Assembly (NCBI RefSeq): GCF_000230555.1 | Contig: NC_016078.1 | Span: forward strand, 3,619,001-3,683,000 | Reading direction: 5' to 3' | Source: Pelagibacterium halotolerans B2 | GTDB taxonomy: Bacteria; Pseudomonadota; Alphaproteobacteria; Rhizobiales; Devosiaceae | Length of the DNA: 64,000 nt | In this document: one piece after another, positions 1 through 64,000 of the stretch | Layout: each line of letters begins with the position of its first letter | How positions within the stretch are numbered: position 1 is the first letter of the stretch | The notes under the pieces: generated by a model | What the model saw: only the letters and a program-made list of their open reading frames with translations | Told to the model about the DNA's origin: nothing | Database searches by the model: none | Translations under genes and position numbers: made by a program

Positions 1-572
1 TCTTCGACCTTGGTATATTCGCCATAGAGATTGTTCTCGCAGGCGTAGATCACCGGCAGTTTCCACAGGGCCGCCATGTTCATCGTCTCGTAAAGCAGGC
101 CCTGTCCCAGCGCGCCGTCACCGAAAAAGCAGACGGCAACCGCGCCGGTTTGCATGCGCTTGGCCGACAATGCAGCGCCGGTCGCAATCCCGGCGGAGCC
201 GCCCACTATGGCGTTGGCGCCAAGGTTGCCATTGGCCTGATCGGCAATGTGCATCGACCCGCCCTTGCCCCGGCAATACCCCTCAACCTTGCCGAGCAGT
301 TCGCAGAACATGGGTTTGAACTCGGCGCCCTTGGCGACACAGTGGCCGTGCCCGCGATGGGTGGAGGTGATGTAGTCTGTCACCTCCAGCGCTTCGCAGA
401 TGCCCACCGCCACCGCTTCCTGGCCGCTATACATATGGGTCAGGCCCGGCATTTTGGCCGACAGGTAGAGCTGGTTGGCATTGTCTTCGAAGGTGCGGAT
501 GCGCACCATCTGGCGGTACATCCGCAAATAGGCCTCGGCATTGGTGCCATTTGTTTTTTCGGCTGGGCTCAT
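1..572 (-). CDS. TPP-dependent 2-oxoacid/acetoin dehydrogenase E1 component, alpha subunit (3' part outside window)
   Basis: About 190 N-terminal residues are present; the gene runs off the window at base 1. The product is the alpha subunit of a heterotetrameric thiamine-pyrophosphate E1 enzyme (pyruvate, branched-chain 2-oxoacid or acetoin dehydrogenase type), which decarboxylates or cleaves its substrate and passes the acyl unit to a lipoyl E2. Visible family features are the early MVRIRTFED segment, the STHRGHGH loop, GKGGSMH, and the TPP/Mg motif that starts FFGDGALGQG and ends ACENNLYGEY. The start is an ATG at 572 with GGGAG seven bases upstream. It follows the M24 gene by 16 bp and is probably the last visible member of the Liv-type operon, so an E1 beta gene is expected just outside. 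The substrate cannot be decided; acetoin/AcoA-like and branched-chain types are both possible. Confidence 0.9.
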   Translation of the reverse strand, partial: MSPAEKTNGTNAEAYLRMYRQMVRIRTFEDNANQLYLSAKMPGLTHMYSGQEAVAVGICEALEVTDYITSTHRGHGHCVAKGAEFKPMFCELLGKVEGYCRGKGGSMHIADQANGNLGANAIVGGSAGIATGAALSAKRMQTGAVAVCFFGDGALGQGLLYETMNMAALWKLPVIYACENNLYGEYTKVE

Positions 573-588
573 CGGAGCGCTCCCATTG

Positions 589-1887
589 TCAATACCGATG
601 CGAGATCGGCAATTCTTCTGCGGGGAACAGGCTGATGATCTCGCATCCTGTATCGGTGACGACCACTTCCTCCTCGATCCGCGCCGCCGAATAGCCGTCG
701 GTGGCCGGGCAGTAGGTCTCGAGCGCAAAAACCATGCCGGTCTGGATTTCCATGGGATGATCGAGGCTGACCGCACGACTGATGATCGGCCGCTCGTGCA
801 GGGCGAGCCCCAGCCCGTGCCCGAATTGCAGCCCGAACGCCGCCAGCTCATTGGGAAATCCAAGGCTTTCGGCCGTCGGCCAGACCGATGCGACCTTATC
901 GGTCGTGACGCCGGGCCTGATGAGCGCGATCGAGGCGTCGAGCCACTCGCGGCACTTCACATAGGCATCGAGCTGCGGCGGCGTGGCGCGCCCGATATTG
1001 AAGGTGCGGTAGTAGCAGGTCCGATAGCCCTGATAGCTTTGCAGGATGTCGAAAAACGCCTGGTCGCCCGGGCGGAAATAGCGGTCGGTGAAATTGTGCG
1101 GATGCGGATTGCAACGTTCGCCGGCAATGGCGTTGATCGCCTCGACATCGTCCGAGCCCATCTCATAGAGCATCTTGTTGGCCATCGCGACGATGTCGTT
1201 CTCGCGGATGCCGGGTTTGAGCTCCTGCCAGATCATGTGATAGACGCCGTCCACCATGCTGGCCGCCTGATTGAGCAGGTGGATTTCGTCGACATTTTTG
1301 ATCTCGCGCGCGCCCAGCATGATCTGCTGGCCATCGACGATACGGACGCCGGCTTCCTGCAGTGCAAAAAACATCGCCGTCTCGGCATAGTCGACGCCGA
1401 CGGGCATATCGGCCACGCCGGCTTTTTTCAGCAGTTGGTAGATTTCCTCGGCATAGAGCTTCATCAGCCCGAACGATGGCGGGATGGTGCCGCGCATGCC
1501 CACGACACCGGCAAGGCAATGGTCGGGGTCGAGCCAGTCGCAATACTCGCGGTGATGCACCGCCGCCGAGCCGAAATCCCAGACATAGGGCTCCTCGTCT
1601 CCGGCCAGCAGCGCGAAGCGGCACATCTTGTCGCGCTCCCATTCGCCGATCTTGGTGCCCGAGACGTAGCGGATGTTGTTGACGTCAAAGAGCAGCAGTG
1701 CGCCGCAAGCCGACTTTTTCAGCGCATCCTTGGCGCGTGACAGGCGGTAGCGGCGCAGCCGATCGTGATCGACGCGGCGCTCGAAATCGACGGCGGTGTG
1801 TCCAAGGGCCGGCAGGTGCCGGTCCCAGCGCCAGTTGGGGTCCATGTCGCCCGGTTGCAGGATGCGGGGGCTGAGCGCATTGGTCAT
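589..1887 (-). CDS. M24 (pita-bread/creatinase-prolidase fold) hydrolase with an altered metal site
   Basis: A 432-residue protein with a creatinase N-domain (about 40-170) and an M24 C-domain. M24 enzymes usually hold two metals with Asp, Asp, His, Glu, Glu. Here the first Asp is kept in FFDILQSYQGY, but the position of the second Asp (normally D-x-x-R-T) is Cys in TCYYRTF; the His in FGHGLGLALHE, the Glu in FALETYC and the Glu in ARIEEEVVV are kept. An Xaa-Pro peptidase activity is therefore uncertain. Related folds include creatinase, the DMSP lyase DddP and the ectoine hydrolase DoeA, so this may be a lyase or amidohydrolase rather than a peptidase. The start at 1887 is preferred over an in-frame GTG at 1896 because GAGG lies eight bases upstream. 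It sits between the DUF606 gene and E1 alpha in a transporter operon, which suggests a role in breaking down the imported compound. Confidence 0.85.
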   Translation of the reverse strand: MTNALSPRILQPGDMDPNWRWDRHLPALGHTAVDFERRVDHDRLRRYRLSRAKDALKKSACGALLLFDVNNIRYVSGTKIGEWERDKMCRFALLAGDEEPYVWDFGSAAVHHREYCDWLDPDHCLAGVVGMRGTIPPSFGLMKLYAEEIYQLLKKAGVADMPVGVDYAETAMFFALQEAGVRIVDGQQIMLGAREIKNVDEIHLLNQAASMVDGVYHMIWQELKPGIRENDIVAMANKMLYEMGSDDVEAINAIAGERCNPHPHNFTDRYFRPGDQAFFDILQSYQGYRTCYYRTFNIGRATPPQLDAYVKCREWLDASIALIRPGVTTDKVASVWPTAESLGFPNELAAFGLQFGHGLGLALHERPIISRAVSLDHPMEIQTGMVFALETYCPATDGYSAARIEEEVVVTDTGCEIISLFPAEELPISHRY

Positions 1888-1975
1888 TTTGAACACCTCA
1901 TTGATATCTGGACTGACCGGTCGACCCGGAGGAGAGGGTCAAGGCTTTCCTTCGCTGCGAAAAGCTGTGTCACGG

Positions 1976-2422
1976 CTAGCCCCTGTAAACGGCAAGTGCG
2001 CCCGCCAGGACGAGCAGCAGGCCGGCCAGCCGCAAGGGCGAAACGGTGCGGACTTCAAGGTCGAATGCACCGAAATGGTCGGCGATGACGGCGCCCAGCA
2101 ATTGGCCGGCGACAATGCAGACGAAAAACAGCAGGGCCCCGGTGACCGGCGCGATCACCGGGCCGCTTGCCACGAACACAGCGCCGATCACTCCGGCCAG
2201 ATAGACCCACCACGGAACGTTCGAGAGCGTCGCCGCGCTTATCGTGCCTCGCCCGGTAAAGACCAGCAGGACCAGCGCGCTTATCAGCGCCACCAATATC
2301 GAGATCGCCGCGGCCCCGAACGGGTTCCCGATGGCGCGTGCGAGCATGGCGTTGAGGGCGGGCTGTACGGACACAAGTCCACCGACCCCTACCGCCGCGA
2401 TCATGTATGCCCAGGCCACCAT
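1976..2422 (-). CDS. DUF606 (YdcZ-like) DMT-superfamily membrane protein
   Basis: A 148-residue, almost entirely hydrophobic protein with about five membrane segments. It begins MVAWAYMIAAVGVGGLVS and contains the family-typical QPALNAMLARAIGNPFGAA stretch near residue 25. DUF606/YdcZ proteins are half-size members of the drug/metabolite transporter superfamily; their substrates are mostly unknown. The ATG at 2422 lies only five bases after the livM stop, so it is very probably co-transcribed and translationally linked with the Liv-type importer. An extended reading frame upstream overlaps livM and is not credible as coding. It may help move a product of the pathway out of the cell or provide a second route for the substrate; that is inference. 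Confidence 0.8.
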   Translation of the reverse strand: MVAWAYMIAAVGVGGLVSVQPALNAMLARAIGNPFGAAAISILVALISALVLLVFTGRGTISAATLSNVPWWVYLAGVIGAVFVASGPVIAPVTGALLFFVCIVAGQLLGAVIADHFGAFDLEVRTVSPLRLAGLLLVLAGALAVYRG

Positions 2423-2427
2423 CGCGC

Positions 2428-3465
2428 TCAATCCCAGTTCAGGATGCGCGGCAGGCGCCGGTGCAGGGCGAGCGTGCCGACGATTCCCAGCGGGAAAAAG
2501 ATAAGGGTCAGGGCCATGATCAGTCCGGTGGCGAGAATGTTGATTTCCGAAGCGCCCAGCGTGGCCACGAACAACTCGTTGAAGGCGACGATCAGGATCG
2601 CGCCGATGACCGGACCGGCTACGGTCCCCTTGCCCCCCAGAATGCACATGAGCACCATGTTCACCGAAACCAGGATCATGAGGAAAATATTGGGGCGGAT
2701 ATAGGTGAGATACTCACCCCAGATCGCACCGGCCATGCCCACGAGCCCGGCCGAGATGGCAAAGGCCAGGACCTTGTAGAGTCTGGTGTCGATCCCGGCG
2801 CTTTCCGCCTTGATCTCGTCCTTGGCGATGGCGCGCAGGCCGAGCCCGAACTTGGAATGCTTGATGCGATAGTTGAGCCAGACGGCAAACGCCGCCAGCG
2901 CGATGAATGCGTAATAGTAGGGAAGCTTTGCCCATTGCACAGGCAGGTTCGTGGGGGGCAGGGGCACCCCGTTGGCCCCGCCGATGAAGTGCCAGTTATC
3001 CATAAGGATGCGGGCGATCATCACCAGGGCGAGCGAGGAGATGATAAAGGACGGGCCACGGACCCGCAGCGTGATCAGCCCGATGACATAGCCGAAGAGC
3101 CCCGCCACCACGCCGGCCGCCGGGGCAAGCAGGATCGCCGAAATCCCATAGCGCGCCATGAGCATGCCGGCGAAATAGCCGCCGATCGCAAAGAACACAT
3201 TGTGCCCCAGCGATATATAGCCGGTAAAACCGCCAAGAATGTTCCACCCGGCGGCCATCGCCGCATAGGAGGCGGTCAAAAGCACAAGGTGCAGCAGGTA
3301 GTTGTAGTTTCCCGCAAATTGCAGGGCCGGCAGGACCGATAGCGCCAAAAGAATAGCGATCGGGAACCAGTACGCCCGGCGGATATCGCGATGGGTCGTC
3401 ATGCCTGCGTCGTGGGCCTTGCGCGCCGCGCGGACCGAAGCGACATTGTCTGAACTCGATGTCAT
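2428..3465 (-). CDS. livM: Branched-chain amino acid-type ABC importer permease LivM
   Basis: A 345-residue inner-membrane permease of the LivM family, with a cytoplasmic N-terminus of about 30 residues followed by roughly ten hydrophobic segments. Family landmarks are GGFTGYISLGHNVFFAIGGY (about 85-105), the LGLRAIAKDEIKAESAGID loop that contacts the ATPases, and GGKGTVAGPVIGA. With LivH it forms the membrane channel of a HAAT-family importer for branched-chain or other amino acids, amides or short organic acids. The start is the ATG at 3465, which overlaps the last base of the livH stop (TGATG), a sign of translational coupling. The long frame reaching 4983 is only a run-on through livH and livF in the wrong register. 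Confidence 0.93.
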   Translation of the reverse strand: MTSSSDNVASVRAARKAHDAGMTTHRDIRRAYWFPIAILLALSVLPALQFAGNYNYLLHLVLLTASYAAMAAGWNILGGFTGYISLGHNVFFAIGGYFAGMLMARYGISAILLAPAAGVVAGLFGYVIGLITLRVRGPSFIISSLALVMIARILMDNWHFIGGANGVPLPPTNLPVQWAKLPYYYAFIALAAFAVWLNYRIKHSKFGLGLRAIAKDEIKAESAGIDTRLYKVLAFAISAGLVGMAGAIWGEYLTYIRPNIFLMILVSVNMVLMCILGGKGTVAGPVIGAILIVAFNELFVATLGASEINILATGLIMALTLIFFPLGIVGTLALHRRLPRILNWD

Positions 3466-4343
3466 CACGCCAGCTCCGGTTTTTCGCCGAACAGACCCTG
3501 CGGGCGCACCAGCAGGATGACGAACAGGGCGAGAAAGAAAACGATGGTCGACCAGGTCGAGCCGATGAAGGTGCCGACAAAGGCCGCGATGACCGACAGG
3601 GTGAACGCCGCAACGACAGTTCCGACGATCGAGCCCATGCCGCCCAGAACCACCAGAGACATCAGCACTGCGATCCATTCCCAGTGCTTTGCGGGAAAGA
3701 AGCTGAAGACGAACGAGACAAGCGCGCCCGCCGCGCCGGCCAGCCCGACCCCGATCGCGAAGGTCACCATGGAAACGAGATTGACGTTGACCCCAAGCAG
3801 CTCGGCCGCTTCCCGGTTCTGCGTGGTGGCCCGGATGGCGTAGCCGAAGCGCGAATATTTGAGGAACAGCGCCAGGGCGCCGATGATCGCCAGCGATATC
3901 AGCCCGGCATAGAGCTGACCCGTGGGGATGAAAACGTCGCCGATAAAGATCGCCTGGGTGGCATAGGGCGGCGATGTCACCCGCTGGGTGTTGGCGAACA
4001 TGCTCCCCAGCCCGCCCTCGATCACCATGGCGACCGCGAAGGTCAAAAGGACGGTCATTTCCGAATATTTGGCCGATCGCGCTTCGCGCTCGAATACGAG
4101 CTTGTAGAGAACCACACCGACCACAGCCATGATGGCCGCCGCGAACGGCATGGCGATTATGGGATCGACGCCCAGCAGCCTGAAGGCCCAGTACGCCAGA
4201 TAGGCCCCGGCGATGATCAGGGCGGGATGCGCCAGATTGACGATGCGCATGACCCCGAAAATGAGACTCAGCCCCGAGCCCATGAGCGAGAAGACACCGC
4301 CCAGAGCCAGACCGAGAATAAGAACCTGCACTATTGAAGACAT
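3465..4343 (-). CDS. livH: Branched-chain amino acid-type ABC importer permease LivH
   Basis: A 292-residue LivH-family permease with about eight hydrophobic segments. Characteristic sites are FGVMRIVNLAHPALIIAGAY near the N-terminus, the cytoplasmic coupling region AIRATTQNREAAELLGVN around residue 180, and LGGMGSIVGT near residue 230. It pairs with LivM in the membrane; LivG and LivF supply ATP hydrolysis and the binding protein encoded at 5908-7185 supplies specificity. It is separated from livF by 12 bp and its stop overlaps the livM start by one base. Nothing in it is unusual for the family. Confidence 0.94.
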   Translation of the reverse strand: MSSIVQVLILGLALGGVFSLMGSGLSLIFGVMRIVNLAHPALIIAGAYLAYWAFRLLGVDPIIAMPFAAAIMAVVGVVLYKLVFEREARSAKYSEMTVLLTFAVAMVIEGGLGSMFANTQRVTSPPYATQAIFIGDVFIPTGQLYAGLISLAIIGALALFLKYSRFGYAIRATTQNREAAELLGVNVNLVSMVTFAIGVGLAGAAGALVSFVFSFFPAKHWEWIAVLMSLVVLGGMGSIVGTVVAAFTLSVIAAFVGTFIGSTWSTIVFFLALFVILLVRPQGLFGEKPELA

Positions 4344-4355
4344 GCGATCTCCCGG

Positions 4356-5084
4356 TCAGGCCGCCCTGTTGGCGCCCAGATAGAGTTCCTGGATTCTGGG
4401 ATCGGCGAGGATTTGTTCGGCCGGTCCCTCGAAAAGCGTACGGCCCAGATCGAGCACGACCCCCCAGTCCGAATTTTTCAGACCCATGACAGCGTTCTGT
4501 TCGACGAGCAGGATGGTGATGCCCTCGGCGGCCAGCACCTTCATGATCTCGAACATCTCGCGGACGATCTTGGGCGCGAGCCCGAGCGAAGGCTCGTCGA
4601 GCATGACGATATCGGGCTTGAGAATCATGGTCCGCGCCATGGCCAATGTCTGCTGCTGGCCACCGGACATGGTGCCGGCGTGCTGGCCGGACCGCTCCCG
4701 CAGGATGGGAAACCGGTCCATGACCGCATCCACACGGCGGTCGACCTCGGCGCTGTCGCCCAGGATATAGCCGCCCATGCGCAGGTTCTCCCGCACGGTC
4801 ATCTTGGCAAACAGCGCGCGCTCCTGGGGGACAAAGCAGATGCCCCGGCGCAGGATCTGGTCGGGGCGCAAGCCGTTGAGGCGCTCGCCCTTGAAGATCA
4901 CCTCGCCCTGGCGGATATGCAGCATGCCGCAAATCGCCTTGAGCAGGGTGGATTTGCCTGCGCCATTGGGGCCGATGATGCAATGGATCTTGCCCGGCTT
5001 GACCGTCAGGTGCGCGCCCTCGAGAATGGCCGGTCCGCTGCCGTATCCGGCGGTAATGTTTCTGACCTCGAGAAGTTCGGTCAT
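4356..5084 (-). CDS. livF: ABC importer ATP-binding protein LivF
   Basis: A 242-residue ATPase of the LivF type. The Walker A is GPNGAGKST (about 38-46), the signature motif MSGGQQQTLAMA, and the Walker B IVMLDEPSLGLAP with the LivF-typical ending; the H-loop region is LLVEQNAV. It works as a heterodimer with LivG beneath LivH-LivM. The ATG at 5084 overlaps the livG stop by one base. LivF-type subunits lack the C-terminal extension of sugar-importer ATPases, and that is the case here. Confidence 0.94.
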   Translation of the reverse strand: MTELLEVRNITAGYGSGPAILEGAHLTVKPGKIHCIIGPNGAGKSTLLKAICGMLHIRQGEVIFKGERLNGLRPDQILRRGICFVPQERALFAKMTVRENLRMGGYILGDSAEVDRRVDAVMDRFPILRERSGQHAGTMSGGQQQTLAMARTMILKPDIVMLDEPSLGLAPKIVREMFEIMKVLAAEGITILLVEQNAVMGLKNSDWGVVLDLGRTLFEGPAEQILADPRIQELYLGANRAA

Positions 5085-5827
5085 CAGCTGGCCTCCTCCA
5101 ACGCGCCGCCGAGATAGGCGTCGAGCACTGCGGGGTCCTTCTGAACCTCTTCGGGCCGGCCCCTGGCGATGACCCTGCCCTGGGTCATGACCACAACCTG
5201 GTGCGACAGGCGCATGATGAGATTCATGTTGTGCTCGACGATCAGCACGGTGAGACCGCGATCGTTCAACTGCCGGATGCGTGTGATGATCTCCTCGAGC
5301 AGCGACGGATTGACACCGCCTGCCGGCTCGTCGAGCAGGATGATCTTGGGATCGCTCATTAGCAGCGCCGCGAGGTCCATGAGTTTCTTCTGCCCGAACG
5401 AGAGGTTGGAGCCGTCCTCGTGGGCGATCCGCGTGATGCCCAGAAAATCGAGGATATCCATGGCCTTTTCGATTTCATCCTTGCTCATCGCCGGCTTCAT
5501 AAGGTCGCGCCAGCCATGGATGCGGGATTGGCAGATGACGTTTTCGAGCACGCTCATGTCGGCGAGGTTGCGCGAGATCTGAAAGGTTCGAGAGACGCCG
5601 AGCTTTGTGATCTTGTGCGGCCGCAACGGATCGATGCGCTGATCTTCGAGCCACACTTCGCCCGCCGTTGGCATCATGGTTCGGCTGATGCAGTTGAATG
5701 CTGTCGTCTTGCCCGCGCCGTTGGGGCCGATCAGCGCTGTGATGGTGCCCTTTTCGACAGTGAACGAGCAGTCATCGACCGCTTTGAGTCCTCCGAAATA
5801 CTTGCAGAGGCCTTTGACCTCGAGCAT
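5084..5827 (-). CDS. livG: ABC importer ATP-binding protein LivG
   Basis: A 247-residue ATPase of the LivG type: Walker A GPNGAGKTT (about 33-41), signature NLSFGQKKLMDLAALL, Walker B IILLDEPAGGVNP, and the IVEHNMNLIMRLS H-loop segment. It is longer than LivF between Walker A and the signature, as is usual for LivG. The gene follows the binding-protein gene after an 80-bp spacer holding a strong hairpin (5874-5899), and it overlaps livF by one base. The order binding protein-G-F-H-M differs from the E. coli liv operon but is common in Alphaproteobacteria. Confidence 0.94.
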   Translation of the reverse strand: MLEVKGLCKYFGGLKAVDDCSFTVEKGTITALIGPNGAGKTTAFNCISRTMMPTAGEVWLEDQRIDPLRPHKITKLGVSRTFQISRNLADMSVLENVICQSRIHGWRDLMKPAMSKDEIEKAMDILDFLGITRIAHEDGSNLSFGQKKLMDLAALLMSDPKIILLDEPAGGVNPSLLEEIITRIRQLNDRGLTVLIVEHNMNLIMRLSHQVVVMTQGRVIARGRPEEVQKDPAVLDAYLGGALEEAS

Positions 5828-5873
5828 CGCTTATCCCCTTGGTTTGCCCAATCGTTCCAACTGGTGGTGCCGA

Positions 5874-5899
5874 TGCGCCGGGCTCATGGGCCCGGCGCA
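5874..5899 (-). other. Perfect GC-rich hairpin after the binding-protein gene
   Basis: A perfect 10-bp inverted repeat, TGCGCCGGGC and GCCCGGCGCA, with a 6-nt loop lies eight bases downstream of the binding-protein stop and before livG. There is no U-tract, so full termination is unlikely. Such structures between a binding-protein gene and the rest of an importer operon typically protect the upstream mRNA from 3' exonucleases or cause partial termination, giving an excess of binding protein. That role is inferred here. Confidence 0.7.
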
Positions 5900-5907
5900 C
5901 AGACGGA

Positions 5908-7185
5908 TCAGAACCCGTTCTTGGGATAGACCAGGGGCGACACGCCCTCGAATTCGTTGGTGGGATAGACAAACTGCAGATTGCCGCCATTCCACTGTGT
6001 CATGAGGAATGGCTTGTCGACCGGCAGGCCGCGTTCGTCCCAGTTAAAGCGGCCAAGGATCGTCCGTACCGGTTCGTCCGGAGTGCGGGAGGAGAGCCAG
6101 TCGCCCATCGCGGCATTGTCGGTGGACCCGACGCCGGTAATCGCCTGTTCGATACCCTGGCAGACAGCGAAGGGAATTGCCGCGTCTTCGTCCGGCACCG
6201 CCCCATAGGCCTCTTGGTAGGCCGCCACGAAGTCGGCGTTCGAAAAGGGCTCGCCCCCAAGGATGGATTCGAACGGCGCATCCTTGTGCCAGGATGTGTG
6301 CACGAGAACGCCATCCCCCGACGCGCCGGTACCTTCGCTGAACTCGGCCTGCGTTCCCTGGCTGAAATAGACCAGTTTGGCCTCGGCCTGCACTGTGGCG
6401 AGGGCGCGGGTGAGCTGTACGGCTTCTTCGGCCGAGGCGGTCAGCCCGATAATCATTTCGGCGTTGGACCGCTTGATCGAATTGGCGAGGTTGAGCCAGT
6501 CGCTGAACCCTTCCTCCGGCCAGCGTTCTGAATAGACGACCTCGATGCCCGCCTCGGCGAGATAGCCCGGCGCAAGGTCGGCGACAAGACTGTTGTCGGC
6601 AGCGTCGATGACCTGTTCGCCAAGCAGGCCGGCCCATACGCCATTCGCAAAGAAATCGTCCGCCGAAACCACCGCCGCTGTCTGCGGGCGCTCTGCTTCG
6701 GGGATGAGATCGTTGATCAGCGCCGAAACCGATGCCCCGACATATTCCGCGGCATTGGGCTGGAAGTAATAGATGTTCTCATGGCCCTGGGTGTAGATTC
6801 CCAAAGCGCCGCCGGCCGGCAGCGCATGCACCATTCCGTTTCGCGCAAGAAGGCTCGCCACGGGAAAGCTCAGCCGCGACGAGAAGGTGCCGAACACGGC
6901 CTCGACGCCATCGACATTGATGAAGCGCTCATACTGGCTGATGGCCGTGGCGTTGTCCGAACGGTTGTCGGAAACGACAAGCTCGACCTCGCGGCCCAGA
7001 ATGCCGCCTCTCTCGTTGATCAGGTCGACGCACAGCCCGTAGCCTTCCTGGTGCTTCTGTCCCGAAACCGAGAACCCTCCCGTGAGCGGCAATGATGCGC
7101 CGATCTTCAACGTCTGTGCATAAGCGGCTCCCCCAACCATCGAGAATGCGGCGGCAGCGGCCAGAAATTTGAATGCGGTCTTCAT
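5908..7185 (-). CDS. Periplasmic substrate-binding protein of Liv/HAAT-type ABC importer
   Basis: A 425-residue type I periplasmic binding protein. A signal peptide is clear: MKTAFKF, a hydrophobic core of about 15 residues, then cleavage near AAYAQ. The mature protein opens with LKIGASLPLTGGFSVSG and continues with the family segment LVVSDNRSDNATAISQYERF, as in LivJ, amide-binding and aromatic-acid-binding proteins. The ligand is not evident. The start at 7185 is chosen because GGGAGGAAGAT lies directly upstream; longer frames add a non-signal N-terminus. It is transcribed after the HIBADH-like gene and is followed by a hairpin, then livGFHM. Confidence 0.93.
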   Translation of the reverse strand: MKTAFKFLAAAAAFSMVGGAAYAQTLKIGASLPLTGGFSVSGQKHQEGYGLCVDLINERGGILGREVELVVSDNRSDNATAISQYERFINVDGVEAVFGTFSSRLSFPVASLLARNGMVHALPAGGALGIYTQGHENIYYFQPNAAEYVGASVSALINDLIPEAERPQTAAVVSADDFFANGVWAGLLGEQVIDAADNSLVADLAPGYLAEAGIEVVYSERWPEEGFSDWLNLANSIKRSNAEMIIGLTASAEEAVQLTRALATVQAEAKLVYFSQGTQAEFSEGTGASGDGVLVHTSWHKDAPFESILGGEPFSNADFVAAYQEAYGAVPDEDAAIPFAVCQGIEQAITGVGSTDNAAMGDWLSSRTPDEPVRTILGRFNWDERGLPVDKPFLMTQWNGGNLQFVYPTNEFEGVSPLVYPKNGF

Positions 7186-7292
7186 ATCTTCCTCCCATGA
7201 ATACCGATCGTGAAAGATGCAGCGCATTGGCCGCCATTCTTCTTATTGCGAGCCCGAGACCCGATGGTGCGCCGGCCTGCCGGCCGCCGCGA

Positions 7293-8261
7293 CTATTCGG
7301 CCGCCTGGGCAGGAACCTCCAGCCCGGTCGGCACAGGAGTGCCCTCGCTGACAAGCTCGATCCCGGCGCCCAGTGCCACGGTTTCAAGAATCGCGGCGAA
7401 ATCGAGGGCCAGATAGGCCTCCGGATCGTCCTTGAGCCGGGCGGCGCCGAAATGGGCCTGCAACGCCTCCCGCGTTGCCGCCGTGACCGGCATGGGCACA
7501 TTGAGCCTGCGGGCCGAGCTCAGTCCCAGATCGAGGTCCTTGCGCAGCAGTTCGGGCGTGAAGGTCGTGGTCCAATCCAGATTGACCAGCGCATTGGCCT
7601 TGTAGCGGGTGAATACCGAACCCATGACCGAATTGTTCATGAAGTCTAGAAACGCCGCTCGCGGCACGCCCGCTTTCTGGGCGAGTATGGTGATCTCCGC
7701 CAGGTTCTGGATGACGACGCCGAGAAACACATTGTGAGCGATTTTGCAGAAGCGCGAGAGCTCGCCTTCCCCGACATAGGAGACGCCCCGGCCCGCGATG
7801 GCGGCAATCAGCGGTTCGACGGTGTCGAAGATCTCACGCGGCCCGGACGCGACCGAACTCAATTTGCCGGCGCGCACGCATTTGCCATTGCCACTGACCG
7901 GCGAGGCGAGCAGTTGCGCTCCGCGCGCTGCAAGCCGCTTGCGGATGTCGGCCGATTGCTCGACGGCAATCGAGGAACAATCAACGAAGATCTTTGGAAC
8001 GGCTCCGTCGCCCGACAACACGCCATCGGGTCCGAAATAGACCTGTTCGACATCGGCGCCGGTCGAGACCATCGTGAACAACACATCGACGGAGCTAAGG
8101 TCGCGTGGGGCATCAACGAGTACTGCCCCCTTTTTTGCCAGAGGTTCGGCCTTCGCCCGTGTCCTGTTCCAGACACTTACCTCATAGCCGGCATCCAGCA
8201 GACGCTCGGCCATCGGATAGCCCATGCGGCCCATGCCAATCCAACCGACCCTCAAACCCAT
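7293..8261 (-). CDS. NAD(P)-dependent 3-hydroxyisobutyrate dehydrogenase-family oxidoreductase
   Basis: A 322-residue beta-hydroxyacid dehydrogenase. The Rossmann motif GWIGMGRMGYPMA (about residues 5-17) is near the N-terminus; the substrate-loop region FVDCSSIAVEQSADI and the catalytic-lysine segment SRFCKIAHNVFLG (about 170) follow, with an all-alpha C-domain. These enzymes oxidise 3-hydroxyisobutyrate, tartronate semialdehyde-type or 4-hydroxybutyrate-type substrates, or work as reductases. The ATG at 8261 has GAGGGAG upstream. It is the first gene of the Liv-type operon, transcribed from a region with strong palindromes and diverging from a LacI regulator. A hydroxyacid step fits a transporter for an amino or hydroxy acid and a downstream E1 dehydrogenase; the exact pathway is unknown. 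Confidence 0.88.
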   Translation of the reverse strand: MGLRVGWIGMGRMGYPMAERLLDAGYEVSVWNRTRAKAEPLAKKGAVLVDAPRDLSSVDVLFTMVSTGADVEQVYFGPDGVLSGDGAVPKIFVDCSSIAVEQSADIRKRLAARGAQLLASPVSGNGKCVRAGKLSSVASGPREIFDTVEPLIAAIAGRGVSYVGEGELSRFCKIAHNVFLGVVIQNLAEITILAQKAGVPRAAFLDFMNNSVMGSVFTRYKANALVNLDWTTTFTPELLRKDLDLGLSSARRLNVPMPVTAATREALQAHFGAARLKDDPEAYLALDFAAILETVALGAGIELVSEGTPVPTGLEVPAQAAE

Positions 8262-8419
8262 TGCAAATGCTCCCTCGGATTGATTTCTGCGACTGCGTCC
8301 GGCGCAACGATGGGGGATGGCGAGAGATCGAGTGGACCGCGGCGCTGCCCTGACGGCGTGCCGACCCCGCCCTGATCGATCCTTTCGCCTACTCCCCGGC
8401 GATTTTCGCAATCCATTAC

Positions 8420-8455
8420 GCTACCAATTACGCAATCGATTGCGTGATTGGTAGC
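8420..8455. promoter_or_regulatory. 36-bp palindromic operator, probable LacI-family site
   Basis: Two 18-bp arms starting GCTACCAATT and ending ATTGGTAGC pair with one mismatch around the exact core ACGCAATCGATTGCGT (8430-8445). LacI-family operators are typically 14-20 bp palindromes with a central CG, which the core matches. The extra flanking symmetry is longer than one dimer needs and may mark a second overlapping site or a transcript hairpin. Confidence 0.7.
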
Positions 8456-8481
8456 ACGGCAATATGAGCAAGGTCAACAAA

Positions 8482-8503
8482 TATTCGCAATCGATTGCGT
8501 ATA
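8482..8503. promoter_or_regulatory. Second LacI-type operator
   Basis: The core CGCAATCGATTGCG (8486-8499) repeats the centre of the palindrome at 8430-8445, with partly symmetric flanks (tat/ata). The core centres are about 55 bp apart, roughly five helical turns, which would suit DNA looping by a tetramer or two dimers on one face. Confidence 0.65.
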
Positions 8504-8594
8504 GGAGGCCAAATGCATATGCTGAGAAGGTTTCGGAGAGGGTCGGGGATACCTTCTTGCTTGAAGAAGTTCATTCGAGGTAAGTCGGGTCTGA

Positions 8595-9626
8595 ATGAAA
8601 AAACCCACGCTCAAGGATGTCGCAAGGGAAGTCGGCGTGCACGTCTCCTCGGTTTCGCGTGCCCTCGATCCCAATGCGAGAACGCCGCCGGCCGACGAGA
8701 TGATCCTGCGGATCAAGGAAGCGGCGGACCGGCTGGGCTATCGTCCCAACCGCCTTGCAGCGGGATTGCGCACCAAGCGCACCATGACCGTGGGCGTCAT
8801 CATCCCCGACATCACCAATACGCTGTTCCCCCCGATCCTCAGGGGCATCGAGAGCGTGCTCGAGCCGCTCGGCTATGCAGCGATCATTGTCAATACGGAC
8901 GGATTGCCCGAACGCGAGGATCGTCTTCTCGACGTGCTCCAGGAGAGGGGGGTGGACGGCATTATCCACGTTGCCGTGTTACGGCACGACCCCAAGGTCG
9001 CGCAAATGGCCCGGGAGGGCCTGCCACTGGTCACGCTGAATCGCCGGCTCGAGAATTCCGACATCCCCTGCGTCACCAATGACGACGATGCCGGCATCGA
9101 AATGGCGCTGCGGCACCTGATGGATCTGGGGCACGTTCATATCGGCCACGTTGCCGGGCCCACGGTATTTTCCACCGGCAAGCAGCGGCTCGCGGCCTTC
9201 GAGACGGCCAGCCGCAAGCTCGGGATACAAATCGTACCCGCCGCGGTGGTGCCGGCAAGCCGCTACGACGAGACAGAGGGCGCCCGCTGCACCGATCTCG
9301 TGATGCGGGCCAACCCTCGGATAACCGGCATCCTGTGCGCCAACGACCGCTTGGCGCTCGGGGCTTTGGAGGCGCTTTCCCAAAAGGGTCTGTCGTGCCC
9401 CCGGGACGTGTCGGTGACCGGGTTCAATGATATTCCATTTCTTGATCGCATCCCGCCGGGCCTGACGACGGTCAGAACCGAAAAGTTCGAAGCCGGCCAG
9501 ACGGCGGCCCGCCTGCTGCTCGAGATCATCAATGGCGATGGCAATCCGGTTCCACCCGAGACGGTCCTGCCGGTAAAACTGATAATCCGGGGCAGCACGG
9601 GGCCCATTGGGGCAATGGGGGCCTAA
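8595..9626 (+). CDS. LacI-family transcriptional regulator (first of two)
   Basis: A 343-residue LacI/GalR regulator. The N-terminal helix-turn-helix reads TLKDVAREVGVHVSSVSRAL, followed by the hinge helix with RPNRLAAGLRT (about 52-62) and a periplasmic-binding-protein-like effector domain that begins VGVIIPDITNTLFPPILRG. A late VTGFNDIPF segment is typical of the family. The ATG at 8595 has a GAGGTAAG site about ten bases upstream. It diverges from the HIBADH-liv operon and is the obvious candidate to bind the CGCAATCGATTGCG palindromes between them, probably repressing the operon until its inducer is present. The effector is unknown. Confidence 0.92.
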   Translation: MKKPTLKDVAREVGVHVSSVSRALDPNARTPPADEMILRIKEAADRLGYRPNRLAAGLRTKRTMTVGVIIPDITNTLFPPILRGIESVLEPLGYAAIIVNTDGLPEREDRLLDVLQERGVDGIIHVAVLRHDPKVAQMAREGLPLVTLNRRLENSDIPCVTNDDDAGIEMALRHLMDLGHVHIGHVAGPTVFSTGKQRLAAFETASRKLGIQIVPAAVVPASRYDETEGARCTDLVMRANPRITGILCANDRLALGALEALSQKGLSCPRDVSVTGFNDIPFLDRIPPGLTTVRTEKFEAGQTAARLLLEIINGDGNPVPPETVLPVKLIIRGSTGPIGAMGA

Positions 9627-9728
9627 AGATTGCGCGCCCGTGGAAGTCGGACGCCGTCTTTTCCTTGATCTTGTGCGCCAGGGCTGCCAACCCTTGGGGC
9701 GAATAGACCGCTCCATGGAACGACAAAT

Positions 9729-10235
9729 ATGCCCCCCTCTGCCCAGACCCAGCTCGCCATCTTCGATCGCCTTGCCAATGTGCTGGCCAATGACGACAGG
9801 CCGGCCCTCTATCGCGCCGCCGATACGGCGCTTGCCGAACTTGTCGGGCACAAACTGTTCACGCTCCTCCTTGTGTTGCCTGGCGGCAAAGAGGTGCAAC
9901 GGTTCTGGAGCACCAACGAGACGGCCTATCCGCTCTCGGGACGCAAGCCCATGGGGGATACGCCCTGGGGCGATCTGGTTATCAAGCGGCACCAGCCATT
10001 TCTCGGGCGCGACATGGACGCTATCCGCTGGGCGTTTTTCGACCATGAACTGATCGCTTCGCTGGGATTGGGCTCGGCCATCAACGTGCCGATCATCAGT
10101 GCAAAAACGCTGCTCGGCACCATCGCCATTCTCGATGCCGAGCATCATTACGACGAGGAAAAACTCGCCATCGCCCTGCGCGTTGCCCCTTATCTCATCG
10201 ATGCGTTCAGAAGCGAGATTGCCGAGCTGGGCTAG
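9729..10235 (+). CDS. GAF-domain protein
   Basis: A 168-residue protein made almost entirely of one GAF domain: ALAELVGHKLFTLLLVL near residue 35, then SLGLGSAINVPIISAKTLLGTIAILDAEHHY around 110-140. Stand-alone GAF proteins bind small molecules or sense redox state or free methionine sulfoxide; no motif here fixes the ligand. It follows the LacI gene by 102 bp on the same strand. Its TAG stop coincides with the left CTAG end of a dispersed repeat (10232-10337). Confidence 0.75.
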   Translation: MPPSAQTQLAIFDRLANVLANDDRPALYRAADTALAELVGHKLFTLLLVLPGGKEVQRFWSTNETAYPLSGRKPMGDTPWGDLVIKRHQPFLGRDMDAIRWAFFDHELIASLGLGSAINVPIISAKTLLGTIAILDAEHHYDEEKLAIALRVAPYLIDAFRSEIAELG

Positions 10236-10337
10236 AGCGCGTCCAGCAAAAGTGGAAACGGTTTTGCGGTTCGGACGCGCGACGAAACAACAACTTAGAG
10301 GATTTTCGCGATTCGAAGAAAAGCGGAAATGCTCTAG
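10232..10337. repeat. CTAG-bounded extragenic repeat, copy A
   Basis: A 106-bp element bounded by CTAGAGC and GCTCTAG. Inner structure: GCGCGTCC pairs with GGACGCGC, and inside it GCAAAA pairs with TTTTGC. It fills the space between two convergent genes, and both TAG stops (GAF gene on plus, lrgB on minus) are its end bases. It is the most diverged of the full-length copies, sharing mainly the first 60 bp with the others. Confidence 0.75.
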
Positions 10338-11035
10338 GAAAACAGCCAGCCGGCAAGGACAGCGGTTGCGATACCGTTGAGAGCCATGGCCAGCCCGGAA
10401 AACGTGCCGGCCAGCGGATCGACCTGAAAGGCGCGGGCCGTGCCGATGCCATGGGCGCTCAGCCCGGCGGCAAAGCCGCGCGCCGCGTAATCCTTGATCC
10501 TCATGGCGTTCATCAGTGGGGTGACGATGATTGCGCCGATGATTCCGGTGACGATCACGAGCACCGCAACCAGAGAGCCATTGGCGCCGACCTGCTCGGC
10601 AATGCCCACGGCAATCCCCGCCGTGGCCGATTTGGGAACGAGCGCCAGTTGCAGCGTCTCGGGCATCCCGAACGCCTTGGCGATCGCAACGGCGGAAAAC
10701 ATTGCAAACGGTGCCCCGACGAGAAGCGCGGCGAGGATGGGAACGGCCAGCTCCCGCACTCGCGCACGGTTCCGCCAGAGCGGAATGGCCAGCGCCACCG
10801 TTGCCGGTCCCAAAATAAAATGGATGAATTGGGCGCCGGCGAAATACTCAGTGTACGCGGTATCGGTCAGATGCAGGATCGCGACGAGGACACCGACCGA
10901 GATCAGCACGGGATTGACCAGCGGATGATTGCCGCTGGCTTTGGCGAGGTGACTGGCAAGAAGGAACACCCCGATGGTCAGTGTCAGCCAGAACAGCGGG
11001 CTGGCGGCAAGAAACACCCAGAGCCCGTCACTCAT
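10334..11035 (-). CDS. lrgB: LrgB/CidB-family membrane protein
   Basis: A 233-residue protein with about seven membrane segments, matching LrgB/YohK in length. Typical features are the HPLVNPVLIS segment (about 37-46), PALVPKSATAGIAVGIAEQ-like sequence around 140, and a late LSAHGIGTARAF motif (about 193-204). LrgAB/CidAB pairs were first described as holin/antiholin-like modulators of murein hydrolase activity; bacterial and plastid relatives were later linked to transport of small carboxylates such as pyruvate or glycolate. Its start overlaps lrgA by eight bases. As the last gene of a peptide/amide uptake operon, export or uptake of a small acid product fits better than lysis; this is inference. 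Confidence 0.88.
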   Translation of the reverse strand: MSDGLWVFLAASPLFWLTLTIGVFLLASHLAKASGNHPLVNPVLISVGVLVAILHLTDTAYTEYFAGAQFIHFILGPATVALAIPLWRNRARVRELAVPILAALLVGAPFAMFSAVAIAKAFGMPETLQLALVPKSATAGIAVGIAEQVGANGSLVAVLVIVTGIIGAIIVTPLMNAMRIKDYAARGFAAGLSAHGIGTARAFQVDPLAGTFSGLAMALNGIATAVLAGWLFS

Positions 11036-11405
11036 CGCCGCGCGCTCCCGTCAGGCGCCGGGTGATAATGAACACCCAGACGGTAACCACCAAGGTCAAA
11101 GCGCTCGAGAGGATCAAAACGAGCGCCAGTGCCGGGCCATTGGCAGCGACAAGATCGAAATGCTGTGAAATCCCCACTCCGGCCGGCACGAAAAACAGGC
11201 CAAGCCAGCCGAGCAAACTATCGGCAGCGGTCTCGATCTGTCCGCCTGTGCCGCGTTCGCCCTTGGGCAGATAGCGAGCGATGGGCATCACCGCCAGCAA
11301 GAGGACAATGCCGATCACTGGCCCGGGAACTGGCAGCGCAAACGCTCTCGCGATAATGTCTCCGGCCAGTTGGCAGGCGAGAAGAACGAAAAGCCCCAAC
11401 AGCAT
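11028..11405 (-). CDS. lrgA: LrgA/CidA-family membrane protein
   Basis: A 125-residue protein with four membrane segments and the LrgA signature region LPVPGPVIGIVLLLAVM (about 24-40). It is partnered with LrgB, whose start lies inside this gene, so the two are translated together. It begins six bases after the amidohydrolase stop and is part of the same long minus-strand operon that starts with the GntR or binding-protein gene near 20.5-21.5 kb. Confidence 0.88.
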   Translation of the reverse strand: MLLGLFVLLACQLAGDIIARAFALPVPGPVIGIVLLLAVMPIARYLPKGERGTGGQIETAADSLLGWLGLFFVPAGVGISQHFDLVAANGPALALVLILSSALTLVVTVWVFIITRRLTGARGDE

Positions 11406-11411
11406 GAATGG

Positions 11412-12647
11412 CTAGACCAGCGCCGATTTGTGCAGGCGGCCACGCGCCATGATCAAAGGCATATGCGCGCCGTCACCCCCGAGCAGGGAGATATCGGCGA
11501 GCGGGTCGCCATCGATAACGATCATGTCGGCGGAGGCCCCCTTTACGATCTCGCCCGCTTCACCTTCGAGCCGGCAGAGTTTCGCGCCGATCGTTGTCGC
11601 CGAGCGGATGATTTCGGCGGGCGAGAGCACCTTGGCCAGAAGCTCGAATTCCATGCAGTGATATTTGCGCAATTGTCCCAAAAGGTCGGACCCGAACGCC
11701 ATGGGCAAACCGGCCTCGGCCATGACTTCGAGCGATTTCAAACCGCCATTGCGCACGACGTCGATCTTTTCGAACTCGGCGGCGCCCAGCCCCAATTGCT
11801 TGCCCTCAATGGCCAGCGCCTCATAGGCGACAAGGGTCGGCACCGCGATACAGCCCGCTTCCGCCGCCATACTGGCGGTCTCCGGTTCGATCAGATTGCA
11901 ATGTTCGAGCGAATGGACGCCCAGTTCCACGCAGCGGCGGATCGCCTTGTCGGTATAAAGGTGGGCCGAAACGTAAAGCCCGGCGTTTTCGGCCTCCTCG
12001 ACCATCGCGGCGATCTCGTCGCGCGAATACTGGATCGAATGGATGGGATCGTTTGGGGAGGACACCCCACCATTGGCCATCACCTTGATGAAATGGGCCC
12101 CCTCCTTGATCAGCGTGCGGCAGGCGGCGCGGACATTGTCCACCCCATCCACGATCAGCCCCATCGAGCCGACGCGGTCGGAAAACAGGCCCGGGCGATC
12201 GTCGGTGCGCTGGCGCAGATCCGCATGCCCGCCGGTCGTCGTCAGCCCCTTGCCGCAGATGACGAGACGCGGCCCGTCGATCAGCCCATCCTCGACCCCG
12301 CGCACCAGCCCGATATCGGCGCCGCCCAGATCACGCAGGGTAGTAAAGCCGCGCGAAAGCGCTTCGGTCATCACCCACGCTGCGCGCAGCGCCCCCAGCG
12401 AGGCGGGCGCGATCATATTGCCCCACAGATCGAGCGTTTCAGCCACCACATGCACATGGCAATCGATAAGCCCGGGCATCAGCGTGCGGCCATCGAGAGC
12501 GATGGTCTGCGTGCCCTCGGGTAGGGTGATGCCGGGGCCGATTTCGGCGATGCGATCGCCCGTAACGAGCACATCGAGTCCGTCTTTCAAAGTCCCCTCG
12601 CGGGGATCGAGAAGTTTGCCGCCGGTGAACAGATAGCTTGTGGTCAT
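11412..12647 (-). CDS. Metal-dependent amidohydrolase (imidazolonepropionase/Xaa-Pro dipeptidase-like)
   Basis: A 411-residue TIM-barrel amidohydrolase. All classical ligands are visible: HVH at 64-66 in IDCHVHVVAE, a lysine at 188 in AHFIKVMANGG that is probably carboxylated, His229 in VSAHLY, His249 in HSLEHC and Asp321 in FGSDLLG. This K-H-H-D set matches the binuclear group that includes imidazolonepropionase relatives and the aminoacyl-proline or arginine carboxypeptidases. It is cytoplasmic, with no signal peptide. It lies between the DppF gene (nine-base gap) and lrgA (six-base gap), so it probably acts on the imported peptide or cyclic amide. The exact substrate is not readable from sequence. 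Confidence 0.88.
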   Translation of the reverse strand: MTTSYLFTGGKLLDPREGTLKDGLDVLVTGDRIAEIGPGITLPEGTQTIALDGRTLMPGLIDCHVHVVAETLDLWGNMIAPASLGALRAAWVMTEALSRGFTTLRDLGGADIGLVRGVEDGLIDGPRLVICGKGLTTTGGHADLRQRTDDRPGLFSDRVGSMGLIVDGVDNVRAACRTLIKEGAHFIKVMANGGVSSPNDPIHSIQYSRDEIAAMVEEAENAGLYVSAHLYTDKAIRRCVELGVHSLEHCNLIEPETASMAAEAGCIAVPTLVAYEALAIEGKQLGLGAAEFEKIDVVRNGGLKSLEVMAEAGLPMAFGSDLLGQLRKYHCMEFELLAKVLSPAEIIRSATTIGAKLCRLEGEAGEIVKGASADMIVIDGDPLADISLLGGDGAHMPLIMARGRLHKSALV

Positions 12648-12656
12648 GGGGCGATC

Positions 12657-13631
12657 CTATCGGTGGTGGCAGGCCACGAGCTGCCCGTCAACGCGCGGGG
12701 TCAGTTCGGGGTCGTGTTTGCGGCAGATCTCGCTGGCCAGCGGACAGCGGGTGTGGAATGCGCAACCCGATGGCTTGTTGGTGGCGCTGGGAATATCGTC
12801 ATTGGACGCCGAAAATGTGTGCCTGGCCCGCGGATCGAGCGAAGGGGCGGAGCCCATCAGCAATTCAGTATAGGGATGGCGCGGCGCTGCAAAGATGGTC
12901 TTCTTGTCGGCAATTTCGACAATCTTGCCCAGATACATCACCGCAACGCGGTGCGAGATGTGTTCGACAACGCCAAGATCGTGGGAGACCGAGAGGTAGG
13001 ACACCCCCAGATCGTTCTGCAGATCGGCGAGCAAATTGAGAATCTGCGCTTGCACCGAAACGTCGAGCGCCGAAACCGGCTCGTCGCACACGATGATATC
13101 GGGCTTGAGCGCCAGGGCGCGGGCGATGCCGATGCGTTGGCGCTGACCGCCGGAAAACTGGTGCGGGTAATTGTCTGCCTGATCGGGGCGCAGCCCGACC
13201 CGGTCCATCAGGCTGGCCACTTCCGCTTCGCGCTCGGCGCGCGTTCCGACATTGTGGATGTCGAGCGGCGCCCCGATGATGTCCTTGACCTTCTGACGCG
13301 GGTTGAGCGAGGAGAACGGATCCTGAAAGACGATCTGCATGCGCCGGCGGTAATCCTTGAGCGCGCTGGCATTGAAGCTCGTGATCTCCTGATCGTCGAA
13401 CCGCACGCGGCCGCCGGTCGGCTTGACCAGCCCCATCAGTGCCAGCCCGGTGGTCGATTTCCCGCACCCGCTTTCGCCCACCAGCGAGAGGGTTTCACCG
13501 CGTCCGAGGGTAAAACTCACCCCGTCAACGGCCTTGACCGCACCGACCTGACGCTTGAACACGCCGGCCCGGATAGGGAAATGGACTTCGAGATTATCGA
13601 CGGCCAGAAGAGGGGCGGTTTCAGGCGGCAT
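12657..13631 (-). CDS. Dipeptide/oligopeptide-type ABC importer ATPase (DppF/OppF-like)
   Basis: A 324-residue ATPase with Walker A GESGCGKST (about 55), Q-loop VFQDPFSSLNPR, signature FSGGQRQRIGIARAL and Walker B IIVCDEPVSALD. The C-terminal cysteine-rich tail with CAFHTRCPLASEIC is typical of Dpp/Opp ATPases and may hold an Fe-S cluster, as shown for some members. Two ATGs are possible, 13637 and 13631; the second has better spacing from GGGAG and is used here. It overlaps the dppD-like gene by eleven bases. Confidence 0.92.
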   Translation of the reverse strand: MPPETAPLLAVDNLEVHFPIRAGVFKRQVGAVKAVDGVSFTLGRGETLSLVGESGCGKSTTGLALMGLVKPTGGRVRFDDQEITSFNASALKDYRRRMQIVFQDPFSSLNPRQKVKDIIGAPLDIHNVGTRAEREAEVASLMDRVGLRPDQADNYPHQFSGGQRQRIGIARALALKPDIIVCDEPVSALDVSVQAQILNLLADLQNDLGVSYLSVSHDLGVVEHISHRVAVMYLGKIVEIADKKTIFAAPRHPYTELLMGSAPSLDPRARHTFSASNDDIPSATNKPSGCAFHTRCPLASEICRKHDPELTPRVDGQLVACHHR

Positions 13632-14622
13632 CGTCATGCTCCCAGCAGGCGGCCATGTGGCCGGGGGATTTTTCAACAAGGGGCGGACGCTCTTCAAGGC
13701 ATCGTTTTGAAGCGCCCGGACAGCGCGGCGCAAAGGCACAGCCCTTGGGCAGGTCCCAGAGCGGAGGCACGGTGCCGGCAATATCGGTCAGCCGCCCGCC
13801 TTCGGCCAGACCCGAGCGCGGAACCGCGCCCATCAGGCCCTTGGTGTAAGGATGGATCGGATTGTCGAAAAGGTCATAGACGCTGGCTTCTTCCACCCGG
13901 CGCCCCGCATACATGACGATCACCCGGTCAGCCACTTCCGCCACAACGCCGAGATCGTGGGTAATCAGGATCTGGGCTGTGCCCAGCCGGTGCTGCAGCT
14001 CGGAAATCAATCCGAGAATTTGCGCCTGGATGGTCACGTCCAGAGCCGTCGTCGGCTCGTCGGCGATGATGATTTTCGGCTCGCACGCCAGAGCCAGCGC
14101 AATCATAGCGCGCTGGCGCATGCCGCCGGAAAGCTCGTGGGGGTATTGCCGCGCCCGGCGCTCGGGGTCTGGCATTTGCACCATCTGCAGCGCTTCGATG
14201 GCCCGCCTGAACGCCTGGCGATGGGAAACCTTGCGATGCTGGCGCACCGATTCGGCGATCTGTTCGCCCACTGTGAGCACAGGGTTAAGCGCGGTCAGCG
14301 GCTCCTGGAAGATCATGGCGATTTCTTCGCCGCGAAAATCCTCGACCTTGCGTTGATCGAAGGCCAGGAAATCCTTGCCCGCGATATCGATGGCGCCGCC
14401 CGTGACGCGCGCCGCCTCGGGCAGAAGACGCATCAGGGCCAGTGCGGTCATCGACTTTCCGCACCCGCTTTCGCCAACGATGCAAAGTGTTTCCCCCGGC
14501 GCGACAGACAGGCTCATGTCCTGGACGACGGGAAACGACCCGCGATCGCCGCGGATTTCGATATCGAGATCGCTGACCGCGATGGCCGGCGTCTGGTCTG
14601 GCTTTTCGGCGAATGCGCTCAT
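13621..14622 (-). CDS. Dipeptide/oligopeptide-type ABC importer ATPase (DppD/OppD-like)
   Basis: A 333-residue ATPase with Walker A GESGCGKS, Q-loop IFQEPLTALNPV, signature ELSGGMRQRAMIA and Walker B IIIADEPTTALDV. The C-terminus has CAFAPRCPGASKRC, the cysteine-rich Opp/Dpp tail. The ATG at 14622 (MSAFAEK) lies nine bases after AGAGG and is preferred to an ATG three codons earlier that overlaps that site. It pairs with the next ATPase to drive the DppB/DppC channel encoded upstream, from which it is separated by the M14 gene and a dispersed repeat. Confidence 0.92.
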   Translation of the reverse strand: MSAFAEKPDQTPAIAVSDLDIEIRGDRGSFPVVQDMSLSVAPGETLCIVGESGCGKSMTALALMRLLPEAARVTGGAIDIAGKDFLAFDQRKVEDFRGEEIAMIFQEPLTALNPVLTVGEQIAESVRQHRKVSHRQAFRRAIEALQMVQMPDPERRARQYPHELSGGMRQRAMIALALACEPKIIIADEPTTALDVTIQAQILGLISELQHRLGTAQILITHDLGVVAEVADRVIVMYAGRRVEEASVYDLFDNPIHPYTKGLMGAVPRSGLAEGGRLTDIAGTVPPLWDLPKGCAFAPRCPGASKRCLEERPPLVEKSPGHMAACWEHDDAA

Positions 14623-14751
14623 CGCAATCATCCTCTTTGAATGGGGCCGCCCGGCCTAAATCTGGCAACCGGCCGGGCGGGCCGGATCATTTTGCAGTTT
14701 GATTGAAACGGCGAAATGATCCGGGTTCCTGTCTCGTCGCGCTTCCGAACG

Positions 14752-14859
14752 CTTAGAGCCGTTCAGGATTTGATTGAATCAAATCCTTGGCTCTAAGCCT
14801 TTGTTTTATCGCGTGTCCGAACCGCAAAACCGTTTCCACTTTTGCTGGACACGCTCTAG
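14752..14859. repeat. CTAG-bounded extragenic repeat, copy B
   Basis: A copy of about 106 bp in the reverse orientation, between the M14 gene and the dppD-like gene. Read on the minus strand it matches the copy at 42771-42877 base for base up to the last few positions. It contains two hairpins: GCGTGTCC with GGACACGC around a GCAAAA/TTTTGC stem, and GCTTAGAGCC with GGCTCTAAGC enclosing an 11-bp stem of AGGATTTGATT. Bases 14716-14750 look like a fragment of another copy. Its right CTAG contains the M14 gene's stop codon. Confidence 0.8.
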
Positions 14860-15800
14860 TCGGTCGCGCCGTCCAGATTGCCCACCATGAACCCGTAATC
14901 GCCGCTTTCGACGACGTTGCGGGTCAGGTGCTGCATGATCATCACGCCGTTTTCGAACGGGGTCTGAATTTCTTCGAGCGTTTCGAACGTATAGGGGCTC
15001 ACAACCCGTCCCAGAAGCTGACCGCCCTTGATGATTTCGCCATTGGCGGGGCACAGCGGCTCGAGAAGGCCACCCTGGGTGGGCCGGATGCCGGCCAGTT
15101 CGTTGCAGACGATCTGCTTGGGGTTGGGCGCCACATCGCCGGGGATCATGCCGCGCACGCGCAGCATGTTGAGCACGCCATTGACCGTCCGCTCGATATA
15201 GGGGGTCTGATCGACGATGCCGCCGCCCAGTTCCACCACGACGCTGGGGATCCCGCGCTCCTCGATGGTCACCGCCTTGGATGTGCCGGCAAAGACGGTG
15301 CCCTGCTTGTCGGGAACCGGGCGATAGAGAACGGTTGAGCCGAAGGCGCGCGACAGCTCTTCATCGTTCCAGATATAGACGTAATCGACGGTGGGGCGAT
15401 CTGTGCCCGAATGCAGATCGATATGGATATCGATCTTGCGCAGGAACTCGTCGGAAATTGCCAGGGCGAGCTGCTGGCTGTAGGTGCCGCTGGGCGAGCC
15501 GGGAAATTGTCGGTTGAGATCGACCTTGTCGTGGGTCGCAAAGCGCTGGTTGACCGCGAACGCGGAGGGGTTGGCAACCGGCAGCAACACGATGCGGCCC
15601 GAAAGCGGGGTATCCTTCAAAAGACGGAACAATTCGAGGATGGCCTGGGTGCCGGTGTTCTCATTGCCATGGATCGAGGCGGAGATGCCAACCGTCGGTC
15701 CGTCCGTTTCGCCCACAAGTTCATGCATGAGCAGAACGGCATCCGAGCCGTCGGCAAGCGTTGTGAACTTGTGGCGAATGGGGTTGATGGATTTGACCAT
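14856..15800 (-). CDS. Succinylglutamate desuccinylase/aspartoacylase-family (M14) deacylase
   Basis: A 314-residue zinc carboxypeptidase-fold deacylase of the AstE/AspA group. Zinc ligands are His44 and Glu47 in ASIHGNEN and His130 in HIDLHSGTD; the general base is probably Glu190 in VVVELGGG, and DLNRQFPG (93-100) is the substrate-arginine motif. The family removes acyl groups from amino acids: N-succinylglutamate, N-acetylaspartate, and N-acetyl-diaminobutyrate in ectoine breakdown (DoeB). It sits between dppC and dppD next to a creatinase-like M24 gene, so a two-step amide-opening and deacylation route is plausible. The start is the ATG at 15800 with AAAAGGA ten bases upstream. Its stop codon is part of a repeat end. 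Confidence 0.88.
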   Translation of the reverse strand: MVKSINPIRHKFTTLADGSDAVLLMHELVGETDGPTVGISASIHGNENTGTQAILELFRLLKDTPLSGRIVLLPVANPSAFAVNQRFATHDKVDLNRQFPGSPSGTYSQQLALAISDEFLRKIDIHIDLHSGTDRPTVDYVYIWNDEELSRAFGSTVLYRPVPDKQGTVFAGTSKAVTIEERGIPSVVVELGGGIVDQTPYIERTVNGVLNMLRVRGMIPGDVAPNPKQIVCNELAGIRPTQGGLLEPLCPANGEIIKGGQLLGRVVSPYTFETLEEIQTPFENGVMIMQHLTRNVVESGDYGFMVGNLDGATD

Positions 15801-15825
15801 TCTTGTGGTGTCCTTTTAATCGCGT

Positions 15826-16671
15826 CTATTTGGACTTGCCGCCGCTGCGCGAAAGCTGGCGGGGGTCTAATATGTCCCTGAGGCCATCGCCCAGGAGATT
15901 GAAGCCGAGCACGGTGATCATGATCGTCGCGCCCGAAATGATGGAAAGCCAGGGCTCGTCGCGGATGAACCGGGTGCCATAGGCCAGCGTCCAGCCCCAG
16001 GTCGGGGTGGGGGGCGGAAGGCCGAAACCGAGGAAACTCAGGGCCGATTCCGAAATGATCGCCGTGCCCAGGCCCAGCGAGGCCAGAACGATGATCGGGC
16101 CGAACGCATTGGGAAGCACCTCGCGGAACAGGATGCGGACCGGATTGGCGCCCAGCGCCCGTGCCGCCTGCACGTAATTCTGCTCGCGCAGCACGAGCGT
16201 TGTGGCCCGCACCACGCGGGCATATTCGGTCCAGGTGACGATGATGATGGCGAACGAGATGTTGGTGATGCCCGGTCCCATCACGGCAACGATGGCCAGC
16301 GCCAGAACCAGCGGCGGGAACCCCAGGAAGATGTCGGTTATCCGCATCAGAAGCTGGTCGACCCAGCCCCCGAAATAGCCCGAGACCAGTCCGACAACGG
16401 TGCCGACCACGGCCGCGCAGGCCACCGAGATGATGGCGATCGAGAGCGAGACGCGCGCGCCATAGACCAGACGCGACCACAGATCACGCCCGAAATTGTC
16501 GGTGCCCAGAATGTGGCCCGGTGTCGGCCAGGCAAAGCGGTTGATCATGTCCATCTGTTCCACCCCGTGCGTTGCGACAAACGGCGCAAAGATGGCGCAG
16601 AAGATGATGGCGAGCGAAATCAGCGCGCCGACGACAAGGGATGTGTTTTTGAAAGCCTTTGGGATGCGCAT
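15826..16671 (-). CDS. Dipeptide-type ABC importer permease (DppC-like)
   Basis: A 281-residue permease with an N-terminal membrane segment, the DppC-typical HILGTDNFGRDLWSRLVYGA (about 55-74), and a binding-protein-dependent transport domain. The EAA-like coupling loop is ARALGANPVRILFREVLPNA, and the protein ends with the LGDGLRDILDPR motif of the family. The ATG at 16671 follows the DppB stop by five bases. It forms the membrane channel with DppB for di- or oligopeptides, or related amides, nickel complexes or glutathione in relatives. Confidence 0.93.
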   Translation of the reverse strand: MRIPKAFKNTSLVVGALISLAIIFCAIFAPFVATHGVEQMDMINRFAWPTPGHILGTDNFGRDLWSRLVYGARVSLSIAIISVACAAVVGTVVGLVSGYFGGWVDQLLMRITDIFLGFPPLVLALAIVAVMGPGITNISFAIIIVTWTEYARVVRATTLVLREQNYVQAARALGANPVRILFREVLPNAFGPIIVLASLGLGTAIISESALSFLGFGLPPPTPTWGWTLAYGTRFIRDEPWLSIISGATIMITVLGFNLLGDGLRDILDPRQLSRSGGKSK

Positions 16672-16676
16672 GGGTC

Positions 16677-17657
16677 CTATCCGAGCCTGATGCGCGGATC
16701 GACCGCGGCGTAGAGGAGATCGACGATCAGATTGACCAGCGCAAAGATGATCGCAAAGGTCAGAACGATGCCCTGGATCAGCGGCAGGTCGCGCTGGGAG
16801 ATCGCCGAGATGGTGAGCTGGCCGAGGCCCGGCCATGCAAAGATGGATTCGGTCAGAACCGCCCCGCCCAAAAGGGCGCCAAACCGCAACCCGATGATCG
16901 AAAGCACCGGCAAGAGCGCGTTGCGCAGCGCATGCCGGATAACGACCCGCGGGCGGCGCAGCCCCTTTGCATAGGCCGTGCGCACGAAATCCTCGCGCAG
17001 AACCTCGAGCATGGACGCCCGCACCAACCGTGAAATGACGGCCGCCGAATTGGCCGCCAGCGCGATGGCGGGCAGGGCGAGATGGGAGAGCGAATCCCAG
17101 ATGGGTCCGAAATTGCCGGCAAACATCGCCCCGATCGCTTCGGGAAGCGGCACGCCGCGCCCGACCGCCGGCAGCCAGCCGAGCATGACCGCGAAGGCCA
17201 GCATGAGCAGCAACCCCAGCCAATAGACCGGCATGGAGACGCCGAGCTGGGCAAACAGCATGGTGGCGGTATCGACCCATGAACCCTGACGGATCGCCGC
17301 GATCACACCGAGCGTCAGCCCGATCACCGTGGCAAGGATCAGCGAAACGATGGCCAGTTCGAGCGTCGCACCCAGCCGGGTTGCGATGATCGAGGCCACG
17401 GGCCGGTTCTGGAAGATCGATGTGCCCATATCGCCCTGCAGGAGCCCGGCGAAATAGTCCCAGAGCCTAAGATACCAGGGATCGTTGAGGCCCAGGCTGT
17501 TGCGCAGGTTTTCGATAGCCTCGGCTGAAGCTTCCTGTCCAAGCAGCACCGCGGCGGGATCGCCGGGAATGAGCAGCAGAAGTCCGAATGTGATGACCAC
17601 CATGCCAATCGCCATGGGGATCATCAGAAGGAGGCGGCGGGCAACATAGGCTAGCAT
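16677..17657 (-). CDS. Dipeptide-type ABC importer permease (DppB-like)
   Basis: A 326-residue permease with six membrane segments. Landmarks are the N-terminal MLAYVARRLLLMIPM, the periplasmic region with LGLNDPWYLR, LGDMGTSI-like sequence near residue 80, and the coupling loop AKGLRRPRVVIRHALRNA. The C-terminal WPGLGQLTISAISQRDLP is a strong DppB mark. The ATG at 17657 is eight bases from GAGG; a GTG three codons earlier sits too close to that site. It follows the creatinase-like M24 gene by about 50 bp. Confidence 0.93.
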   Translation of the reverse strand: MLAYVARRLLLMIPMAIGMVVITFGLLLLIPGDPAAVLLGQEASAEAIENLRNSLGLNDPWYLRLWDYFAGLLQGDMGTSIFQNRPVASIIATRLGATLELAIVSLILATVIGLTLGVIAAIRQGSWVDTATMLFAQLGVSMPVYWLGLLLMLAFAVMLGWLPAVGRGVPLPEAIGAMFAGNFGPIWDSLSHLALPAIALAANSAAVISRLVRASMLEVLREDFVRTAYAKGLRRPRVVIRHALRNALLPVLSIIGLRFGALLGGAVLTESIFAWPGLGQLTISAISQRDLPLIQGIVLTFAIIFALVNLIVDLLYAAVDPRIRLG

Positions 17658-17708
17658 GGCGTCCACCTCAAATGTGTTTGTGAGGAAAGAGTCATTGTTC
17701 CAAACGGT

Positions 17709-18884
17709 TCAGCCGATCACCACCTGGTCGATGGCGCGGGGGTATCTGGTCATGCTGTCGGGACCTTCGGTGGCGATCAGCACTGTGTCCGCAATACGAT
17801 ATCCGGCAAATCCGGGCACAAAGATCGCCGGCTCGCTCGAGGTCACCATGCCGGGCTTCAAAATGGTGTCGTCGCCGGCTTCGACCCAGGGCGGCTCGTG
17901 GAACATCACGCCCATGCCGTGCCCGACTCGGTGCAAAAGATATTCGCTCATGCCGCTGTCGCGGATATAGGCGAGCGCCAGATTGTCGGCCGATGCGCAA
18001 GTGTGCCCCGCAATCAGCGCCGCGGTGGCCATGCGCTGGGCTTCGAACGCCACCGCGTAGTGACCTTCCTGCTCCTTGGTCGGTTCACCGATGAACAGTG
18101 TCCGCTCGCTTTCGGCGGCGCGCCCGCCCACCCGGCATCCGAGCGAGAGAATAATGCTCTCGCCGCGCTTGACCGGATTGCCCGTCGGCATGCCGTGCGG
18201 AAAGGCCGAGCGCGCGCCCGAATAGACAAGCCCGCTCGCCAGCCCCTGCACCAACATGAGATCGGCATGGTCCTCATGCATGATCTTCATGGCGTGGCGC
18301 GAAACAAAAGATTCGATTTCGATCTCGCTCGGCAGCGTATCCCCCGAGGCCATGGCATCGGCGATCAGGCCGACGCCGGCTTTGACCATCTCGTCGGAAA
18401 TCCGCGCCGCCTCTCGGTGCAAAACGATCTCCTCGGGATATTTGATGAGCCGCATCTGCTGAACCAGATTGGTTGGCTTGCAGGCCCTTGCATTGGGAAA
18501 CGCCGCTTCGATTTGGCCAACCCGCGCCAGCGAAATCGCGTGGCTGTAGGCAATTGTGCCCTTTATGTCCGGAAAGGCGCGGCCCAGAACGTCAAAGGGT
18601 TTGTCGACGCCCGGAAATTCGAAATAGACGATCGGCTCGGCGGCGATGTTCTGGTGCGCCGCGTGGGCCCGTTCGAGCTCGGGGATCAAGAGCCAGGCGC
18701 CGTCCTGGGTGATTGCAAAGACCACGGGGCGCTCTGTCGTGTAGTGGGAAAACCCGGTCGTGTAGATCACGTCGTCATTGGAATCGAGCAACAGCAGATC
18801 GATGTCCGCAGCCGCCATGCGCTTGCGGATATCGGCGTGGACCTTGGCGTAGAAATCGGCGCCGAGCACCTGATGGAAAGTCAT
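17709..18884 (-). CDS. Creatinase-like M24-fold hydrolase, metal ligands largely replaced
   Basis: A 391-residue pita-bread protein with a creatinase N-domain (about 1-150) and an M24 C-domain. The canonical metal ligands are changed: the first Asp is Ser in IILSLGCRVGG, the second is Glu in AAESERTLF, and the last Glu is Ala in GYRIADTVL; only the His in HRVGHGMG and the Glu in TSSEPAIF remain. The ILSL...ERTLF pattern is the one I recall from creatinase, which works without metal, so a creatinase-type amidino- or amidohydrolase is more likely than a prolidase. Ectoine hydrolase DoeA is another M24 relative. The start at 18884 (MTFHQ) has GGAG upstream. It is the second gene of the Dpp operon after the binding protein. 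Confidence 0.85.
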   Translation of the reverse strand: MTFHQVLGADFYAKVHADIRKRMAAADIDLLLLDSNDDVIYTTGFSHYTTERPVVFAITQDGAWLLIPELERAHAAHQNIAAEPIVYFEFPGVDKPFDVLGRAFPDIKGTIAYSHAISLARVGQIEAAFPNARACKPTNLVQQMRLIKYPEEIVLHREAARISDEMVKAGVGLIADAMASGDTLPSEIEIESFVSRHAMKIMHEDHADLMLVQGLASGLVYSGARSAFPHGMPTGNPVKRGESIILSLGCRVGGRAAESERTLFIGEPTKEQEGHYAVAFEAQRMATAALIAGHTCASADNLALAYIRDSGMSEYLLHRVGHGMGVMFHEPPWVEAGDDTILKPGMVTSSEPAIFVPGFAGYRIADTVLIATEGPDSMTRYPRAIDQVVIG

Positions 18885-18916
18885 TCCGGGCTCCAGAGAA
18901 TGGCATAGGGACAAGA

Positions 18917-18947
18917 TGGGACCGGCGCGATTGGCGCGCCGGTCCCA
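18917..18947 (-). other. Perfect GC-rich hairpin after the dipeptide binding-protein gene
   Basis: A perfect 13-bp inverted repeat (TGGGACCGGCGCG and its complement) with a 5-nt loop lies five bases after the binding-protein stop. No U-tract follows. Position and shape parallel the hairpins at 5874-5899 and 37807-37834; a role in protecting binding-protein mRNA or dosing expression is inferred. Confidence 0.75.
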
Positions 18948-18952
18948 GGCGT

Positions 18953-20491
18953 TCAGTCGGAAAGCCCGATCAGGCCGCGCAGCGTACCGCGCGGGTTGGC
19001 CTCGACCTCGACCGGAAGGTCGTTGGCATAGAACAGCTGATAGCCCTGGGCCGAGATGATGTAATAGGGCAGCTCCTCGGCGAGGATTTCAGCGGCACCC
19101 TGATACGCAGCAGCGCGTTCGGCCTGATCGAGGCTCGAACGGCCCTCTTCGAGCAGCGCGTCGACTTCCGGGTTGGAATAGCCGCCCCAGTTCGTCGAGC
19201 CATCGGTGGTGAGCTGGGCGTAGAGCAGCCGGTCGGGATCGACAAGGTTCAGCCAGCCGAGCAGGGCGATCTGGTGCTGGCCCTGCTGCACGTAATTGGT
19301 CGAGAACGATGGCCAGTCGCTGATCTGGATTTCCGCATCGACACCGGCGGATTGGAACACCGCCTGCAGATATTCGACCGACTGCACCCGGTTGGGGTCT
19401 TCACTGTGGGTCGAGAGCACCACATGGAGCGGTTCGCCATCCTTGTCGAGGATGCCGTCGCCATTTGTATCGGTCCAACCCAGTTCGCCGAATTTTTCGA
19501 CAGCGGCCGCCGGATCGAAGACCGGCTGCGAGATCGACTCGTCAAACGCCCACGAGGTGGGCAGCAATACCGACTGGGCCACTTCGTCCACGCCCTGATA
19601 GATCTGGTTCACAATGGTGTCCTGATCGACCAGCATGGCGAAAGCCTGCCGCATTTCCGGGTCCGACAGCAGCGGATCGGAGACATTGAAGTTGAGATAG
19701 GTGACGCCAAGTCCGGCCATGATGGCATTGCCGAAACGGTCGTCATCGGCCAGCCGCTCGATGTCCTGCGGCGAAAGCGGGGACTGGACAACGTCGAGAT
19801 CGCCGGCTTCGAACGCCTGGGCGCGGGCCGAATTGTCACCGATGATCTGAAGCGTGACGTTCTCGATTTCCGGAGCCGTGCCCCAATAGTTTTCATTGGC
19901 TTCGAGTTCGATGTCGCTGCCGCTGTTCCAGGCCGCAAGCTTCATCGGGCCGGCGCCGATCGGTTCGAGCGCGATGTCGGTGCCCCCTTCGACAGCGGCC
20001 TTGGAAACAATGCCCATGTCCAGATAGGAGAGCAGCGGCGCGTAAGGCGCCGAGAGATTGAACTGCACGGTGCGCTCATCGACCGCCTCGATCGAGTCGA
20101 TCGGCGTATAGAGCGCACGCTGGGGGGCGTTGAAGTCGGGGTCGAGGATGGTCTCGTAGGTGAACACCACGTCCTCGGCGGTCAGCGGACTACCGTCCGA
20201 AAATGTAAGGTCGGGGCGCAGCGTAAAGATGATTGTCTGCGGATCCGGGCTTTCCCAGCTCTCGGCAAGCTCGGGCACCGCTTCGAGGTTGGGCGAGATT
20301 TCAACGAGGCCCGAATAGATCAGGTTTGCTGTACGCGACGCTGTCGTATCGCGTGTCAGCCGCGGGTCGAGTGTACCCGCATCCACGTCGGTACCGATGA
20401 CGATCGTATCGGTTTCCTGCGCAACAAGCGTGCTGGCCGGAGCCAGTGTGACGGCGATGGCCGCCGTGGTGGAAAGGAGAAATGCCTTCAT
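18953..20491 (-). CDS. Periplasmic peptide/nickel-type substrate-binding protein (DppA-like, SBP family 5)
   Basis: A 512-residue extracytoplasmic protein with a clear signal peptide (MKAFLLSTTAAIAVTLAPAS, cleavage near LVAQE). The mature protein carries the family 5 features: VIGTDVDAGTLDPRLTRD near the start, PDLTFSDGSPLTAEDVVFTY, and LNFNVSDPLLSDPEMRQAF. A C-terminal EELPYYIISAQGYQLFYAND segment is also typical. Family members bind di/oligopeptides, glutathione, opines, nickel or cyclic amides. The ATG at 20491 has AAGGGA upstream. It follows the GntR gene by 39 bp and is followed by a perfect hairpin. Confidence 0.93.
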   Translation of the reverse strand: MKAFLLSTTAAIAVTLAPASTLVAQETDTIVIGTDVDAGTLDPRLTRDTTASRTANLIYSGLVEISPNLEAVPELAESWESPDPQTIIFTLRPDLTFSDGSPLTAEDVVFTYETILDPDFNAPQRALYTPIDSIEAVDERTVQFNLSAPYAPLLSYLDMGIVSKAAVEGGTDIALEPIGAGPMKLAAWNSGSDIELEANENYWGTAPEIENVTLQIIGDNSARAQAFEAGDLDVVQSPLSPQDIERLADDDRFGNAIMAGLGVTYLNFNVSDPLLSDPEMRQAFAMLVDQDTIVNQIYQGVDEVAQSVLLPTSWAFDESISQPVFDPAAAVEKFGELGWTDTNGDGILDKDGEPLHVVLSTHSEDPNRVQSVEYLQAVFQSAGVDAEIQISDWPSFSTNYVQQGQHQIALLGWLNLVDPDRLLYAQLTTDGSTNWGGYSNPEVDALLEEGRSSLDQAERAAAYQGAAEILAEELPYYIISAQGYQLFYANDLPVEVEANPRGTLRGLIGLSD

Positions 20492-20530
20492 GATTGTTCC
20501 CTTTGGTAAATCAGCCATGGTGGATGAAAT

Positions 20531-21565
20531 TCAGTTTCCCTTGGGTCTTGCCGCCACCTTCTGGGACGGGTGACTTGTCTGGAGCCCTCGCGATTTCTGC
20601 CGCCTGATGTCGGCAAGATGGGGCGCGAGGACATTTTCGACGGCGCCCGGATCGGGGGCGTGCCGATATTCGAAACAGGGGGTGCCCTCAGGCACGTGTT
20701 CGGCGACATGATCGGCGCCGGAGGCAAAGATCACCGCGTTGCACTGGGCCAGCGTTTCCTCAAGATCGGGAGCCGAGGACCACGTCACCCTGATGTCGGA
20801 AACATGGGGAGCGAATTCGCGCACGCTGGGGCGCATTATCGCTATGTACTCCTTGAAATGGGTGACCGCTGCGACCCTGGTGCGCGGATCGAGCCGCGCC
20901 AGATTCTGCCGCGTCTGTTCGGAGGGAATGAAGCGCAGTCCCAAAAGGTTGTCGCTGTCCACATGCGAGCGCACTTCGGCCTCGCGATTGACGAAGGTCA
21001 GCACAAGATCGGCCTTACGGCACGCTTCGCGCAACGTGTCCGAGCCGGCAAGACTGTCCAGCGTTATCAGGCGCACCTTGTCCTCGGGCGCCAGAACGGG
21101 GCGGATCTGTTCGACATAATCCCGCCCGGGGCCTTCGAATATGCACACAAAGACGATGTTGAGCCCGTCGCCGCCGCGGGGGAATTGCGACTGCGCATTG
21201 ATCATCGAGATCAGTGACAGTGTGGAAATGCCAAGATTGTCGGCCTTCTCGATCAGCGCGCCGATATCTCCGCGCAGCGCATCGAGTGGGTTCGAGCCTG
21301 GGAGCCGTATCTTGGGGTCCTGAATGGCAAAGGCACCGAGCCCATGGCGCATTTCCACGAGCCCCTCGTCACGAAGCTGCTTGTAGACCTGCGCCACGGT
21401 CATCGGCGCAATCCCGATATCGGCTGCCAATTGCCGGACCGACGGCAGCTTTGCCCCGTCGGGGATGTCGCCGAAGCTGAGCATATAGGCGAGCAGGCCA
21501 TGAAGCTGCGTTCCCACTGGAACGGGAAGCGACTTGTCGATGCTGGATGCGTCTAGCGTGAACAT
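20531..21565 (-). CDS. GntR-family regulator with an unassigned C-terminal domain
   Basis: A 344-residue regulator. Residues about 15-85 form a GntR winged helix: AKLPSVRQLAADIGIAP and MTVAQVYKQLRDEGLVEMRHG, which resemble the YtrA/MocR-type domain. The remaining 250 residues do not look like a FadR, UTRA or aminotransferase domain; segments such as LNIVFVCIFEGPGRDY and CNAVIFASGADHVAEHVP suggest an alpha/beta, periplasmic-binding-like sensor fold. It leads the Dpp operon and diverges from the aldo/keto reductase gene, so it probably controls both through the GTGTACT-like sites between them. Confidence 0.85.
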   Translation of the reverse strand: MFTLDASSIDKSLPVPVGTQLHGLLAYMLSFGDIPDGAKLPSVRQLAADIGIAPMTVAQVYKQLRDEGLVEMRHGLGAFAIQDPKIRLPGSNPLDALRGDIGALIEKADNLGISTLSLISMINAQSQFPRGGDGLNIVFVCIFEGPGRDYVEQIRPVLAPEDKVRLITLDSLAGSDTLREACRKADLVLTFVNREAEVRSHVDSDNLLGLRFIPSEQTRQNLARLDPRTRVAAVTHFKEYIAIMRPSVREFAPHVSDIRVTWSSAPDLEETLAQCNAVIFASGADHVAEHVPEGTPCFEYRHAPDPGAVENVLAPHLADIRRQKSRGLQTSHPSQKVAARPKGN

Positions 21566-21569
21566 TTAA

Positions 21570-21591
21570 GTGTGCTATCAGTTCAGTACAC
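21570..21591. promoter_or_regulatory. Possible GntR operator region
   Basis: GTGTGCT (21570-21576) and AGTACAC (21585-21591) form an imperfect inverted repeat directly upstream of the gntR start. Similar words recur at 21643-21650 (TGTACACA) and 21780-21786 (GTGTACT, just before the reductase start). GntR regulators often bind GT-rich palindromes of this kind. The assignment is by pattern only. Confidence 0.45.
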
Positions 21592-21787
21592 CTCAACGGT
21601 TGCACGGTATTTTTTTTAGCGCAAGAGGGTGTGAGATTTTTTTGTACACAATTTGCATACGCCATTTATTTGTGCATTTATGCCGAAGGAGGTAGGCGGG
21701 CTTTGGACAAAGCGCCCTTGCTTTGATGGGTGTAAGGAGTCCGGTGCCGCTGCAGCGGTCTGATTCTTGTGAGAAAAAGGTGTACTA

Positions 21788-22759
21788 GTGGATTATATCA
21801 ACCTTGGAAAAACCGGCCTGAAAGTGTCGCGGCTCGTTCTGGGCTGCATGACGTTCGGCTCGTCGACCTGGGCGCCCTGGGTGCTCGATGAAGACGCCTC
21901 GCGTCCCATCATTGCCAAGGCTCTTGATCTGGGCATCAACTTTTTCGATCTGGCCGACATGTACTCGCGGGGCGAAAGCGAAATTGTCGTTGCGCGCGCC
22001 CTTGCCGATGTTCCGCGCCACAAGCTGGTGCTGGGCACCAAGCTCTATAATCCCATGAGCGACGACCCCAACGACCGCGGCCTGTCGCGCAAGCATGTGT
22101 TCGAGGCGGTGGACGCCAGTCTCAAACGCCTGGGCACCGATTATATCGATCTCTATCAGCTTCATCGTTTCGACTACGACACCCCGCTCGAGGAAACCCT
22201 CGATGCGCTCAACGACGTCGTTCGCGCCGGCAAGGTGCGCTATCTCGGCGCCTCTTCGATGCATGCCTGGCAGTTCATGAAGGCCATCGGTATGCAGCGG
22301 GCCAATGGCTGGGCGCCGTTCGTTTGCATGCAGAACCACTACAATCTGATGTATCGCGAGGAAGAGCGCGAAATGCTGCCGCTCTGCCGGTCCGAGGGCA
22401 TTGGCGTGACCCCCTGGAGCCCTTTGGCCCGCGGCCGTCTGGCCGGACGCGGCGGCGACGCGACCACCCGTTCGCAGACCGACAAGACAGCAAACGCGCT
22501 CTATGACGCGACCCGCGACCAGGACGAGGCGGTGATCGCGGCGGTGCGGACCGTGGCCGAGCGTCACGACCGCCCGATGGCCCAGATCGCTTATGCCTGG
22601 GTCGCCTCGCGCCCCGGTATCACCGCGCCCATCGTGGGCATTTCCAAGCTGCACCAGTTCGATGACGCGATCGCGGCGCTCGAGGTCGAGTTGTCCGAGG
22701 AGGACGTGGCGCTGATGGAAGCACCCTATCGGCCGAAAACCGTAGCCGGGCACGTTTAG
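21788..22759 (+). CDS. Aldo/keto reductase
   Basis: A 323-residue NADP(H)-dependent reductase with a TIM-barrel fold. The catalytic tetrad can be placed: Asp and Tyr in FFDLADMYSRGESE, Lys in VLGTKLYNP, and His in LYQLHRFD. The C-terminal ARPGITAPIVGISK-like segment is the cofactor phosphate-binding region. It resembles the YdhF/tas-like AKR group more than sugar-specific AKRs. The start is a GTG at 21788 seven bases after AAAAGG; no better ATG exists. It diverges from the gntR-dpp operon and may act on a carbonyl product of that pathway. Its TAG stop is the first part of a repeat (22757 on). Confidence 0.9.
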   Translation: MDYINLGKTGLKVSRLVLGCMTFGSSTWAPWVLDEDASRPIIAKALDLGINFFDLADMYSRGESEIVVARALADVPRHKLVLGTKLYNPMSDDPNDRGLSRKHVFEAVDASLKRLGTDYIDLYQLHRFDYDTPLEETLDALNDVVRAGKVRYLGASSMHAWQFMKAIGMQRANGWAPFVCMQNHYNLMYREEEREMLPLCRSEGIGVTPWSPLARGRLAGRGGDATTRSQTDKTANALYDATRDQDEAVIAAVRTVAERHDRPMAQIAYAWVASRPGITAPIVGISKLHQFDDAIAALEVELSEEDVALMEAPYRPKTVAGHV

Positions 22760-22813
22760 AGCGCTTTCAGCAAGAGTGGGAACCGGTTTTGCGGTTCGAA
22801 AGAGCGAAACAAG
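22757..22813. repeat. Partial copy C of the CTAG/TAGAGC extragenic repeat
   Basis: The sequence begins TAGAGCG, contains GCAAGAGTGGGAACCGG and TTTTGCGGTTCG, and fades after GAGCGAAACAAGG. It matches the first half of the full element with several substitutions. It starts within the stop codon of the aldo/keto reductase gene and provides most of the leader of the following gene. Confidence 0.6.
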
Positions 22814-22829
22814 GATTTGGGAGTTGAGG

Positions 22830-23990
22830 ATGAAACCGGGACAGGACCTCGCAGAAATCACCGCCGGCATCGATCGGCTCTACAGGGCACAAAAGCAAGG
22901 TGAGGGCTTTCTCGACGCCGAAGGTTTGATCCCGGTGGCGGTGGCCGCCATCGAGCCGCGCAATTTTGCCCGCTATGCCGACGCCCGGGAGGCGTTGGCA
23001 AAGCTTTCTCAAACGCTCGACAGCGGGACCGGCGAGCAATTGCGCGTCGATTACCTCGGCGAAATGATCGATTCCCTCAATGCTCTGATGGACACCTTCG
23101 AGGGCAGGCCGATAGGCTTTGCCGAACGGCTCAGGCGCCAGATCCGGGTCGATACGACGGTGATCGGCGACGATATTTTAGACACCTACCGCGCAACGAT
23201 CCGCAACGGGCTCGACGAGTTGGGCTATCGCGGCGGCGATCTGGCGGCCGACATCACCCGTTGGGAGAAGGACACGATCGTACCGCGCGATACGGTCATC
23301 CTGGTGCTCGAGGATTTGCTCAGGCAGTCGCGCCGGCGCGCTGCGACGATGTATGACTTTTCCCATGAATGGATCGAGCCGGTCGGGGTCACGGACAAGC
23401 CCTTTGCCGCATATTGCGATTATCCGGGGCGGAAAGTTCTGCTCAACCTCGATTTCCCCTATACGGTCTATGCCCTCAAGCATCTGGCAACCCACGAGGC
23501 GTTTCCGGGTCACCTCGTGCATCTGGGTCTGCGGGAGCGCTATGTAGCGGATGGTTCCATGCCACTCGATGGCGCGCAGGTGGTCACAAGTTCGGCCTCG
23601 AGCGCGCTGTTTGAAGGTATTGCCGACAACGGCATGGCCTTCCTCGACTGGCTGGATACTCCCGGCGATCAGATCGCCGTGGCGCTCCAGCGCCTGCGCA
23701 GCGCCCTGCGCTGCAACGCGGCATGGATGATGCACGAAGAGAAAAAGCCGATCGACGAGATCGCGCCGATCATCGCCACCCAGGGCTATCAAACCGAACA
23801 CACGGTCAGGGGACGGCTGGCCTTTCTCCATCACGACCTCAGGGCGCCCTTCGTTTATGCATATTGGTGCGGGGATGTGGCGGTGGAAAAGGTCTGGAAC
23901 GATGTTCCGGCTTCCGAACGCAAACGGTTCTGGCACTATCTCTACGGCACCATGCACACGCCCACCACACTGGCAAAATACTGGCAATAG
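22830..23990 (+). CDS. DUF885-like metallo-hydrolase
   Basis: A 386-residue protein with the signature HEAFPGHLVH (about 231-240) and, about 30 residues later, LFEGIADNG. Together these give the HExxxGH...EG zinc-site pattern of DUF885 proteins, which are distant relatives of M1/M32-type metallopeptidases. It is shorter than typical DUF885 proteins of about 550-600 residues, and no signal peptide is present, so it is probably cytoplasmic. The ATG at 22830 has GGGAG at good spacing; an earlier in-frame start would read through the repeat. It is downstream of the aldo/keto reductase and near the peptide importer, so peptide cleavage is plausible but unproven. Confidence 0.75.
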   Translation: MKPGQDLAEITAGIDRLYRAQKQGEGFLDAEGLIPVAVAAIEPRNFARYADAREALAKLSQTLDSGTGEQLRVDYLGEMIDSLNALMDTFEGRPIGFAERLRRQIRVDTTVIGDDILDTYRATIRNGLDELGYRGGDLAADITRWEKDTIVPRDTVILVLEDLLRQSRRRAATMYDFSHEWIEPVGVTDKPFAAYCDYPGRKVLLNLDFPYTVYALKHLATHEAFPGHLVHLGLRERYVADGSMPLDGAQVVTSSASSALFEGIADNGMAFLDWLDTPGDQIAVALQRLRSALRCNAAWMMHEEKKPIDEIAPIIATQGYQTEHTVRGRLAFLHHDLRAPFVYAYWCGDVAVEKVWNDVPASERKRFWHYLYGTMHTPTTLAKYWQ

Positions 23991-24029
23991 GCGGTCATTC
24001 GCGTCGCCAAATTAAGCTCGCCCTAAGGT

Positions 24030-25100
24030 TTGGCCCGCCATAGTCCGTCGTCACGGACCGTTGGGGTTGCGCCCAGCCGGTCCAGCCTTGCGCTGATCGG
24101 CCATATCATCGGCGAAGTGGTGCCTGGTGAGATCGAGCTGTGTCTCAATCCGCGCGAGGCGATCCAGCTTTGCCGCGAGCACCAGTTCGATCTCGTGATC
24201 GTCGATCACATAATGCCCGAAATGGATGGCGTCGAGTTCACCGCGGCCCTGCGTGCCCGTCCGGCCTACAGTCTGGTTCCCATCGTGATGGTGACCTCAG
24301 ATTCCGACAAGGCGGTCCGCATCGACGCGATCAAGGCCGGCGCCTCCGACTTTCTGCAAAAGCCCTTCGATCCGACCGAGTTGCAGGCCCGCGTCGCCAA
24401 CCTTCTGGCCCTGCGCAAGGCGCAGGTGCAATTGGCCGATCGCGCGCAATGGCTGGCCCGGGAAGTGGAGCGGGCCACCGCTCACCTTCTGGCCCGCGAA
24501 GAAGAGATCATCTATCGGCTGGCCCGTGCCATCGAATATCGCGATGGCGATACCGGCGAACACGTCTCGCGCGTCGCCCAGATCAGCCAATTGATCGCCG
24601 AGGGTATCGGGCTGCCCGAAGAGAGGTGCCGGATGATCTATCTGGCGGCTCCCCTGCACGATATCGGCAAGATCGGTATCGCCGACGCCATTCTGAGCAA
24701 GCCCGGCAAGCTGACCGCCGAGGAATTCGCCAGGATGCAGGAACACGTGACCATCGGCGCGCGCATTCTCGAGCGCGGCACGTCCGAACTCATAAAAACC
24801 GCAGAACTCATTGCGCAAAGTCACCACGAACGCTGGGACGGCACCGGCTATCCCGACCGCCTTTCAGGCACCGACATACCCGTCGAAGCGCGCATCGTGG
24901 CCATTGCCGACGTGTTCGATGCCCTGTGTTCCGAGCGACCCTACAAAGCCGCATGGACGGTCGAGGCGGCCTATGCCGAAATCGTGCGCTGCAGCGGCAG
25001 TCATTTCGATCCCGGCTGCGTTGCGGCCTTCCGCGCCAAATGGCCAGCGATCAACGCCCTGCTCGGTGGCGACGGCCTGCCCCGGGCGGCAGGCTTTTAA
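24030..25100 (+). CDS. HD-GYP response regulator, probable c-di-GMP phosphodiesterase
   Basis: A protein of about 356 residues with an N-terminal receiver domain and a C-terminal HD-GYP domain. The receiver keeps Asp59 (LVIVDHIMPEMDG), the Thr of VTSDS and the Lys of LQKPFDP, but the acidic pair before the first loop (usually DD) reads AP in VGVAPSRSS. The HD-GYP core is intact: HDIGKIGI, HHERWDGTGYPDR and IVAIADVFDAL. Such proteins hydrolyse c-di-GMP to GMP. The only in-frame start after the TAA at 24024 is the TTG at 24030. It stands just before the chemotaxis operon and likely tunes the motile-sessile choice; this is inferred from domains. Confidence 0.85.
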   Translation: MARHSPSSRTVGVAPSRSSLALIGHIIGEVVPGEIELCLNPREAIQLCREHQFDLVIVDHIMPEMDGVEFTAALRARPAYSLVPIVMVTSDSDKAVRIDAIKAGASDFLQKPFDPTELQARVANLLALRKAQVQLADRAQWLAREVERATAHLLAREEEIIYRLARAIEYRDGDTGEHVSRVAQISQLIAEGIGLPEERCRMIYLAAPLHDIGKIGIADAILSKPGKLTAEEFARMQEHVTIGARILERGTSELIKTAELIAQSHHERWDGTGYPDRLSGTDIPVEARIVAIADVFDALCSERPYKAAWTVEAAYAEIVRCSGSHFDPGCVAAFRAKWPAINALLGGDGLPRAAGF

Positions 25101-25676
25101 CCCCCAAAAAGCATTTCCCATAACGTGGTTGTGATCGGCCGGTGCCTCTGAGCCAGCCGCCTTAGCGGCTGCGCGCGATCATGGCGATCGATCATCACCG
25201 GCAAGTCCGACAGCCAACCTGCCCTATTCGATTTGCCTTGGCGGCAGTTTTTAGGGTCGGTCAAGCACTCGGACCGACACTGGAGCCCGGCCCGATGCGG
25301 GAATCAAGAGCAGGGCAAAGTATTTGTGTTCTATTTTCCGCGAGTCGATTCCGAATCAAAGGCGGAACGACTCGGATGTCGGAACGATGGATTCATGAAA
25401 GATTCCGAAGAAATAAAGTAATAACCAGTTTTATTTCAAATTTGATAGCTGTATTGATGAATAATGCATTTGGAGAAACTATAAAATTGTAACCGATGTT
25501 TAATCATTGGATGTAAGTGTATTTCCATATTCCGGGGGAATACACTGTGGATGGTCGTGCTGCGTTGGAGCGGCGCGATTGTCGGCAAGAATGGTTTGCA
25601 CCTTCTGCTCCCGGCCATCGCAACGGCAGGAGAGACAGAATGTCATCCACACCCCTATGCTCATCGGGCGCCGCCC
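25101..25676. other. Intergenic region upstream of the chemotaxis operon; no credible gene
   Basis: 576 bp between the HD-GYP gene and the STAS gene. Bases about 25390-25550 are strikingly AT-rich for this genome. A reading frame at 25181-25492 has no recognisable domain, unusual composition and no good ribosome site, so I do not call it. A GGAGAGACAG site near 25629-25638 precedes a 15-codon frame (25640-25687) that overlaps the STAS start. The promoter of the che operon should lie here, but I cannot place it. Confidence 0.5.
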
Positions 25677-26006
25677 ATGCCCAATGAAGACCGTCACACG
25701 CTCGTTCTGGGTGGTGACGCCGGCATAAAATCCGCACAGAATGTCGCGGCCAACCTCGCCCGGGCCCTCTCCGAACACCCCCACGTCGCCATTGACACCC
25801 AAACGCTTTCAGCCGCCGACATCACCACGGTGCAGACGCTGCTGGCCGCCAGGGCCAAGGCAAAGCAGTTGGGCAAGTCATTGGAAATGCTGACGCCGAT
25901 CGGCGCGCCGCTGCACGAGGTTCTGGCGTCCGGCGGCTTTTTGACTCCCGCGCAGGACAATGCCGGCTTCTGGAACGGGACCAACGCAAACCAGGCGGGA
26001 CACTGA
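25677..26006 (+). CDS. STAS-domain protein at the head of the che operon
   Basis: A 109-residue protein resembling STAS/anti-sigma-factor-antagonist folds: a beta strand HTLVLGG, then NVAANLARALSEH, VAIDTQTLSAADITTVQTLLAARAK (split here as a strand and helix), and a late strand with LEMLTPIGAPL. Small STAS proteins encoded first in alphaproteobacterial che operons (the orf2 position in Agrobacterium and Sinorhizobium) are poorly understood and may link chemotaxis to other regulators. The serine usually phosphorylated in such proteins may be the one in TLSAADI. It precedes cheY by two bases. Confidence 0.75.
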   Translation: MPNEDRHTLVLGGDAGIKSAQNVAANLARALSEHPHVAIDTQTLSAADITTVQTLLAARAKAKQLGKSLEMLTPIGAPLHEVLASGGFLTPAQDNAGFWNGTNANQAGH

Positions 26007-26008
26007 CC

Positions 26009-26377
26009 ATGAGCAAGACAATACTGACCATCGACGATTCCGCGTCCATCCGCCAGATGGTGTCCATGACCCTGACAGCCGCCGGCTTTGAGGTCATCGA
26101 GGCCGCCAACGGAGCCGAAGGCTATGACAAGGCGATAGCCCAGCCCGTCCATGCGGTTCTGACCGATCTCAACATGCCGGTGCTTAACGGCATCGAGTTC
26201 GTGCGCAAATATCGCGCCCATCCGGCGAGCAAGGGGATACCGGTTATCCTCCTGACCACCGAATCCGACGACGACCTCAAGCGCCAGGCCAAGGAAGCCG
26301 GCGCCACCGGCTGGATCGTCAAGCCCTTCAAGCAGGACCAGCTTCTCGCCATCATCAAGAAGGTGGTTGGCGCATGA
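26009..26377 (+). CDS. cheY: Chemotaxis response regulator CheY
   Basis: A 122-residue single-domain receiver. The acidic pair is at 9-10 (TIDDSAS), the phosphorylated Asp53 lies in LTDLNMPVLNG, Thr in LLTTESDDD and Lys in WIVKPFKQDQL. It receives phosphate from CheA and either binds the flagellar switch or drains phosphate. It overlaps cheA by four bases (ATGA). No cheZ or second cheY is visible in this cluster. Confidence 0.95.
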   Translation: MSKTILTIDDSASIRQMVSMTLTAAGFEVIEAANGAEGYDKAIAQPVHAVLTDLNMPVLNGIEFVRKYRAHPASKGIPVILLTTESDDDLKRQAKEAGATGWIVKPFKQDQLLAIIKKVVGA

Positions 26378-28404
26378 ACGTTTCCGATCCCACCGATACG
26401 TTCCGCCAGGAAGCCCGCGAGCTTCTCGAACAGCTCGAAGCCGGTCTGCTCGATCTCGAACAGGATCCCGCCAATTCCGATCTGATCAATTTCGCGTTCA
26501 GGGCCCTTCACACGATCAAGGGGTCGGGTGCGATGTTCGGCTTCACACGCGTTGCCGAGTTTGTCCATGAATTCGAAACCGCCTTCGATCGGGTCCGCAA
26601 GGGTCAAAGTGCCGCCAACAAGGCGCTCATTGAAGTTGCGCTCGAAGCCAAGGATCACATTCATCGTTTGATCGAAGAGCCCGATGCCGAAGTTTCGGGC
26701 GGCAATGAAATTCTCGCGACGCTGCGCATCATCGTGGATGGCGGTACTCCTGCGCGGGAAAGCGACAAGGTTGTCGAAGCGCCGCTTGCCGACACTGCAC
26801 CCTCGGCCGATGCGCCGACATGGTGGCGGCTGGTCTTCTATCTTCCGTCCGACTGTCTTGCCTTCGGCACCAATCCGATCCTCCTGCTCGAGGAACTCGC
26901 CGAGCTTGGGCCCAATCGGGTCCTGGCCCTGACCGACCGCATCCCCGATCTCGACAGTCTCGATCCCGAAGTCCCCCATATCGGCTGGCAGGTCGATATC
27001 GAGGCCGCCGATCCCGCCGCGGCGATCGACGACATTTTCATGTTCCTGCGCGACAGCATGGAGCTGACCCTGTCTCGGCTCGAAGATGCGGCCCCCGCTT
27101 CCGACGCGGATGTCCCTGAGGAGGTCACGCCCGTTGCGGTTGCCGAAGCGCCCGCAGCGACCGCGAAACCACCCGCCAAGCGCACCAAACCGGCAGACAG
27201 GGCAGAGCCCGACCGTACCGCTGCCACCTCCCTGCGCGTACCCGCCGAACGGCTTGACGAATTGATGGATCGCGTCGGTGAACTGGTCATCGCCCAGGCC
27301 CGCCTGACCCAGATTGCCGCAACGAGTTCGGATACGGCGCTCAAGACGATCGCCGAGGAACTCGAACGCCTTTCCTCGGGGCTCCGCGATACCTCCATGG
27401 GCATCCGAATGGTGCCCATCGGCTCGCTGTTCGGCCGGTTCCGGCGCCTCGTGCACGATCTGTCCGGCGAATTGGGAAAGCCCATCGAATTCGTGACCGC
27501 CGGCGAGGACACGGAGCTCGACAAGACAATGATCGAGCGCCTGGCCGATCCGCTGGTCCACCTCATCCGCAACGCCATGGACCATGGGCTCGAAAGCGCC
27601 CAGGCCCGGGCGGCATCCGGCAAGCCGGCCAAGGGCACAGTTCGGCTTTCGGCTGTTTATTCGGGCGCGGAAGTCGCCATTTCGGTGTCCGATGACGGGG
27701 CCGGACTCGACGCCTCGCGCATTCGCGCCAAGGCCGAGGAAAACGGGCTGATAACGCCCGACACCAAGCTCACCGAGCAGGAACTGTATCACCTGATCTT
27801 CGCGCCGGGCTTTTCGACAGCCAAGGAAGTGACCTCGCTTTCGGGTCGCGGCGTGGGCATGGATGTGGTCAAGCGCACGATCGACGGGCTGCGCGGCACC
27901 ATCGACCTCACGACAATCCCCGGTCAGGGCACCACAGCGACGCTGCGCCTGCCTCTGACACTGGCCATCATCGATGGCATGCTGGTGCGTGTGGGCAATG
28001 GCCGCTACACGATCCCGCTGGCCGCCGTCGAGGAGTGCGTGGAACTGCCCGAAGGCATTGAAGCGCACGCCAAGGGGCGCAATTTCCTCGATATACGCGG
28101 CTCGCTCGTGCCCTATCTGCGATTGCGCGAAGTGTTCGGCACCTCGGCACCTCCAGAGCCTTTCCAGAAGGTGGTCATTGTCTCGTCGGGCGATGGCAGG
28201 GTGGGGTTGGTTGTCGATCAGATCATCGGCAACAACCAGACCGTCATCAAGCAGCTCTCCAAGCTGCATTCGTCGATCAAGTCCTTTTCGGGCGCGACCA
28301 TTCTGGGCGATGGCACAGTGGCACTGATCCTCGACACCGCTCACCTTGTCGCATCCGGCCAGCCTCAGGGCGAAGGCTACAGCCTGAGCGGGAGGGCCGC
28401 ATGA
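26374..28404 (+). CDS. cheA: Chemotaxis histidine kinase CheA
   Basis: A 676-residue kinase. The order is an HPt domain with His46 in FRALHTIKGSGAMFG; a linker and a domain at about 148-235 (WWRLVFYLPSDCLAFG to LRDSMEL) in the position of P2; a dimerisation domain starting LRVPAERLDELMDRVGELV; an ATPase domain with N-box HLIRNAMDHG, the DDGAGLD box and SGRGVGMDVV; and a CheW-like P5 domain to the end. It phosphorylates CheY and CheB in response to receptor arrays. It overlaps cheY and cheW by four bases each. Confidence 0.96.
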   Translation: MNVSDPTDTFRQEARELLEQLEAGLLDLEQDPANSDLINFAFRALHTIKGSGAMFGFTRVAEFVHEFETAFDRVRKGQSAANKALIEVALEAKDHIHRLIEEPDAEVSGGNEILATLRIIVDGGTPARESDKVVEAPLADTAPSADAPTWWRLVFYLPSDCLAFGTNPILLLEELAELGPNRVLALTDRIPDLDSLDPEVPHIGWQVDIEAADPAAAIDDIFMFLRDSMELTLSRLEDAAPASDADVPEEVTPVAVAEAPAATAKPPAKRTKPADRAEPDRTAATSLRVPAERLDELMDRVGELVIAQARLTQIAATSSDTALKTIAEELERLSSGLRDTSMGIRMVPIGSLFGRFRRLVHDLSGELGKPIEFVTAGEDTELDKTMIERLADPLVHLIRNAMDHGLESAQARAASGKPAKGTVRLSAVYSGAEVAISVSDDGAGLDASRIRAKAEENGLITPDTKLTEQELYHLIFAPGFSTAKEVTSLSGRGVGMDVVKRTIDGLRGTIDLTTIPGQGTTATLRLPLTLAIIDGMLVRVGNGRYTIPLAAVEECVELPEGIEAHAKGRNFLDIRGSLVPYLRLREVFGTSAPPEPFQKVVIVSSGDGRVGLVVDQIIGNNQTVIKQLSKLHSSIKSFSGATILGDGTVALILDTAHLVASGQPQGEGYSLSGRAA

Positions 28405-28898
28405 GCACCCCAGCCACGTCTATGAACGCCCTGACCATCCGCCTCGACGATGAACTGTTCGCCGTCGAAGCCAGCCAGGTGCGTGAGATCCTCGATCTCG
28501 TGCCGATCACCGAAGTGCCCAATACCCCAGCCTTTGTGGGCGGGCTCATCAATGTGCGCGGACGCGTCGTTCCGCTCGCCGATCTGCGCGTGATGTTCGG
28601 CATGGAACGGCCCGAGCCCGACGAGGACACCCGCATCGTCGTCATGGAGGTCAATATCGGCGGCGAGCCCACTGTTGCCGGCATCCTTGCCGACAAGGTC
28701 CACGACGTCACCGACATAGAGGCCGCCTCGATCGAAGAGGCACCCAAGGTCGGCATGCGCTGGCGGCCCGAATTCGTCAAGGGCATCGGCAAGCGCAATG
28801 GCGGCTTCATCATCATCCCGGACATGGAACGGATATTTGAAACACCGGGCGATAGAAATTCGCCCGCTGCAGCATCAGAAGAAAGGTCTGCACTGTGA
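28401..28898 (+). CDS. cheW: Chemotaxis coupling protein CheW (first copy)
   Basis: A 165-residue Che[41 protein letters not shown] and [13 protein letters not shown] are standard positions. It bridges receptors and the P5 domain of CheA. The ATG overlaps the cheA stop and its own stop overlaps the receptor start (GTGA). A second, more divergent CheW follows the receptor gene, so arrays may use two coupling proteins. Confidence 0.95.
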
Positions 28899-30988
28899 GA
28901 CTAACGATCAAGACAAAACTGGCGACCGTGTTCGGCGTGGTCGTCGCCCTTTCGGCAGGAAGCATGTTCATTGCCCTGCAGAATTTGGGGCAGCTCAACA
29001 CCGAGCTCGAAACCATTGTCAATGTCCGGTCGGCCAATCTGGTCACCTCGGCGGAAATGCAGACCAGCCTTGAAAGCCTTGGCTCGCGCATCCGCGCCCA
29101 GATCCTGACCACCGACCCCGTGGTAAAGGACGATTATGTCGCCTCGATCCGCAGCGACTACGACGAACTGGTCGATGGCCTTGCCGCCCTCGATGCCAAT
29201 GCACAAGACCCCTTCATCCGTGAGCAGCTGCCGGCATTTGGCACAAAGCTCGAAGAGCTGTGGGCCTCGGTCAACCGGGCGACCGAGTTGACACTCAAGA
29301 ATTCCGATGCGGCCGCGCTCGCCGTCAGCCGCAGTGACGGCAGCGGTACGCTTGGCGTGTTCGAGGAGACCATGGCGGCGCTACGGACCTCGTTGCAGCG
29401 CAAGGTTGACGCTGGCGATCTTTCGGCTTTCCCCGCCTATCGGGCCGCCACTGAAATGTTCCTGACCGGTACCGACATGTTCCGCCAGCAGCGCAACGTG
29501 CTTCTGGCCGCATCGCAGGACCGTGAGCTCCAGGAAACATGGCATGCCGATTATTTGACCGGCGTGCAAGCCAATGCCGAACGAATACCGGACATGCAGC
29601 GCACGATGCCGATGTCGGACATGGCGTTGTTCAACGCCGCCCGCGACGCCTATGACGACATGGTCGCCGCCATGGACAGCGCCGTGGCCATCAGCGTCGA
29701 AAACGGCGATTATTTTGCCTTGGAAGAGCTGGAAAGCGCCAGCGTGCTGCGCCGTGAGGCGGATGCGATCCTGCAGGCCATGATCGATCGCAACCAGGAC
29801 ATCATGGTTCAGGCCGACGCCGAGGCTCAAGCGCTCTATGAGAGTTCGATGCTGCTGCTGATCAGCCTTTTGGTTGGTTCCGCCCTCATCGCCGCCCTGG
29901 CCGCCACCTGGATCGTCGTCTCGATCTCCCGGGCTCTTTCCAGCGCCGTGCGTCTTGCAAATGATGTCGCCGACGGCAATCTCAACGCCACCGCCGACAA
30001 CAAATCCGACGACGAAGTGGGCGATCTGATCAAGGCGCTCAACGCCATGACCGCCAAGCTGCGCGAAGTGGTCGCCGAGGTCACCGCAGCGACCCGCAAT
30101 GTCGCCGCCGGTTCCCAGGAAATGTCGGCAACCGCCGAACAGCTCAGCCAGGGCGCCACCGAACAGGCCTCCTCGACAGAAGAAGCCTCGGCCTCCATGG
30201 AGGAAATGGCTGCAACCATCAAGCAGTCGGCGGACAACGCCTCCCAGACCGAAAAGATCGCCCGCCAGTCCGCGGCCGATGCCATCGCCTCGGGTGAAGC
30301 CGTCGACAATGCGGTCAGCGCCATGCAGACCATCGCCGAAAAGATCATGGTGGTGCAGGAAATCGCCCGCCAGACCGATCTGCTCGCTCTCAACGCCGCC
30401 GTGGAAGCGGCCCGTGCGGGCGAACACGGCCGCGGCTTTGCGGTCGTGGCGTCCGAAGTACGCAAGCTTGCCGAACGTAGCCAGGCCGCGGCGGCCGAAA
30501 TCTCGACCCTTTCGGGCGACACGGTCAAGGCAGCCCAGTCGGCCGGCGAAATGCTCTCCAAGCTGGTCCCCGACATTCAGCGGACTGCCGAACTCGTCGA
30601 GGAAATCTCGGCCGGCAGCCGTGAGCAGAATGCCGGTGCCGCCCAGATCAACACAGCTATCCAGCAGCTCGACAAGGTGACCCAGCAAAACACCTCGGCC
30701 GCCGAGGAAATGTCTGCAACCTCCGAGGAACTGGCCAGCCAGGCCGAACAGCTCCAGGCCGCGATCGGGTATTTCCGCGTCGACGGCAACGCTGTACCCG
30801 CCCCGGCCAATTCGGTTGCCGCCCCTTCGGCCAAGCCCGATCTCAAGCGCGAGATTCTGGCCGGTGCCCCCCATATGAAAAAGGCGCCCACAAAGGGTTC
30901 GGCTTCTTCGGGTGGCGGGTTCGACCTCGATCTGGATGAAGGCCAGGACGATCTGGACACCCAGTTCACCCGCCGCGGCGCGGCCTGA
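28895..30988 (+). CDS. Methyl-accepting chemotaxis protein encoded inside the che operon
   Basis: A 697-residue transmembrane receptor. TM1 is about 8-28; the periplasmic part (30-310) is helical; TM2 is about 315-340 ([20 protein letters not shown]); then come a HAMP domain and a cytoplasmic signalling helix bundle with the tip [20 protein letters not shown]. The start is GTG at 28895, overlapping cheW. The C-terminus is a flexible acidic tail ending TQFTRRGAA without a CheR-docking pentapeptide. The ligand is unknown. Its position between two cheW genes marks it as the dedicated receptor of this pathway. Confidence 0.93.
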
Positions 30989-31000
30989 TCGGGACCTGTC

Positions 31001-31465
31001 ATGGCTGAACAAACCCAATATGTAACGCTCGGTGTCGCGGAGGAAATCTTCGCGGCGCCGGTCGCCACGGTCCAGGAAATTCTGGACATGCTGCCCATAG
31101 CCCGCCTGCCGCGCGCGCCCGAGAACCTGCTCGGCATGATCGATGTGCGTGGCAAAGGGGTGCCGGTGCTCGATCTGCGCCTGACCCTTGGCATGGACCC
31201 GGCGGACGATACCGAAAACACCCGCATCGTGGTGCTTGCCGTCAACGGGCCCGACGGCGCGGTGACTGTGGGCCTGCGGACCGACAAGGTGTTCGAGGTA
31301 ACTGTGCTCGATACCGAAACGCTCGACCCTGCGCCCACCGTCAGCGCCGGCTGGAGCGGGCACTGCATCGCGGGTATCGGCCGCCGCAATGGCCGTTTCG
31401 TGACAGTGCTCGATCTGGACGGCTTGCTCGGTGACATCGTCAGGCAGCCCATTCTCGCAGCGTGA
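31001..31465 (+). CDS. cheW: Chemotaxis coupling protein CheW (second copy)
   Basis: A 154-residue CheW-fold protein: YVTLGVAEEIFAAPVATVQEI, PRAPENLLGMIDVRGKGVPV and LRTDKVFEV match family positions, but identity to the first CheW is visibly low. It follows the receptor by 12 bp. Two CheWs in one operon are common in alphaproteobacteria, and the pair may set the stoichiometry of the array or serve different receptors. Confidence 0.93.
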   Translation: MAEQTQYVTLGVAEEIFAAPVATVQEILDMLPIARLPRAPENLLGMIDVRGKGVPVLDLRLTLGMDPADDTENTRIVVLAVNGPDGAVTVGLRTDKVFEVTVLDTETLDPAPTVSAGWSGHCIAGIGRRNGRFVTVLDLDGLLGDIVRQPILAA

Positions 31466-31521
31466 TTGCGTTTTCGGCTGGCCCAACCTCCCGGCCAGCC
31501 GCACGCCATGGAGTTCATTCT

Positions 31522-32403
31522 TTGTCCGCGTTAGCCCGCCTCAAAACCGATATCGAAGATGACGACCGTCTGAGCGAAGCCGATTTCCAGCGCATTTCAG
31601 CGCTGATCGGCCGCGAAGTCGGCATCAAGCTGCCTCCCACCAAGCGCCTGATGGTTGAAGGGCGACTGCGCCGCCGGATGCGTGTGCTGGGACTGGCCAG
31701 CTTTTCGGCCTATGGCGATCATCTTTTCAGGCAGGGCGGGCTTGATGGCGAACTGCCCTACCTCATCAATGCCGTCACCACCAACAAGACGGATTTCTTC
31801 CGCGAGCCCGAGCATTTCGATCTCATGGAAAGGTTGATGGTGCCCAATCTTCTTGAGGCAAGGCGCAACGAGCGCATGCCGCTGCTCAAGGTGTGGAGCG
31901 CCGCCAGCTCCACCGGCGCCGAGGCCTATACCGCCGCCATGGTGCTTTCCGATATCGCTGCCCAGCGGCGCGATTTCCGCTTTGCCCTTCTGGGGACCGA
32001 TATTTCCACCGACGTTCTCGACCAGGGGCGAAGAGCCGTCTATCCGGCCGAACAGATCGTACCGGTGCCGCCGGCAAAACAAAGCCGCTATCTGATGTTC
32101 GCCCGCAAGGCCGGACCGCGCCCTGAAGTGCGCATCGTGCCTGAACTGCGGCGCCTTGTGCGGTTCCAGCGCCTGAACCTGATGGCCGGCACTTATCCTT
32201 TCGACCGTGACGTCGATATCATCCTGCTGCGTAACGTTTTGATATATTTTGAAAAGTCCGATCAGGAAGCGGTCATCAATCGCCTGGTGGGCCATTTGCG
32301 CCCCGGCGGATATCTGCTGCTCGGCCATTCTGAATCGATGATCGGCACATCGGTCACCATGCGCCAGGTTGCGCCCGCCGTGTTCCAGAAGACCGGGGCA
32401 TAG
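31522..32403 (+). CDS. cheR: Chemotaxis protein methyltransferase CheR
   Basis: A CheR of about 293 residues: an N-terminal helical domain ([20 protein letters not shown]) and a SAM-dependent methyltransferase domain with [28 protein letters not shown] and [16 protein letters not shown]. It methylates receptor glutamates with S-adenosylmethionine. The start is uncertain: TTG at 31522 has TGGAG eight bases upstream, while a GTG at 31462 overlaps the cheW stop but would add an unlikely N-terminus. Its tether-binding beta-subdomain may dock the WxxF tail of the second receptor at 59343-61673. Confidence 0.92.
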
Positions 32404-32407
32404 CGCG

Positions 32408-33526
32408 ATGAGCGAAAAAATCCGCGTCCTGATTATCGATGACAGCGCCTCGGTGCGCTTAACGCTGAGCGATATCATTTCCGCCGATCCCGATCTCGAG
32501 GTCATGGCGACCGCGTCGGACCCCTATGTCGCCGCCGAGCGCATTCGCCAGGAAGTGCCTGACGTCATTTTCCTCGATATCGAACTGCCGCGCATGGACG
32601 GGCTGACCTTCCTGCGCAAGATCATGTCCCAGCGTCCCATCCCCGTGGTCATCTGCTCAAGTCTGGCCGAGGCCGGCTCGGACACTTTCATAGAGGCGCT
32701 CGAGGCCGGTGCCGTCGACGTGGTTGCCAAGCCGCGCGTCGATACGGCTCAGTTCCTCCAGGAATCGCGGATGCGCATTTGCGATGCGGCCAAGGGTGCG
32801 GCCCACGCCAAGATGGCTGGTATGAAAAAGCAGGCTCCGGCCCTGACCGTCGAATCCAAGCTCACCGCCGATGCCATATTGCCCGCCGTTTCCGAAACGC
32901 GGCGCAAGAGCCTTATCGAACGCATTCCCGTGACCGAACCGATTGTGGCCATCGGTGCATCGACCGGCGGCACCGAAGCGCTGCGCGAGATTCTCGAGGC
33001 CCTGCCGGCCAATTGCCCGCCCATCATCATCGTGCAGCACATGCCCGAAAAATTCACCGGCGCCTTCGCCCGCCGTCTCGATGCGGGCTGTGCGATGTCG
33101 GTCCGGGAGGCGCAGGACGGCGAAATTGTTCGGGCCGGGCAGGTGCTCATGGCACCGGGCAACCATCACATGATGCTGGTGCGCAACGGCTCACGCTATA
33201 CCGTAAAGATCGCCGACGGACCCCATGTTTCGCGGCACCGTCCCTCGGTCGATGTCCTGTTCCGTTCCACCGCACAAACCGCGGGCCGCAACGCATTGGG
33301 CATCATCCTCACCGGCATGGGCGATGATGGCGCGCGTGGCCTGCTCGAAATGCGCGAAATGGGCAGTCCCACAATTGCCCAGGACGAGGAAACATCGGTT
33401 GTTTTCGGCATGCCCAAGGAAGCCATCCAGCGCGGCGCCGCCGGCAGGGTCCTGCCGCTTGGAAAAATCGCCGATGAAGTGCTGGCCTTCGGCCACAAGG
33501 CCCAACGGCCGGGAGAAAACAAGTGA
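32408..33526 (+). CDS. cheB: Chemotaxis methylesterase/deamidase CheB
   Basis: A 372-residue protein with an N-terminal receiver ([27 protein letters not shown]) and a C-terminal methylesterase domain. The catalytic triad is in GASTGG (Ser), VQHMPEKF (His) and GMGDDGARG (Asp). CheA phosphorylation activates it to remove receptor methyl groups, giving adaptation. No cheD gene is present, so CheB probably also deamidates receptors. It starts five bases after cheR, and its stop overlaps the next gene. Confidence 0.95.
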
Positions 33527-35241
33527 TGACGACACCAACGGCCGTACGCCAGCTTGCAGCCGATCTGAGCGCCCAGCGTGAAAAGATCGAATCCGCCTTC
33601 GTATCGGTGGGCGGATGCCTTACCCAGGGCGCCGCGCTTCTCAATGCCCTCACAAATCTGTTCGACGCGCTTCCCGATGCCTTGAGCGGCGCCGAGGTCC
33701 AGCAGGCCACGGGCCATCTTGAAGCCGTCGCCAGCCGGGCAACCGCGCTTTCGGACGTTTTTGGGCAGGAAAGAGCCGATCTCGAGCGTCTTTTCGACGT
33801 GGTCAGCGCCGCCAACCTGCCGATCTCCGATCTGCACCGCACGATCAAGATGATGGGCATCGTTTCGATAAATGCCCGTGTGACCGCCGCGAGCATCGCC
33901 CAGGACAGCGATGATTTCGATGTGTTCACCACCGACATCGCGACGCTTTCGGAATCCGCCACCCGCACCCTCAAGGAATTTTCGCACGCCTATCGCCAGC
34001 TCGTGATCGAGGTCGATGCCGCGGTCGGTCAGCGCAACCGCTTCGAGGCGGCCCACGCTCACACGCTGTCCGATCTGGCCGGACGCTTGACTGCCACATT
34101 GCGGGCCCTTGAAAACCAGCGGGCCTCCGCCGTCGACGGCAGCGCCGAAACCAGCCGGTTGTCGCGCCAGATCGTCGGGCAGATCGGCAGCGCAGTCATG
34201 GCGCTGCAGGTCGGTGACGCACCCCGCCAGCGGCTTGAGCATATCGAGACCGGATTGGAGCATCTGGCTGCAATTTTGTCGGGCGAGCCCGTCTTCGATA
34301 CCGAAGCATCGTTCGAGGACCGCGAGCCTGCGCTTGATGCGATCGCCGCGCTCGAACAGGAACAACTGGCCGATACGGCTCGCGATTTTGCCCTCGAGGT
34401 CGGCGATGCCGAACGTTCGCTGGCCGCGCTGGCCGCCGATGCCGAAACCATAATGGCGCGCAGCCGCGGGCAATATGGCTCGGACGTCGGCAAGACATCC
34501 TCGATTGCGAGCCTGAGCGAACAATTGCGGGCCGCCGTATCCATGCTCGCCGATTTCGAGGCCGAGCGCGCCAAGCTCGAAGCCGTCGCGGCGACCGTGC
34601 AACAGACCGTGGCGGTCTTGCTCGGCCATGTCGAAGCGGTCCAGGACATCGAGGCCAATATGCGCCTGGTCAGCCTCAACGCGGCGGTGCGCTGTGCCCA
34701 GCTTGGGCCGCGCGGCGCCTCGCTCACTGTAATTGCCACCCAATTGCGCGAACTCACCAGCGAAACCGTGATTGCCGCCGAAAGCGCCGTCGACTGGCTG
34801 AGCCAGTCCGCGGCGCTCGCCAATGCCTTCGGCACCAGCGCCGATGGAGCCGGCAAGGGCAAGGGGCTCGAAAAGGACGCCACTCTGGCACTCGAACTGC
34901 TCTCCGGCCTCGATCGGAAGCTGGCCGTGGCGCTCGAAAGCCTCGATACCGACGGCACCAGGGTCATCGCCCTGCTCCAGACGGCGGCGAATGGGCTCGA
35001 CGGGCTCGGGACACTTTCCGAGGCCATGGACGATGTCAGAATGCAGATTGCCGGTCTGGCTCCAGACGCGCCGTCCGCCGAACCCACGGAAAATATCGCC
35101 CTTATTCTGGCCGGCCTGCGCCGCCTTTATACAATGGAGGCCGAACGCTCGGTCCACGACGCGCTTTTCGGCTCACCCGCTCCGATCGCCGCCATCGACC
35201 AGCCCGCCGAAGACGATTTCGGCGATTTCATGGTGCTCTGA
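33526..35241 (+). CDS. Uncharacterised soluble helical protein of the che operon with two MCP-tip-like hairpins
   Basis: A 571-residue, almost wholly alpha-helical protein with no signal peptide, no membrane segment and no HAMP domain. Two regions align without gaps to the 28-residue hairpin tip of chemoreceptors: one about 116-143 starting INARVTAASIAQ, and one about 384-411 starting LNAAVRCAQLGP, each followed by a helix like the [10 protein letters not shown] arm. The conserved tip residues E and R are replaced. The C-terminus is acidic (EDDFGDFMVL). The ATG at 33526 overlaps the cheB stop by one base and has GGGAG upstream, so it is clearly part of the operon. I infer a cytoplasmic partner or mimic of receptors, perhaps acting on CheA, CheW or CheB; the function is unknown. 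Confidence 0.8.
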   Translation: MTTPTAVRQLAADLSAQREKIESAFVSVGGCLTQGAALLNALTNLFDALPDALSGAEVQQATGHLEAVASRATALSDVFGQERADLERLFDVVSAANLPISDLHRTIKMMGIVSINARVTAASIAQDSDDFDVFTTDIATLSESATRTLKEFSHAYRQLVIEVDAAVGQRNRFEAAHAHTLSDLAGRLTATLRALENQRASAVDGSAETSRLSRQIVGQIGSAVMALQVGDAPRQRLEHIETGLEHLAAILSGEPVFDTEASFEDREPALDAIAALEQEQLADTARDFALEVGDAERSLAALAADAETIMARSRGQYGSDVGKTSSIASLSEQLRAAVSMLADFEAERAKLEAVAATVQQTVAVLLGHVEAVQDIEANMRLVSLNAAVRCAQLGPRGASLTVIATQLRELTSETVIAAESAVDWLSQSAALANAFGTSADGAGKGKGLEKDATLALELLSGLDRKLAVALESLDTDGTRVIALLQTAANGLDGLGTLSEAMDDVRMQIAGLAPDAPSAEPTENIALILAGLRRLYTMEAERSVHDALFGSPAPIAAIDQPAEDDFGDFMVL

Positions 35242-35360
35242 GGGACGCTTCGCTGGTTCGGAAAACTGCACCCTGGACCACTCCTCAGCCCCGCCAAAGG
35301 CGCAATGTCGACCTCTGCCGCTGGCCCGGCTTGACAGGGCCGCGATCCGCATGGGATAAA

Positions 35361-35408
35361 TTTAAATCGTTTGCAAAAACACAAAAGCCAAATTGCAAAC
35401 GTTTTAAA
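35361..35408. promoter_or_regulatory. Inverted-repeat operator upstream of the second lacI
   Basis: TTTAAATCGTTTGCAA (35361-35376) and TTGCAAACGTTTTAAA (35393-35408) are reverse complements except at one base, separated by 16 bp. Each arm contains CGTTTGCAA, typical of a LacI-family half-operator. Location just before the regulator and its downstream importer suggests autoregulation and operon control. Confidence 0.7.
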
Positions 35409-35422
35409 TGGAGGAAACGCCC

Positions 35423-36469
35423 TTGCAGGCCGCTCGTGCGCGCACGCTCAAGGAACTTGCTGAACGGCTTGGGGTCTCGGTGACCACCGTGAGCCGGGCA
35501 CTGGCCGGGCATGAACAGATTGCGCGCCGCACCCGTGAAAGGGTTGCGCAGGCGGCCCGGGACATGGGCTATGTCCCCAACATCGCAGGACGCCAACTCG
35601 TCTCGGGGCGATCCAACTTCGTGGGTTTCATTATCCCGCTGCGCGGACCCAATTTCATGGATTCCTATCTGGGGGAATTTGTCACCGGGCTGAGCGAGGG
35701 GCTGGTCAGCCACGGCATCGACCTCATCATCGCCACGGTCCAGTCCGGCCAGTCCGAACTCGACGTTCTGCGCCATCTCGTGGAATCCGGGCGCGCCGAC
35801 GGCGTGGTCATCCCCCGTATCGCCGCCCAGGACGAGCGCGTGGAATATCTCTGCCACCACGATTTTCCCTTCGTGGCCCACGGACGCGTCGAAAATCCCG
35901 AGCTCACCTATAGCTGGCTCGATGCCGACGGACAGTCGGCTTTTGAAGAGGCGTTCGATCTCCTCTACGCATTGGGTCATCGCCATTTCGGGATCGTCTC
36001 GATCTCCGAGGAGATGACCTTCCGCAATCTGCGCGAGCGCGGGTTCAAGCTGGCCATGGAGCGGCGCAACGATCCCGAGCTTCGCCTCGATATCGTGCGC
36101 GCCCCGCGTTTCGATCGCGGCGAGATGGTGTCGGCCATCGGCCGGCTGCTCGATGCGCCCAACAGGCCCACGGCCATCATGGGCCTGTTCGACGAAATTG
36201 CATTGACCATCATGGACGAGGCCAAACGGCGCGAGATCTCCATTCCCCGCGACATGTCCGTCCTCGGCTTCGACAACATCGCCGCATCCGCCTATGCCCC
36301 GCCCGGCCTCACGACTTTCGAGGTCGAGACCCGATCCATGGCCCGCGAGATCGCGCACATCCTTGTGCGCCGGATCGAGGGCGAACCGGCCGGACAAGGC
36401 AATACGCTGATCCGGCCCACGCTTGTTGCGCGGGCCAGTCACGGACCAGTGCCCCTCAACGGGCACTGA
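35423..36469 (+). CDS. LacI-family regulator of the sugar-type importer operon
   Basis: A LacI/GalR regulator of about 348 residues. The helix-turn-helix is TLKELAERLGVSVTTVSRAL, followed by hinge sequence NIAGRQLVSGRSN and an effector-binding domain with late VLGFDNIAASAYAPPGLTTF. I prefer the TTG at 35423 because GGAGGAA ends eight bases before it; an ATG at 35408 overlaps both the operator arm and this ribosome site. It is the first gene of an operon with an importer, a glycosidase and a deacetylase. The ligand is probably the transported glycoside or a breakdown product. Confidence 0.9.
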   Translation: MQAARARTLKELAERLGVSVTTVSRALAGHEQIARRTRERVAQAARDMGYVPNIAGRQLVSGRSNFVGFIIPLRGPNFMDSYLGEFVTGLSEGLVSHGIDLIIATVQSGQSELDVLRHLVESGRADGVVIPRIAAQDERVEYLCHHDFPFVAHGRVENPELTYSWLDADGQSAFEEAFDLLYALGHRHFGIVSISEEMTFRNLRERGFKLAMERRNDPELRLDIVRAPRFDRGEMVSAIGRLLDAPNRPTAIMGLFDEIALTIMDEAKRREISIPRDMSVLGFDNIAASAYAPPGLTTFEVETRSMAREIAHILVRRIEGEPAGQGNTLIRPTLVARASHGPVPLNGH

Positions 36470-36517
36470 CCGCCGCTTCTACTCATGATTTTATCGATTT
36501 ACGGGAGGTTAAAAACG

Positions 36518-37795
36518 ATGAAAACATCAGCCAGATATCTTATTTCCACCGCACTGGGATTGCCGTTGGCCCTTGGCGTTGTCGCCTCGGCCAACGCCCA
36601 GATCCTGTTCTGGTCCAACCAGGCAGCCCCCATCGAGGAAACCCAGGCCATGCGCGAGCAGGTGCTGGCCGGATTTGATGGTGAGGTCGACTTCCAGACC
36701 CAGGATACCGGCCCGTTCCTCACGCGCCTCGATGCCGAGCTTGAAGCCGGCAGCGGATCGATCGGTGTCGTGGGCGCGCTTCATGGCGAACTTGCCAGCT
36801 ATACCGACAACTGGACCGATCTTTCCGATCTCGACCTCGGCGATGTGAGCGTCAGCCCGGCCTTTCTCGAACTGGCCCATCTGGGCACCGACGAGCTCAA
36901 ATATCTGCCCTGGATGCAGGCAAATTACGTGATGGCCGCCAGCACCCAGGCCCTCGACTATCTGCCCGAAGGGGCCGATATCGACGCATTGACTTACGAC
37001 CAGTTCGTCGATTGGATGGAAGTGCTCGCCACCGAAACCGGCTCGCCCAAATTCGGCTTTCCGGCCGGTCCTCAGGGCCTCAAGCATCGCTTCTTCCAGG
37101 GTTTCCTGATCCCCTCCTATGCCGGTTCCACAGTAACCAGATTTGGTTCGGATGAAGCGGCGCAGGGTTGGGAAATGTTCCGCGAACTCTGGCAGTACAC
37201 AAATCCCGCCTCGACCAATTACAGTTTCATGCAGGAACCGCTGCTCGCCGGTGACGTGTGGGTTGCCTTCGACCACGTCGCGCGTCTGGGCGAAGCCTTC
37301 AACCAGCGCCCCGACGATTTCGTGGCCTTCCCCGCGCCATCGGGTCCGGTAGGCCGGGGCTTCATGCCGGTTCTCGCCGGCATCGCCATTCCGGCCGGCT
37401 CGCCCGATATCGAACAGGCGCGCGCTCTTGCCACCTATATGATGCAGCCCGAAACCCAGGTGGCGACGCTGCTCGCCACCAATTTCTTCCCCACCACCGA
37501 CGCCGCGCTGCCCACCGACCTGCCGCCATCGGCCCAGGCGCTGGGTGCCGCGATCACCACCATGACCAGTTCCGAGGACGCACTCCCCGCCCTGCTGCCG
37601 GTGGGTCTGGGCGATCTCGGAGGGCAGTTCAACCAGGTCTATGTCGATACCTTCGAGCGCATCATCCTGGCCAATCAGGATATCGCACAGGTGCTCGAGG
37701 AACAGTCCAACGCCCTGCGCGACATCATAGATCAGGCGGGCGCCCCGTGCTGGGAGCCCGACGAGCCCTCCGAAGGCCCGTGCCCGGTCGATTGA
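36518..37795 (+). CDS. Extracellular solute-binding protein, sugar/family 1 type
   Basis: A 425-residue periplasmic protein with a signal peptide (MKTSARYLISTALGLPLALG, cleavage near ANAQ). The mature part starts ILFWSNQAAPIEETQAMREQ and carries an extended family 1 binding fold with RLGEAFNQRPDDF and a late GIAIPAGSPDIEQARALATYM segment. The C-terminus has two Cys in APCWEPDEPSEGPCPVD, probably a disulfide. The ATG at 36518 is about nine bases after GGGAGG. It supplies specificity for the permeases and ATPase that follow. The ligand is unknown; a glycoside osmolyte is inferred from the downstream glycosidase. Confidence 0.9.
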   Translation: MKTSARYLISTALGLPLALGVVASANAQILFWSNQAAPIEETQAMREQVLAGFDGEVDFQTQDTGPFLTRLDAELEAGSGSIGVVGALHGELASYTDNWTDLSDLDLGDVSVSPAFLELAHLGTDELKYLPWMQANYVMAASTQALDYLPEGADIDALTYDQFVDWMEVLATETGSPKFGFPAGPQGLKHRFFQGFLIPSYAGSTVTRFGSDEAAQGWEMFRELWQYTNPASTNYSFMQEPLLAGDVWVAFDHVARLGEAFNQRPDDFVAFPAPSGPVGRGFMPVLAGIAIPAGSPDIEQARALATYMMQPETQVATLLATNFFPTTDAALPTDLPPSAQALGAAITTMTSSEDALPALLPVGLGDLGGQFNQVYVDTFERIILANQDIAQVLEEQSNALRDIIDQAGAPCWEPDEPSEGPCPVD

Positions 37796-37806
37796 TCGTT
37801 CCCGTT

Positions 37807-37834
37807 GCGCGCGGCACGTCCTCGTGCCGCGCGC
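37807..37834 (+). other. Perfect GC-rich hairpin after the sugar-type binding-protein gene
   Basis: An exact 11-bp inverted repeat, GCGCGCGGCAC and GTGCCGCGCGC, with a 6-nt loop starts 12 bases after the stop codon. No U-tract follows. It is the third example in this window of such a structure directly behind a binding-protein gene. Confidence 0.75.
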
Positions 37835-37908
37835 GATCTCTCCCCCGCCCGGACGCTTCGGTGTGTCGGGACGGTCCCAAGAGCGCATAGAGGCGCAAGA
37901 GCATCGCC

Positions 37909-38754
37909 ATGCCCAATAAAGCCCTGCCCTATCTGCTGCTGACACCGGCGCTTCTGTTCTTGCTGGTGTTCTTCCTCTATCCCTTCGTCCAGATCGCCGT
38001 TCTGGCGTTCAGCGGGCCGGACGGGTTCACCATGAGCCATTTCCAGCGCATGGCCACCCATTGGAAGTTCGGCACCGCGCTCACCAATACCCTCATTCTC
38101 ACGGCCATCATCGTGCCGGTCCAACTGGCCCTGGCGCTCTCGATGGCCTCGATCGTGACCCGCCTCAAAACCGGACGCAACACGATCCTCTACATTTTTG
38201 CCATTCCGCTCGGCCTGTCCGATCTGGCGGCCGGCATCATCTGGCTGGCGATTTTCGAGCAATCGGGATTTCTCAATTCCCTGCTTGTGGGGCTGGGCGT
38301 GACCGATCAGCCGCAACTCTTTCTGGGCTACCAGAACATCGGCTGGATCTTTGCCGCCGTCATCATCGCCGAGATCTGGCGGGCCACAGCCATCATGATG
38401 GTCATTCTGGTCTCGGGCATGGGCATCATTCCAAAGGAATATTACGAGGCCGCCGAAGTGTTCGGCGCCTCGCCCTGGAAGCGGTTCTGGAAGGTGACGC
38501 TGCCCCTGCTGCGGCCCAGCCTGCAGACCGCGCTCATCCTGCGCACCATAGCGGCATTCGAAGTGTTTGCCGTGGTCGTGGCCCTGGGCGGCACCACGCT
38601 TCCGGTGCTGATGGGCGAAACCTACCAATGGCAGTTCGCGCTGCGCGACCGTTCGGTCGCCGCGTCCTATGCGCTGGTCATTCTGGTGATCTCGATTGCC
38701 GCAACGCTGGTCTTCCTGCGGATGCTGCGCGTGCCTAGGGAGGCAAGGATATGA
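37909..38754 (+). CDS. Sugar-type ABC importer permease (MalF/UgpA-like)
   Basis: A 281-residue permease with six hydrophobic segments, starting MPNKALPYLLLTPALLFLL. The cytoplasmic EAA loop is EAAEVFGASPWKRFWKVTLP (about 183-202), the standard coupling motif of carbohydrate importers. It overlaps the next permease by four bases (ATGA). The short periplasmic loops and lack of a long P2 loop place it with UgpA-like rather than MalF-like subunits. Confidence 0.92.
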   Translation: MPNKALPYLLLTPALLFLLVFFLYPFVQIAVLAFSGPDGFTMSHFQRMATHWKFGTALTNTLILTAIIVPVQLALALSMASIVTRLKTGRNTILYIFAIPLGLSDLAAGIIWLAIFEQSGFLNSLLVGLGVTDQPQLFLGYQNIGWIFAAVIIAEIWRATAIMMVILVSGMGIIPKEYYEAAEVFGASPWKRFWKVTLPLLRPSLQTALILRTIAAFEVFAVVVALGGTTLPVLMGETYQWQFALRDRSVAASYALVILVISIAATLVFLRMLRVPREARI

Positions 38755-39608
38755 GCACGGTTCAAACCAGCACAACGGGTGATGCTCCGCGTCCGGTCGG
38801 CGAAGCGGGGCGGGCGGGCAGATTCGTTTTCGCGGCAGCGGTTTTCCTGCTTTGCGCCTGGATCCTGGTGCCGCTTTACCTGCTGTTCGTCAACACATTC
38901 TCAGCCCCTTCCGAAGTGTCGGGTTTTCCCAAATCGGGCATTCCCAGTTTCGACATGGCTTCGGTTCAGTTCTTCCTCTCGTTCGCGGGCGTGGGCCAGG
39001 CCCTGTGGAACTCGGTGCTTGTCGCCGCGCTCACAATGATTTTGTCCGTGCTGCTGGGCGCTCCCGCCGGCTATGCGCTGTCGCGCTTCGAGTTTCCCGG
39101 AAAAGAGATATTCCGGGTGCTGGTGGTCATGACGCGCGCCTTCCCCCTGCCGCTTCTTGCGCTGCCGCTGGCCGTCATGTTCATCCGCACCGGGCTCGAT
39201 GATACGGCGATCGGGCTCGCCCTGGTTCACACGGTTCTGGCGCTGCCCTTTGCCGTGCTGATCACCTTTTCACTGTTTTCGGGCATTCCCCTCGAACTCG
39301 AGGAGGCAGCATGGACGCTGGGCTGCAACCGGCTCCAGGCCTTCATCAAGGTTGTGCTGCCCCTCGTCCTGCCCGGCATCGTGGCATCGGCGGTCTTTGC
39401 CTTCACCATTTCCTGGAACGAGGTGTTCGCTGCCTCGGTGCTGACCATCGAGAACCGCACGCTCACCGCTTTCCTCGTTCAAAACCTCAACGTCTCGCCC
39501 CTGCATCTCAAATTCGCCGGCGGCGCCGCGCTCGTACTGCCGGCACTCATCTTCATCTTTGCCGTTCGCAAATATCTGTTTGCGATGTGGGGCATCGCCA
39601 ATCGATAG
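38751..39608 (+). CDS. Sugar-type ABC importer permease (MalG/UgpE-like)
   Basis: A 285-residue permease with six membrane segments. The EAA loop is EEAAWTLGCNRLQAFIKVVL and the C-terminus KYLFAMWGIANR is typical of MalG-like subunits. An extended cytoplasmic N-terminus of about 25 residues precedes the first segment. It forms the channel with the preceding permease; the ATPase gene starts eight bases later. Confidence 0.92.
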   Translation: MSTVQTSTTGDAPRPVGEAGRAGRFVFAAAVFLLCAWILVPLYLLFVNTFSAPSEVSGFPKSGIPSFDMASVQFFLSFAGVGQALWNSVLVAALTMILSVLLGAPAGYALSRFEFPGKEIFRVLVVMTRAFPLPLLALPLAVMFIRTGLDDTAIGLALVHTVLALPFAVLITFSLFSGIPLELEEAAWTLGCNRLQAFIKVVLPLVLPGIVASAVFAFTISWNEVFAASVLTIENRTLTAFLVQNLNVSPLHLKFAGGAALVLPALIFIFAVRKYLFAMWGIANR

Positions 39609-39616
39609 GACGGTCC

Positions 39617-40663
39617 ATGGCTGAAATCGTCATCAAAAACGTCGCCAAGAGCTTTGGCTCCTTCAAGGCGCTCCATTCGGTGGACATGACAATCACCGAT
39701 CAGGAATTCATGGTTCTGCTCGGGGCGTCGGGCTGCGGCAAGACAACGCTTTTGCGCATCATCGCCGGTCTCGAGACACCCACCCAGGGCGAGGTCTGGA
39801 TCGGTGGGCGCCGCGTCGATCACCTGCCGCCGCGCCAGCGCGGCATTGCCATGGTGTTCCAGAACTATGCTGTGTTCCCTCACCTTACGGTGTTTGAAAA
39901 CATCGCTTTCGGCCTGCGCATGCAGAAACTGCCGCATCCCGAGATCGAGCGCCGCGTCGTCCGTACCGCCGAACTGATGCATATCGAGCAGCTCCTGAAG
40001 CGCTATTCGGGCCAGCTTTCGGGCGGGCAGCGCCAGCGCGTCGCCGTCGCCCGCGCCCTCGCCATGGAGCCCGACGTGATCTTGATGGATGAACCGCTTT
40101 CCAATCTCGACGCCCTGCTGCGCCTCGAAATGCGCGCCGAACTCAAGGGTGTGCTGGCCGAATCGAAAACCACGACGATCTATGTCACCCACGATCAGGT
40201 CGAAGCCATGAGCCTTGCCGACCGCATATCGGTGATGAATGGGGGGCGGATCGTCCAGAACGATACCCCCGTCGAAATCTACCGCAATCCCGCAGCGCGC
40301 TTTGTTGGCAGCTTCATCGGCAATCCGCCCATGAACTTCATTCCCGCAAAAAGGGTCGGCAACGGCCGTTGGCGCGTGGCCGGCATTGAAATGGACGGGC
40401 CGCAGATCGATCGCGAGAACATCGAATTTGCAATCCGCCCCGAGGATGTGGAAAGCGCCGGGCAGGGGTTCTCCGCGACCGTTCGCGTCGTCGAGCCGCT
40501 CGGCGCCCACACGCTTGTGACCTGCGAGGTCGATGGCAAGCCCTTCCGTGCCGTTCTCGATTCCGATCTCAGGACGGCCCCCGGCGAAATCCTCACGCTC
40601 GGGCCGGTCGCTGCGCGTGTGCGCTGGTTCGATCCCGATACCCAGGCCGCCATTGCCGCCTGA
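39617..40663 (+). CDS. Sugar-type ABC importer ATPase (MalK/UgpC-like)
   Basis: A 348-residue ATPase with Walker [10 protein letters not shown] (about 36-44), Q-loop [12 protein letters not shown], signature [15 protein letters not shown], Walker [14 protein letters not shown] and the H-loop YVTHDQVEA. The last 110 residues are the OB-fold regulatory domain of MalK/UgpC proteins ([27 protein letters not shown]). The ATG at 39617 lies eight bases after the permease stop; longer frames read through the permease gene in the wrong register. Confidence 0.94.
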
Positions 40664-40697
40664 CCCTCTTGCTCCAATTGCGACGTCCCACATACCA

Positions 40698-41990
40698 ATG
40701 ACAGCGACACAGACTATCGACCCCCGAGACCACGCCATCGCCGTGCTCAAGGAAAATGATCGCGGCACCTATACCGTGCCGACAAAAGGGCTCTATCCGT
40801 TCCAGTGGAACTGGGATTCCTGCTTTACGGCGATTGGCCAGGCCCATTTCGACCAGAACCGCGCCTGGACCGAAATCGAGACCCTTTTCGCTCATCAATG
40901 GCCGGACGGCATGGTCCCCCATATCGTCTTCCACGTTTACGACGATGGTTATTTTCCCGGCCCCGACGTGTGGCGCACCAATCGCCCGGTCAAGACGTCG
41001 GGAATCACCCAGCCGCCCATCGCCGGCTTTGCCCTCAGGCGCCTCTATGAAATGAGCACCGACAAACAGATGGCGGCCACGCGCATCAAGGCATTGCTGG
41101 GCCCGATCCATCGCTGGCATCAATGGTTCTATGCCTGCCGCGATCCCCATGCCCAGGGCCTTGTCGCGATCATCCATCCCTGGGAGGCCGGGCGCGACAA
41201 CTCGATCGATTGGGACGAAGCGTTTGCCCGCGTTCCCACCGACGGCATCGATCCCTATGTGCGCCGCGATACCCAGCACGCCGATCCCGCCCATCGCCCC
41301 ACCAAGGAGCAATACGACCGCTACCTCTGGCTGGTGCAGCACTTCCGCGATCTCGATTGGGACAACACGAGGCTTCATGACGCTTCGCCCTTCCAGGTTG
41401 TCGATCCCGGCTTCAACGCCATCCTGATCCGCTCCTGCGCCGATCTCGCCGAGATGGCCCAATTGTTGGGCGAAACGGAGATCGCCGAGCAGAATCGCAT
41501 CTGGGCCCGCACAGGCGCGCAGGCGCTCGAAGCGCTCTGGAGCGATCCGCACGGGCAATATCTCTGTCTCGACCGCGTGACCGGCCGATTGATAGACAGC
41601 GCCTCGATCGGCGGCATCATGGCGGTCATCGCCGATATCCCGCCCGCCCGCGCCGCAGCGATTGCCCGGACCATCGAACGCGAAGCCGAAAGGGCCCGGT
41701 TCGTCGTCCCCAGCCATTCGCTGGACGATCCGCGCTTTGACTCCAAGCGCTATTGGCGCGGCCCGGTCTGGCTCGTGGTCAATTACCTGATCGCCACGGG
41801 CCTCAAATCGGCCGGCGAGGTCCGGACCGCCGAAAAAATCGTAAGATCGTCCCTCGATCTGATCGCACTTTCCGGCTTTGCCGAATATTACGATCCGCTC
41901 GACGGCGAGCCGTTGGGAGGCCGCACCTTCACCTGGACGGCGGCCGTGGTGCTCGAATTTCTCGCCGGTCATCCCGTGGGTGCGCGATGA
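40698..41990 (+). CDS. MGH1-like/GH63-type glycoside hydrolase, possible glucosylglycerate or mannosylglycerate hydrolase
   Basis: A 430-residue (alpha/alpha)6-barrel glycosidase. YPFQWNWDS with Asp40, TQPPIAGFALRRLYE, GLVAIIHPWEAGRDNS, YWRGPVWLVVNYLI and a late GFAEYYDPLDGEPLGG (Glu396) are the family's conserved blocks. In the GH63 glucosylglycerate hydrolases an early Asp and a late Glu are catalytic, and both are in the right places here. No signal peptide, so it acts on imported substrate in the cytoplasm. It follows the importer ATPase by 34 bp and overlaps the PIG-L gene by four bases. Activity on a different alpha-glycoside remains possible. Confidence 0.85.
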   Translation: MTATQTIDPRDHAIAVLKENDRGTYTVPTKGLYPFQWNWDSCFTAIGQAHFDQNRAWTEIETLFAHQWPDGMVPHIVFHVYDDGYFPGPDVWRTNRPVKTSGITQPPIAGFALRRLYEMSTDKQMAATRIKALLGPIHRWHQWFYACRDPHAQGLVAIIHPWEAGRDNSIDWDEAFARVPTDGIDPYVRRDTQHADPAHRPTKEQYDRYLWLVQHFRDLDWDNTRLHDASPFQVVDPGFNAILIRSCADLAEMAQLLGETEIAEQNRIWARTGAQALEALWSDPHGQYLCLDRVTGRLIDSASIGGIMAVIADIPPARAAAIARTIEREAERARFVVPSHSLDDPRFDSKRYWRGPVWLVVNYLIATGLKSAGEVRTAEKIVRSSLDLIALSGFAEYYDPLDGEPLGGRTFTWTAAVVLEFLAGHPVGAR

Positions 41991-42670
41991 CCATCCTGGC
42001 CCTTGGCGCCCATCCCGACGATATCGAGATTTTCATGTTCGGCACCCTCGCCGCGTTCAAAGCGATGGGGCAAAAGCTCGTCTTTGGCATCGCCACCGAC
42101 GGCGCCAGGGGTGGCACGGCAGATGGGCTGGCTCAAACGCGGGCCCGGGAGGCTCAAGCTGCGGCTGGCCTGCTGGGGGCCGATCTGCGCTTCCTTGGCT
42201 TTGCCGATGGCGCCCTGATGCCCGATGCCGCGCTTGTCGAGAGCCTGCGCGGCCTCATCGAACAGACCCGGCCAGATCTGATCCTCACCCACGCTCCCAA
42301 CGATTATCACGGGGACCACCGCGCCCTCTCGCAGGCCGCCAGCCTCGCGTCCTCGTTCAAGGTGCCGCTCGCCTTTGTCGATACGCTTTACGGGACCGGC
42401 TTTACCCCCACCCATTATGTCGAAATCACCGGCCATATGGCGCTCAAGGAACAGGCTATTCTGTGCCACGAAAGCCAGGACCCCGGCCGCTTCATCGAGA
42501 TGGCAAGACTCCAGAACCGCTCCCGGTCGGCCCAGTGCTATAGGCCCGATGGCTATGCCGAGGCCTTGCGTTTCGAGCCGCGGGCGCCCTTTGCCGACAT
42601 TCGCGGCCTCTTGCCACCGGCCCCGTCGGTCAATGCGGTCTGGGACCGGTCCAGGGGCAAAAAAGCCTAG
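41987..42670 (+). CDS. PIG-L (LmbE-like) N-deacetylase
   Basis: A 227-residue zinc deacetylase. The metal and catalytic motif is GAHPDDIEIF (8-17) and the second motif is HGDHRAL (about 107-113), giving the usual His-Asp-Asp...His set. Families of this fold remove acetyl groups from N-acetylglucosaminyl compounds (bacillithiol, mycothiol, chitobiose) or hydrolyse related amides. The ATG overlaps the glycosidase stop (ATGA), so the two enzymes are made together and probably act in sequence on the imported molecule, which may therefore carry an N-acyl group. Its TAG stop is the first part of repeat copy D1. Confidence 0.88.
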   Translation: MTILALGAHPDDIEIFMFGTLAAFKAMGQKLVFGIATDGARGGTADGLAQTRAREAQAAAGLLGADLRFLGFADGALMPDAALVESLRGLIEQTRPDLILTHAPNDYHGDHRALSQAASLASSFKVPLAFVDTLYGTGFTPTHYVEITGHMALKEQAILCHESQDPGRFIEMARLQNRSRSAQCYRPDGYAEALRFEPRAPFADIRGLLPPAPSVNAVWDRSRGKKA

Positions 42671-42774
42671 AGCATTTCAGCGCTTCTTCGAATCGCCCCA
42701 ATTGCTCCAAGTCCTTGTTTTGTCGCGCTTCCGAACCGGATAAGTGCTACCCACTTATCCTGGAAGCGCGCTAG
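42667..42774. repeat. CTAG-bounded extragenic repeat, copy D1
   Basis: About 108 bp, starting CTAGAGC at the PIG-L stop codon and ending in the CTAG shared with copy D2. It contains CCTTGTTTTGTCGCGCTTCC and the hairpin GGATAAGTG-ctac-CCACTTATCC. It is a diverged relative of the other copies, arranged in tandem with D2. Confidence 0.65.
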
Positions 42775-42877
42775 AGCGTGTCCAGCAAAAGTGGAAACGG
42801 TTTTGCGGTTCGGACACGCGATAAAACAAAGGCTTAGAGCCAAGGATTTGATTCAATCAAATCCTGAACGGCTCTAG
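42771..42877. repeat. CTAG-bounded extragenic repeat, copy D2
   Basis: A 107-bp copy running from CTAGAGCGTGTCC to GGCTCTAG. It matches the reverse complement of copy B (14752-14859) with no difference that I can see until the last few bases. It carries both hairpins (GCGTGTCC/GGACACGC and the GATTTGATT stem). The IS481-family element is inserted in its terminal CTAG. Confidence 0.8.
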
Positions 42878-43842
42878 CTGTGGTGCCTCAACAGGTTGTC
42901 CTCGGTCAGGCCGAGGCGACTGATGGGTGGCTTGGAGTTTAGGCTGCCATGGGGTCTGTGCCAATTGTACATATGGTTCCAGATTGGCAGATGGGCAGCG
43001 CGCTGATCGGATGTTTTGTAGGCGCGGGCATAAGCCCATTCCCTGATTGCGGTCTGGATGAATCGTTCGGCCTTGCCATTGGTTTGGGGCGTATAGGGCT
43101 TGGTGCGGATGTGTGTGAGGCCCAATTGGCGGCAGGCATCGCGGAAGGCGCGGGACTGGTAGCATGGCCCGTTGTCGGTCATCACCCGCTCGACGGTGAC
43201 CCCCAAGAGTCGGTACCAGGCGAGGGCGGCCTTGAGATGGGCGACGGCACTGACGGCCTTTTCGTCAGGGTGGATCTGGGTAAATGACAGCCGTGAATGG
43301 TCGTCGATAGCGACATGGACGAACTCCCAGCCGGGCGCAGTGCCGTTTCCGCGCTGGCTGCTCTGCCGGCGCCGGTCACCGGTGATGCGGTGACCGCTCC
43401 GATTGAATTTGCCCAACTTCTTGATGTCTATATGGATCATCTCGCCGGGACGCTTGCGTTCATAGCGACGCACCGGCTCGGCCGGGTCGATGTCTCTTAG
43501 CCGCGAAAGGCCGGCCCGCTTGAGCACTCTGCTGACCGTGGCCGGCGATACGCCAACCTCCATGGCGATATGGTTGCCGGTCCACCGTAGACGCCGCAGC
43601 GCGATGACGCGCGCGATGGTTGTTTGCGGGACAGGGCAATGTAGCCGGTGGGGCCGCGACGAACGGTCGGTCATGCCCGCTCGGCCCTCTGATGTGTAGC
43701 GCTCTACCCAGCGCGCCACGATTTTTGGCGATACACCGTAGCTCCGCGCTGCCTGGGCTTTGGAAAGACCGCCTTCGATGACGCAAAGCGCCATCTCCTC
43801 TCGACGCAGCGGCGTCAGACGGGCATTCTTGTGGATGTTCAT
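42874..43842 (-). CDS. IS481-family DDE transposase
   Basis: A 322-residue transposase. The start is the ATG at 43842 (MNIHKNARLTPLRREEM). An N-terminal helix-turn-helix region (LSKAQAARSYGVSPKIVARW) is followed by the integrase core: Asp in HIDIKKLGKF and again in VAIDDHSRLSF, Asp in MTDNGPCYQS, Glu in NGKAERFIQT, giving DDE. The TAG stop (42874-42876) lies outside the element, in the left target duplication; the last sense codon spans the boundary. This is how IS481-type transposase genes are completed by the CTAG target. Confidence 0.93.
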   Translation of the reverse strand: MNIHKNARLTPLRREEMALCVIEGGLSKAQAARSYGVSPKIVARWVERYTSEGRAGMTDRSSRPHRLHCPVPQTTIARVIALRRLRWTGNHIAMEVGVSPATVSRVLKRAGLSRLRDIDPAEPVRRYERKRPGEMIHIDIKKLGKFNRSGHRITGDRRRQSSQRGNGTAPGWEFVHVAIDDHSRLSFTQIHPDEKAVSAVAHLKAALAWYRLLGVTVERVMTDNGPCYQSRAFRDACRQLGLTHIRTKPYTPQTNGKAERFIQTAIREWAYARAYKTSDQRAAHLPIWNHMYNWHRPHGSLNSKPPISRLGLTEDNLLRHHS

Positions 43843-43925
43843 TCGGACCCTCCGGTGAGTGCTGAAGCTTGGTAACTCCAGTCTCCCCGTTCCGGTCCGA
43901 ATGGACAACCTATTGAGAGCTCACA
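42879..43925 (-). mobile_element. Complete IS481-family insertion sequence, 1047 bp
   Basis: The ends are TGTGGTGCCTCAAC (left) and, on the complementary strand, TGTGAGCTCTCAAT (right); over 23 bp, to AGGTTGTCC, they match at 18 positions. The flanks carry a 6-bp direct repeat TCTAGC (42873-42878 and 43926-43931). IS481 and IS1002 of Bordetella are known to duplicate NCTAGN, so both the family and the target agree. One transposase gene fills the element. The exact duplication and intact frame suggest a fairly recent insertion. Confidence 0.92.
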
Positions 43926-43926
43926 T

Positions 43927-44451
43927 CTAGCTCCCCGGCTCGACGCGCGGCGCCAGCACCGGGTCGGATGCCAGAACTGCCGCCGCGTCGTCTTCGGCGT
44001 CGAGCATGGAGGCCACCCGCTCCAGCGCCGCGATCAGCATGAGCTGTTCCCATTCCTCGAGATTGGAAAAGGCGTCGTGAAACTGCGCGTGTGCGCCGTC
44101 CGGTGCGATTTCGAGGATTTTGCGGCCTCTATCGGTCAGGCTCAGCCACACCTGCCGCCGGTCCGTCTGCCCCTTGCGGCGGGCGACCATGTTGAGCGCT
44201 TCGAGCTTGTGGATCAGCGCGGTGGTTGTTGCCTGGGTAATCCCCATGCGCGCCGCCACCGAGCCGGCCGTATGTTCAAGGCCATCGTCGAGCAACTGCA
44301 TGAAGATGAGCTGGGATGGGGTCAGGCCCGTCTCGCGCATCAGCGCCTTTGAATTAAGCTCGGTCTTGCGCAGAATTTTGCGCAGCGCAGAAAGCGCGGT
44401 TTTTGTCGGGGCTTGCACGGCGCGGCTTGGCTCCAGGACGAGTGTGTTCAT
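43927..44451 (-). CDS. ectR: MarR-family regulator of the ectoine operon (EctR-like)
   Basis: A 174-residue MarR regulator: TAGSVAARMGITQATTTALIHKLEALNMV is the recognition region (helix about 63-90, given here in part as GITQATTTALIHKLEAL) and RRKGQTDRRQVWLSLTDRG the wing. It diverges from ectA, the usual place of EctR, which represses ectoine genes at low salt. Its stop codon is the CTAG that received the IS481 insertion; the coding sequence is unchanged because the target was duplicated. Another MarR-type osmotic regulator, CosR, is a possible alternative. Confidence 0.85.
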   Translation of the reverse strand: MNTLVLEPSRAVQAPTKTALSALRKILRKTELNSKALMRETGLTPSQLIFMQLLDDGLEHTAGSVAARMGITQATTTALIHKLEALNMVARRKGQTDRRQVWLSLTDRGRKILEIAPDGAHAQFHDAFSNLEEWEQLMLIAALERVASMLDAEDDAAAVLASDPVLAPRVEPGS

Positions 44452-44657
44452 GGTCTTTACCTTTGCTTGCCTTCTCTCCCAAGCCCCAACCGGCGGCGGG
44501 TCCGCGAAATCGTTTAGATAAACCTAACGAAATTCACAAGAACCTTTGGCTTTTCACAGCAGATTTACATCAATACATAATTGTCAGAATGCCAGATAAG
44601 TTCCTGAAATAGCGGAATAATACGGATTGTGGCGCAATTCGGAACATTTTTCACGGG

Positions 44658-44686
44658 TTGACATTTAGTTTGAACAAGCTAACTAA
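44658..44686 (+). promoter_or_regulatory. Probable ectA promoter with overlapping palindrome
   Basis: TTGACA (44658-44663) and TAACTA (44680-44685) are 16 bp apart, a good -35/-10 pair. An inverted repeat TTAGTT (44665-44670) and AACTAA (44681-44686) overlaps the spacer and the -10 element, where a MarR-type repressor would block polymerase. A ribosome site GGAGG (44703-44707) stands six bases before the ectA ATG. Confidence 0.65.
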
Positions 44687-44713
44687 CTGCACGAACGCAA
44701 ATGGAGGCATCCC

Positions 44714-45274
44714 ATGAAACTCGCAGCAGTCAGCGACACGGACCTCAGCGCCGACCCGCGCTCATCCATCAAGATTCGCGCTCCCAGGCGCGAGGATGGC
44801 GCCGGTGTATGGCAGCTTATTGCCGATACGACCTCGCTCGACGACAATTCGATGTATTGCAACCTGCTCCAGTGCAGCCACTTCGCGTCCACCTGCGCGC
44901 TGGCCGAAATGGACGGCGAAATCGTCGGTTGGGTATCGGGCTATATCCCGCCCGAACACCCCGACACCTATTTCGTCTGGCAGGTCTGCGTGGCCGAAAA
45001 GGCCCGCGGCAAGGGCATGGCCAAGCGCCTGATCAATGCAGTGCTCGCCCGCAAGGTTTGCGCTGACGTCATTCAGGTTCAATCGACCATCACCAAGGAC
45101 AACAAGCCCTCATGGGCCCTGTTCGGGTCGATCGCCGAGACGCTGGACACCGATCTGGTCCGTCAGCCGCACTTCAAGCGCGACGACCATTTCGCCGGCC
45201 TGCACGACACCGAATTTCTTGTCACCATCGGCCCGTTCGAGCGCGCGGCTCTGCCCGTTCGTTCTGCCGCCTAA
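44714..45274 (+). CDS. ectA: L-2,4-diaminobutyrate N-acetyltransferase EctA
   Basis: A 186-residue GNAT acetyltransferase. The acetyl-CoA loop is VCVAEKARGKGMAKRLINAV (about 95-114), and the C-terminal FKRDDHFAGLHDTEFLV region is diagnostic for EctA. It acetylates L-2,4-diaminobutyrate, the second step of ectoine synthesis. GGAGG is placed six bases before the ATG. It is the first gene of ectABCD-ask, followed by a 178-bp spacer with a degenerate repeat. Confidence 0.96.
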   Translation: MKLAAVSDTDLSADPRSSIKIRAPRREDGAGVWQLIADTTSLDDNSMYCNLLQCSHFASTCALAEMDGEIVGWVSGYIPPEHPDTYFVWQVCVAEKARGKGMAKRLINAVLARKVCADVIQVQSTITKDNKPSWALFGSIAETLDTDLVRQPHFKRDDHFAGLHDTEFLVTIGPFERAALPVRSAA

Positions 45275-45378
45275 AGAGACAAGGGGCGCTGCCGCCACTG
45301 ACTGCGGACCGGCGGCGCCATCAAATCTCATGCAGGCAAGAATTCCGCTCATTCCAAATTCCGCCGTCCCGCTCGAAG

Positions 45379-45430
45379 CGTCCCCGGCAAAAGTGGAAGA
45401 CACTTTTGACGATCGGGAGCGCGATACGAG
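45379..45430. repeat. Degenerate fragment of the extragenic repeat between ectA and ectB
   Basis: GCGTCCCCGGCAAAAGTGG, then ACTTTTGACGATCGGGAGCG, resembles the core of the CTAG-bounded repeat with many changes. It can form a stem from AAAAGTG and CACTTTT. It may shape the ectA-ectB mRNA boundary. Confidence 0.45.
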
Positions 45431-45452
45431 AGAAACAAGGAGACAAGGCACA

Positions 45453-46733
45453 ATGACTACGACACACGAAACATTCGATCGCGTCGAGAGCCAGGTTCGC
45501 TCATATTCGCGCAGCTTCCCCAAGCTCTTCGGCAAGGCCAAGGGCTCGATCATTTACGGCGAGGACGGCCGCGAATATATCGATTTTCTCGCCGGCTGTT
45601 CCTCGCTGAATTACGGTCACAACGACCCCGACATGCAGGCGGCTCTGGTCGATTACGTCACGTCCGACGGCATCACCCACGGGCTGGACATGTTCACAAG
45701 GGCCAAGGAAGAGTTCCTCGTGGCCTATGAGAACATCATCCTCAAGCCGCGCGGCATGGATTATAAGCTCATGTTCACCGGTCCCACCGGCGCCAACGCC
45801 GTGGAAGCGGCGATCAAGCTGGCCCGCAAGGTGACCGGGCGCACCAATGTGATCGCCTTCACCAACGGCTTTCACGGCATGACCCTTGGCGCGCTCGCCG
45901 CGACGGGCAATGCCGGCAAGCGCGGCGGTGCCGGGATCGACCTCAATGGCGTCCATCGCGCGCCTTTCGAGGGCTATTTCGGTCCTGACGTCGATACCGC
46001 CGACATGCTCGAACAGATGCTAGACGATCCTTCGGGCGGCATCGATGCCCCCGCCGCGATCCTCGTCGAACCCGTACAGGGTGAGGGTGGCCTGAACGCC
46101 GCGTCGGGCGAATGGCTCAAAAAGATCGAAACCATCGCCAAAAAGCATGGCGCGCTGTTGATCCTCGATGACATCCAGGCCGGGTGCGGGCGCACGGGCA
46201 CGTTCTTTTCGTTCGAAGAATTCGGCCTTGACCCCGACATCATCACCCAGGCGAAATCGCTCTCGGGCATGGGCCTGCCATTTGCTTTGACGCTTCTAAA
46301 GCCCGAGCACGACATCTGGAAGCCCGCCGAACACAACGGCACCTTCCGGGGCAACAACCATGCCTTCGTTACCGCCCGCGTGGCGCTGGAAAAATTCTGG
46401 CGCGACGATGCCTTCGCCAATTCGGTCAGGGCCAAGGGCGAGCACTTGAAGACCCGGCTCGGCGCCATCGCCAAGCGCTACGGACTGAATCTGCGCGGCC
46501 GGGGCATGATGATGGGCATCAACACCGAACAGGGTGATGTTGCGTCCGACATCTGCGCCAAGTGCTTTGAAAAGGGCCTCATTATAGAGACCTCGGGTGG
46601 CCGCGACGAAGTGGTCAAGGTCCTCTGCCCGCTCACCATCGATATCGCCCAGCTCGACAAGGGTCTCGACATCATCGAGGACGCGTTCGAAGCTGTGCTG
46701 GCCAAGGATGTTTCGCGCGCCGCAGCCGAGTAA
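45453..46733 (+). CDS. ectB: L-2,4-diaminobutyrate aminotransferase EctB
   Basis: A 426-residue class III PLP aminotransferase. The PLP pocket residues are visible in TGPTGANAVEAAIKLARK, the Asp in ILDDIQAGCGRTG and the Schiff-base lysine in ITQAKSLSGMG. It transfers an amino group from glutamate to aspartate semialdehyde, the first committed step of ectoine synthesis. The ATG at 45453 (MTTTHETFDRVE) has AAGGAGA and AAGG just upstream; an earlier in-frame ATG would add a non-homologous extension overlapping ectA. Confidence 0.96.
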   Translation: MTTTHETFDRVESQVRSYSRSFPKLFGKAKGSIIYGEDGREYIDFLAGCSSLNYGHNDPDMQAALVDYVTSDGITHGLDMFTRAKEEFLVAYENIILKPRGMDYKLMFTGPTGANAVEAAIKLARKVTGRTNVIAFTNGFHGMTLGALAATGNAGKRGGAGIDLNGVHRAPFEGYFGPDVDTADMLEQMLDDPSGGIDAPAAILVEPVQGEGGLNAASGEWLKKIETIAKKHGALLILDDIQAGCGRTGTFFSFEEFGLDPDIITQAKSLSGMGLPFALTLLKPEHDIWKPAEHNGTFRGNNHAFVTARVALEKFWRDDAFANSVRAKGEHLKTRLGAIAKRYGLNLRGRGMMMGINTEQGDVASDICAKCFEKGLIIETSGGRDEVVKVLCPLTIDIAQLDKGLDIIEDAFEAVLAKDVSRAAAE

Positions 46734-46775
46734 CCGGCGGCGCAGCGACCCGCAAGAAAGAAAAAGGAATACAAA

Positions 46776-47177
46776 ATGATCGTTCGTGATCTCGAAGACG
46801 CCCGCCAGGGCGACCGGCTCGTCAATTCCAATGGCTGGGACTCCACCCGCTTGCTGCTGGCCGGCGATGGCATGGGCTTTTCGTTTCACATAACCCGCAT
46901 CCACGCCGGCACCAGCCATGAGTTCCACTACAAGCACCATTTCGAGAGCGTTTATTGCGTCTCGGGCGATGGTGAGATCGAGGATCTCGAAACCGGCACT
47001 GTCTATCAGATCAAGCCCGGCGTGATGTATGCGCTCGACAAGAACGACCGGCACCGCCTGACCGCCCGCGAGGAGATGGTCATGGCGTGCTGCTTCAACC
47101 CGCCGGTGACCGGCACCGAAGTCCATCGTGAAGATGGTTCGTACGCCCCGGCCGCCGAGTTGGCAAAAAGCGCGTAA
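46776..47177 (+). CDS. ectC: L-ectoine synthase EctC
   Basis: A 133-residue cupin. MIVRDLEDA at the start, [20 protein letters not shown] (about 49-68) and [16 protein letters not shown] are conserved EctC blocks; the cupin metal is iron. It cyclises N-gamma-acetyl-diaminobutyrate to ectoine with loss of water. AAGGAA lies upstream of the ATG. It follows ectB by 42 bp and precedes ectD by 40 bp. Confidence 0.96.
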
Positions 47178-47217
47178 GGCGCACCCACAAACCCCGAACC
47201 AAGGAGTAGAGGAAGCA

Positions 47218-48144
47218 ATGACACTCTCTGCAGTTCACACCCGATCGGACGCCTATCCCACACGACTTGCCGAAGAAAACTGGCTCGAGCGCAAGGACCC
47301 GGTATTCTGGGGCAACTGGACGCCCCAGGCGCCGCTGACCCGCGCTCAGACCGAAGAATTCGACAAGAATGGCTTTCTGGTCCTCAACAACGTGTTTTCC
47401 CCCGCCGAGGTGGCCAAGCTCCAGGCTGAATCGCGCCGCCTGCGGTCCGGCGAGGCAGGCCTCAACTCCGATAATGTGGTGACCGAACCCGACTCGGATG
47501 CGGTGCGCACCATTTTCCGTCTTGAGGACGAGAGCGCGCTGTTCAACCGCGTTGCCCGTGACGAGCGGATTGCCGGAAAAATTCGTTTCCTGCTCGATGA
47601 CGATCTCTATCTGCACCAGAGCCGCCTGAACTATAAGCCCGGCTTTACCGGCAAGGAGTTCTACTGGCACTCTGACTTCGAGACCTGGCACGCCGAGGAC
47701 GGCATGCCGCGCATGCGGGCCATTTCCGCCTCGATCCTTTTGACCGACAATGATGCGCTGAATGGGCCGCTTATGCTCATGCCCGGCTCGCACAAGCATT
47801 ACGTGTCCTGCGCGGGCGAGACACCGGACGACAACCATAAATCCTCGCTCAAAAAGCAGGAAGTGGGCGTCCCCAGCCATAAGGCTCTGTCCGATCTGGC
47901 TGAAAAGTTCGGCATCGAATACGCGTCGGGCAAGGCCGGAACGGTGATCCTGTTCGAATGCAACACCATGCACGGCTCGAACGGCAACATCACCCCGTTC
48001 CCGCGCTCCAACGCGTTCTTTGTCTATAACGCATGGTCCAACCGCGTCGAAGAACCGTTCGCGGCCAATAAGCCCCGCCCTGACTTCCTTTCGAACCGCG
48101 ACCCCAAGGGTCCCTTCGAAATCGTTTCGGGCAAACTCGAATAG
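47218..48144 (+). CDS. ectD: Ectoine 5-hydroxylase EctD
   Basis: A 308-residue Fe(II)/2-oxoglutarate dioxygenase. The facial triad is His and Asp in FYWHSDFETWHAEDGMPRMR (first His-x-Asp) and the distal His in NTMHGSNGNITPFPRSN. It converts ectoine to 5-hydroxyectoine, a better protectant against heat and drying. The ATG at 47218 follows AAGGAG and GAGG sites. Its presence in the operon predicts that the organism makes both solutes. Confidence 0.95.
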   Translation: MTLSAVHTRSDAYPTRLAEENWLERKDPVFWGNWTPQAPLTRAQTEEFDKNGFLVLNNVFSPAEVAKLQAESRRLRSGEAGLNSDNVVTEPDSDAVRTIFRLEDESALFNRVARDERIAGKIRFLLDDDLYLHQSRLNYKPGFTGKEFYWHSDFETWHAEDGMPRMRAISASILLTDNDALNGPLMLMPGSHKHYVSCAGETPDDNHKSSLKKQEVGVPSHKALSDLAEKFGIEYASGKAGTVILFECNTMHGSNGNITPFPRSNAFFVYNAWSNRVEEPFAANKPRPDFLSNRDPKGPFEIVSGKLE

Positions 48145-48214
48145 CCCCTGGCGGGCCATGAACCATCCGGCGGGACAAACTCCCGCCGGGCACCCGACCA
48201 TTTGGAGGGAACAA

Positions 48215-49669
48215 GTGACAGCCAAGACCCATACAGTCGAAAAGATCGGTGGCACGTCGATGTCGCGCAGCCAGGAGCTTTTGCGCACCGTGCTCGTCGG
48301 CGACAGGAAGGGCCCTGAGCTCTATAATCGCATTTTCGTCGTGTCCGCCTATGGCGGCATGACCGACGCCCTGCTCGAACACAAAAAATCCGACGAGCCC
48401 GGCGTTTATGCGCTGTTCGCCAGCGCGGAAAGCGGCTGGCAATGGGGCGATGCGCTCTCTTCTGTTGCCTCGAAAATGGTCGAGAAGAACGCCGAAATCT
48501 TCCCCGACGCCGCAACGCGCGAGCAGGCCGACAAATTTATCCGCGAGCGGATCGAAGGCGTGCGCTCGTGTCTGATCGACCTTTCGCGCCTGTGCTCGTT
48601 CGGCCATTTCCAGCTCGAAGCCCATCTTCTCACTGTGCGCGAAATGCTCTCGGCTCTGGGCGAAGCGCAATCGGCTTTCAATACCGCCCTGCTGCTCAAC
48701 CAGAACGGGGTCAATGCCCGCTTCATCGATCTGACCGGCTGGCGTCAGGATGGCGAATTGCCGCTCGACGAACATATCGCGCGCCAGTTTTCCGGCGTCG
48801 ATTTCGCCACCGAGTTGCCCATCGTCACCGGCTATGCCCAGTGCGCCGAACAGCTCATGAAAACCTATGACCGCGGCTATTCCGAAGTGACCCTGTCCCG
48901 CGTTGCGGTGGTGACCGGCGCAAAGGAAGCGATCATCCACAAGGAATTCCACCTGTCCTCGGCCGATCCCAAACTTGTCGGTTCCGACAAGGTGCAGGTG
49001 ATCGGCGAGACCAATTACGACGTCGCCGACCAGCTCTCCAACATGGGCATGGAAGCCATCCACCCCCGCGCGGCCAAATCGCTGCGCCAGGCCGGCATTC
49101 CCCTGCGCGTGACGAACGCGTTCGAACCCGATCACCCCGGCACGGTGATCATGAGCGATCTCGAACCCAGGACGCCGGGCGCCGAAATCATTACCGGTCT
49201 GAAGGGCGTGTTCGCGCTCGAATTCTACGATCAGGACATGGTCGGGGTGAAGGGTTACGACACAAAGATCCTCGAATCCCTGACGCGCCACAAGGTCTGG
49301 ATCATCTCCAAGACCTCGAACGCCAATACCATCACCCATTATCTCAAGGGCTCGATGAAGGCGATCAAGCGGGTCGAGACCGATCTGGCCCAGGCCTTCC
49401 CCACGGCCACAACCACCCTGCGCAAGCTGGCGATGGTTTCGGCCATCGGCCGCGACCTGGGCGGCGTCCGCATCCTGCCGCGTGCCATTGCCGCGCTCGA
49501 CGAGGCGGGGATCGAACCGATCGGTTTGACCGACATGATCCGCAAGGTCGACCTGCAGGTGCTGGTGGAAGAAAAGGATTTCGACGCCGCGATCATCGCG
49601 CTCCACAGAGGGCTCGTGGAAGAGCGCGCCGAGCGCAAGGCGCGGGCAGACATTCGTCGCGTTGCCTGA
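48215..49669 (+). CDS. ask: Ectoine-specific aspartokinase Ask_Ect
   Basis: A 484-residue aspartate kinase. The N-terminal VEKIGGTSMSRS replaces the usual KFGGTSV and is typical of the ectoine-linked type; C-terminal ACT domains start near VMSDLEPRTPGAE and LRKLAMVSAIGRDL. It makes aspartyl phosphate for ectoine and is expected to be less feedback-inhibited than the housekeeping enzyme. The start is GTG at 48215, four bases after GGAGGGA. It is the last gene of the operon and is followed by a terminator. Confidence 0.94.
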   Translation: MTAKTHTVEKIGGTSMSRSQELLRTVLVGDRKGPELYNRIFVVSAYGGMTDALLEHKKSDEPGVYALFASAESGWQWGDALSSVASKMVEKNAEIFPDAATREQADKFIRERIEGVRSCLIDLSRLCSFGHFQLEAHLLTVREMLSALGEAQSAFNTALLLNQNGVNARFIDLTGWRQDGELPLDEHIARQFSGVDFATELPIVTGYAQCAEQLMKTYDRGYSEVTLSRVAVVTGAKEAIIHKEFHLSSADPKLVGSDKVQVIGETNYDVADQLSNMGMEAIHPRAAKSLRQAGIPLRVTNAFEPDHPGTVIMSDLEPRTPGAEIITGLKGVFALEFYDQDMVGVKGYDTKILESLTRHKVWIISKTSNANTITHYLKGSMKAIKRVETDLAQAFPTATTTLRKLAMVSAIGRDLGGVRILPRAIAALDEAGIEPIGLTDMIRKVDLQVLVEEKDFDAAIIALHRGLVEERAERKARADIRRVA

Positions 49670-49698
49670 TGGATGCCTCCGATGGCATCGCGACGACA

Positions 49699-49730
49699 GG
49701 CCGGTCCCCTCCCGGGGGGCCGGCTTTTTT
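49699..49730 (+). terminator. Rho-independent terminator of the ectoine operon
   Basis: A stem of about 10 bp (GCCGGTCCCC pairing with GGGG-G-CCGGC, one T-G pair) and loop TCCCG are followed by TTTTTT. It stands about 30 bp after the ask stop and seven bases before the convergent pseudouridine synthase stop. Confidence 0.85.
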
Positions 49731-49736
49731 CTTTCC

Positions 49737-50408
49737 TTAAAAAGGCGGTTCGGACCGAAACACCACGGGTTCTCCCCCGCTGGGATGCCTGAATCCGAGT
49801 TCGGCCGCGTGTAATTGCAGCCGGTCGGCAGCGGCAAGCGCCTCCCCGGTCGCATAGAATTCATCGCCAAGGATCGGATGCCCGATCTCTTTCATATGCA
49901 CCCGCAATTGATGCGTGCGCCCCGTGATCGGGATCAGTTTGAGCCGGGTTGCGCCATCCTCGCGCCCTATGACTTCCCAGCGCGTCTGGCTGGCCCGGCC
50001 GCGCGCATGGTTGACCTCCTGGCGCGGCTTGTTCTCCCAGTCCGTCGCCAGCGGCAGATCGACGAGCCCTTCGTCCTCGGCCACATGGCCCCAGACCCGC
50101 GCGATATAAAATTTCGTCGTTTGGCGATATTCGAACTGCTTGCCGATATGGCCGTGCGCGCCCTTGTGCCTGGCCATCACGATGATGCCCGAAGTGTCCT
50201 TGTCGAGTCTGTGGATCGTTCCTGCGCCCGGAAACCGCTCCAGCGCCCGGCTTTGCAGGCTGTCGAACAGCGCCGGGTCCTTGCCCGGCACGCTCAATAG
50301 GCCCGAGGGCTTGTTGAACACCACGATGTCGGCATCCTCGTGGAGGATGTCGAGCCAGGGGTCGGTGGGTGGCCGGTAGCTGAAGGTCTTGGGCATGGGA
50401 TTGAGCAT
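49737..50408 (-). CDS. RluA-family pseudouridine synthase
   Basis: A 223-residue pseudouridine synthase. The catalytic Asp lies in TIHRLDKDTSGIIVMAR (about 64-80), and PITGRTHQLRVHMKEIGHPI is the second family block. There is no S4 domain, as in RluA rather than RluD, so 23S rRNA position 746 and some tRNAs are likely targets. The start may be 50408 (MLNPMPK) or 50396; neither has a strong ribosome site. It converges with the ectoine operon. Confidence 0.9.
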   Translation of the reverse strand: MLNPMPKTFSYRPPTDPWLDILHEDADIVVFNKPSGLLSVPGKDPALFDSLQSRALERFPGAGTIHRLDKDTSGIIVMARHKGAHGHIGKQFEYRQTTKFYIARVWGHVAEDEGLVDLPLATDWENKPRQEVNHARGRASQTRWEVIGREDGATRLKLIPITGRTHQLRVHMKEIGHPILGDEFYATGEALAAADRLQLHAAELGFRHPSGGEPVVFRSEPPF

Positions 50409-50511
50409 GGCGATGCTCTATCAGCATTGGGTCCGCCCGAAAAGTTACCCGCTCGCCCCATTGTGGCCCACAATTTGCCACATCCGCTCCCATTATTGTG
50501 AAGTGTGTGCT

Positions 50512-51411
50512 ATGCGCGCTGCTCAGGGTTCAATTTCTATTTCGGGTCTCATGCTTGCAAAACGGCTGATCGCGCTGTTTGCCGTCCTCGTTCTGGGGTT
50601 GTCGGCCGTGCCTGCCAACGCGCAGAGCCACACCCGTGCCGAAGTCGAGGTTCTCGCCCAGTATTACGCCCAACATTACGGCGTTCCGCTCGAACTGGTC
50701 CGTCGTGTGATCAACCGTGAGAGCACCTTCAATCCCGCGGCGCGCAACGGGCCCTATTACGGGTTGATGCAGATTTTGCCCGAGACGGCCCGCACCATGG
50801 GCTTTCGCGGTCAGCCCTCCGATCTGCTCAACGCCGAAACCAACCTTATCTACGCCGTCAAATAGGCAATGGCCAGCCATGACCGCGCCGTCCAGCTCTA
50901 CGCAAAGGGCTATTATTACGAAGCCAAGGCCGCCGGCCTGCTCGAGGAAACGGGCCTGCGTCCCGGTCCCGCGAGCCCGGTCGCTCCGCTGCCGCCCACG
51001 GCCGCCGAGCCGGTGGGCGCCGCCATAACGCCGCCGCCCGTCGCCGATGTCGTCGAAACGGTCGAAATTGCCGCGGCCGACACGGTGGAGGCCGCGTTCG
51101 AAAGCACTCCGCTGGGCTTTTTGCCGCCGTCACGCCCAATGGGGCTGGAACTCGAAGAGCCCGCGCCCTCGCAAACCGATGCGCTGGTTGCCATTGCCGC
51201 TGCTCAGGCACCAGCAACTGTCCCCGCACGTCCGCAGGGTGAGACGGTCGAGCCCGAACCCGAGCGCCTGGCCTACGCCCAGTATCGCGCCTCCAGCGAC
51301 GTGCCTCAGCCCATGCTGGCGCCGGGAGCCGAAACACAGTTGCGGCCCTCCCTTGATCTTGTCGGCGATACATTTGCGCTGCTCGATTCTCTGGCCAGCC
51401 CCCAGCGCTGA
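50512..51411 (+). pseudogene. Lytic transglycosylase (SLT domain) gene interrupted by an in-frame amber codon
   Basis: The first part (50512-50865) encodes a signal peptide (MLAKRLIALFAVLVLGLSA) and a lysozyme-like SLT core with the catalytic Glu in INRESTFNPAARNG and YYGLMQILPETARTMGF. It stops at TAG (50863-50865) right after NLIYAVK. The same frame continues with ASHDRAVQLYAKGYYYEAK, the normal next block of this family, and a long Pro/Ala-rich tail to 51411. About ten residues usually found between the two blocks (a YLAGAY-like helix) are missing, so a small deletion with a frame change probably made the stop. Readthrough or a sequencing error are alternatives. It lies upstream of tamA on the same strand. 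Confidence 0.75.
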
Positions 51412-51549
51412 CCGTGCCCGGTTCGCGACACTGCGAACCCAATCGTCCTCGCTCCGGGATCGGCGGGGTTGCCGTTAACCCCCGTTGTGCTAGGATTTTG
51501 GTCAAATTGGAGCGATCGAGCCCTCAACTCGGCTCTCCGGTTCGGCGGA

Positions 51550-53484
51550 ATGGATAGTGTGGATTGCGTACCAACCGTGAAAGCCAATAAGCGCCATAGC
51601 CTGATCGCCTTTTGTGTGGCCGGTACGCTTCTTGCCGGTCCGGTCTATGGATTCGAGCTGTTCGGCATCCAGTTCTTCGGCTCGGAAGCGCAAGACGCCG
51701 ACGCTGTGATCGGCGATCCGCGCACCTATGATCTGACCTTCGAGACCGGCACGGAGGGCGATGTGGATGCCGCGCTGCGCGGTGCCTCCAATCTCTGGGG
51801 CGACCGCGACCAGCCCGCATCCGGCGTGCCCGGACTTCTGGCCAAGGCGCGCGGCGATTATGCCCGCATGATCGGAGCGCTCTACAATCTGGGTTATTAC
51901 GGGGGCTCGGTCTCCATACTGGTCAATGGCCGCGAGGCTTCCTCGATACCGCCCGATGCCAGCCTCCCCGAACCCAGCCAGATCAGGGTTACGGTTGATC
52001 CCGGTCCTCAATTTGTCTTCGGCCCGCTGCGCGTCACCAATCGGGCGCCCATGCCTGTTCTCGAAGCCGATAGGGTCGAGGCGCCTTCCGAAATCGGGTT
52101 CGTGACCGGCCAGGTGGCGCGCGCCACCATCATCGCCCAGACCGAACAGCGCCTCGTCGAAGCCTGGCGGCAACTGGGGTATCCCAAGGCGCAGATCGCA
52201 TCGCGCGATGTGGTTGCCGACCATCCCAGCCGCACGCTCGAAGTTTCCATAGTGGTCGATCCGGGCGCCTACGCCGCCATTGGCTCCATCGGGGTCCAGG
52301 GCACACAAAATATGAGCCCGGCCTTCATCGTGCGTCAGACCGGCCTGGTCCAGGGGGCTGAATATGACCCCGACGATATCGAACGGGCCCGCGAGCGCCT
52401 GACCCGGCTGGGCGTATTCCGCTCGATGCGCATCGAGGCTGCCGAGCAGGTTCAACCCAACGGGCAGTTGCCCTATCAGATCATCGTGCAGGAACAGGCT
52501 TTGCGCCGCTTCGGCATCGGCGCGAGCTATGGCACGCTCGACGGTCTGGGCGTCGAAGGCTATTGGCTGCACCGCAATCTGTTCGGCGAGGCCGAGCGTC
52601 TGCGTCTCGATGCCCGCGTCGCCGGCATCAGTTTCCCCATCGATACCGCAGAGTTCGATTATGCCTTCGGCGGCACCTTCACCAAACCGGGCATTTTCAC
52701 CCCCGAGACCGATCTCGTTGCTTCGCTCAGCGCCGATCGCTCCGTCCTGCCGCTCTATACAGAAACCTCCGTCCAGGGCCGTCTGGGCATCGAACAGCTC
52801 TTTACCGACGACATTTCCGGGGGGCTCGGGCTGCAGTTCCAGCATTCCTATTTCGAGGACGACGCGACCTTCGGAAACCGCAATTTCACGACGGCCGGTC
52901 TCTATGGGCGCGGCGTGTTCGACAATCGCGATTCCGATCTCGACCCGACCGAAGGGTTCTATCTCGAAGCCAATGTCGATCCGCTCTATGAGTTCGAGTA
53001 TGAAAATTTCCTCGCCCGCGCGACGCTCGAAGGCCGCGCCTATTTCGCCTTCGACGAGGACGCCAACTATGTCCTTGCCGGCCGCGTCAAGGCGGGCGCT
53101 GTGGCGGGCCCGTCGCTGGCCGAAATTCCCCCCGACCTGCTGTTTTTTGCCGGCGGTGGCGGCTCGGTGCGCGGCTATGCCTATCGCTCCATCGGCGTCG
53201 ATGACGGCATGGGCAATGTGACGGGGGGACGCTATCTCCTCGAAGCCTCGGTGGAAGGCCGCGTGCGCTTCAACGACCAGTTCGGCGCCGTCGCCTTTGT
53301 CGATGGCGGCTATGTCGCCGCCGATACATTCCCCGGCCTCGACCAGTTGCGCCTCGGAGCTGGTGTGGGCATCCGCTATTATACCGCGCTCGGACCCTTG
53401 CGGCTCGACGTCGCCGTACCCTTGAACAAGAGCCCGGGCGATCCCGATTACGCGCTCTATGTCGGTATAGGACAATCGTTCTGA
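51550..53484 (+). CDS. tamA: Translocation and assembly module outer-membrane protein TamA
   Basis: A 644-residue Omp85-family protein. A signal peptide (RHSLIAFCVAGTLLAGPVYG) is followed by three POTRA domains (about 40-310; IRVTVDPGPQFVFGPLRV is a typical strand pair) and a 16-strand barrel with GGGSVRGYAYRSIG, the lid-lock-like RGY motif, and a C-terminal aromatic (GIGQSF). With TamB it assembles outer-membrane proteins and may move lipids. The start is ATG at 51550; a GTG at 51577 is an alternative. The stop overlaps the tamB start by one base. Confidence 0.93.
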   Translation: MDSVDCVPTVKANKRHSLIAFCVAGTLLAGPVYGFELFGIQFFGSEAQDADAVIGDPRTYDLTFETGTEGDVDAALRGASNLWGDRDQPASGVPGLLAKARGDYARMIGALYNLGYYGGSVSILVNGREASSIPPDASLPEPSQIRVTVDPGPQFVFGPLRVTNRAPMPVLEADRVEAPSEIGFVTGQVARATIIAQTEQRLVEAWRQLGYPKAQIASRDVVADHPSRTLEVSIVVDPGAYAAIGSIGVQGTQNMSPAFIVRQTGLVQGAEYDPDDIERARERLTRLGVFRSMRIEAAEQVQPNGQLPYQIIVQEQALRRFGIGASYGTLDGLGVEGYWLHRNLFGEAERLRLDARVAGISFPIDTAEFDYAFGGTFTKPGIFTPETDLVASLSADRSVLPLYTETSVQGRLGIEQLFTDDISGGLGLQFQHSYFEDDATFGNRNFTTAGLYGRGVFDNRDSDLDPTEGFYLEANVDPLYEFEYENFLARATLEGRAYFAFDEDANYVLAGRVKAGAVAGPSLAEIPPDLLFFAGGGGSVRGYAYRSIGVDDGMGNVTGGRYLLEASVEGRVRFNDQFGAVAFVDGGYVAADTFPGLDQLRLGAGVGIRYYTALGPLRLDVAVPLNKSPGDPDYALYVGIGQSF

Positions 53485-56400
53485 TGCGTGTTCTTGCGGC
53501 AATCGCTGTTGTCTCGCTCGCCATGCCGGTCCCGGCCATGGCCCAGGAAGCCGAGCGCGAAAGCCTGATGGACATGCTGGCCCGCGCCACTCAGCTCAAC
53601 GAAACCGAGCAGCGCGGGGCGCTTGTCGGTTTCGTGGAAAACCAGATCTCCACGCCCGACCGTCAGATCAGGCTCAACGGCATCGATGGCGCGCTCTCGT
53701 CCAACGCCTCGATCGACCAGATCACCATTTCCGATACCGAAGGCATCTGGCTGATCGTCGAGAACGCGCAATTGCAGTGGAACCAGGGCGCGCTGCTGTT
53801 CGGGCGGTTGGAAATCCAGTCGCTTTCCGCCGATTCAATTGCCTATATCCGCAACCCGGTGTCCACTGAAGCGCCCACCGCCCCGTCCCCCGAGGCGGGC
53901 GGGTTCTCGGTTCCCGAATTGCCCGTCGCGGTAATTTTGGAGAACCTCTCGGTCCCCAATGTGCGGTTTGGTGAACAGGTCTTTGGGCTGGGCTCGGAAA
54001 TCTCGCTGGCCGGATCGATGACGCTCGATGGCGGTGCCATAGATGCCGTACTCGACATCGAACGCCTCGATGGACCCGGCGGCACGCTCGATCTTGATCT
54101 GCAATACGCCAATGACACGCGCGAAATCGATCTCGGGCTAGAACTCGTCGAACCGGAAGACGGTATCGTCGCCAACCTCCTCAATATCGAGGGGCGCCCG
54201 GAAATCGCCCTGGGCCTGCAGGGTGCCGGTCCCATCGACGATCTCGATATCGATCTGACTTTTGATGCCGATGGCAACCGCATCCTGACCGGAGAGGGCA
54301 CGCTCGATCAGACTACCCAGGGGTTGGCCATCGCCGCCGATTTGGGCGGCCCATTGTCCACAGTCCTGCCCGCAGCCTACCGTGACTTCTTTGGCGAACA
54401 GACCACGCTTTCACTCGACGCGCTGATGCGCGACGCCGGTGGCTTTGAAATTTCCGATCTTTCGCTCTCGGGCGGCGAGCTGTCGCTTCTGGCCAATGCC
54501 GCCACCACGGCGGACGGCTTTTTGAGCCGGCTCGATATGAGCGGCGAAATTGCCCCGGTTTCGGGCGACACGGTCACTCTGCCGGTGCCCGGCGCCTCCA
54601 CCCGTATCGAGCGCGCCGGTTTCGCGGTCGATTATGGCGGTGAGGGGTCCGACCAATGGTCGGGACGCCTTGAAATGGTTGGCTTTGAGACACCCGACTT
54701 CGCAGCGCAAAGCCTGGTGCTCGACATCTCCGGGGTCGCCGCCGATCTCGACGATCCGGCCAACCGCCGCGTGACCTTCAACGGCGATGGCATGCTCGAG
54801 GGCGTCACGGCGGCGTCGGAAGAAATTTCCCAGGCACTGGGATCATCGATCGGGTTCGGCCTCGCGGGCATGTGGGAGGCGGGCCAGCCCATAACGCTTG
54901 CCCAGCTTCGCCTCGTCGCCCAGGCGCTCAATTTCGAAGCCGCCGGCCAGATCGAGGACAATGTCTTTACCGGCGATCTCGCACTCACCACCGAGTCCAT
55001 CGCGCCCTTTTCCGGCCTCGCCGAACGTGAGTTGTCCGGCGCCATTGCGCTCGCCGCAAACGGCACCATCTCACCTCTGAGCGGCGGGTTCAATCTCACC
55101 CTCGATGGCACTGGCACCGATCTTTCTGTCGACGACGACATCGCCGACAATTTGCTCGACGGCACCGTTGCGCTGACGGGCCGCGTGGCGCGCAGCGAAG
55201 CCGGGCTCGAAGCCGAAACCTTCCGCATCGCCAACGAGCAGGTCGAGATGGTCGCCGACGGCACTTACGCCACCGGCACTGCCGATTTCTCCTTCGATCT
55301 GGCACTGGCCGATCTGGCCCTGATCAATCCCGAGATGTCGGGGCGCCTCACCGCAACGGGCACGGCGCAGGGCGCCGAAGGCAATATCGCTTTGCCCGCC
55401 GACATCGACATCCCCGAAGGCACGCTCGGCGGTCGCACGCTGCGCAACGCCAATATCGGCTTTGACGGCACGTCGAGCGAAGAGGGGCTCGTCGGTGCCC
55501 TCTCCGGCGCCGCAGCGCTCGACGGGTTCCGCGTCACCCTCTCAAGCGACATCGACAACAATGCCGAGCGTCTGCGCCTGTCCGACATTGCGTTCGAGGC
55601 CCCCGGCACGGCGCTTTCGGGCAATCTCACCCGCTTTGCCGACGGCCTGCTCGATGGCCGGTTGACCCTTGATGCCCCCAATATCGAAACCGCCGCCGCG
55701 CTTGCGCTGGTCGACGCCAGCGGCGCTGCCCATGCCGATATCGCCCTTGATCGCGAAGGTGAAAGCCAGAGTGCGGAAATTGCCGCCTCGCTCAACGCGG
55801 TGAGGTTCAACGATATCACAATCGGCTCGGCCGATGTCGAAGCGACGATTACCGACCTGTTCGGCGTCCCGGTCATCGACGGATCGATCAACGGCGCCGA
55901 TATTGTTGCGGCAGGCACCAATGTGCAAACCGTTTCGCTCACCGCCACCGCCAGCCAGGAGACCACCCGGTTTTCGGGCGATGCGTCCCTCAACGCGGGG
56001 ACCGAAGTGACTTTGGCCGGCTTGCTCGAACCCATTGCCGATGGATACCGCGTCGCGCTTGACGATTTCCGGCTCGCCCAGGGCCAGCTTTCCGCAAGCC
56101 TTGCCCAACCCGCCGAACTGACCGTCGCCGATGAGACGGTTTCGTTCTCCGGGATCGAACTGGCTGTAGGCTCCGGCCGCATCACGGCGACGGGCAGCGC
56201 CGGGCAAACTCTCGACATCGCGCTTGATGTCACAGCTTTCCCGCTCAATATCGCCAACACCATTGTTCCAGATCTTGGGTTGGCCGGAACGGTTTCGGGC
56301 ACCGCGCAAATCTCGGGCGAAGCCAGCGATCCGCGCGCCAGCTTCTCGGTTGAGGCCAACGGCATCAACGCCGCCGCGATCTCCGAATTCGGCATCGCCC

Positions 56401-57824
56401 CGCTCACGGTTTCGGCTCAGGGCAGTTTTGCCGATAACACCGTCACGCTCTCGCAGGCCCGCGCCAACGGTTCGGGCGGCCTCAGCGCCACCGCACAGGG
56501 CACCATTCCGCTTGAAGGAACGGGCCTCAATATCGCTGTCAACGGCTCGGCCCCGCTCGCGCTCGCCAACCGCTTCGTGGCCGATCGCGGCGCGCAGATT
56601 TCAGGCACGGCAAATCTGGACGCCCGGGTGACAGGTCGTATCGACGATCCGCAGTTTTCAGGCACCGTCTCGGTCGCCAATGGTGAATTCATCGATCCCG
56701 GACTTGCACTTCGGCTGGTCGGCATCACCGGCAACGCTTCGCTCAATGCAGACCGCATGACCATCAACACGCTCACCGCCAATCTCGCCACGGGCGGCTC
56801 GGTTTCGGCTTCCGGTTTTGTCGGTCTCAATGCAGGTTTCACTTCCGATATCGCCATCACTTTCGATCAGGCGCGCTATGCCGATGGCAATCTCGTGGTC
56901 GCTACGCTCAACGGCGATCTGCGGCTCTCCGGCCCCATCGCCAATGGCGGGGGGCTTGCCGGCAATATCGACATCGAGCGCGCCGACATCACCGTTCCCG
57001 ATGGCTTCGGCGGTGCCGTGAGCGTCATCGACGTCGATCATGTCCGTCCCCCTTCGCCGGTCGCCGCGACGCTGGCGCGGGCCCGCATCGACCAGCGTGC
57101 GTCGAGCACCACGACCGCCGGCGTGCCGCTTGAACTCGCCATCACGATTTCGGCGCCCAATCAGGTGTTCATCCGCGGGCGCGGTCTCGATGCCGAAGTG
57201 GGTGGTGCCGTGCAGATCAATGGCAATGTCGCCGATATCCAGCCCGTCGGCGGGCTCGAACTGATCCGGGGCCGCCTTTCGATCCTTGGCCAGCGTATCG
57301 ATTTCGACGAAGGCACCGTCACCCTGATTGGCGATCTCGACCCCTTCATCAACCTTGTCGCCCGCACCCAGGGCAATGACATCACGGTCATCGTTACGGT
57401 TTCGGGTCGTGCATCATCGCCCGAGGTAACCTTCTCGTCCGATCCCATGCTGCCCCAGGACGAAGTTCTGGCGCGGCTGATCTTTGATCGTGGCGTGGGT
57501 GAACTTTCCCCGCTGCAACTGGCCCAACTGGCTGCGGCAGCAGCCGAACTGGCCGGTGGCGGCAGCGGTTCGGGTTCGCTCCTGGGCTCGTTGCGCGCGG
57601 CGGCGGGGCTCGACGACCTCGACATCGTCACGGACTCCGAAGGCAATGTCGGCGTGCGTGCCGGCGCCTATATCGACGACAACATATATCTCGGCGTCGA
57701 GGCCGGGGCCGGGGAAAGCCGGGTCACCATCGACCTCGACATCACCGAACAGCTCCGGGCGCGCGGGACCACCAGCACCACGGGCAATTCCGGTGTCGGC
57801 CTGTTCTACGAACAGGATTACTGA
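53484..57824 (+). CDS. tamB: Translocation and assembly module protein TamB
   Basis: A 1446-residue envelope-spanning protein. It has an N-terminal signal sequence/anchor (MRVLAAIAVVSLAMPVPAMA), then more than a thousand residues of repetitive beta-strand sequence of the bridge-like taco fold, and the conserved TamB (DUF490) C-terminus from about 1100 (GGLELIRGRLSILGQRIDF, EVLARLIFDRGVGELSPLQ). The last residue is an aromatic Tyr. It forms a hydrophobic groove between membranes, working with TamA. The one-base overlap with tamA (TGATG) shows coupling. Confidence 0.94.
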   Translation: MRVLAAIAVVSLAMPVPAMAQEAERESLMDMLARATQLNETEQRGALVGFVENQISTPDRQIRLNGIDGALSSNASIDQITISDTEGIWLIVENAQLQWNQGALLFGRLEIQSLSADSIAYIRNPVSTEAPTAPSPEAGGFSVPELPVAVILENLSVPNVRFGEQVFGLGSEISLAGSMTLDGGAIDAVLDIERLDGPGGTLDLDLQYANDTREIDLGLELVEPEDGIVANLLNIEGRPEIALGLQGAGPIDDLDIDLTFDADGNRILTGEGTLDQTTQGLAIAADLGGPLSTVLPAAYRDFFGEQTTLSLDALMRDAGGFEISDLSLSGGELSLLANAATTADGFLSRLDMSGEIAPVSGDTVTLPVPGASTRIERAGFAVDYGGEGSDQWSGRLEMVGFETPDFAAQSLVLDISGVAADLDDPANRRVTFNGDGMLEGVTAASEEISQALGSSIGFGLAGMWEAGQPITLAQLRLVAQALNFEAAGQIEDNVFTGDLALTTESIAPFSGLAERELSGAIALAANGTISPLSGGFNLTLDGTGTDLSVDDDIADNLLDGTVALTGRVARSEAGLEAETFRIANEQVEMVADGTYATGTADFSFDLALADLALINPEMSGRLTATGTAQGAEGNIALPADIDIPEGTLGGRTLRNANIGFDGTSSEEGLVGALSGAAALDGFRVTLSSDIDNNAERLRLSDIAFEAPGTALSGNLTRFADGLLDGRLTLDAPNIETAAALALVDASGAAHADIALDREGESQSAEIAASLNAVRFNDITIGSADVEATITDLFGVPVIDGSINGADIVAAGTNVQTVSLTATASQETTRFSGDASLNAGTEVTLAGLLEPIADGYRVALDDFRLAQGQLSASLAQPAELTVADETVSFSGIELAVGSGRITATGSAGQTLDIALDVTAFPLNIANTIVPDLGLAGTVSGTAQISGEASDPRASFSVEANGINAAAISEFGIAPLTVSAQGSFADNTVTLSQARANGSGGLSATAQGTIPLEGTGLNIAVNGSAPLALANRFVADRGAQISGTANLDARVTGRIDDPQFSGTVSVANGEFIDPGLALRLVGITGNASLNADRMTINTLTANLATGGSVSASGFVGLNAGFTSDIAITFDQARYADGNLVVATLNGDLRLSGPIANGGGLAGNIDIERADITVPDGFGGAVSVIDVDHVRPPSPVAATLARARIDQRASSTTTAGVPLELAITISAPNQVFIRGRGLDAEVGGAVQINGNVADIQPVGGLELIRGRLSILGQRIDFDEGTVTLIGDLDPFINLVARTQGNDITVIVTVSGRASSPEVTFSSDPMLPQDEVLARLIFDRGVGELSPLQLAQLAAAAAELAGGGSGSGSLLGSLRAAAGLDDLDIVTDSEGNVGVRAGAYIDDNIYLGVEAGAGESRVTIDLDITEQLRARGTTSTTGNSGVGLFYEQDY

Positions 57825-57990
57825 CGGTTCTCCGATCGTGAACGGGGCTGCGTTCATGGCGCGGCGGTCGCCTTGATTGCAGCCGGTTTGCGGTCGCGCC
57901 AAGACAGGCGGTGGAACCAACCTTCGCCCCTGACTCTTATCCCTCACGACAAACAACCGCACGCGTAAGTGCAGTGAGGGAAACGGTTCC

Positions 57991-58068
57991 ATGTTCAAAG
58001 GACTACTGCTCTGGATGATCGGCATCCCCTTGCCGCTTGTCATCCTGCTCCTGATTTTCGTGCTCTAG
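57991..58068 (+). CDS. 25-residue hydrophobic membrane peptide
   Basis: The reading frame encodes a single membrane helix, MFKGLLLWMIGIPLPLVILL and five more residues. GAGGG lies about ten bases upstream. The GIPLP kink and strong hydrophobicity resemble very small membrane proteins that are often missed by gene callers in Rhizobiales. It lies downstream of tamB and close to two other membrane genes. Function unknown. Confidence 0.6.
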   Translation: MFKGLLLWMIGIPLPLVILLLIFVL

Positions 58069-58139
58069 ATACGAACGCAACTTCCCATTCGACGATGATT
58101 TCCCCGACCGTGCGCGGGCAACATAGACGGAGAACACCA

Positions 58140-58214
58140 ATGAATTCCATCATCTACCTCGTCGGCCTCGTGGTCGTGGTTATGGCCATCCTGTCCTTCA
58201 TCGGCCTCGCCTGA
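58140..58214 (+). CDS. 24-residue hydrophobic membrane peptide
   Basis: The frame encodes one membrane helix beginning MNSIIYLVGLVVVVMAILSF, with GGAG eight bases before the ATG. It follows the other micropeptide by 71 bp and precedes the 297-residue membrane protein by 25 bp. Small single-helix proteins of this kind often have stress or envelope roles; none can be assigned. Confidence 0.6.
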   Translation: MNSIIYLVGLVVVVMAILSFIGLA

Positions 58215-58239
58215 GCGCCCGTCACCAAGGACATAGCCC

Positions 58240-59133
58240 ATGACCACAATAACACCCAGCGAGCCGGCAGGCACACAGGAAACCTCATCCTATGTCGATT
58301 GGCCGGCCATTCTGGCGGGCGGCATCGTGGCCGCCGCCATATCCTTTGTCATGCTCGCCTTCGGCTCGGCGATCGGGTTGACCATGACCGATCCGTTCGG
58401 TCGCGAAGGCGTATCCCTGTTCTGGATCGCCATCGCCATGGCCATCTGGGTCATCTGGGTACAGGTGTCCGCATTGATGATCGGTGGCTACCTCACGGGC
58501 CGCATGCGCCGGCGCAATTATGATGCGACCGAGGACGAATCCGACATTCGCGATGGCTTCCACGGCCTTCTTGTCTGGGCAACCGCCGTCGTCTTTGCCG
58601 CCATACTCGCCTTTGGCGGGATCGGCACCGTCGCCAACAGCCTGGGCGCTGCCGTCGGCGGCGCCGCGCAGGGCGCGGGCGCGGCGGCCGGACAGGCGAT
58701 CAGCGATGAATCCGGTCCGTTCCAGTCGAGCATCGATCGGCTGCTGCGCACCGCGACAACGACCGAAGGCGATGCTGCCGCAACACGCGACGAAGTCGGC
58801 CGTATTCTGATCGATGGCGTCACCGGCGAAGGCGTTTCCGAGGATGACCGTGCCTACCTCGCCCAACTGGTCGCGGCGCGCACCGACCTCGATCAGGCCG
58901 AAGCCGAAGCGCGGGTCGACGAGACCATCGCCCAGGCCCAGAGCGTGCAGGACGACGTCGTCGCGGCCGCCGAGCAGGCCCGGACCATTGGCATTCTCGG
59001 TGCCTTTCTTACCGCTGCATCGCTGGCCATCGGGGCTGCGGGAGCCTGGTTTTCGGCTGTCACCGGTGGTAACCATCGCGACACGCATACGGTGACGCCC
59101 TTCTTTGCCCGCAGGGGTTCGCCCCTCATGTGA
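58240..59133 (+). CDS. Membrane protein of unknown function
   Basis: A 297-residue protein with about four hydrophobic segments: two near 23-45 and 60-85, one near 110-150 rich in Gly and Ala, and one near 255-280. The loop at 160-250 is acidic and helical (AYLAQLVAARTDLDQAEAEA). I do not recognise a named family with certainty; it resembles Rhizobiales proteins sometimes annotated as PhnA-like. AAGGA is nine bases before the ATG. It may form a stress-related operon with the two micropeptides. Confidence 0.75.
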   Translation: MTTITPSEPAGTQETSSYVDWPAILAGGIVAAAISFVMLAFGSAIGLTMTDPFGREGVSLFWIAIAMAIWVIWVQVSALMIGGYLTGRMRRRNYDATEDESDIRDGFHGLLVWATAVVFAAILAFGGIGTVANSLGAAVGGAAQGAGAAAGQAISDESGPFQSSIDRLLRTATTTEGDAAATRDEVGRILIDGVTGEGVSEDDRAYLAQLVAARTDLDQAEAEARVDETIAQAQSVQDDVVAAAEQARTIGILGAFLTAASLAIGAAGAWFSAVTGGNHRDTHTVTPFFARRGSPLM

Positions 59134-59155
59134 CGATCTCCACCACCGAAAACCA

Positions 59156-59182
59156 AAAAGCCCCGCTTCGAGCGGGGCTTTT
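59156..59182. terminator. Bidirectional rho-independent terminator
   Basis: A perfect 12-bp stem, AAAAGCCCCGCT and AGCGGGGCTTTT, with loop TCG. A-rich and T-rich flanks allow it to work on both strands; it lies between the membrane-protein gene and the convergent receptor gene. Confidence 0.9.
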
Positions 59183-59216
59183 CATTTGGGGGTTCCCCGG
59201 TTGCCAGCCGATGATT

Positions 59217-59346
59217 CTAGAGCGTGTCCAGCAAAAGCATGTCCTCGACGCGATCGGGGATGGAAACGGTTTTGCGGTTCGGACACGCGATAAAACAAAG
59301 GCTTGGAGCCAAGGATTTGATTCAATCAAATCCTGAACGGCTCTAG
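59217..59346. repeat. CTAG-bounded extragenic repeat, copy E with a 21-bp insertion
   Basis: It matches copy D2 from CTAGAGCGTGTCCAGCAAAAG to GGCTCTAG except for about 21 extra bases (starting CATGTCCTCGACGCG) in the first hairpin loop and one A-to-G change. The right CTAG contains the stop codon of the convergent receptor gene. Confidence 0.8.
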
Positions 59347-61673
59347 AACTCGGACCAATCCGTTTCCACCGCCGTATTGCCCATGGAGGTACGGCGAGGC
59401 TGAGGGGAGGATGCGGAACCTTCTGCCCTCTGGTCGATATCCCACATCGCATCATCGCTGATAGCGTTCCCATCGATGGTGAACCGGGCAACGATTCCGT
59501 CCAGCGCCGTCACCTGCGTTTCGGTCTGCTCGATGGTTGCGTTGGTCTCTTCCACAAGTGCCGCGTTGTGCTGGGTCATCTCGTCGAGCAGCCGCACGGC
59601 GGAGGACACCTCGGAAATCGCCGCCGCCTGTTCGCGGCTTGCCGTTGAAATGCCGCCCATGATCTCGGCATTCTCGATCACCGCCGCACGGATTTCCCGC
59701 AGCGTTTCGGTGGCTTGCGCGACAAGTCTGGAGCCCCCGCCCACTTCGCTGGCGCTTTCCTCGATCAGCACCTTGACCTCCGAGGAGGCCTGCGCCGCCG
59801 ATTGCGCCAACCGGCGCACTTCGACCGCGACAACGGCAAACCCTTTGCCCGCCTCGCCGGCCCGTGCCGCCTCCACCGAAGCGTTGAGCGCCAAAAGATT
59901 GGTCTGGAAGGCGATATCGTCGATCATCTTGATGATGTCGGAAACCTTGGCCGATGAGGTGGTGATGCGCTCCATGGCCTGATTGGCCGCGCCCATAACC
60001 GTGCCGCCCTTTTCGGCGAGGTCCGATGCCGCGCGCGTCTTGTCGAGCGCATCCTGCGCCTTTTGCGCATTGCCATTTACGGCAACGGCGAGCTGCTCCA
60101 TCGAGGCAGAGGTCTCCTCGATGGTCGCCGCCTGCCGCGTCGTGCGTTCCGAAAGGTCGTTGGCACCCGAAAGGATTTCGCCTGTCGCGGTCTTGAGCGC
60201 TCGGGACGTATCCTTGAGCCGGCCCACGATCCCGGCAAACGTTTCGGCCATCGCATTTGTGTCGTCCTTGAGCTGCGCAAATGCGCCCTCATAGGCGCCG
60301 TTGACCCGCAGCGACAGATCGGCGTCGGCCATGGCCGAAAGCACCTGCCCGGTCTCCGAGAGACCCCGGTCCACCGTTTCCATCACCATATTGACGCTTT
60401 GGGCAAACCCCTCGAGTTCGGGGTCCTCGTAGCGCACGTCGATCCGCCCGGAAAAATCCCCCGCCATGGCGGCCGAAACCACGTCCTTGATACGCGCCTG
60501 CAGATCGGCGCGGATGCGATGTTCCTGCGCATCCTCTGCCGCCAGGCGTGCCTTTTCGCTGTCCATGTCGCGCATGGCCCGGCCATTGTCGCGAAAAACC
60601 ATGAGCGCCTCGACCATCTGGCCGACTTCATGGCGCTGTTGCTGGTCGAGTTCGAGGTCGAAATCGCCATCGGCCAGTTGCCGCATGCGCCCGGCGATCT
60701 GCTTGATTGTGCTCGACAACCCCCGGCCGATCAGAATGGCCAGCCCTGTGCCGAACACCAGGGCGACGATCCCGGCGATCAGAACCGCGTTGAGCGTCGT
60801 TGCCGCCATTGCAGCGCCGCTCGGCCCCAACGCATCCTGCCGCGCCTGCACCGAGGCCAGCATGGCGCCGAACGCCTCCTCCATCTGCGGACCGAGAACG
60901 TCCAGCTCGTCACTCATCACTCCATTGCGCGCATGGACCGCTTGAGCCAGGCTTGTCGCCTGCGCCATATAGGCATCGAGCCCGTCCATCATGCGATTGG
61001 CCGTGGCCTTCTGGGAATTGGAGATCACCGCGTCGTGCAGCTTTTGCAGGTTTTCCTTGGCAAAAGCCGCATGTTCGGCCGCCGCTTCCAGGCGCGCCGG
61101 ATCGGCGGTCAAAAGAAACTGCTCGACCTCCAATTGTGTCAATATCGTCGATTGCACGCCAAAGCCCGCCGAACCGGTGGCATTGAAATTGCCGCTCACC
61201 GCACGCAGGGCCGCCGTCGCGTCGGTGCGCAACTGGTCGCCCACCGCCCGCAATTGAACAATCTCCGCGTCGATTTGCGCCTGCAATTGCGTCATTTCGA
61301 CAAAGGCGGCCTCATAAGCCTGCGCCGAACTGGCGAACGCGGCAATCGCCGCCTCCGTTTCGGCATCTGCGGTAAAGAGCGCCATCACTTCGGGGTCGTT
61401 GGCCTGAAGGGCCGCTATGCGGTCGGCCAGCGTCTGGGCCGTTTCCGCCGAGGTTTCCAGCCGGTAGTCCAGATCGGCCAGCCGCGCCGCCGATAACTGC
61501 TCGACAAAGCCCGATATCGCGACGGTCTGCCGCGCCGCCACCCGGTATTCCGAGAAGGTCTGCGATACGGCACTGACACCGAAATAGGCAAGTGCGACAA
61601 TCGCGGCCAATAGCGCAATCATCGCGCCAAACGACGCATAGATGCGCTGCGCGACGCTGAGTCTGGACAGCAT
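59343..61673 (-). CDS. Methyl-accepting chemotaxis protein with C-terminal WxxF tail
   Basis: A 776-residue receptor: TM1 about 12-35, a helical periplasmic domain of about 260 residues, TM2 about 293-315, multiple HAMP-like segments (315-370 and onward to about 485), and a signalling bundle with tip [21 protein letters not shown]. The last residues are TDWSEF; W-x-x-F at the very end is the pattern of the CheR/CheB-docking pentapeptide (NWETF in E. coli). This receptor is encoded away from the che operon but could recruit its CheR. The ATG at 61673 has AGGGGG nine bases upstream. Confidence 0.93.
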
Positions 61674-61881
61674 GAGACGAGCCCCCTTTTCCCTTCTGGG
61701 ACGAACGCGTGGGGACAGTAAGAGGGCCTGAGGTTAATGAAGACTCAATTTCAATCCCAAACTGGCGCTTTCACGCGCTTAATTGTCCGGCTGCTCAAAT
61801 TTTAGGCTCGTCGCGTTGCCCGCTGCCCGATCGATGCGCCTTGTATGCACTTGCCAACGGCCCTGTGACGATCGGCGGCGC

Positions 61882-61911
61882 AAAAATAAAGGCGGCCCTG
61901 CGGCCACCTTT
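61882..61911 (-). terminator. Rho-independent terminator of infC
   Basis: On the minus strand AAAGGTGGCC pairs with GGCCGCCTTT (one G-T pair, loop GCAG-like) and is followed by ATTTTTG. It lies about 30 bp after the infC stop. Confidence 0.8.
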
Positions 61912-61939
61912 GCATGTGCGAACGATGGGATATGGAGGC

Positions 61940-62476
61940 TCAGCGCGGCGCGAGCACCATGACCATCTGGCGCCCTTCGGCGCGTGGGTTGGATTCGACC
62001 TTGGTGATCTCCTCGAACTGGTCCTTGACCTTGTGGAGCAATTCGAGCCCGATGTTCTGGTGCGCCATTTCACGCCCGCGAAACCGCATGGTGACCTTCA
62101 CCTTGTCGCCTTCGCCGATGAACTTTTCCAGTGCGCGCATCTTCACGTCATAGTCATGGGTGTCGATATTGGGTCGGAGTTTGATCTCCTTGACCTCGAT
62201 CACCTTTTGCTTCTTGCGGGCCTCGGCGGCCTTCTTCTGGGCGGCATATTTGAATTTGCCCAGATCGAGGATCTTGCACACCGGCGGTGTCGAATTGGGC
62301 GCAATCTCGACCAGGTCCATCCCCGCGTCCATCGCCATGGCGATGGCTTCGCTCGTCCGCACGACACCGATATTGGTGCCTTCGGCGTTGATAAGCTGGA
62401 CTTCGGGGACGTTGATTTCATTGTTGGAGCGCGGCCCGTCTTTTTGGGGCTGCACGGGTCTCATCGGACGACGAAT
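61940..62476 (-). CDS. infC: Translation initiation factor IF-3, AUU start
   Basis: A protein of about 178 residues with the IF-3 N-domain ([20 protein letters not shown]) and C-domain ([19 protein letters not shown]). It binds the 30S subunit and proofreads the start codon. The best start is ATT at 62474-62476 (giving [14 protein letters not shown]), nine bases after AAGGA; a GTG at 62515 and an ATG at 62464 are weaker. A rare AUU start is the known basis of infC self-control, because IF-3 rejects it. In many genomes rpmI and rplT follow infC; here a terminator and a receptor gene follow instead. Confidence 0.92.
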
Positions 62477-62699
62477 GGCAGAATTTCCTTTCAGCGGTTT
62501 CCCATAGCTGCGCACACCTGCTCGCAGGCCGGCACAACGCGCCTAAAATCTTGGCAAACGGGCACAAAGTCAACAGGCAAAGCTGTATCGATTGCCCGAG
62601 GCGTGCCCCCGGTTGCATGGGGGTCGCGCAGGCAGCGGCCTTGCGGTCCCGCGGCTCAGCGGCTACACCCCCGATATGGTGTCCGAGCCGGAAAATGCA

Positions 62700-63464
62700 A
62701 TGATCGACAAAACCGCGACACTGGCTGTGGGCCAGGGCGGGCAAACCCGCGAGATTGCCATGCTGCTCCGGGCAGGCAAGGCGCCCGGGCTGTTCTGGCT
62801 CGGCGGATTCCGGTCGGACATGCTGGGCTCCAAGGCCCGTGCCCTCGACGAATTCGGTGCCGAAAATGGGCTTGCCGTGACCCGGTTCGATTATTCCGGC
62901 CACGGCCAGTCCGGCGGCGCGTTCCTCAAAGGTACGATTTCGCGCTGGCTTGAAGAGGCATTGGCCGTATTCGAGACCACAAAGGGCCCCCAGATCGTTG
63001 TCGGCTCGTCAATGGGTGGCTGGCTCGCGCTCCTGCTCAACCGCGCCTTGCGCCAGCGCGGCGAGGACCGGGTGCGGGCCATGGTGCTGATCGCCCCGGC
63101 GGCCGACATGACACGCGATTTGATGCGAGAGACCTTCACGGACGCCGAATTGCTCGACCTTTGGGAAAAGGGCAGGGTGGAACAGCCCTCGGACTATTCC
63201 GATGAACCCTATGTCCTCACCCGTGCCTTGATCGAAGATGGAGAAAACCATCTCCTGTTCGGAGCCCCCATCCGCACCCATTGTCCCGTCGCCATCCTGC
63301 AGGGCGGCCATGATACCGACGTGCCCCCCGCCCACGCCCTCAAGCTGGTCAGCCACCTCGTTTCCGATCCGGTCACCTTCACCCTCATCCCGGATGGCGA
63401 TCATCGCCTGTCGCGCGACAGCGACCTCGACCTGCTGCGCCAGACCGTCCAGCGGTTGCTCTAG
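62700..63464 (+). CDS. Alpha/beta hydrolase
   Basis: A 254-residue serine hydrolase. The nucleophile elbow is VGSSMGGW (Ser about 100), the acid is probably Asp in GGHDTDVPP and the base is His in PDGDHRLSR. An oxyanion segment FWLGGFRSDM is near the N-terminus. It resembles the ABHD10/carboxylesterase group, with possible thioesterase or depalmitoylase activity. The ATG at 62700 (MIDKT) is preferred to 62676 because CCGGAA lies upstream. It diverges from infC and its stop overlaps the LysR stop in a shared CTAG. Confidence 0.85.
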   Translation: MIDKTATLAVGQGGQTREIAMLLRAGKAPGLFWLGGFRSDMLGSKARALDEFGAENGLAVTRFDYSGHGQSGGAFLKGTISRWLEEALAVFETTKGPQIVVGSSMGGWLALLLNRALRQRGEDRVRAMVLIAPAADMTRDLMRETFTDAELLDLWEKGRVEQPSDYSDEPYVLTRALIEDGENHLLFGAPIRTHCPVAILQGGHDTDVPPAHALKLVSHLVSDPVTFTLIPDGDHRLSRDSDLDLLRQTVQRLL

Positions 63465-64000
63465 GCGTCCAGCCGGTCCTCGATGATGGTCCCCAGCGCT
63501 GCGGCCTCGCGGGCCACTTCGCGCGCGAAATCGCGCACCATCGCGCGCTCGAACGCCGATTTCGAGAGCGCCACGATGGCGATGTCGCGATGCAGCGGTG
63601 TGAAGTCGCGCGGCGCGATCTCGACAAGTTCGCCCCGCGCGATCTCCTGGCGCACCGTTGAGCGCACGAAAAAGCCCAGCCCCTCTCCGGCCAGCGCCAA
63701 CCGCCGGGCCGGCCCGGTGGGAATTTCAACACTTGTCTGCGCGCGCCGTACCAATGCGGTGGCCCCTTCGGGGTCCCCCTGCCACCAGCGCAGCGATATT
63801 ACCCGCGGCGCCACGTCCAGCACGTCGGCCAGTCTTGGGTTGGCAGGCAGCTTTGCCGCCAGATGCGGCGCCAGCACCAACGGTACGGGCTCGCGCATCA
63901 CGACGATGGGATAGATTTCGGGCACCAGCGGATCGAGATTGGGCCAGGCGATGATCCCAAGTTCGGCCACCCGGTCGTGCAGCATGGCGGTCACGTGATT
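63461..64000 (-). CDS. LysR-family regulator, C-terminal part (5' end outside window)
   Basis: About 179 residues of a LysR effector-binding domain: DRVAELGIIAWPNLDPLVPE, VPLVLAPHLAAKL and LALAGEGLGFFVRSTVRQEI, the last being the family's G-x-G hinge segment. The DNA-binding N-terminus lies beyond base 64000. It converges with the hydrolase gene. Targets are unknown. Confidence 0.85.
   Translation of the reverse strand, partial: NHVTAMLHDRVAELGIIAWPNLDPLVPEIYPIVVMREPVPLVLAPHLAAKLPANPRLADVLDVAPRVISLRWWQGDPEGATALVRRAQTSVEIPTGPARRLALAGEGLGFFVRSTVRQEIARGELVEIAPRDFTPLHRDIAIVALSKSAFERAMVRDFAREVAREAAALGTIIEDRLDA

Follow-up and report, generated by a model that had tools for sequence, protein, structure and literature searches.

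A soluble protein of two receptor-like hairpins at the end of an alphaproteobacterial che operon: a likely auxiliary DxxxQ-type CheY-P phosphatase

The window, a stretch of 64,000 nucleotides from a genome whose nearest named organisms, judged by the names of homologs, are Pelagibacterium (Devosiaceae, Hyphomicrobiales), contains a chemotaxis operon that spans 25551-35241 on the plus strand. It encodes, in this order, a STAS protein, CheY, CheA, CheW, an MCP, a second CheW, CheR, CheB and a 571-residue protein referred to here as X; cheY is present once. The frame of X may start at GTG 33523 or at ATG 33526 and ends at 35241. The final A of the cheB stop codon TGA is also the first base of this ATG (TGATG, a one-base overlap), and X is the last che gene, as an earlier note on this DNA had stated. 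The next gene downstream lies on the same strand and starts at 35408, after a gap of 166 bases. The features discussed below are as follows.

25551..32403, plus strand: remaining operon genes (STAS protein, cheY, cheA, cheW, mcp, cheW, cheR), with starts at 26009 (cheY), 26374 (cheA), 28401 (cheW), 28895 (mcp), 31001 (cheW) and 31462 (cheR)
32408..33526, plus strand: cheB, immediately 5' of X
33526..35241, plus strand: gene X, 571 aa, final che operon gene; soluble protein with tandem receptor hairpins and a DxxxQ motif
33535..34278, plus strand: module 1, residues 4-251; hhalign aligns residues 7-254 with the soluble MCP class at P 97.1
33835..33945, plus strand: tip 1, residues 104-140 (INARVTAASI...), a diverged receptor tip
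34201..34245, plus strand: DxxxQ motif, ALQVGDAPRQRLEHI, residues 226-240, with D231 and Q235 invariant
34312..35058, plus strand: module 2, residues 263-511, an MCP-like hairpin; hhalign P 97.7 against the soluble MCP class
34642..34752, plus strand: tip 2, residues 373-409, LNAAVRCAQLGPRGASLTVIATQLRE, with N385 and G394 invariant and R389 at the receptor Glu position
34996..35040, plus strand: degenerate second DxxxQ position, residues 491-505, placed by the hhalign register
35128..35157, plus strand: YTMxxERxxH motif, residues 535-544, aligned to TLxExR of the soluble MCP class
35203..35238, plus strand: C-terminal tail, AEDDFGDFMVL, acidic with a hydrophobic end; proposed CheY-binding peptide

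The earlier note described X as free of membrane segments and HAMP, and both observations hold: the maximum 19-residue Kyte-Doolittle mean is 1.39, compared with 2.56 in the MCP of the operon, and a Pfam search finds no HAMP match up to E 1. Among 126 X proteins, three exceed a hydropathy mean of 1.6, with a maximum of 1.72. The two receptor-tip-like hairpins proposed in the same note are borne out by profile comparison and by the predicted monomer structure. In the model, module 1 consists of two helical runs (residues 4-124 and 130-251, with short breaks at 54-55, 96 and 178-179) joined by a turn at 125-129, and module 2 adopts an MCP hairpin fold that superposes on 3g6b_B at 2.9 A over 211 residues. 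The tip sequences start at residue 115 (INARV) and residue 384 (LNAAVR). Aligned to one another, halves 1-262 and 262-545 match through the tips (hhalign P 77, E 1.9e-5), and against soluble MCPs they score 81.7 and 91.2, above block shuffles (25 each) that reach at most 23.9 and 27.8, respectively. Judged by these comparisons, the similarity of both tips to receptor tips exceeds chance, X contains a receptor signalling hairpin complete with its tip, and both halves descend from MCP hairpins, hairpin 1 being a diverged copy.

With the X family profile, the Thermotoga MCP 2ch7 is found at E 3.4e-19, tip 2 being in register; the HMMER bias term of this match is large, and unrelated coiled coils appear from E 5e-5 on. 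Pfam MCPsignal (PF00015), the profile suggested as a check in the earlier note, does recognize the window's X at tip 2 (E 0.01), but at 16.2 bits, below the cut-off of 34.6, and with tip 1 unmatched. Within the X family, 24 of 25 members match PF00015 at E 10; the lowest E is 1.2e-5 (L011, 25.7 bits), and the highest bit score seen, 29.3 (L039), is also below the cut-off. X shares with MCPs (PF00015) the tip and, in the model, the hairpin fold of hairpin 2; unlike them, it has no sensor, transmembrane segment or HAMP, stays below the Pfam cut-off, has altered Glu and Arg at the tips, and adds a DxxxQ motif and a tail.

Glu and Arg of receptor tips make contacts within receptor trimers. The canonical tip NAKIEAARAG is absent from X in a 107-row alignment, and the change of both residues, already noticed at first inspection, is borne out there. 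At the Glu position of tip 2 (R389), R or K is found in 104 rows, and at that of tip 1 (T120), T in 88; at the Arg position of tip 2 (Q392), Q occurs in 85 rows, R in 17, H in three and K in two. Both tips are conserved above the protein mean of 1.8 bits per column (2.49 for tip 1, 2.63 for tip 2), and in tip 2 all 107 rows keep N385 and G394. Since the tips lack the Glu and mostly lack the Arg, docking of X at the receptor array may be heterotypic or absent.

The earlier note lacked three features of X: a DxxxQ motif, a YTMxxER motif and an acidic tail. The pattern QxGDxxRQRxEH (residues 228-239), which includes a CheZ-type DxxxQ, is present in 156 of 156 X proteins (126 from databases, the window's own included, plus 30 from loci; 155 are distinct), as is YTMxxERxxH when minor substitutions are tolerated. 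An acidic tail with a hydrophobic end (e.g., DDLDDLLF, EDLFDDVLF, DMDLDAFML) follows a variable linker in 155 of the 156; the tail of the window's X has low pLDDT in the model and is probably flexible. A 51-row alignment, in which seven families of the order are represented along with two loci from elsewhere in the class and three of 29 loci are omitted as duplicates, has Q228, G230, D231, R234, Q235, R236, E238 and H239 invariant, together with M537, R541, H544, N385, G394 and four residues of hairpin 1. At residue 233, where the window's X has P, T is found in 100 of 107 rows. At 2.98 and 2.97 bits per column, the first DxxxQ region and the YTM region surpass both tips in conservation; the degenerate second DxxxQ position, at 1.44, falls below the protein mean.

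These values bear on the receptor mimic suggested in the earlier note, a decoy whose tips would bind CheA/CheW to titrate or cap the array while the DxxxQ helix would be structural. Its premise, receptor ancestry of both halves, stands; trimer packing would differ with the altered tip residues, and the good conservation of both tips, with N385 and G394 of tip 2 invariant, is in keeping with this reading. However, the strongest conservation lies in the DxxxQ and YTM regions, the decoy leaves the acidic tail unexplained, and a related single-hairpin class, described below, combines a canonical tip with QFQDxxxQ. We regard a decoy as unlikely.

In CheZ, the DxxxQ residues engage the active site of CheY-P and place the hydrolytic water. 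The neighbouring motif is AXXFQ, and the phosphatase motif itself is given as DXXXQ, in the available excerpt of PMC7750401. X has the DXXXQ (D231 and Q235, 156 of 156) without the adjacent AXXFQ: A226 is found in 79 of 107 rows, F is replaced by V, I or A, and Q by G in 107 of 107. The position of the replaced Gln, directly before the catalytic Asp, is reported to be the most highly conserved one in the motif region of CheZ. Most CheZ proteins of the same order carry a SQDDIDALF-like C-terminus, and they contain ACNFQDLTGQRI.

By sequence, X is not a Pfam CheZ, and its alignment to CheZ is weak. PF04344 was not found up to E 10 in the full Pfam lists for the window's X and eight X relatives. 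In hhalign, X aligns to an alphaproteobacterial CheZ set at the motif with P 9, and to an E. coli-anchored set with P 2 in a top register other than the motif; when match columns only are used, the top alignment (393-439) lies outside the motif and scores 27.7, against at most 25.7 for 100 block shuffles. No CheZ fold is among the structural matches listed for X, which do not argue against one. X and CheZ (PF04344) have in common a long-helix DxxxQ, an acidic C-terminal peptide with a hydrophobic end and a che gene location, whereas X differs in the missing PF04344 match, the G before the Asp, the receptor-derived hairpins, its length (571 residues compared with 214 in E. coli) and a single DxxxQ per chain with an internal repeat.

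A link between the receptor hairpin and the DxxxQ motif comes from a survey of 297 genomes of the order with the X profile, in which up to four candidates were scored per genome. At E 1e-5, 99 genomes were listed; 27 of these are counted as carrying X (500 or more profile positions covered, E no higher than 3.2e-58), and the other 72 have partial, mostly MCP-like matches of 3.7e-13 or weaker. One partial match (X residues 189-283) falls in a 380-residue frame immediately 3' of cheB; the encoded protein is soluble and has a canonical receptor tip, then AMQFQDRAKQRL, and a tail DDDAGIELF. A database search with this protein returned 7,854 matches. Among the best-listed 120 of these, a QDxxxQ pattern is present in 103 and an acidic-tail pattern in 111; with a wider pattern, 114 of the same 120 combine an LNAx(I/V)EAA tip with QDxxxQ, at a spacing of 116 residues in 114 of 114. 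Most of the 120 lack a transmembrane-like segment (three are slightly above a hydropathy mean of 1.6, with a maximum of 1.69), and members that are named by their source are called "methyl-accepting chemotaxis protein". The best-ranked matches of a literature search held no description of this soluble class or of any receptor-hairpin DxxxQ protein.

The class also aligns with CheZ. It scores 37.0 against the alphaproteobacterial and 39.7 against the E. coli-anchored CheZ profiles, compared with at most 28.7 and 25.3 for 25 shuffles each and with 21.3 and 27.0 for reversed controls; its alignment to the alphaproteobacterial set is in motif register, and its motif matches the AXXFQ-DXXXQ of CheZ as given in the excerpt of PMC7750401. 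A strong class match is present in at least 13 of the 297 genomes, a lower bound with up to six candidates scored per genome. All 13 loci adjoin che genes, 11 immediately after cheB and two by STAS-cheY-cheA or cheA, and all 13 encode QFQDxxxQ. X is also present in seven of these 13 genomes, where, as far as seen, it sits in another che cluster.

Each half of X aligns to this single-hairpin class. The N-terminal half is collinear with it across tip and motif (hhalign P 97.1), with 115 residues between N116 of tip 1 and D231 in X and 116 between tip and motif in the class. In the C-terminal half, the tip, the degenerate motif, YTMxxER with TLxExR, and the tail are aligned (P 97.7; 97.9 with the full chain). 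Because profiles tie both halves to the class, X looks like a tandem duplicate of the class module in which copy 1 retained its DxxxQ and copy 2 lost it. X and the class share the order of tip, fixed-spacing DxxxQ helix, T-L/M-x-E-R motif and acidic tail, as well as the che-operon position; X differs by its two hairpins, single DxxxQ, diverged tips and GD in place of QD.

The fixed spacing also speaks to whether the DxxxQ is a non-catalytic remnant of general MCP sequence such as MDQVTQQNA. D...Q does occur in that helix in seven of 18 other MCP segments extracted, but in none of the seven is the D at 115-116 residues; in two of them (E. coli region, window) it lies 100 residues past the tip Asn, and in the scanned stretch of the remaining 11 there is no D...Q at all. 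The D of X (115) and of the class (116) lies in a different sequence context (QxGD, QFQD) and in X is invariant, which makes a remnant hardly credible. Besides X, the window's genome has seven MCP matches, none of which extends into the DxxxQ part of the soluble-class profile.

In a first set of 23 loci, X lies 3' of cheB in 22. In a wider set of 29, which includes the window's own locus and shares part of its genomes with the first, X follows cheB in 16 and adjoins che genes in another arrangement in eight; in the other five, the nearest 1.5 kb contain no che gene. These five loci all belong to one genus; no che gene was found across 19 kb around one of them, and in a sixth genome of that genus X lies beside STAS-cheY-cheA.

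The earlier note also offered a CheB scaffold, and more broadly X might bind CheB, or CheR, to control methylation, perhaps as CheT does with CheR; CheT is reported to bind CheR in the excerpt of PMC12654446. The 16 of 29 loci, and the 22 of 23 in the partly overlapping set, agree with this proposal. The eight loci where X instead stands by STAS-cheY-cheA or divergent from che genes do not, adjacency by itself is no proof of binding, and the DxxxQ and tail would be left unexplained; we hold an adaptation scaffold to be improbable.

X is co-inherited with the CheA of its operon. In 61 genomes (the window's and 60 relatives), X is present in 11 of the 12 that have an ortholog of this CheA and in none of the 49 that do not, 37 of which have a more distant CheA; the ortholog cut-off of 55% identity was set after a gap between 55 and 45% was seen. 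In the one exception (G019), which the count treats as lacking X, the contig stops within the operon. Besides this CheA, the window's genome encodes a second one, accompanied by genes for CheY and CheB, and X occurs in the genome as a single copy; hence the second CheA system is without X. CheZ (PF04344, none at E 10), CheX and CheC were not found in this genome, with positive controls elsewhere.

DxxxQ chemistry is not specific to CheY. X could thus act on CheB-P, on a regulator outside the operon, or on the CheY of the second che system, and a genome that has such a system and in which none of the three CheY-P phosphatase Pfam families searched was found offers room for it. Yet X is inherited with the CheA of its own operon and is absent where the sole CheA is the more distant one; we give another receiver a very small chance.

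Motif, register, tail, operon place and co-inheritance together support the reading of X as probably a CheY-P phosphatase built on a receptor-derived scaffold. X would have arisen when a soluble "MCP hairpin plus DxxxQ helix" protein was duplicated in tandem. In copy 1, D231 and Q235 would bind the active site of CheY-P, the putative substrate, and position water for hydrolysis in a CheZ-like manner; copy 2 has lost the catalytic residues, and of the two tips its own is closer to that of receptors. The acidic tail, probably flexible, may hold CheY close to the site, similarly to the C-terminal peptide of CheZ, and the receptor-like hairpin or hairpins could locate the enzyme at the CheA/CheW array, a putative docking that would remove CheY-P near its source.

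A precedent exists. CheT of Sinorhizobium meliloti is a DXXXQ protein whose sequence is not significantly similar to that of known chemotaxis proteins (excerpt of PMC12654446) and is reported to dephosphorylate one CheY-P (Agbekudzi et al., 2024, as described in that excerpt). Like X, it is an alphaproteobacterial che-operon DXXXQ protein unlike CheZ in sequence; unlike X, it is not described there as having receptor-like hairpins, in a comparison by description only. By analogy, and to the extent of that description, CheT shows that alphaproteobacterial DXXXQ phosphatases can exist outside CheZ. X and the engineered single-chain chemoreceptors, as the excerpt of PMC4692393 presents them, both place two receptor hairpins in one chain. 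The engineered proteins, unlike X, are reportedly laboratory fusions of true receptors.

More tentatively, the whole class annotated as MCPs may consist not of receptors but of receptor-shaped CheY-P phosphatases, seated in the array by their own tips, with X as the tandem form. In this reading, which we hold as doubtful, X would be a natural single-chain "receptor dimer" with one hairpin as enzyme and the other as anchor; its charge-reversed tip, with R389 for Glu, could pair with real receptors in mixed trimers, and ending the signal would be a function of the array itself, perhaps even one governed by the state of the receptors. Of the 27 order-survey genomes with X, 12 have a PF04344 match and 15 lack one; given this, and X in seven of 13 class genomes, X does not merely stand in for CheZ or for the class. 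Across the order, a PF04344 match is missing in 125 of the 297 sampled genomes, some of which may not be chemotactic.

X is likely an auxiliary CheY-P phosphatase of the DxxxQ type, outside PF04344, and no receptor. Not every chemosensory system in these bacteria has a recognizable CheZ, CheX or CheC, and X and the larger MCP-annotated class would be candidates for ending the signal in the others. If the class does consist of phosphatases, genomic receptor counts would need rechecking, and X would offer a phosphatase that may be positioned by receptor packing.

Within the CheZ-type DxxxQ motif of X, the soluble protein encoded by the last gene of the che operon, residue 233 (window 34222-34224) is a proline. 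In the alignment of 107 X proteins, this position is occupied by threonine in 100 and by proline in the window protein alone, a substitution that could weaken the DxxxQ site in this strain. At the second, degenerate DxxxQ position, distant members, L011 (one of the loci read out from genomes) and others similar to it, carry an FQRDLGE-like sequence, and 11 of the 40 rows show F there and 10 show D; this sequence reads as if it were a remaining trace of an FQD motif.

In five genomes of one genus (loci L043, L044, L047, L049, L051), X lacks che neighbours out to a distance of 1.5 kb and yet retains both the motif and the tail. A scan of 19 kb around one of these loci found no che gene. The surroundings of X in the window, and other chemosensory genes of the same genome, are as follows:

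Window 35408-39608: genes 3' of X, which, judged from their start sequences only, look like a DNA-binding regulator and then transporter parts, apparently unrelated to the che operon
Window 59751-60242, minus strand: a further MCP, in a frame of 796 residues
C1:3069000-3088000 (L120) and C1:3034000-3052000 (L121): a second chemosensory system

The second system looks split in two places, with cheY-cheA-cheW at one site and mcp-cheR-cheB-cheY some 35 kb away.

PF04344-positive frames of ~330-375 aa with ACSFQDLTGQR-like motifs (L084, L086, L098, L105, L106) suggest that the order has further, longer CheZ-like proteins. Judged by the best-listed 120 of 7,854 matches, a large class of soluble MCP-annotated proteins carries a CheZ-like QFQDxxxQ motif and an ...ELF-type tail. 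Loci that encode such proteins are:

L110:2332-3447
L127-L139

The genes at these loci mostly adjoin cheB. Soluble QFQDxxxQ proteins annotated as MCPs are probably not classical receptors.
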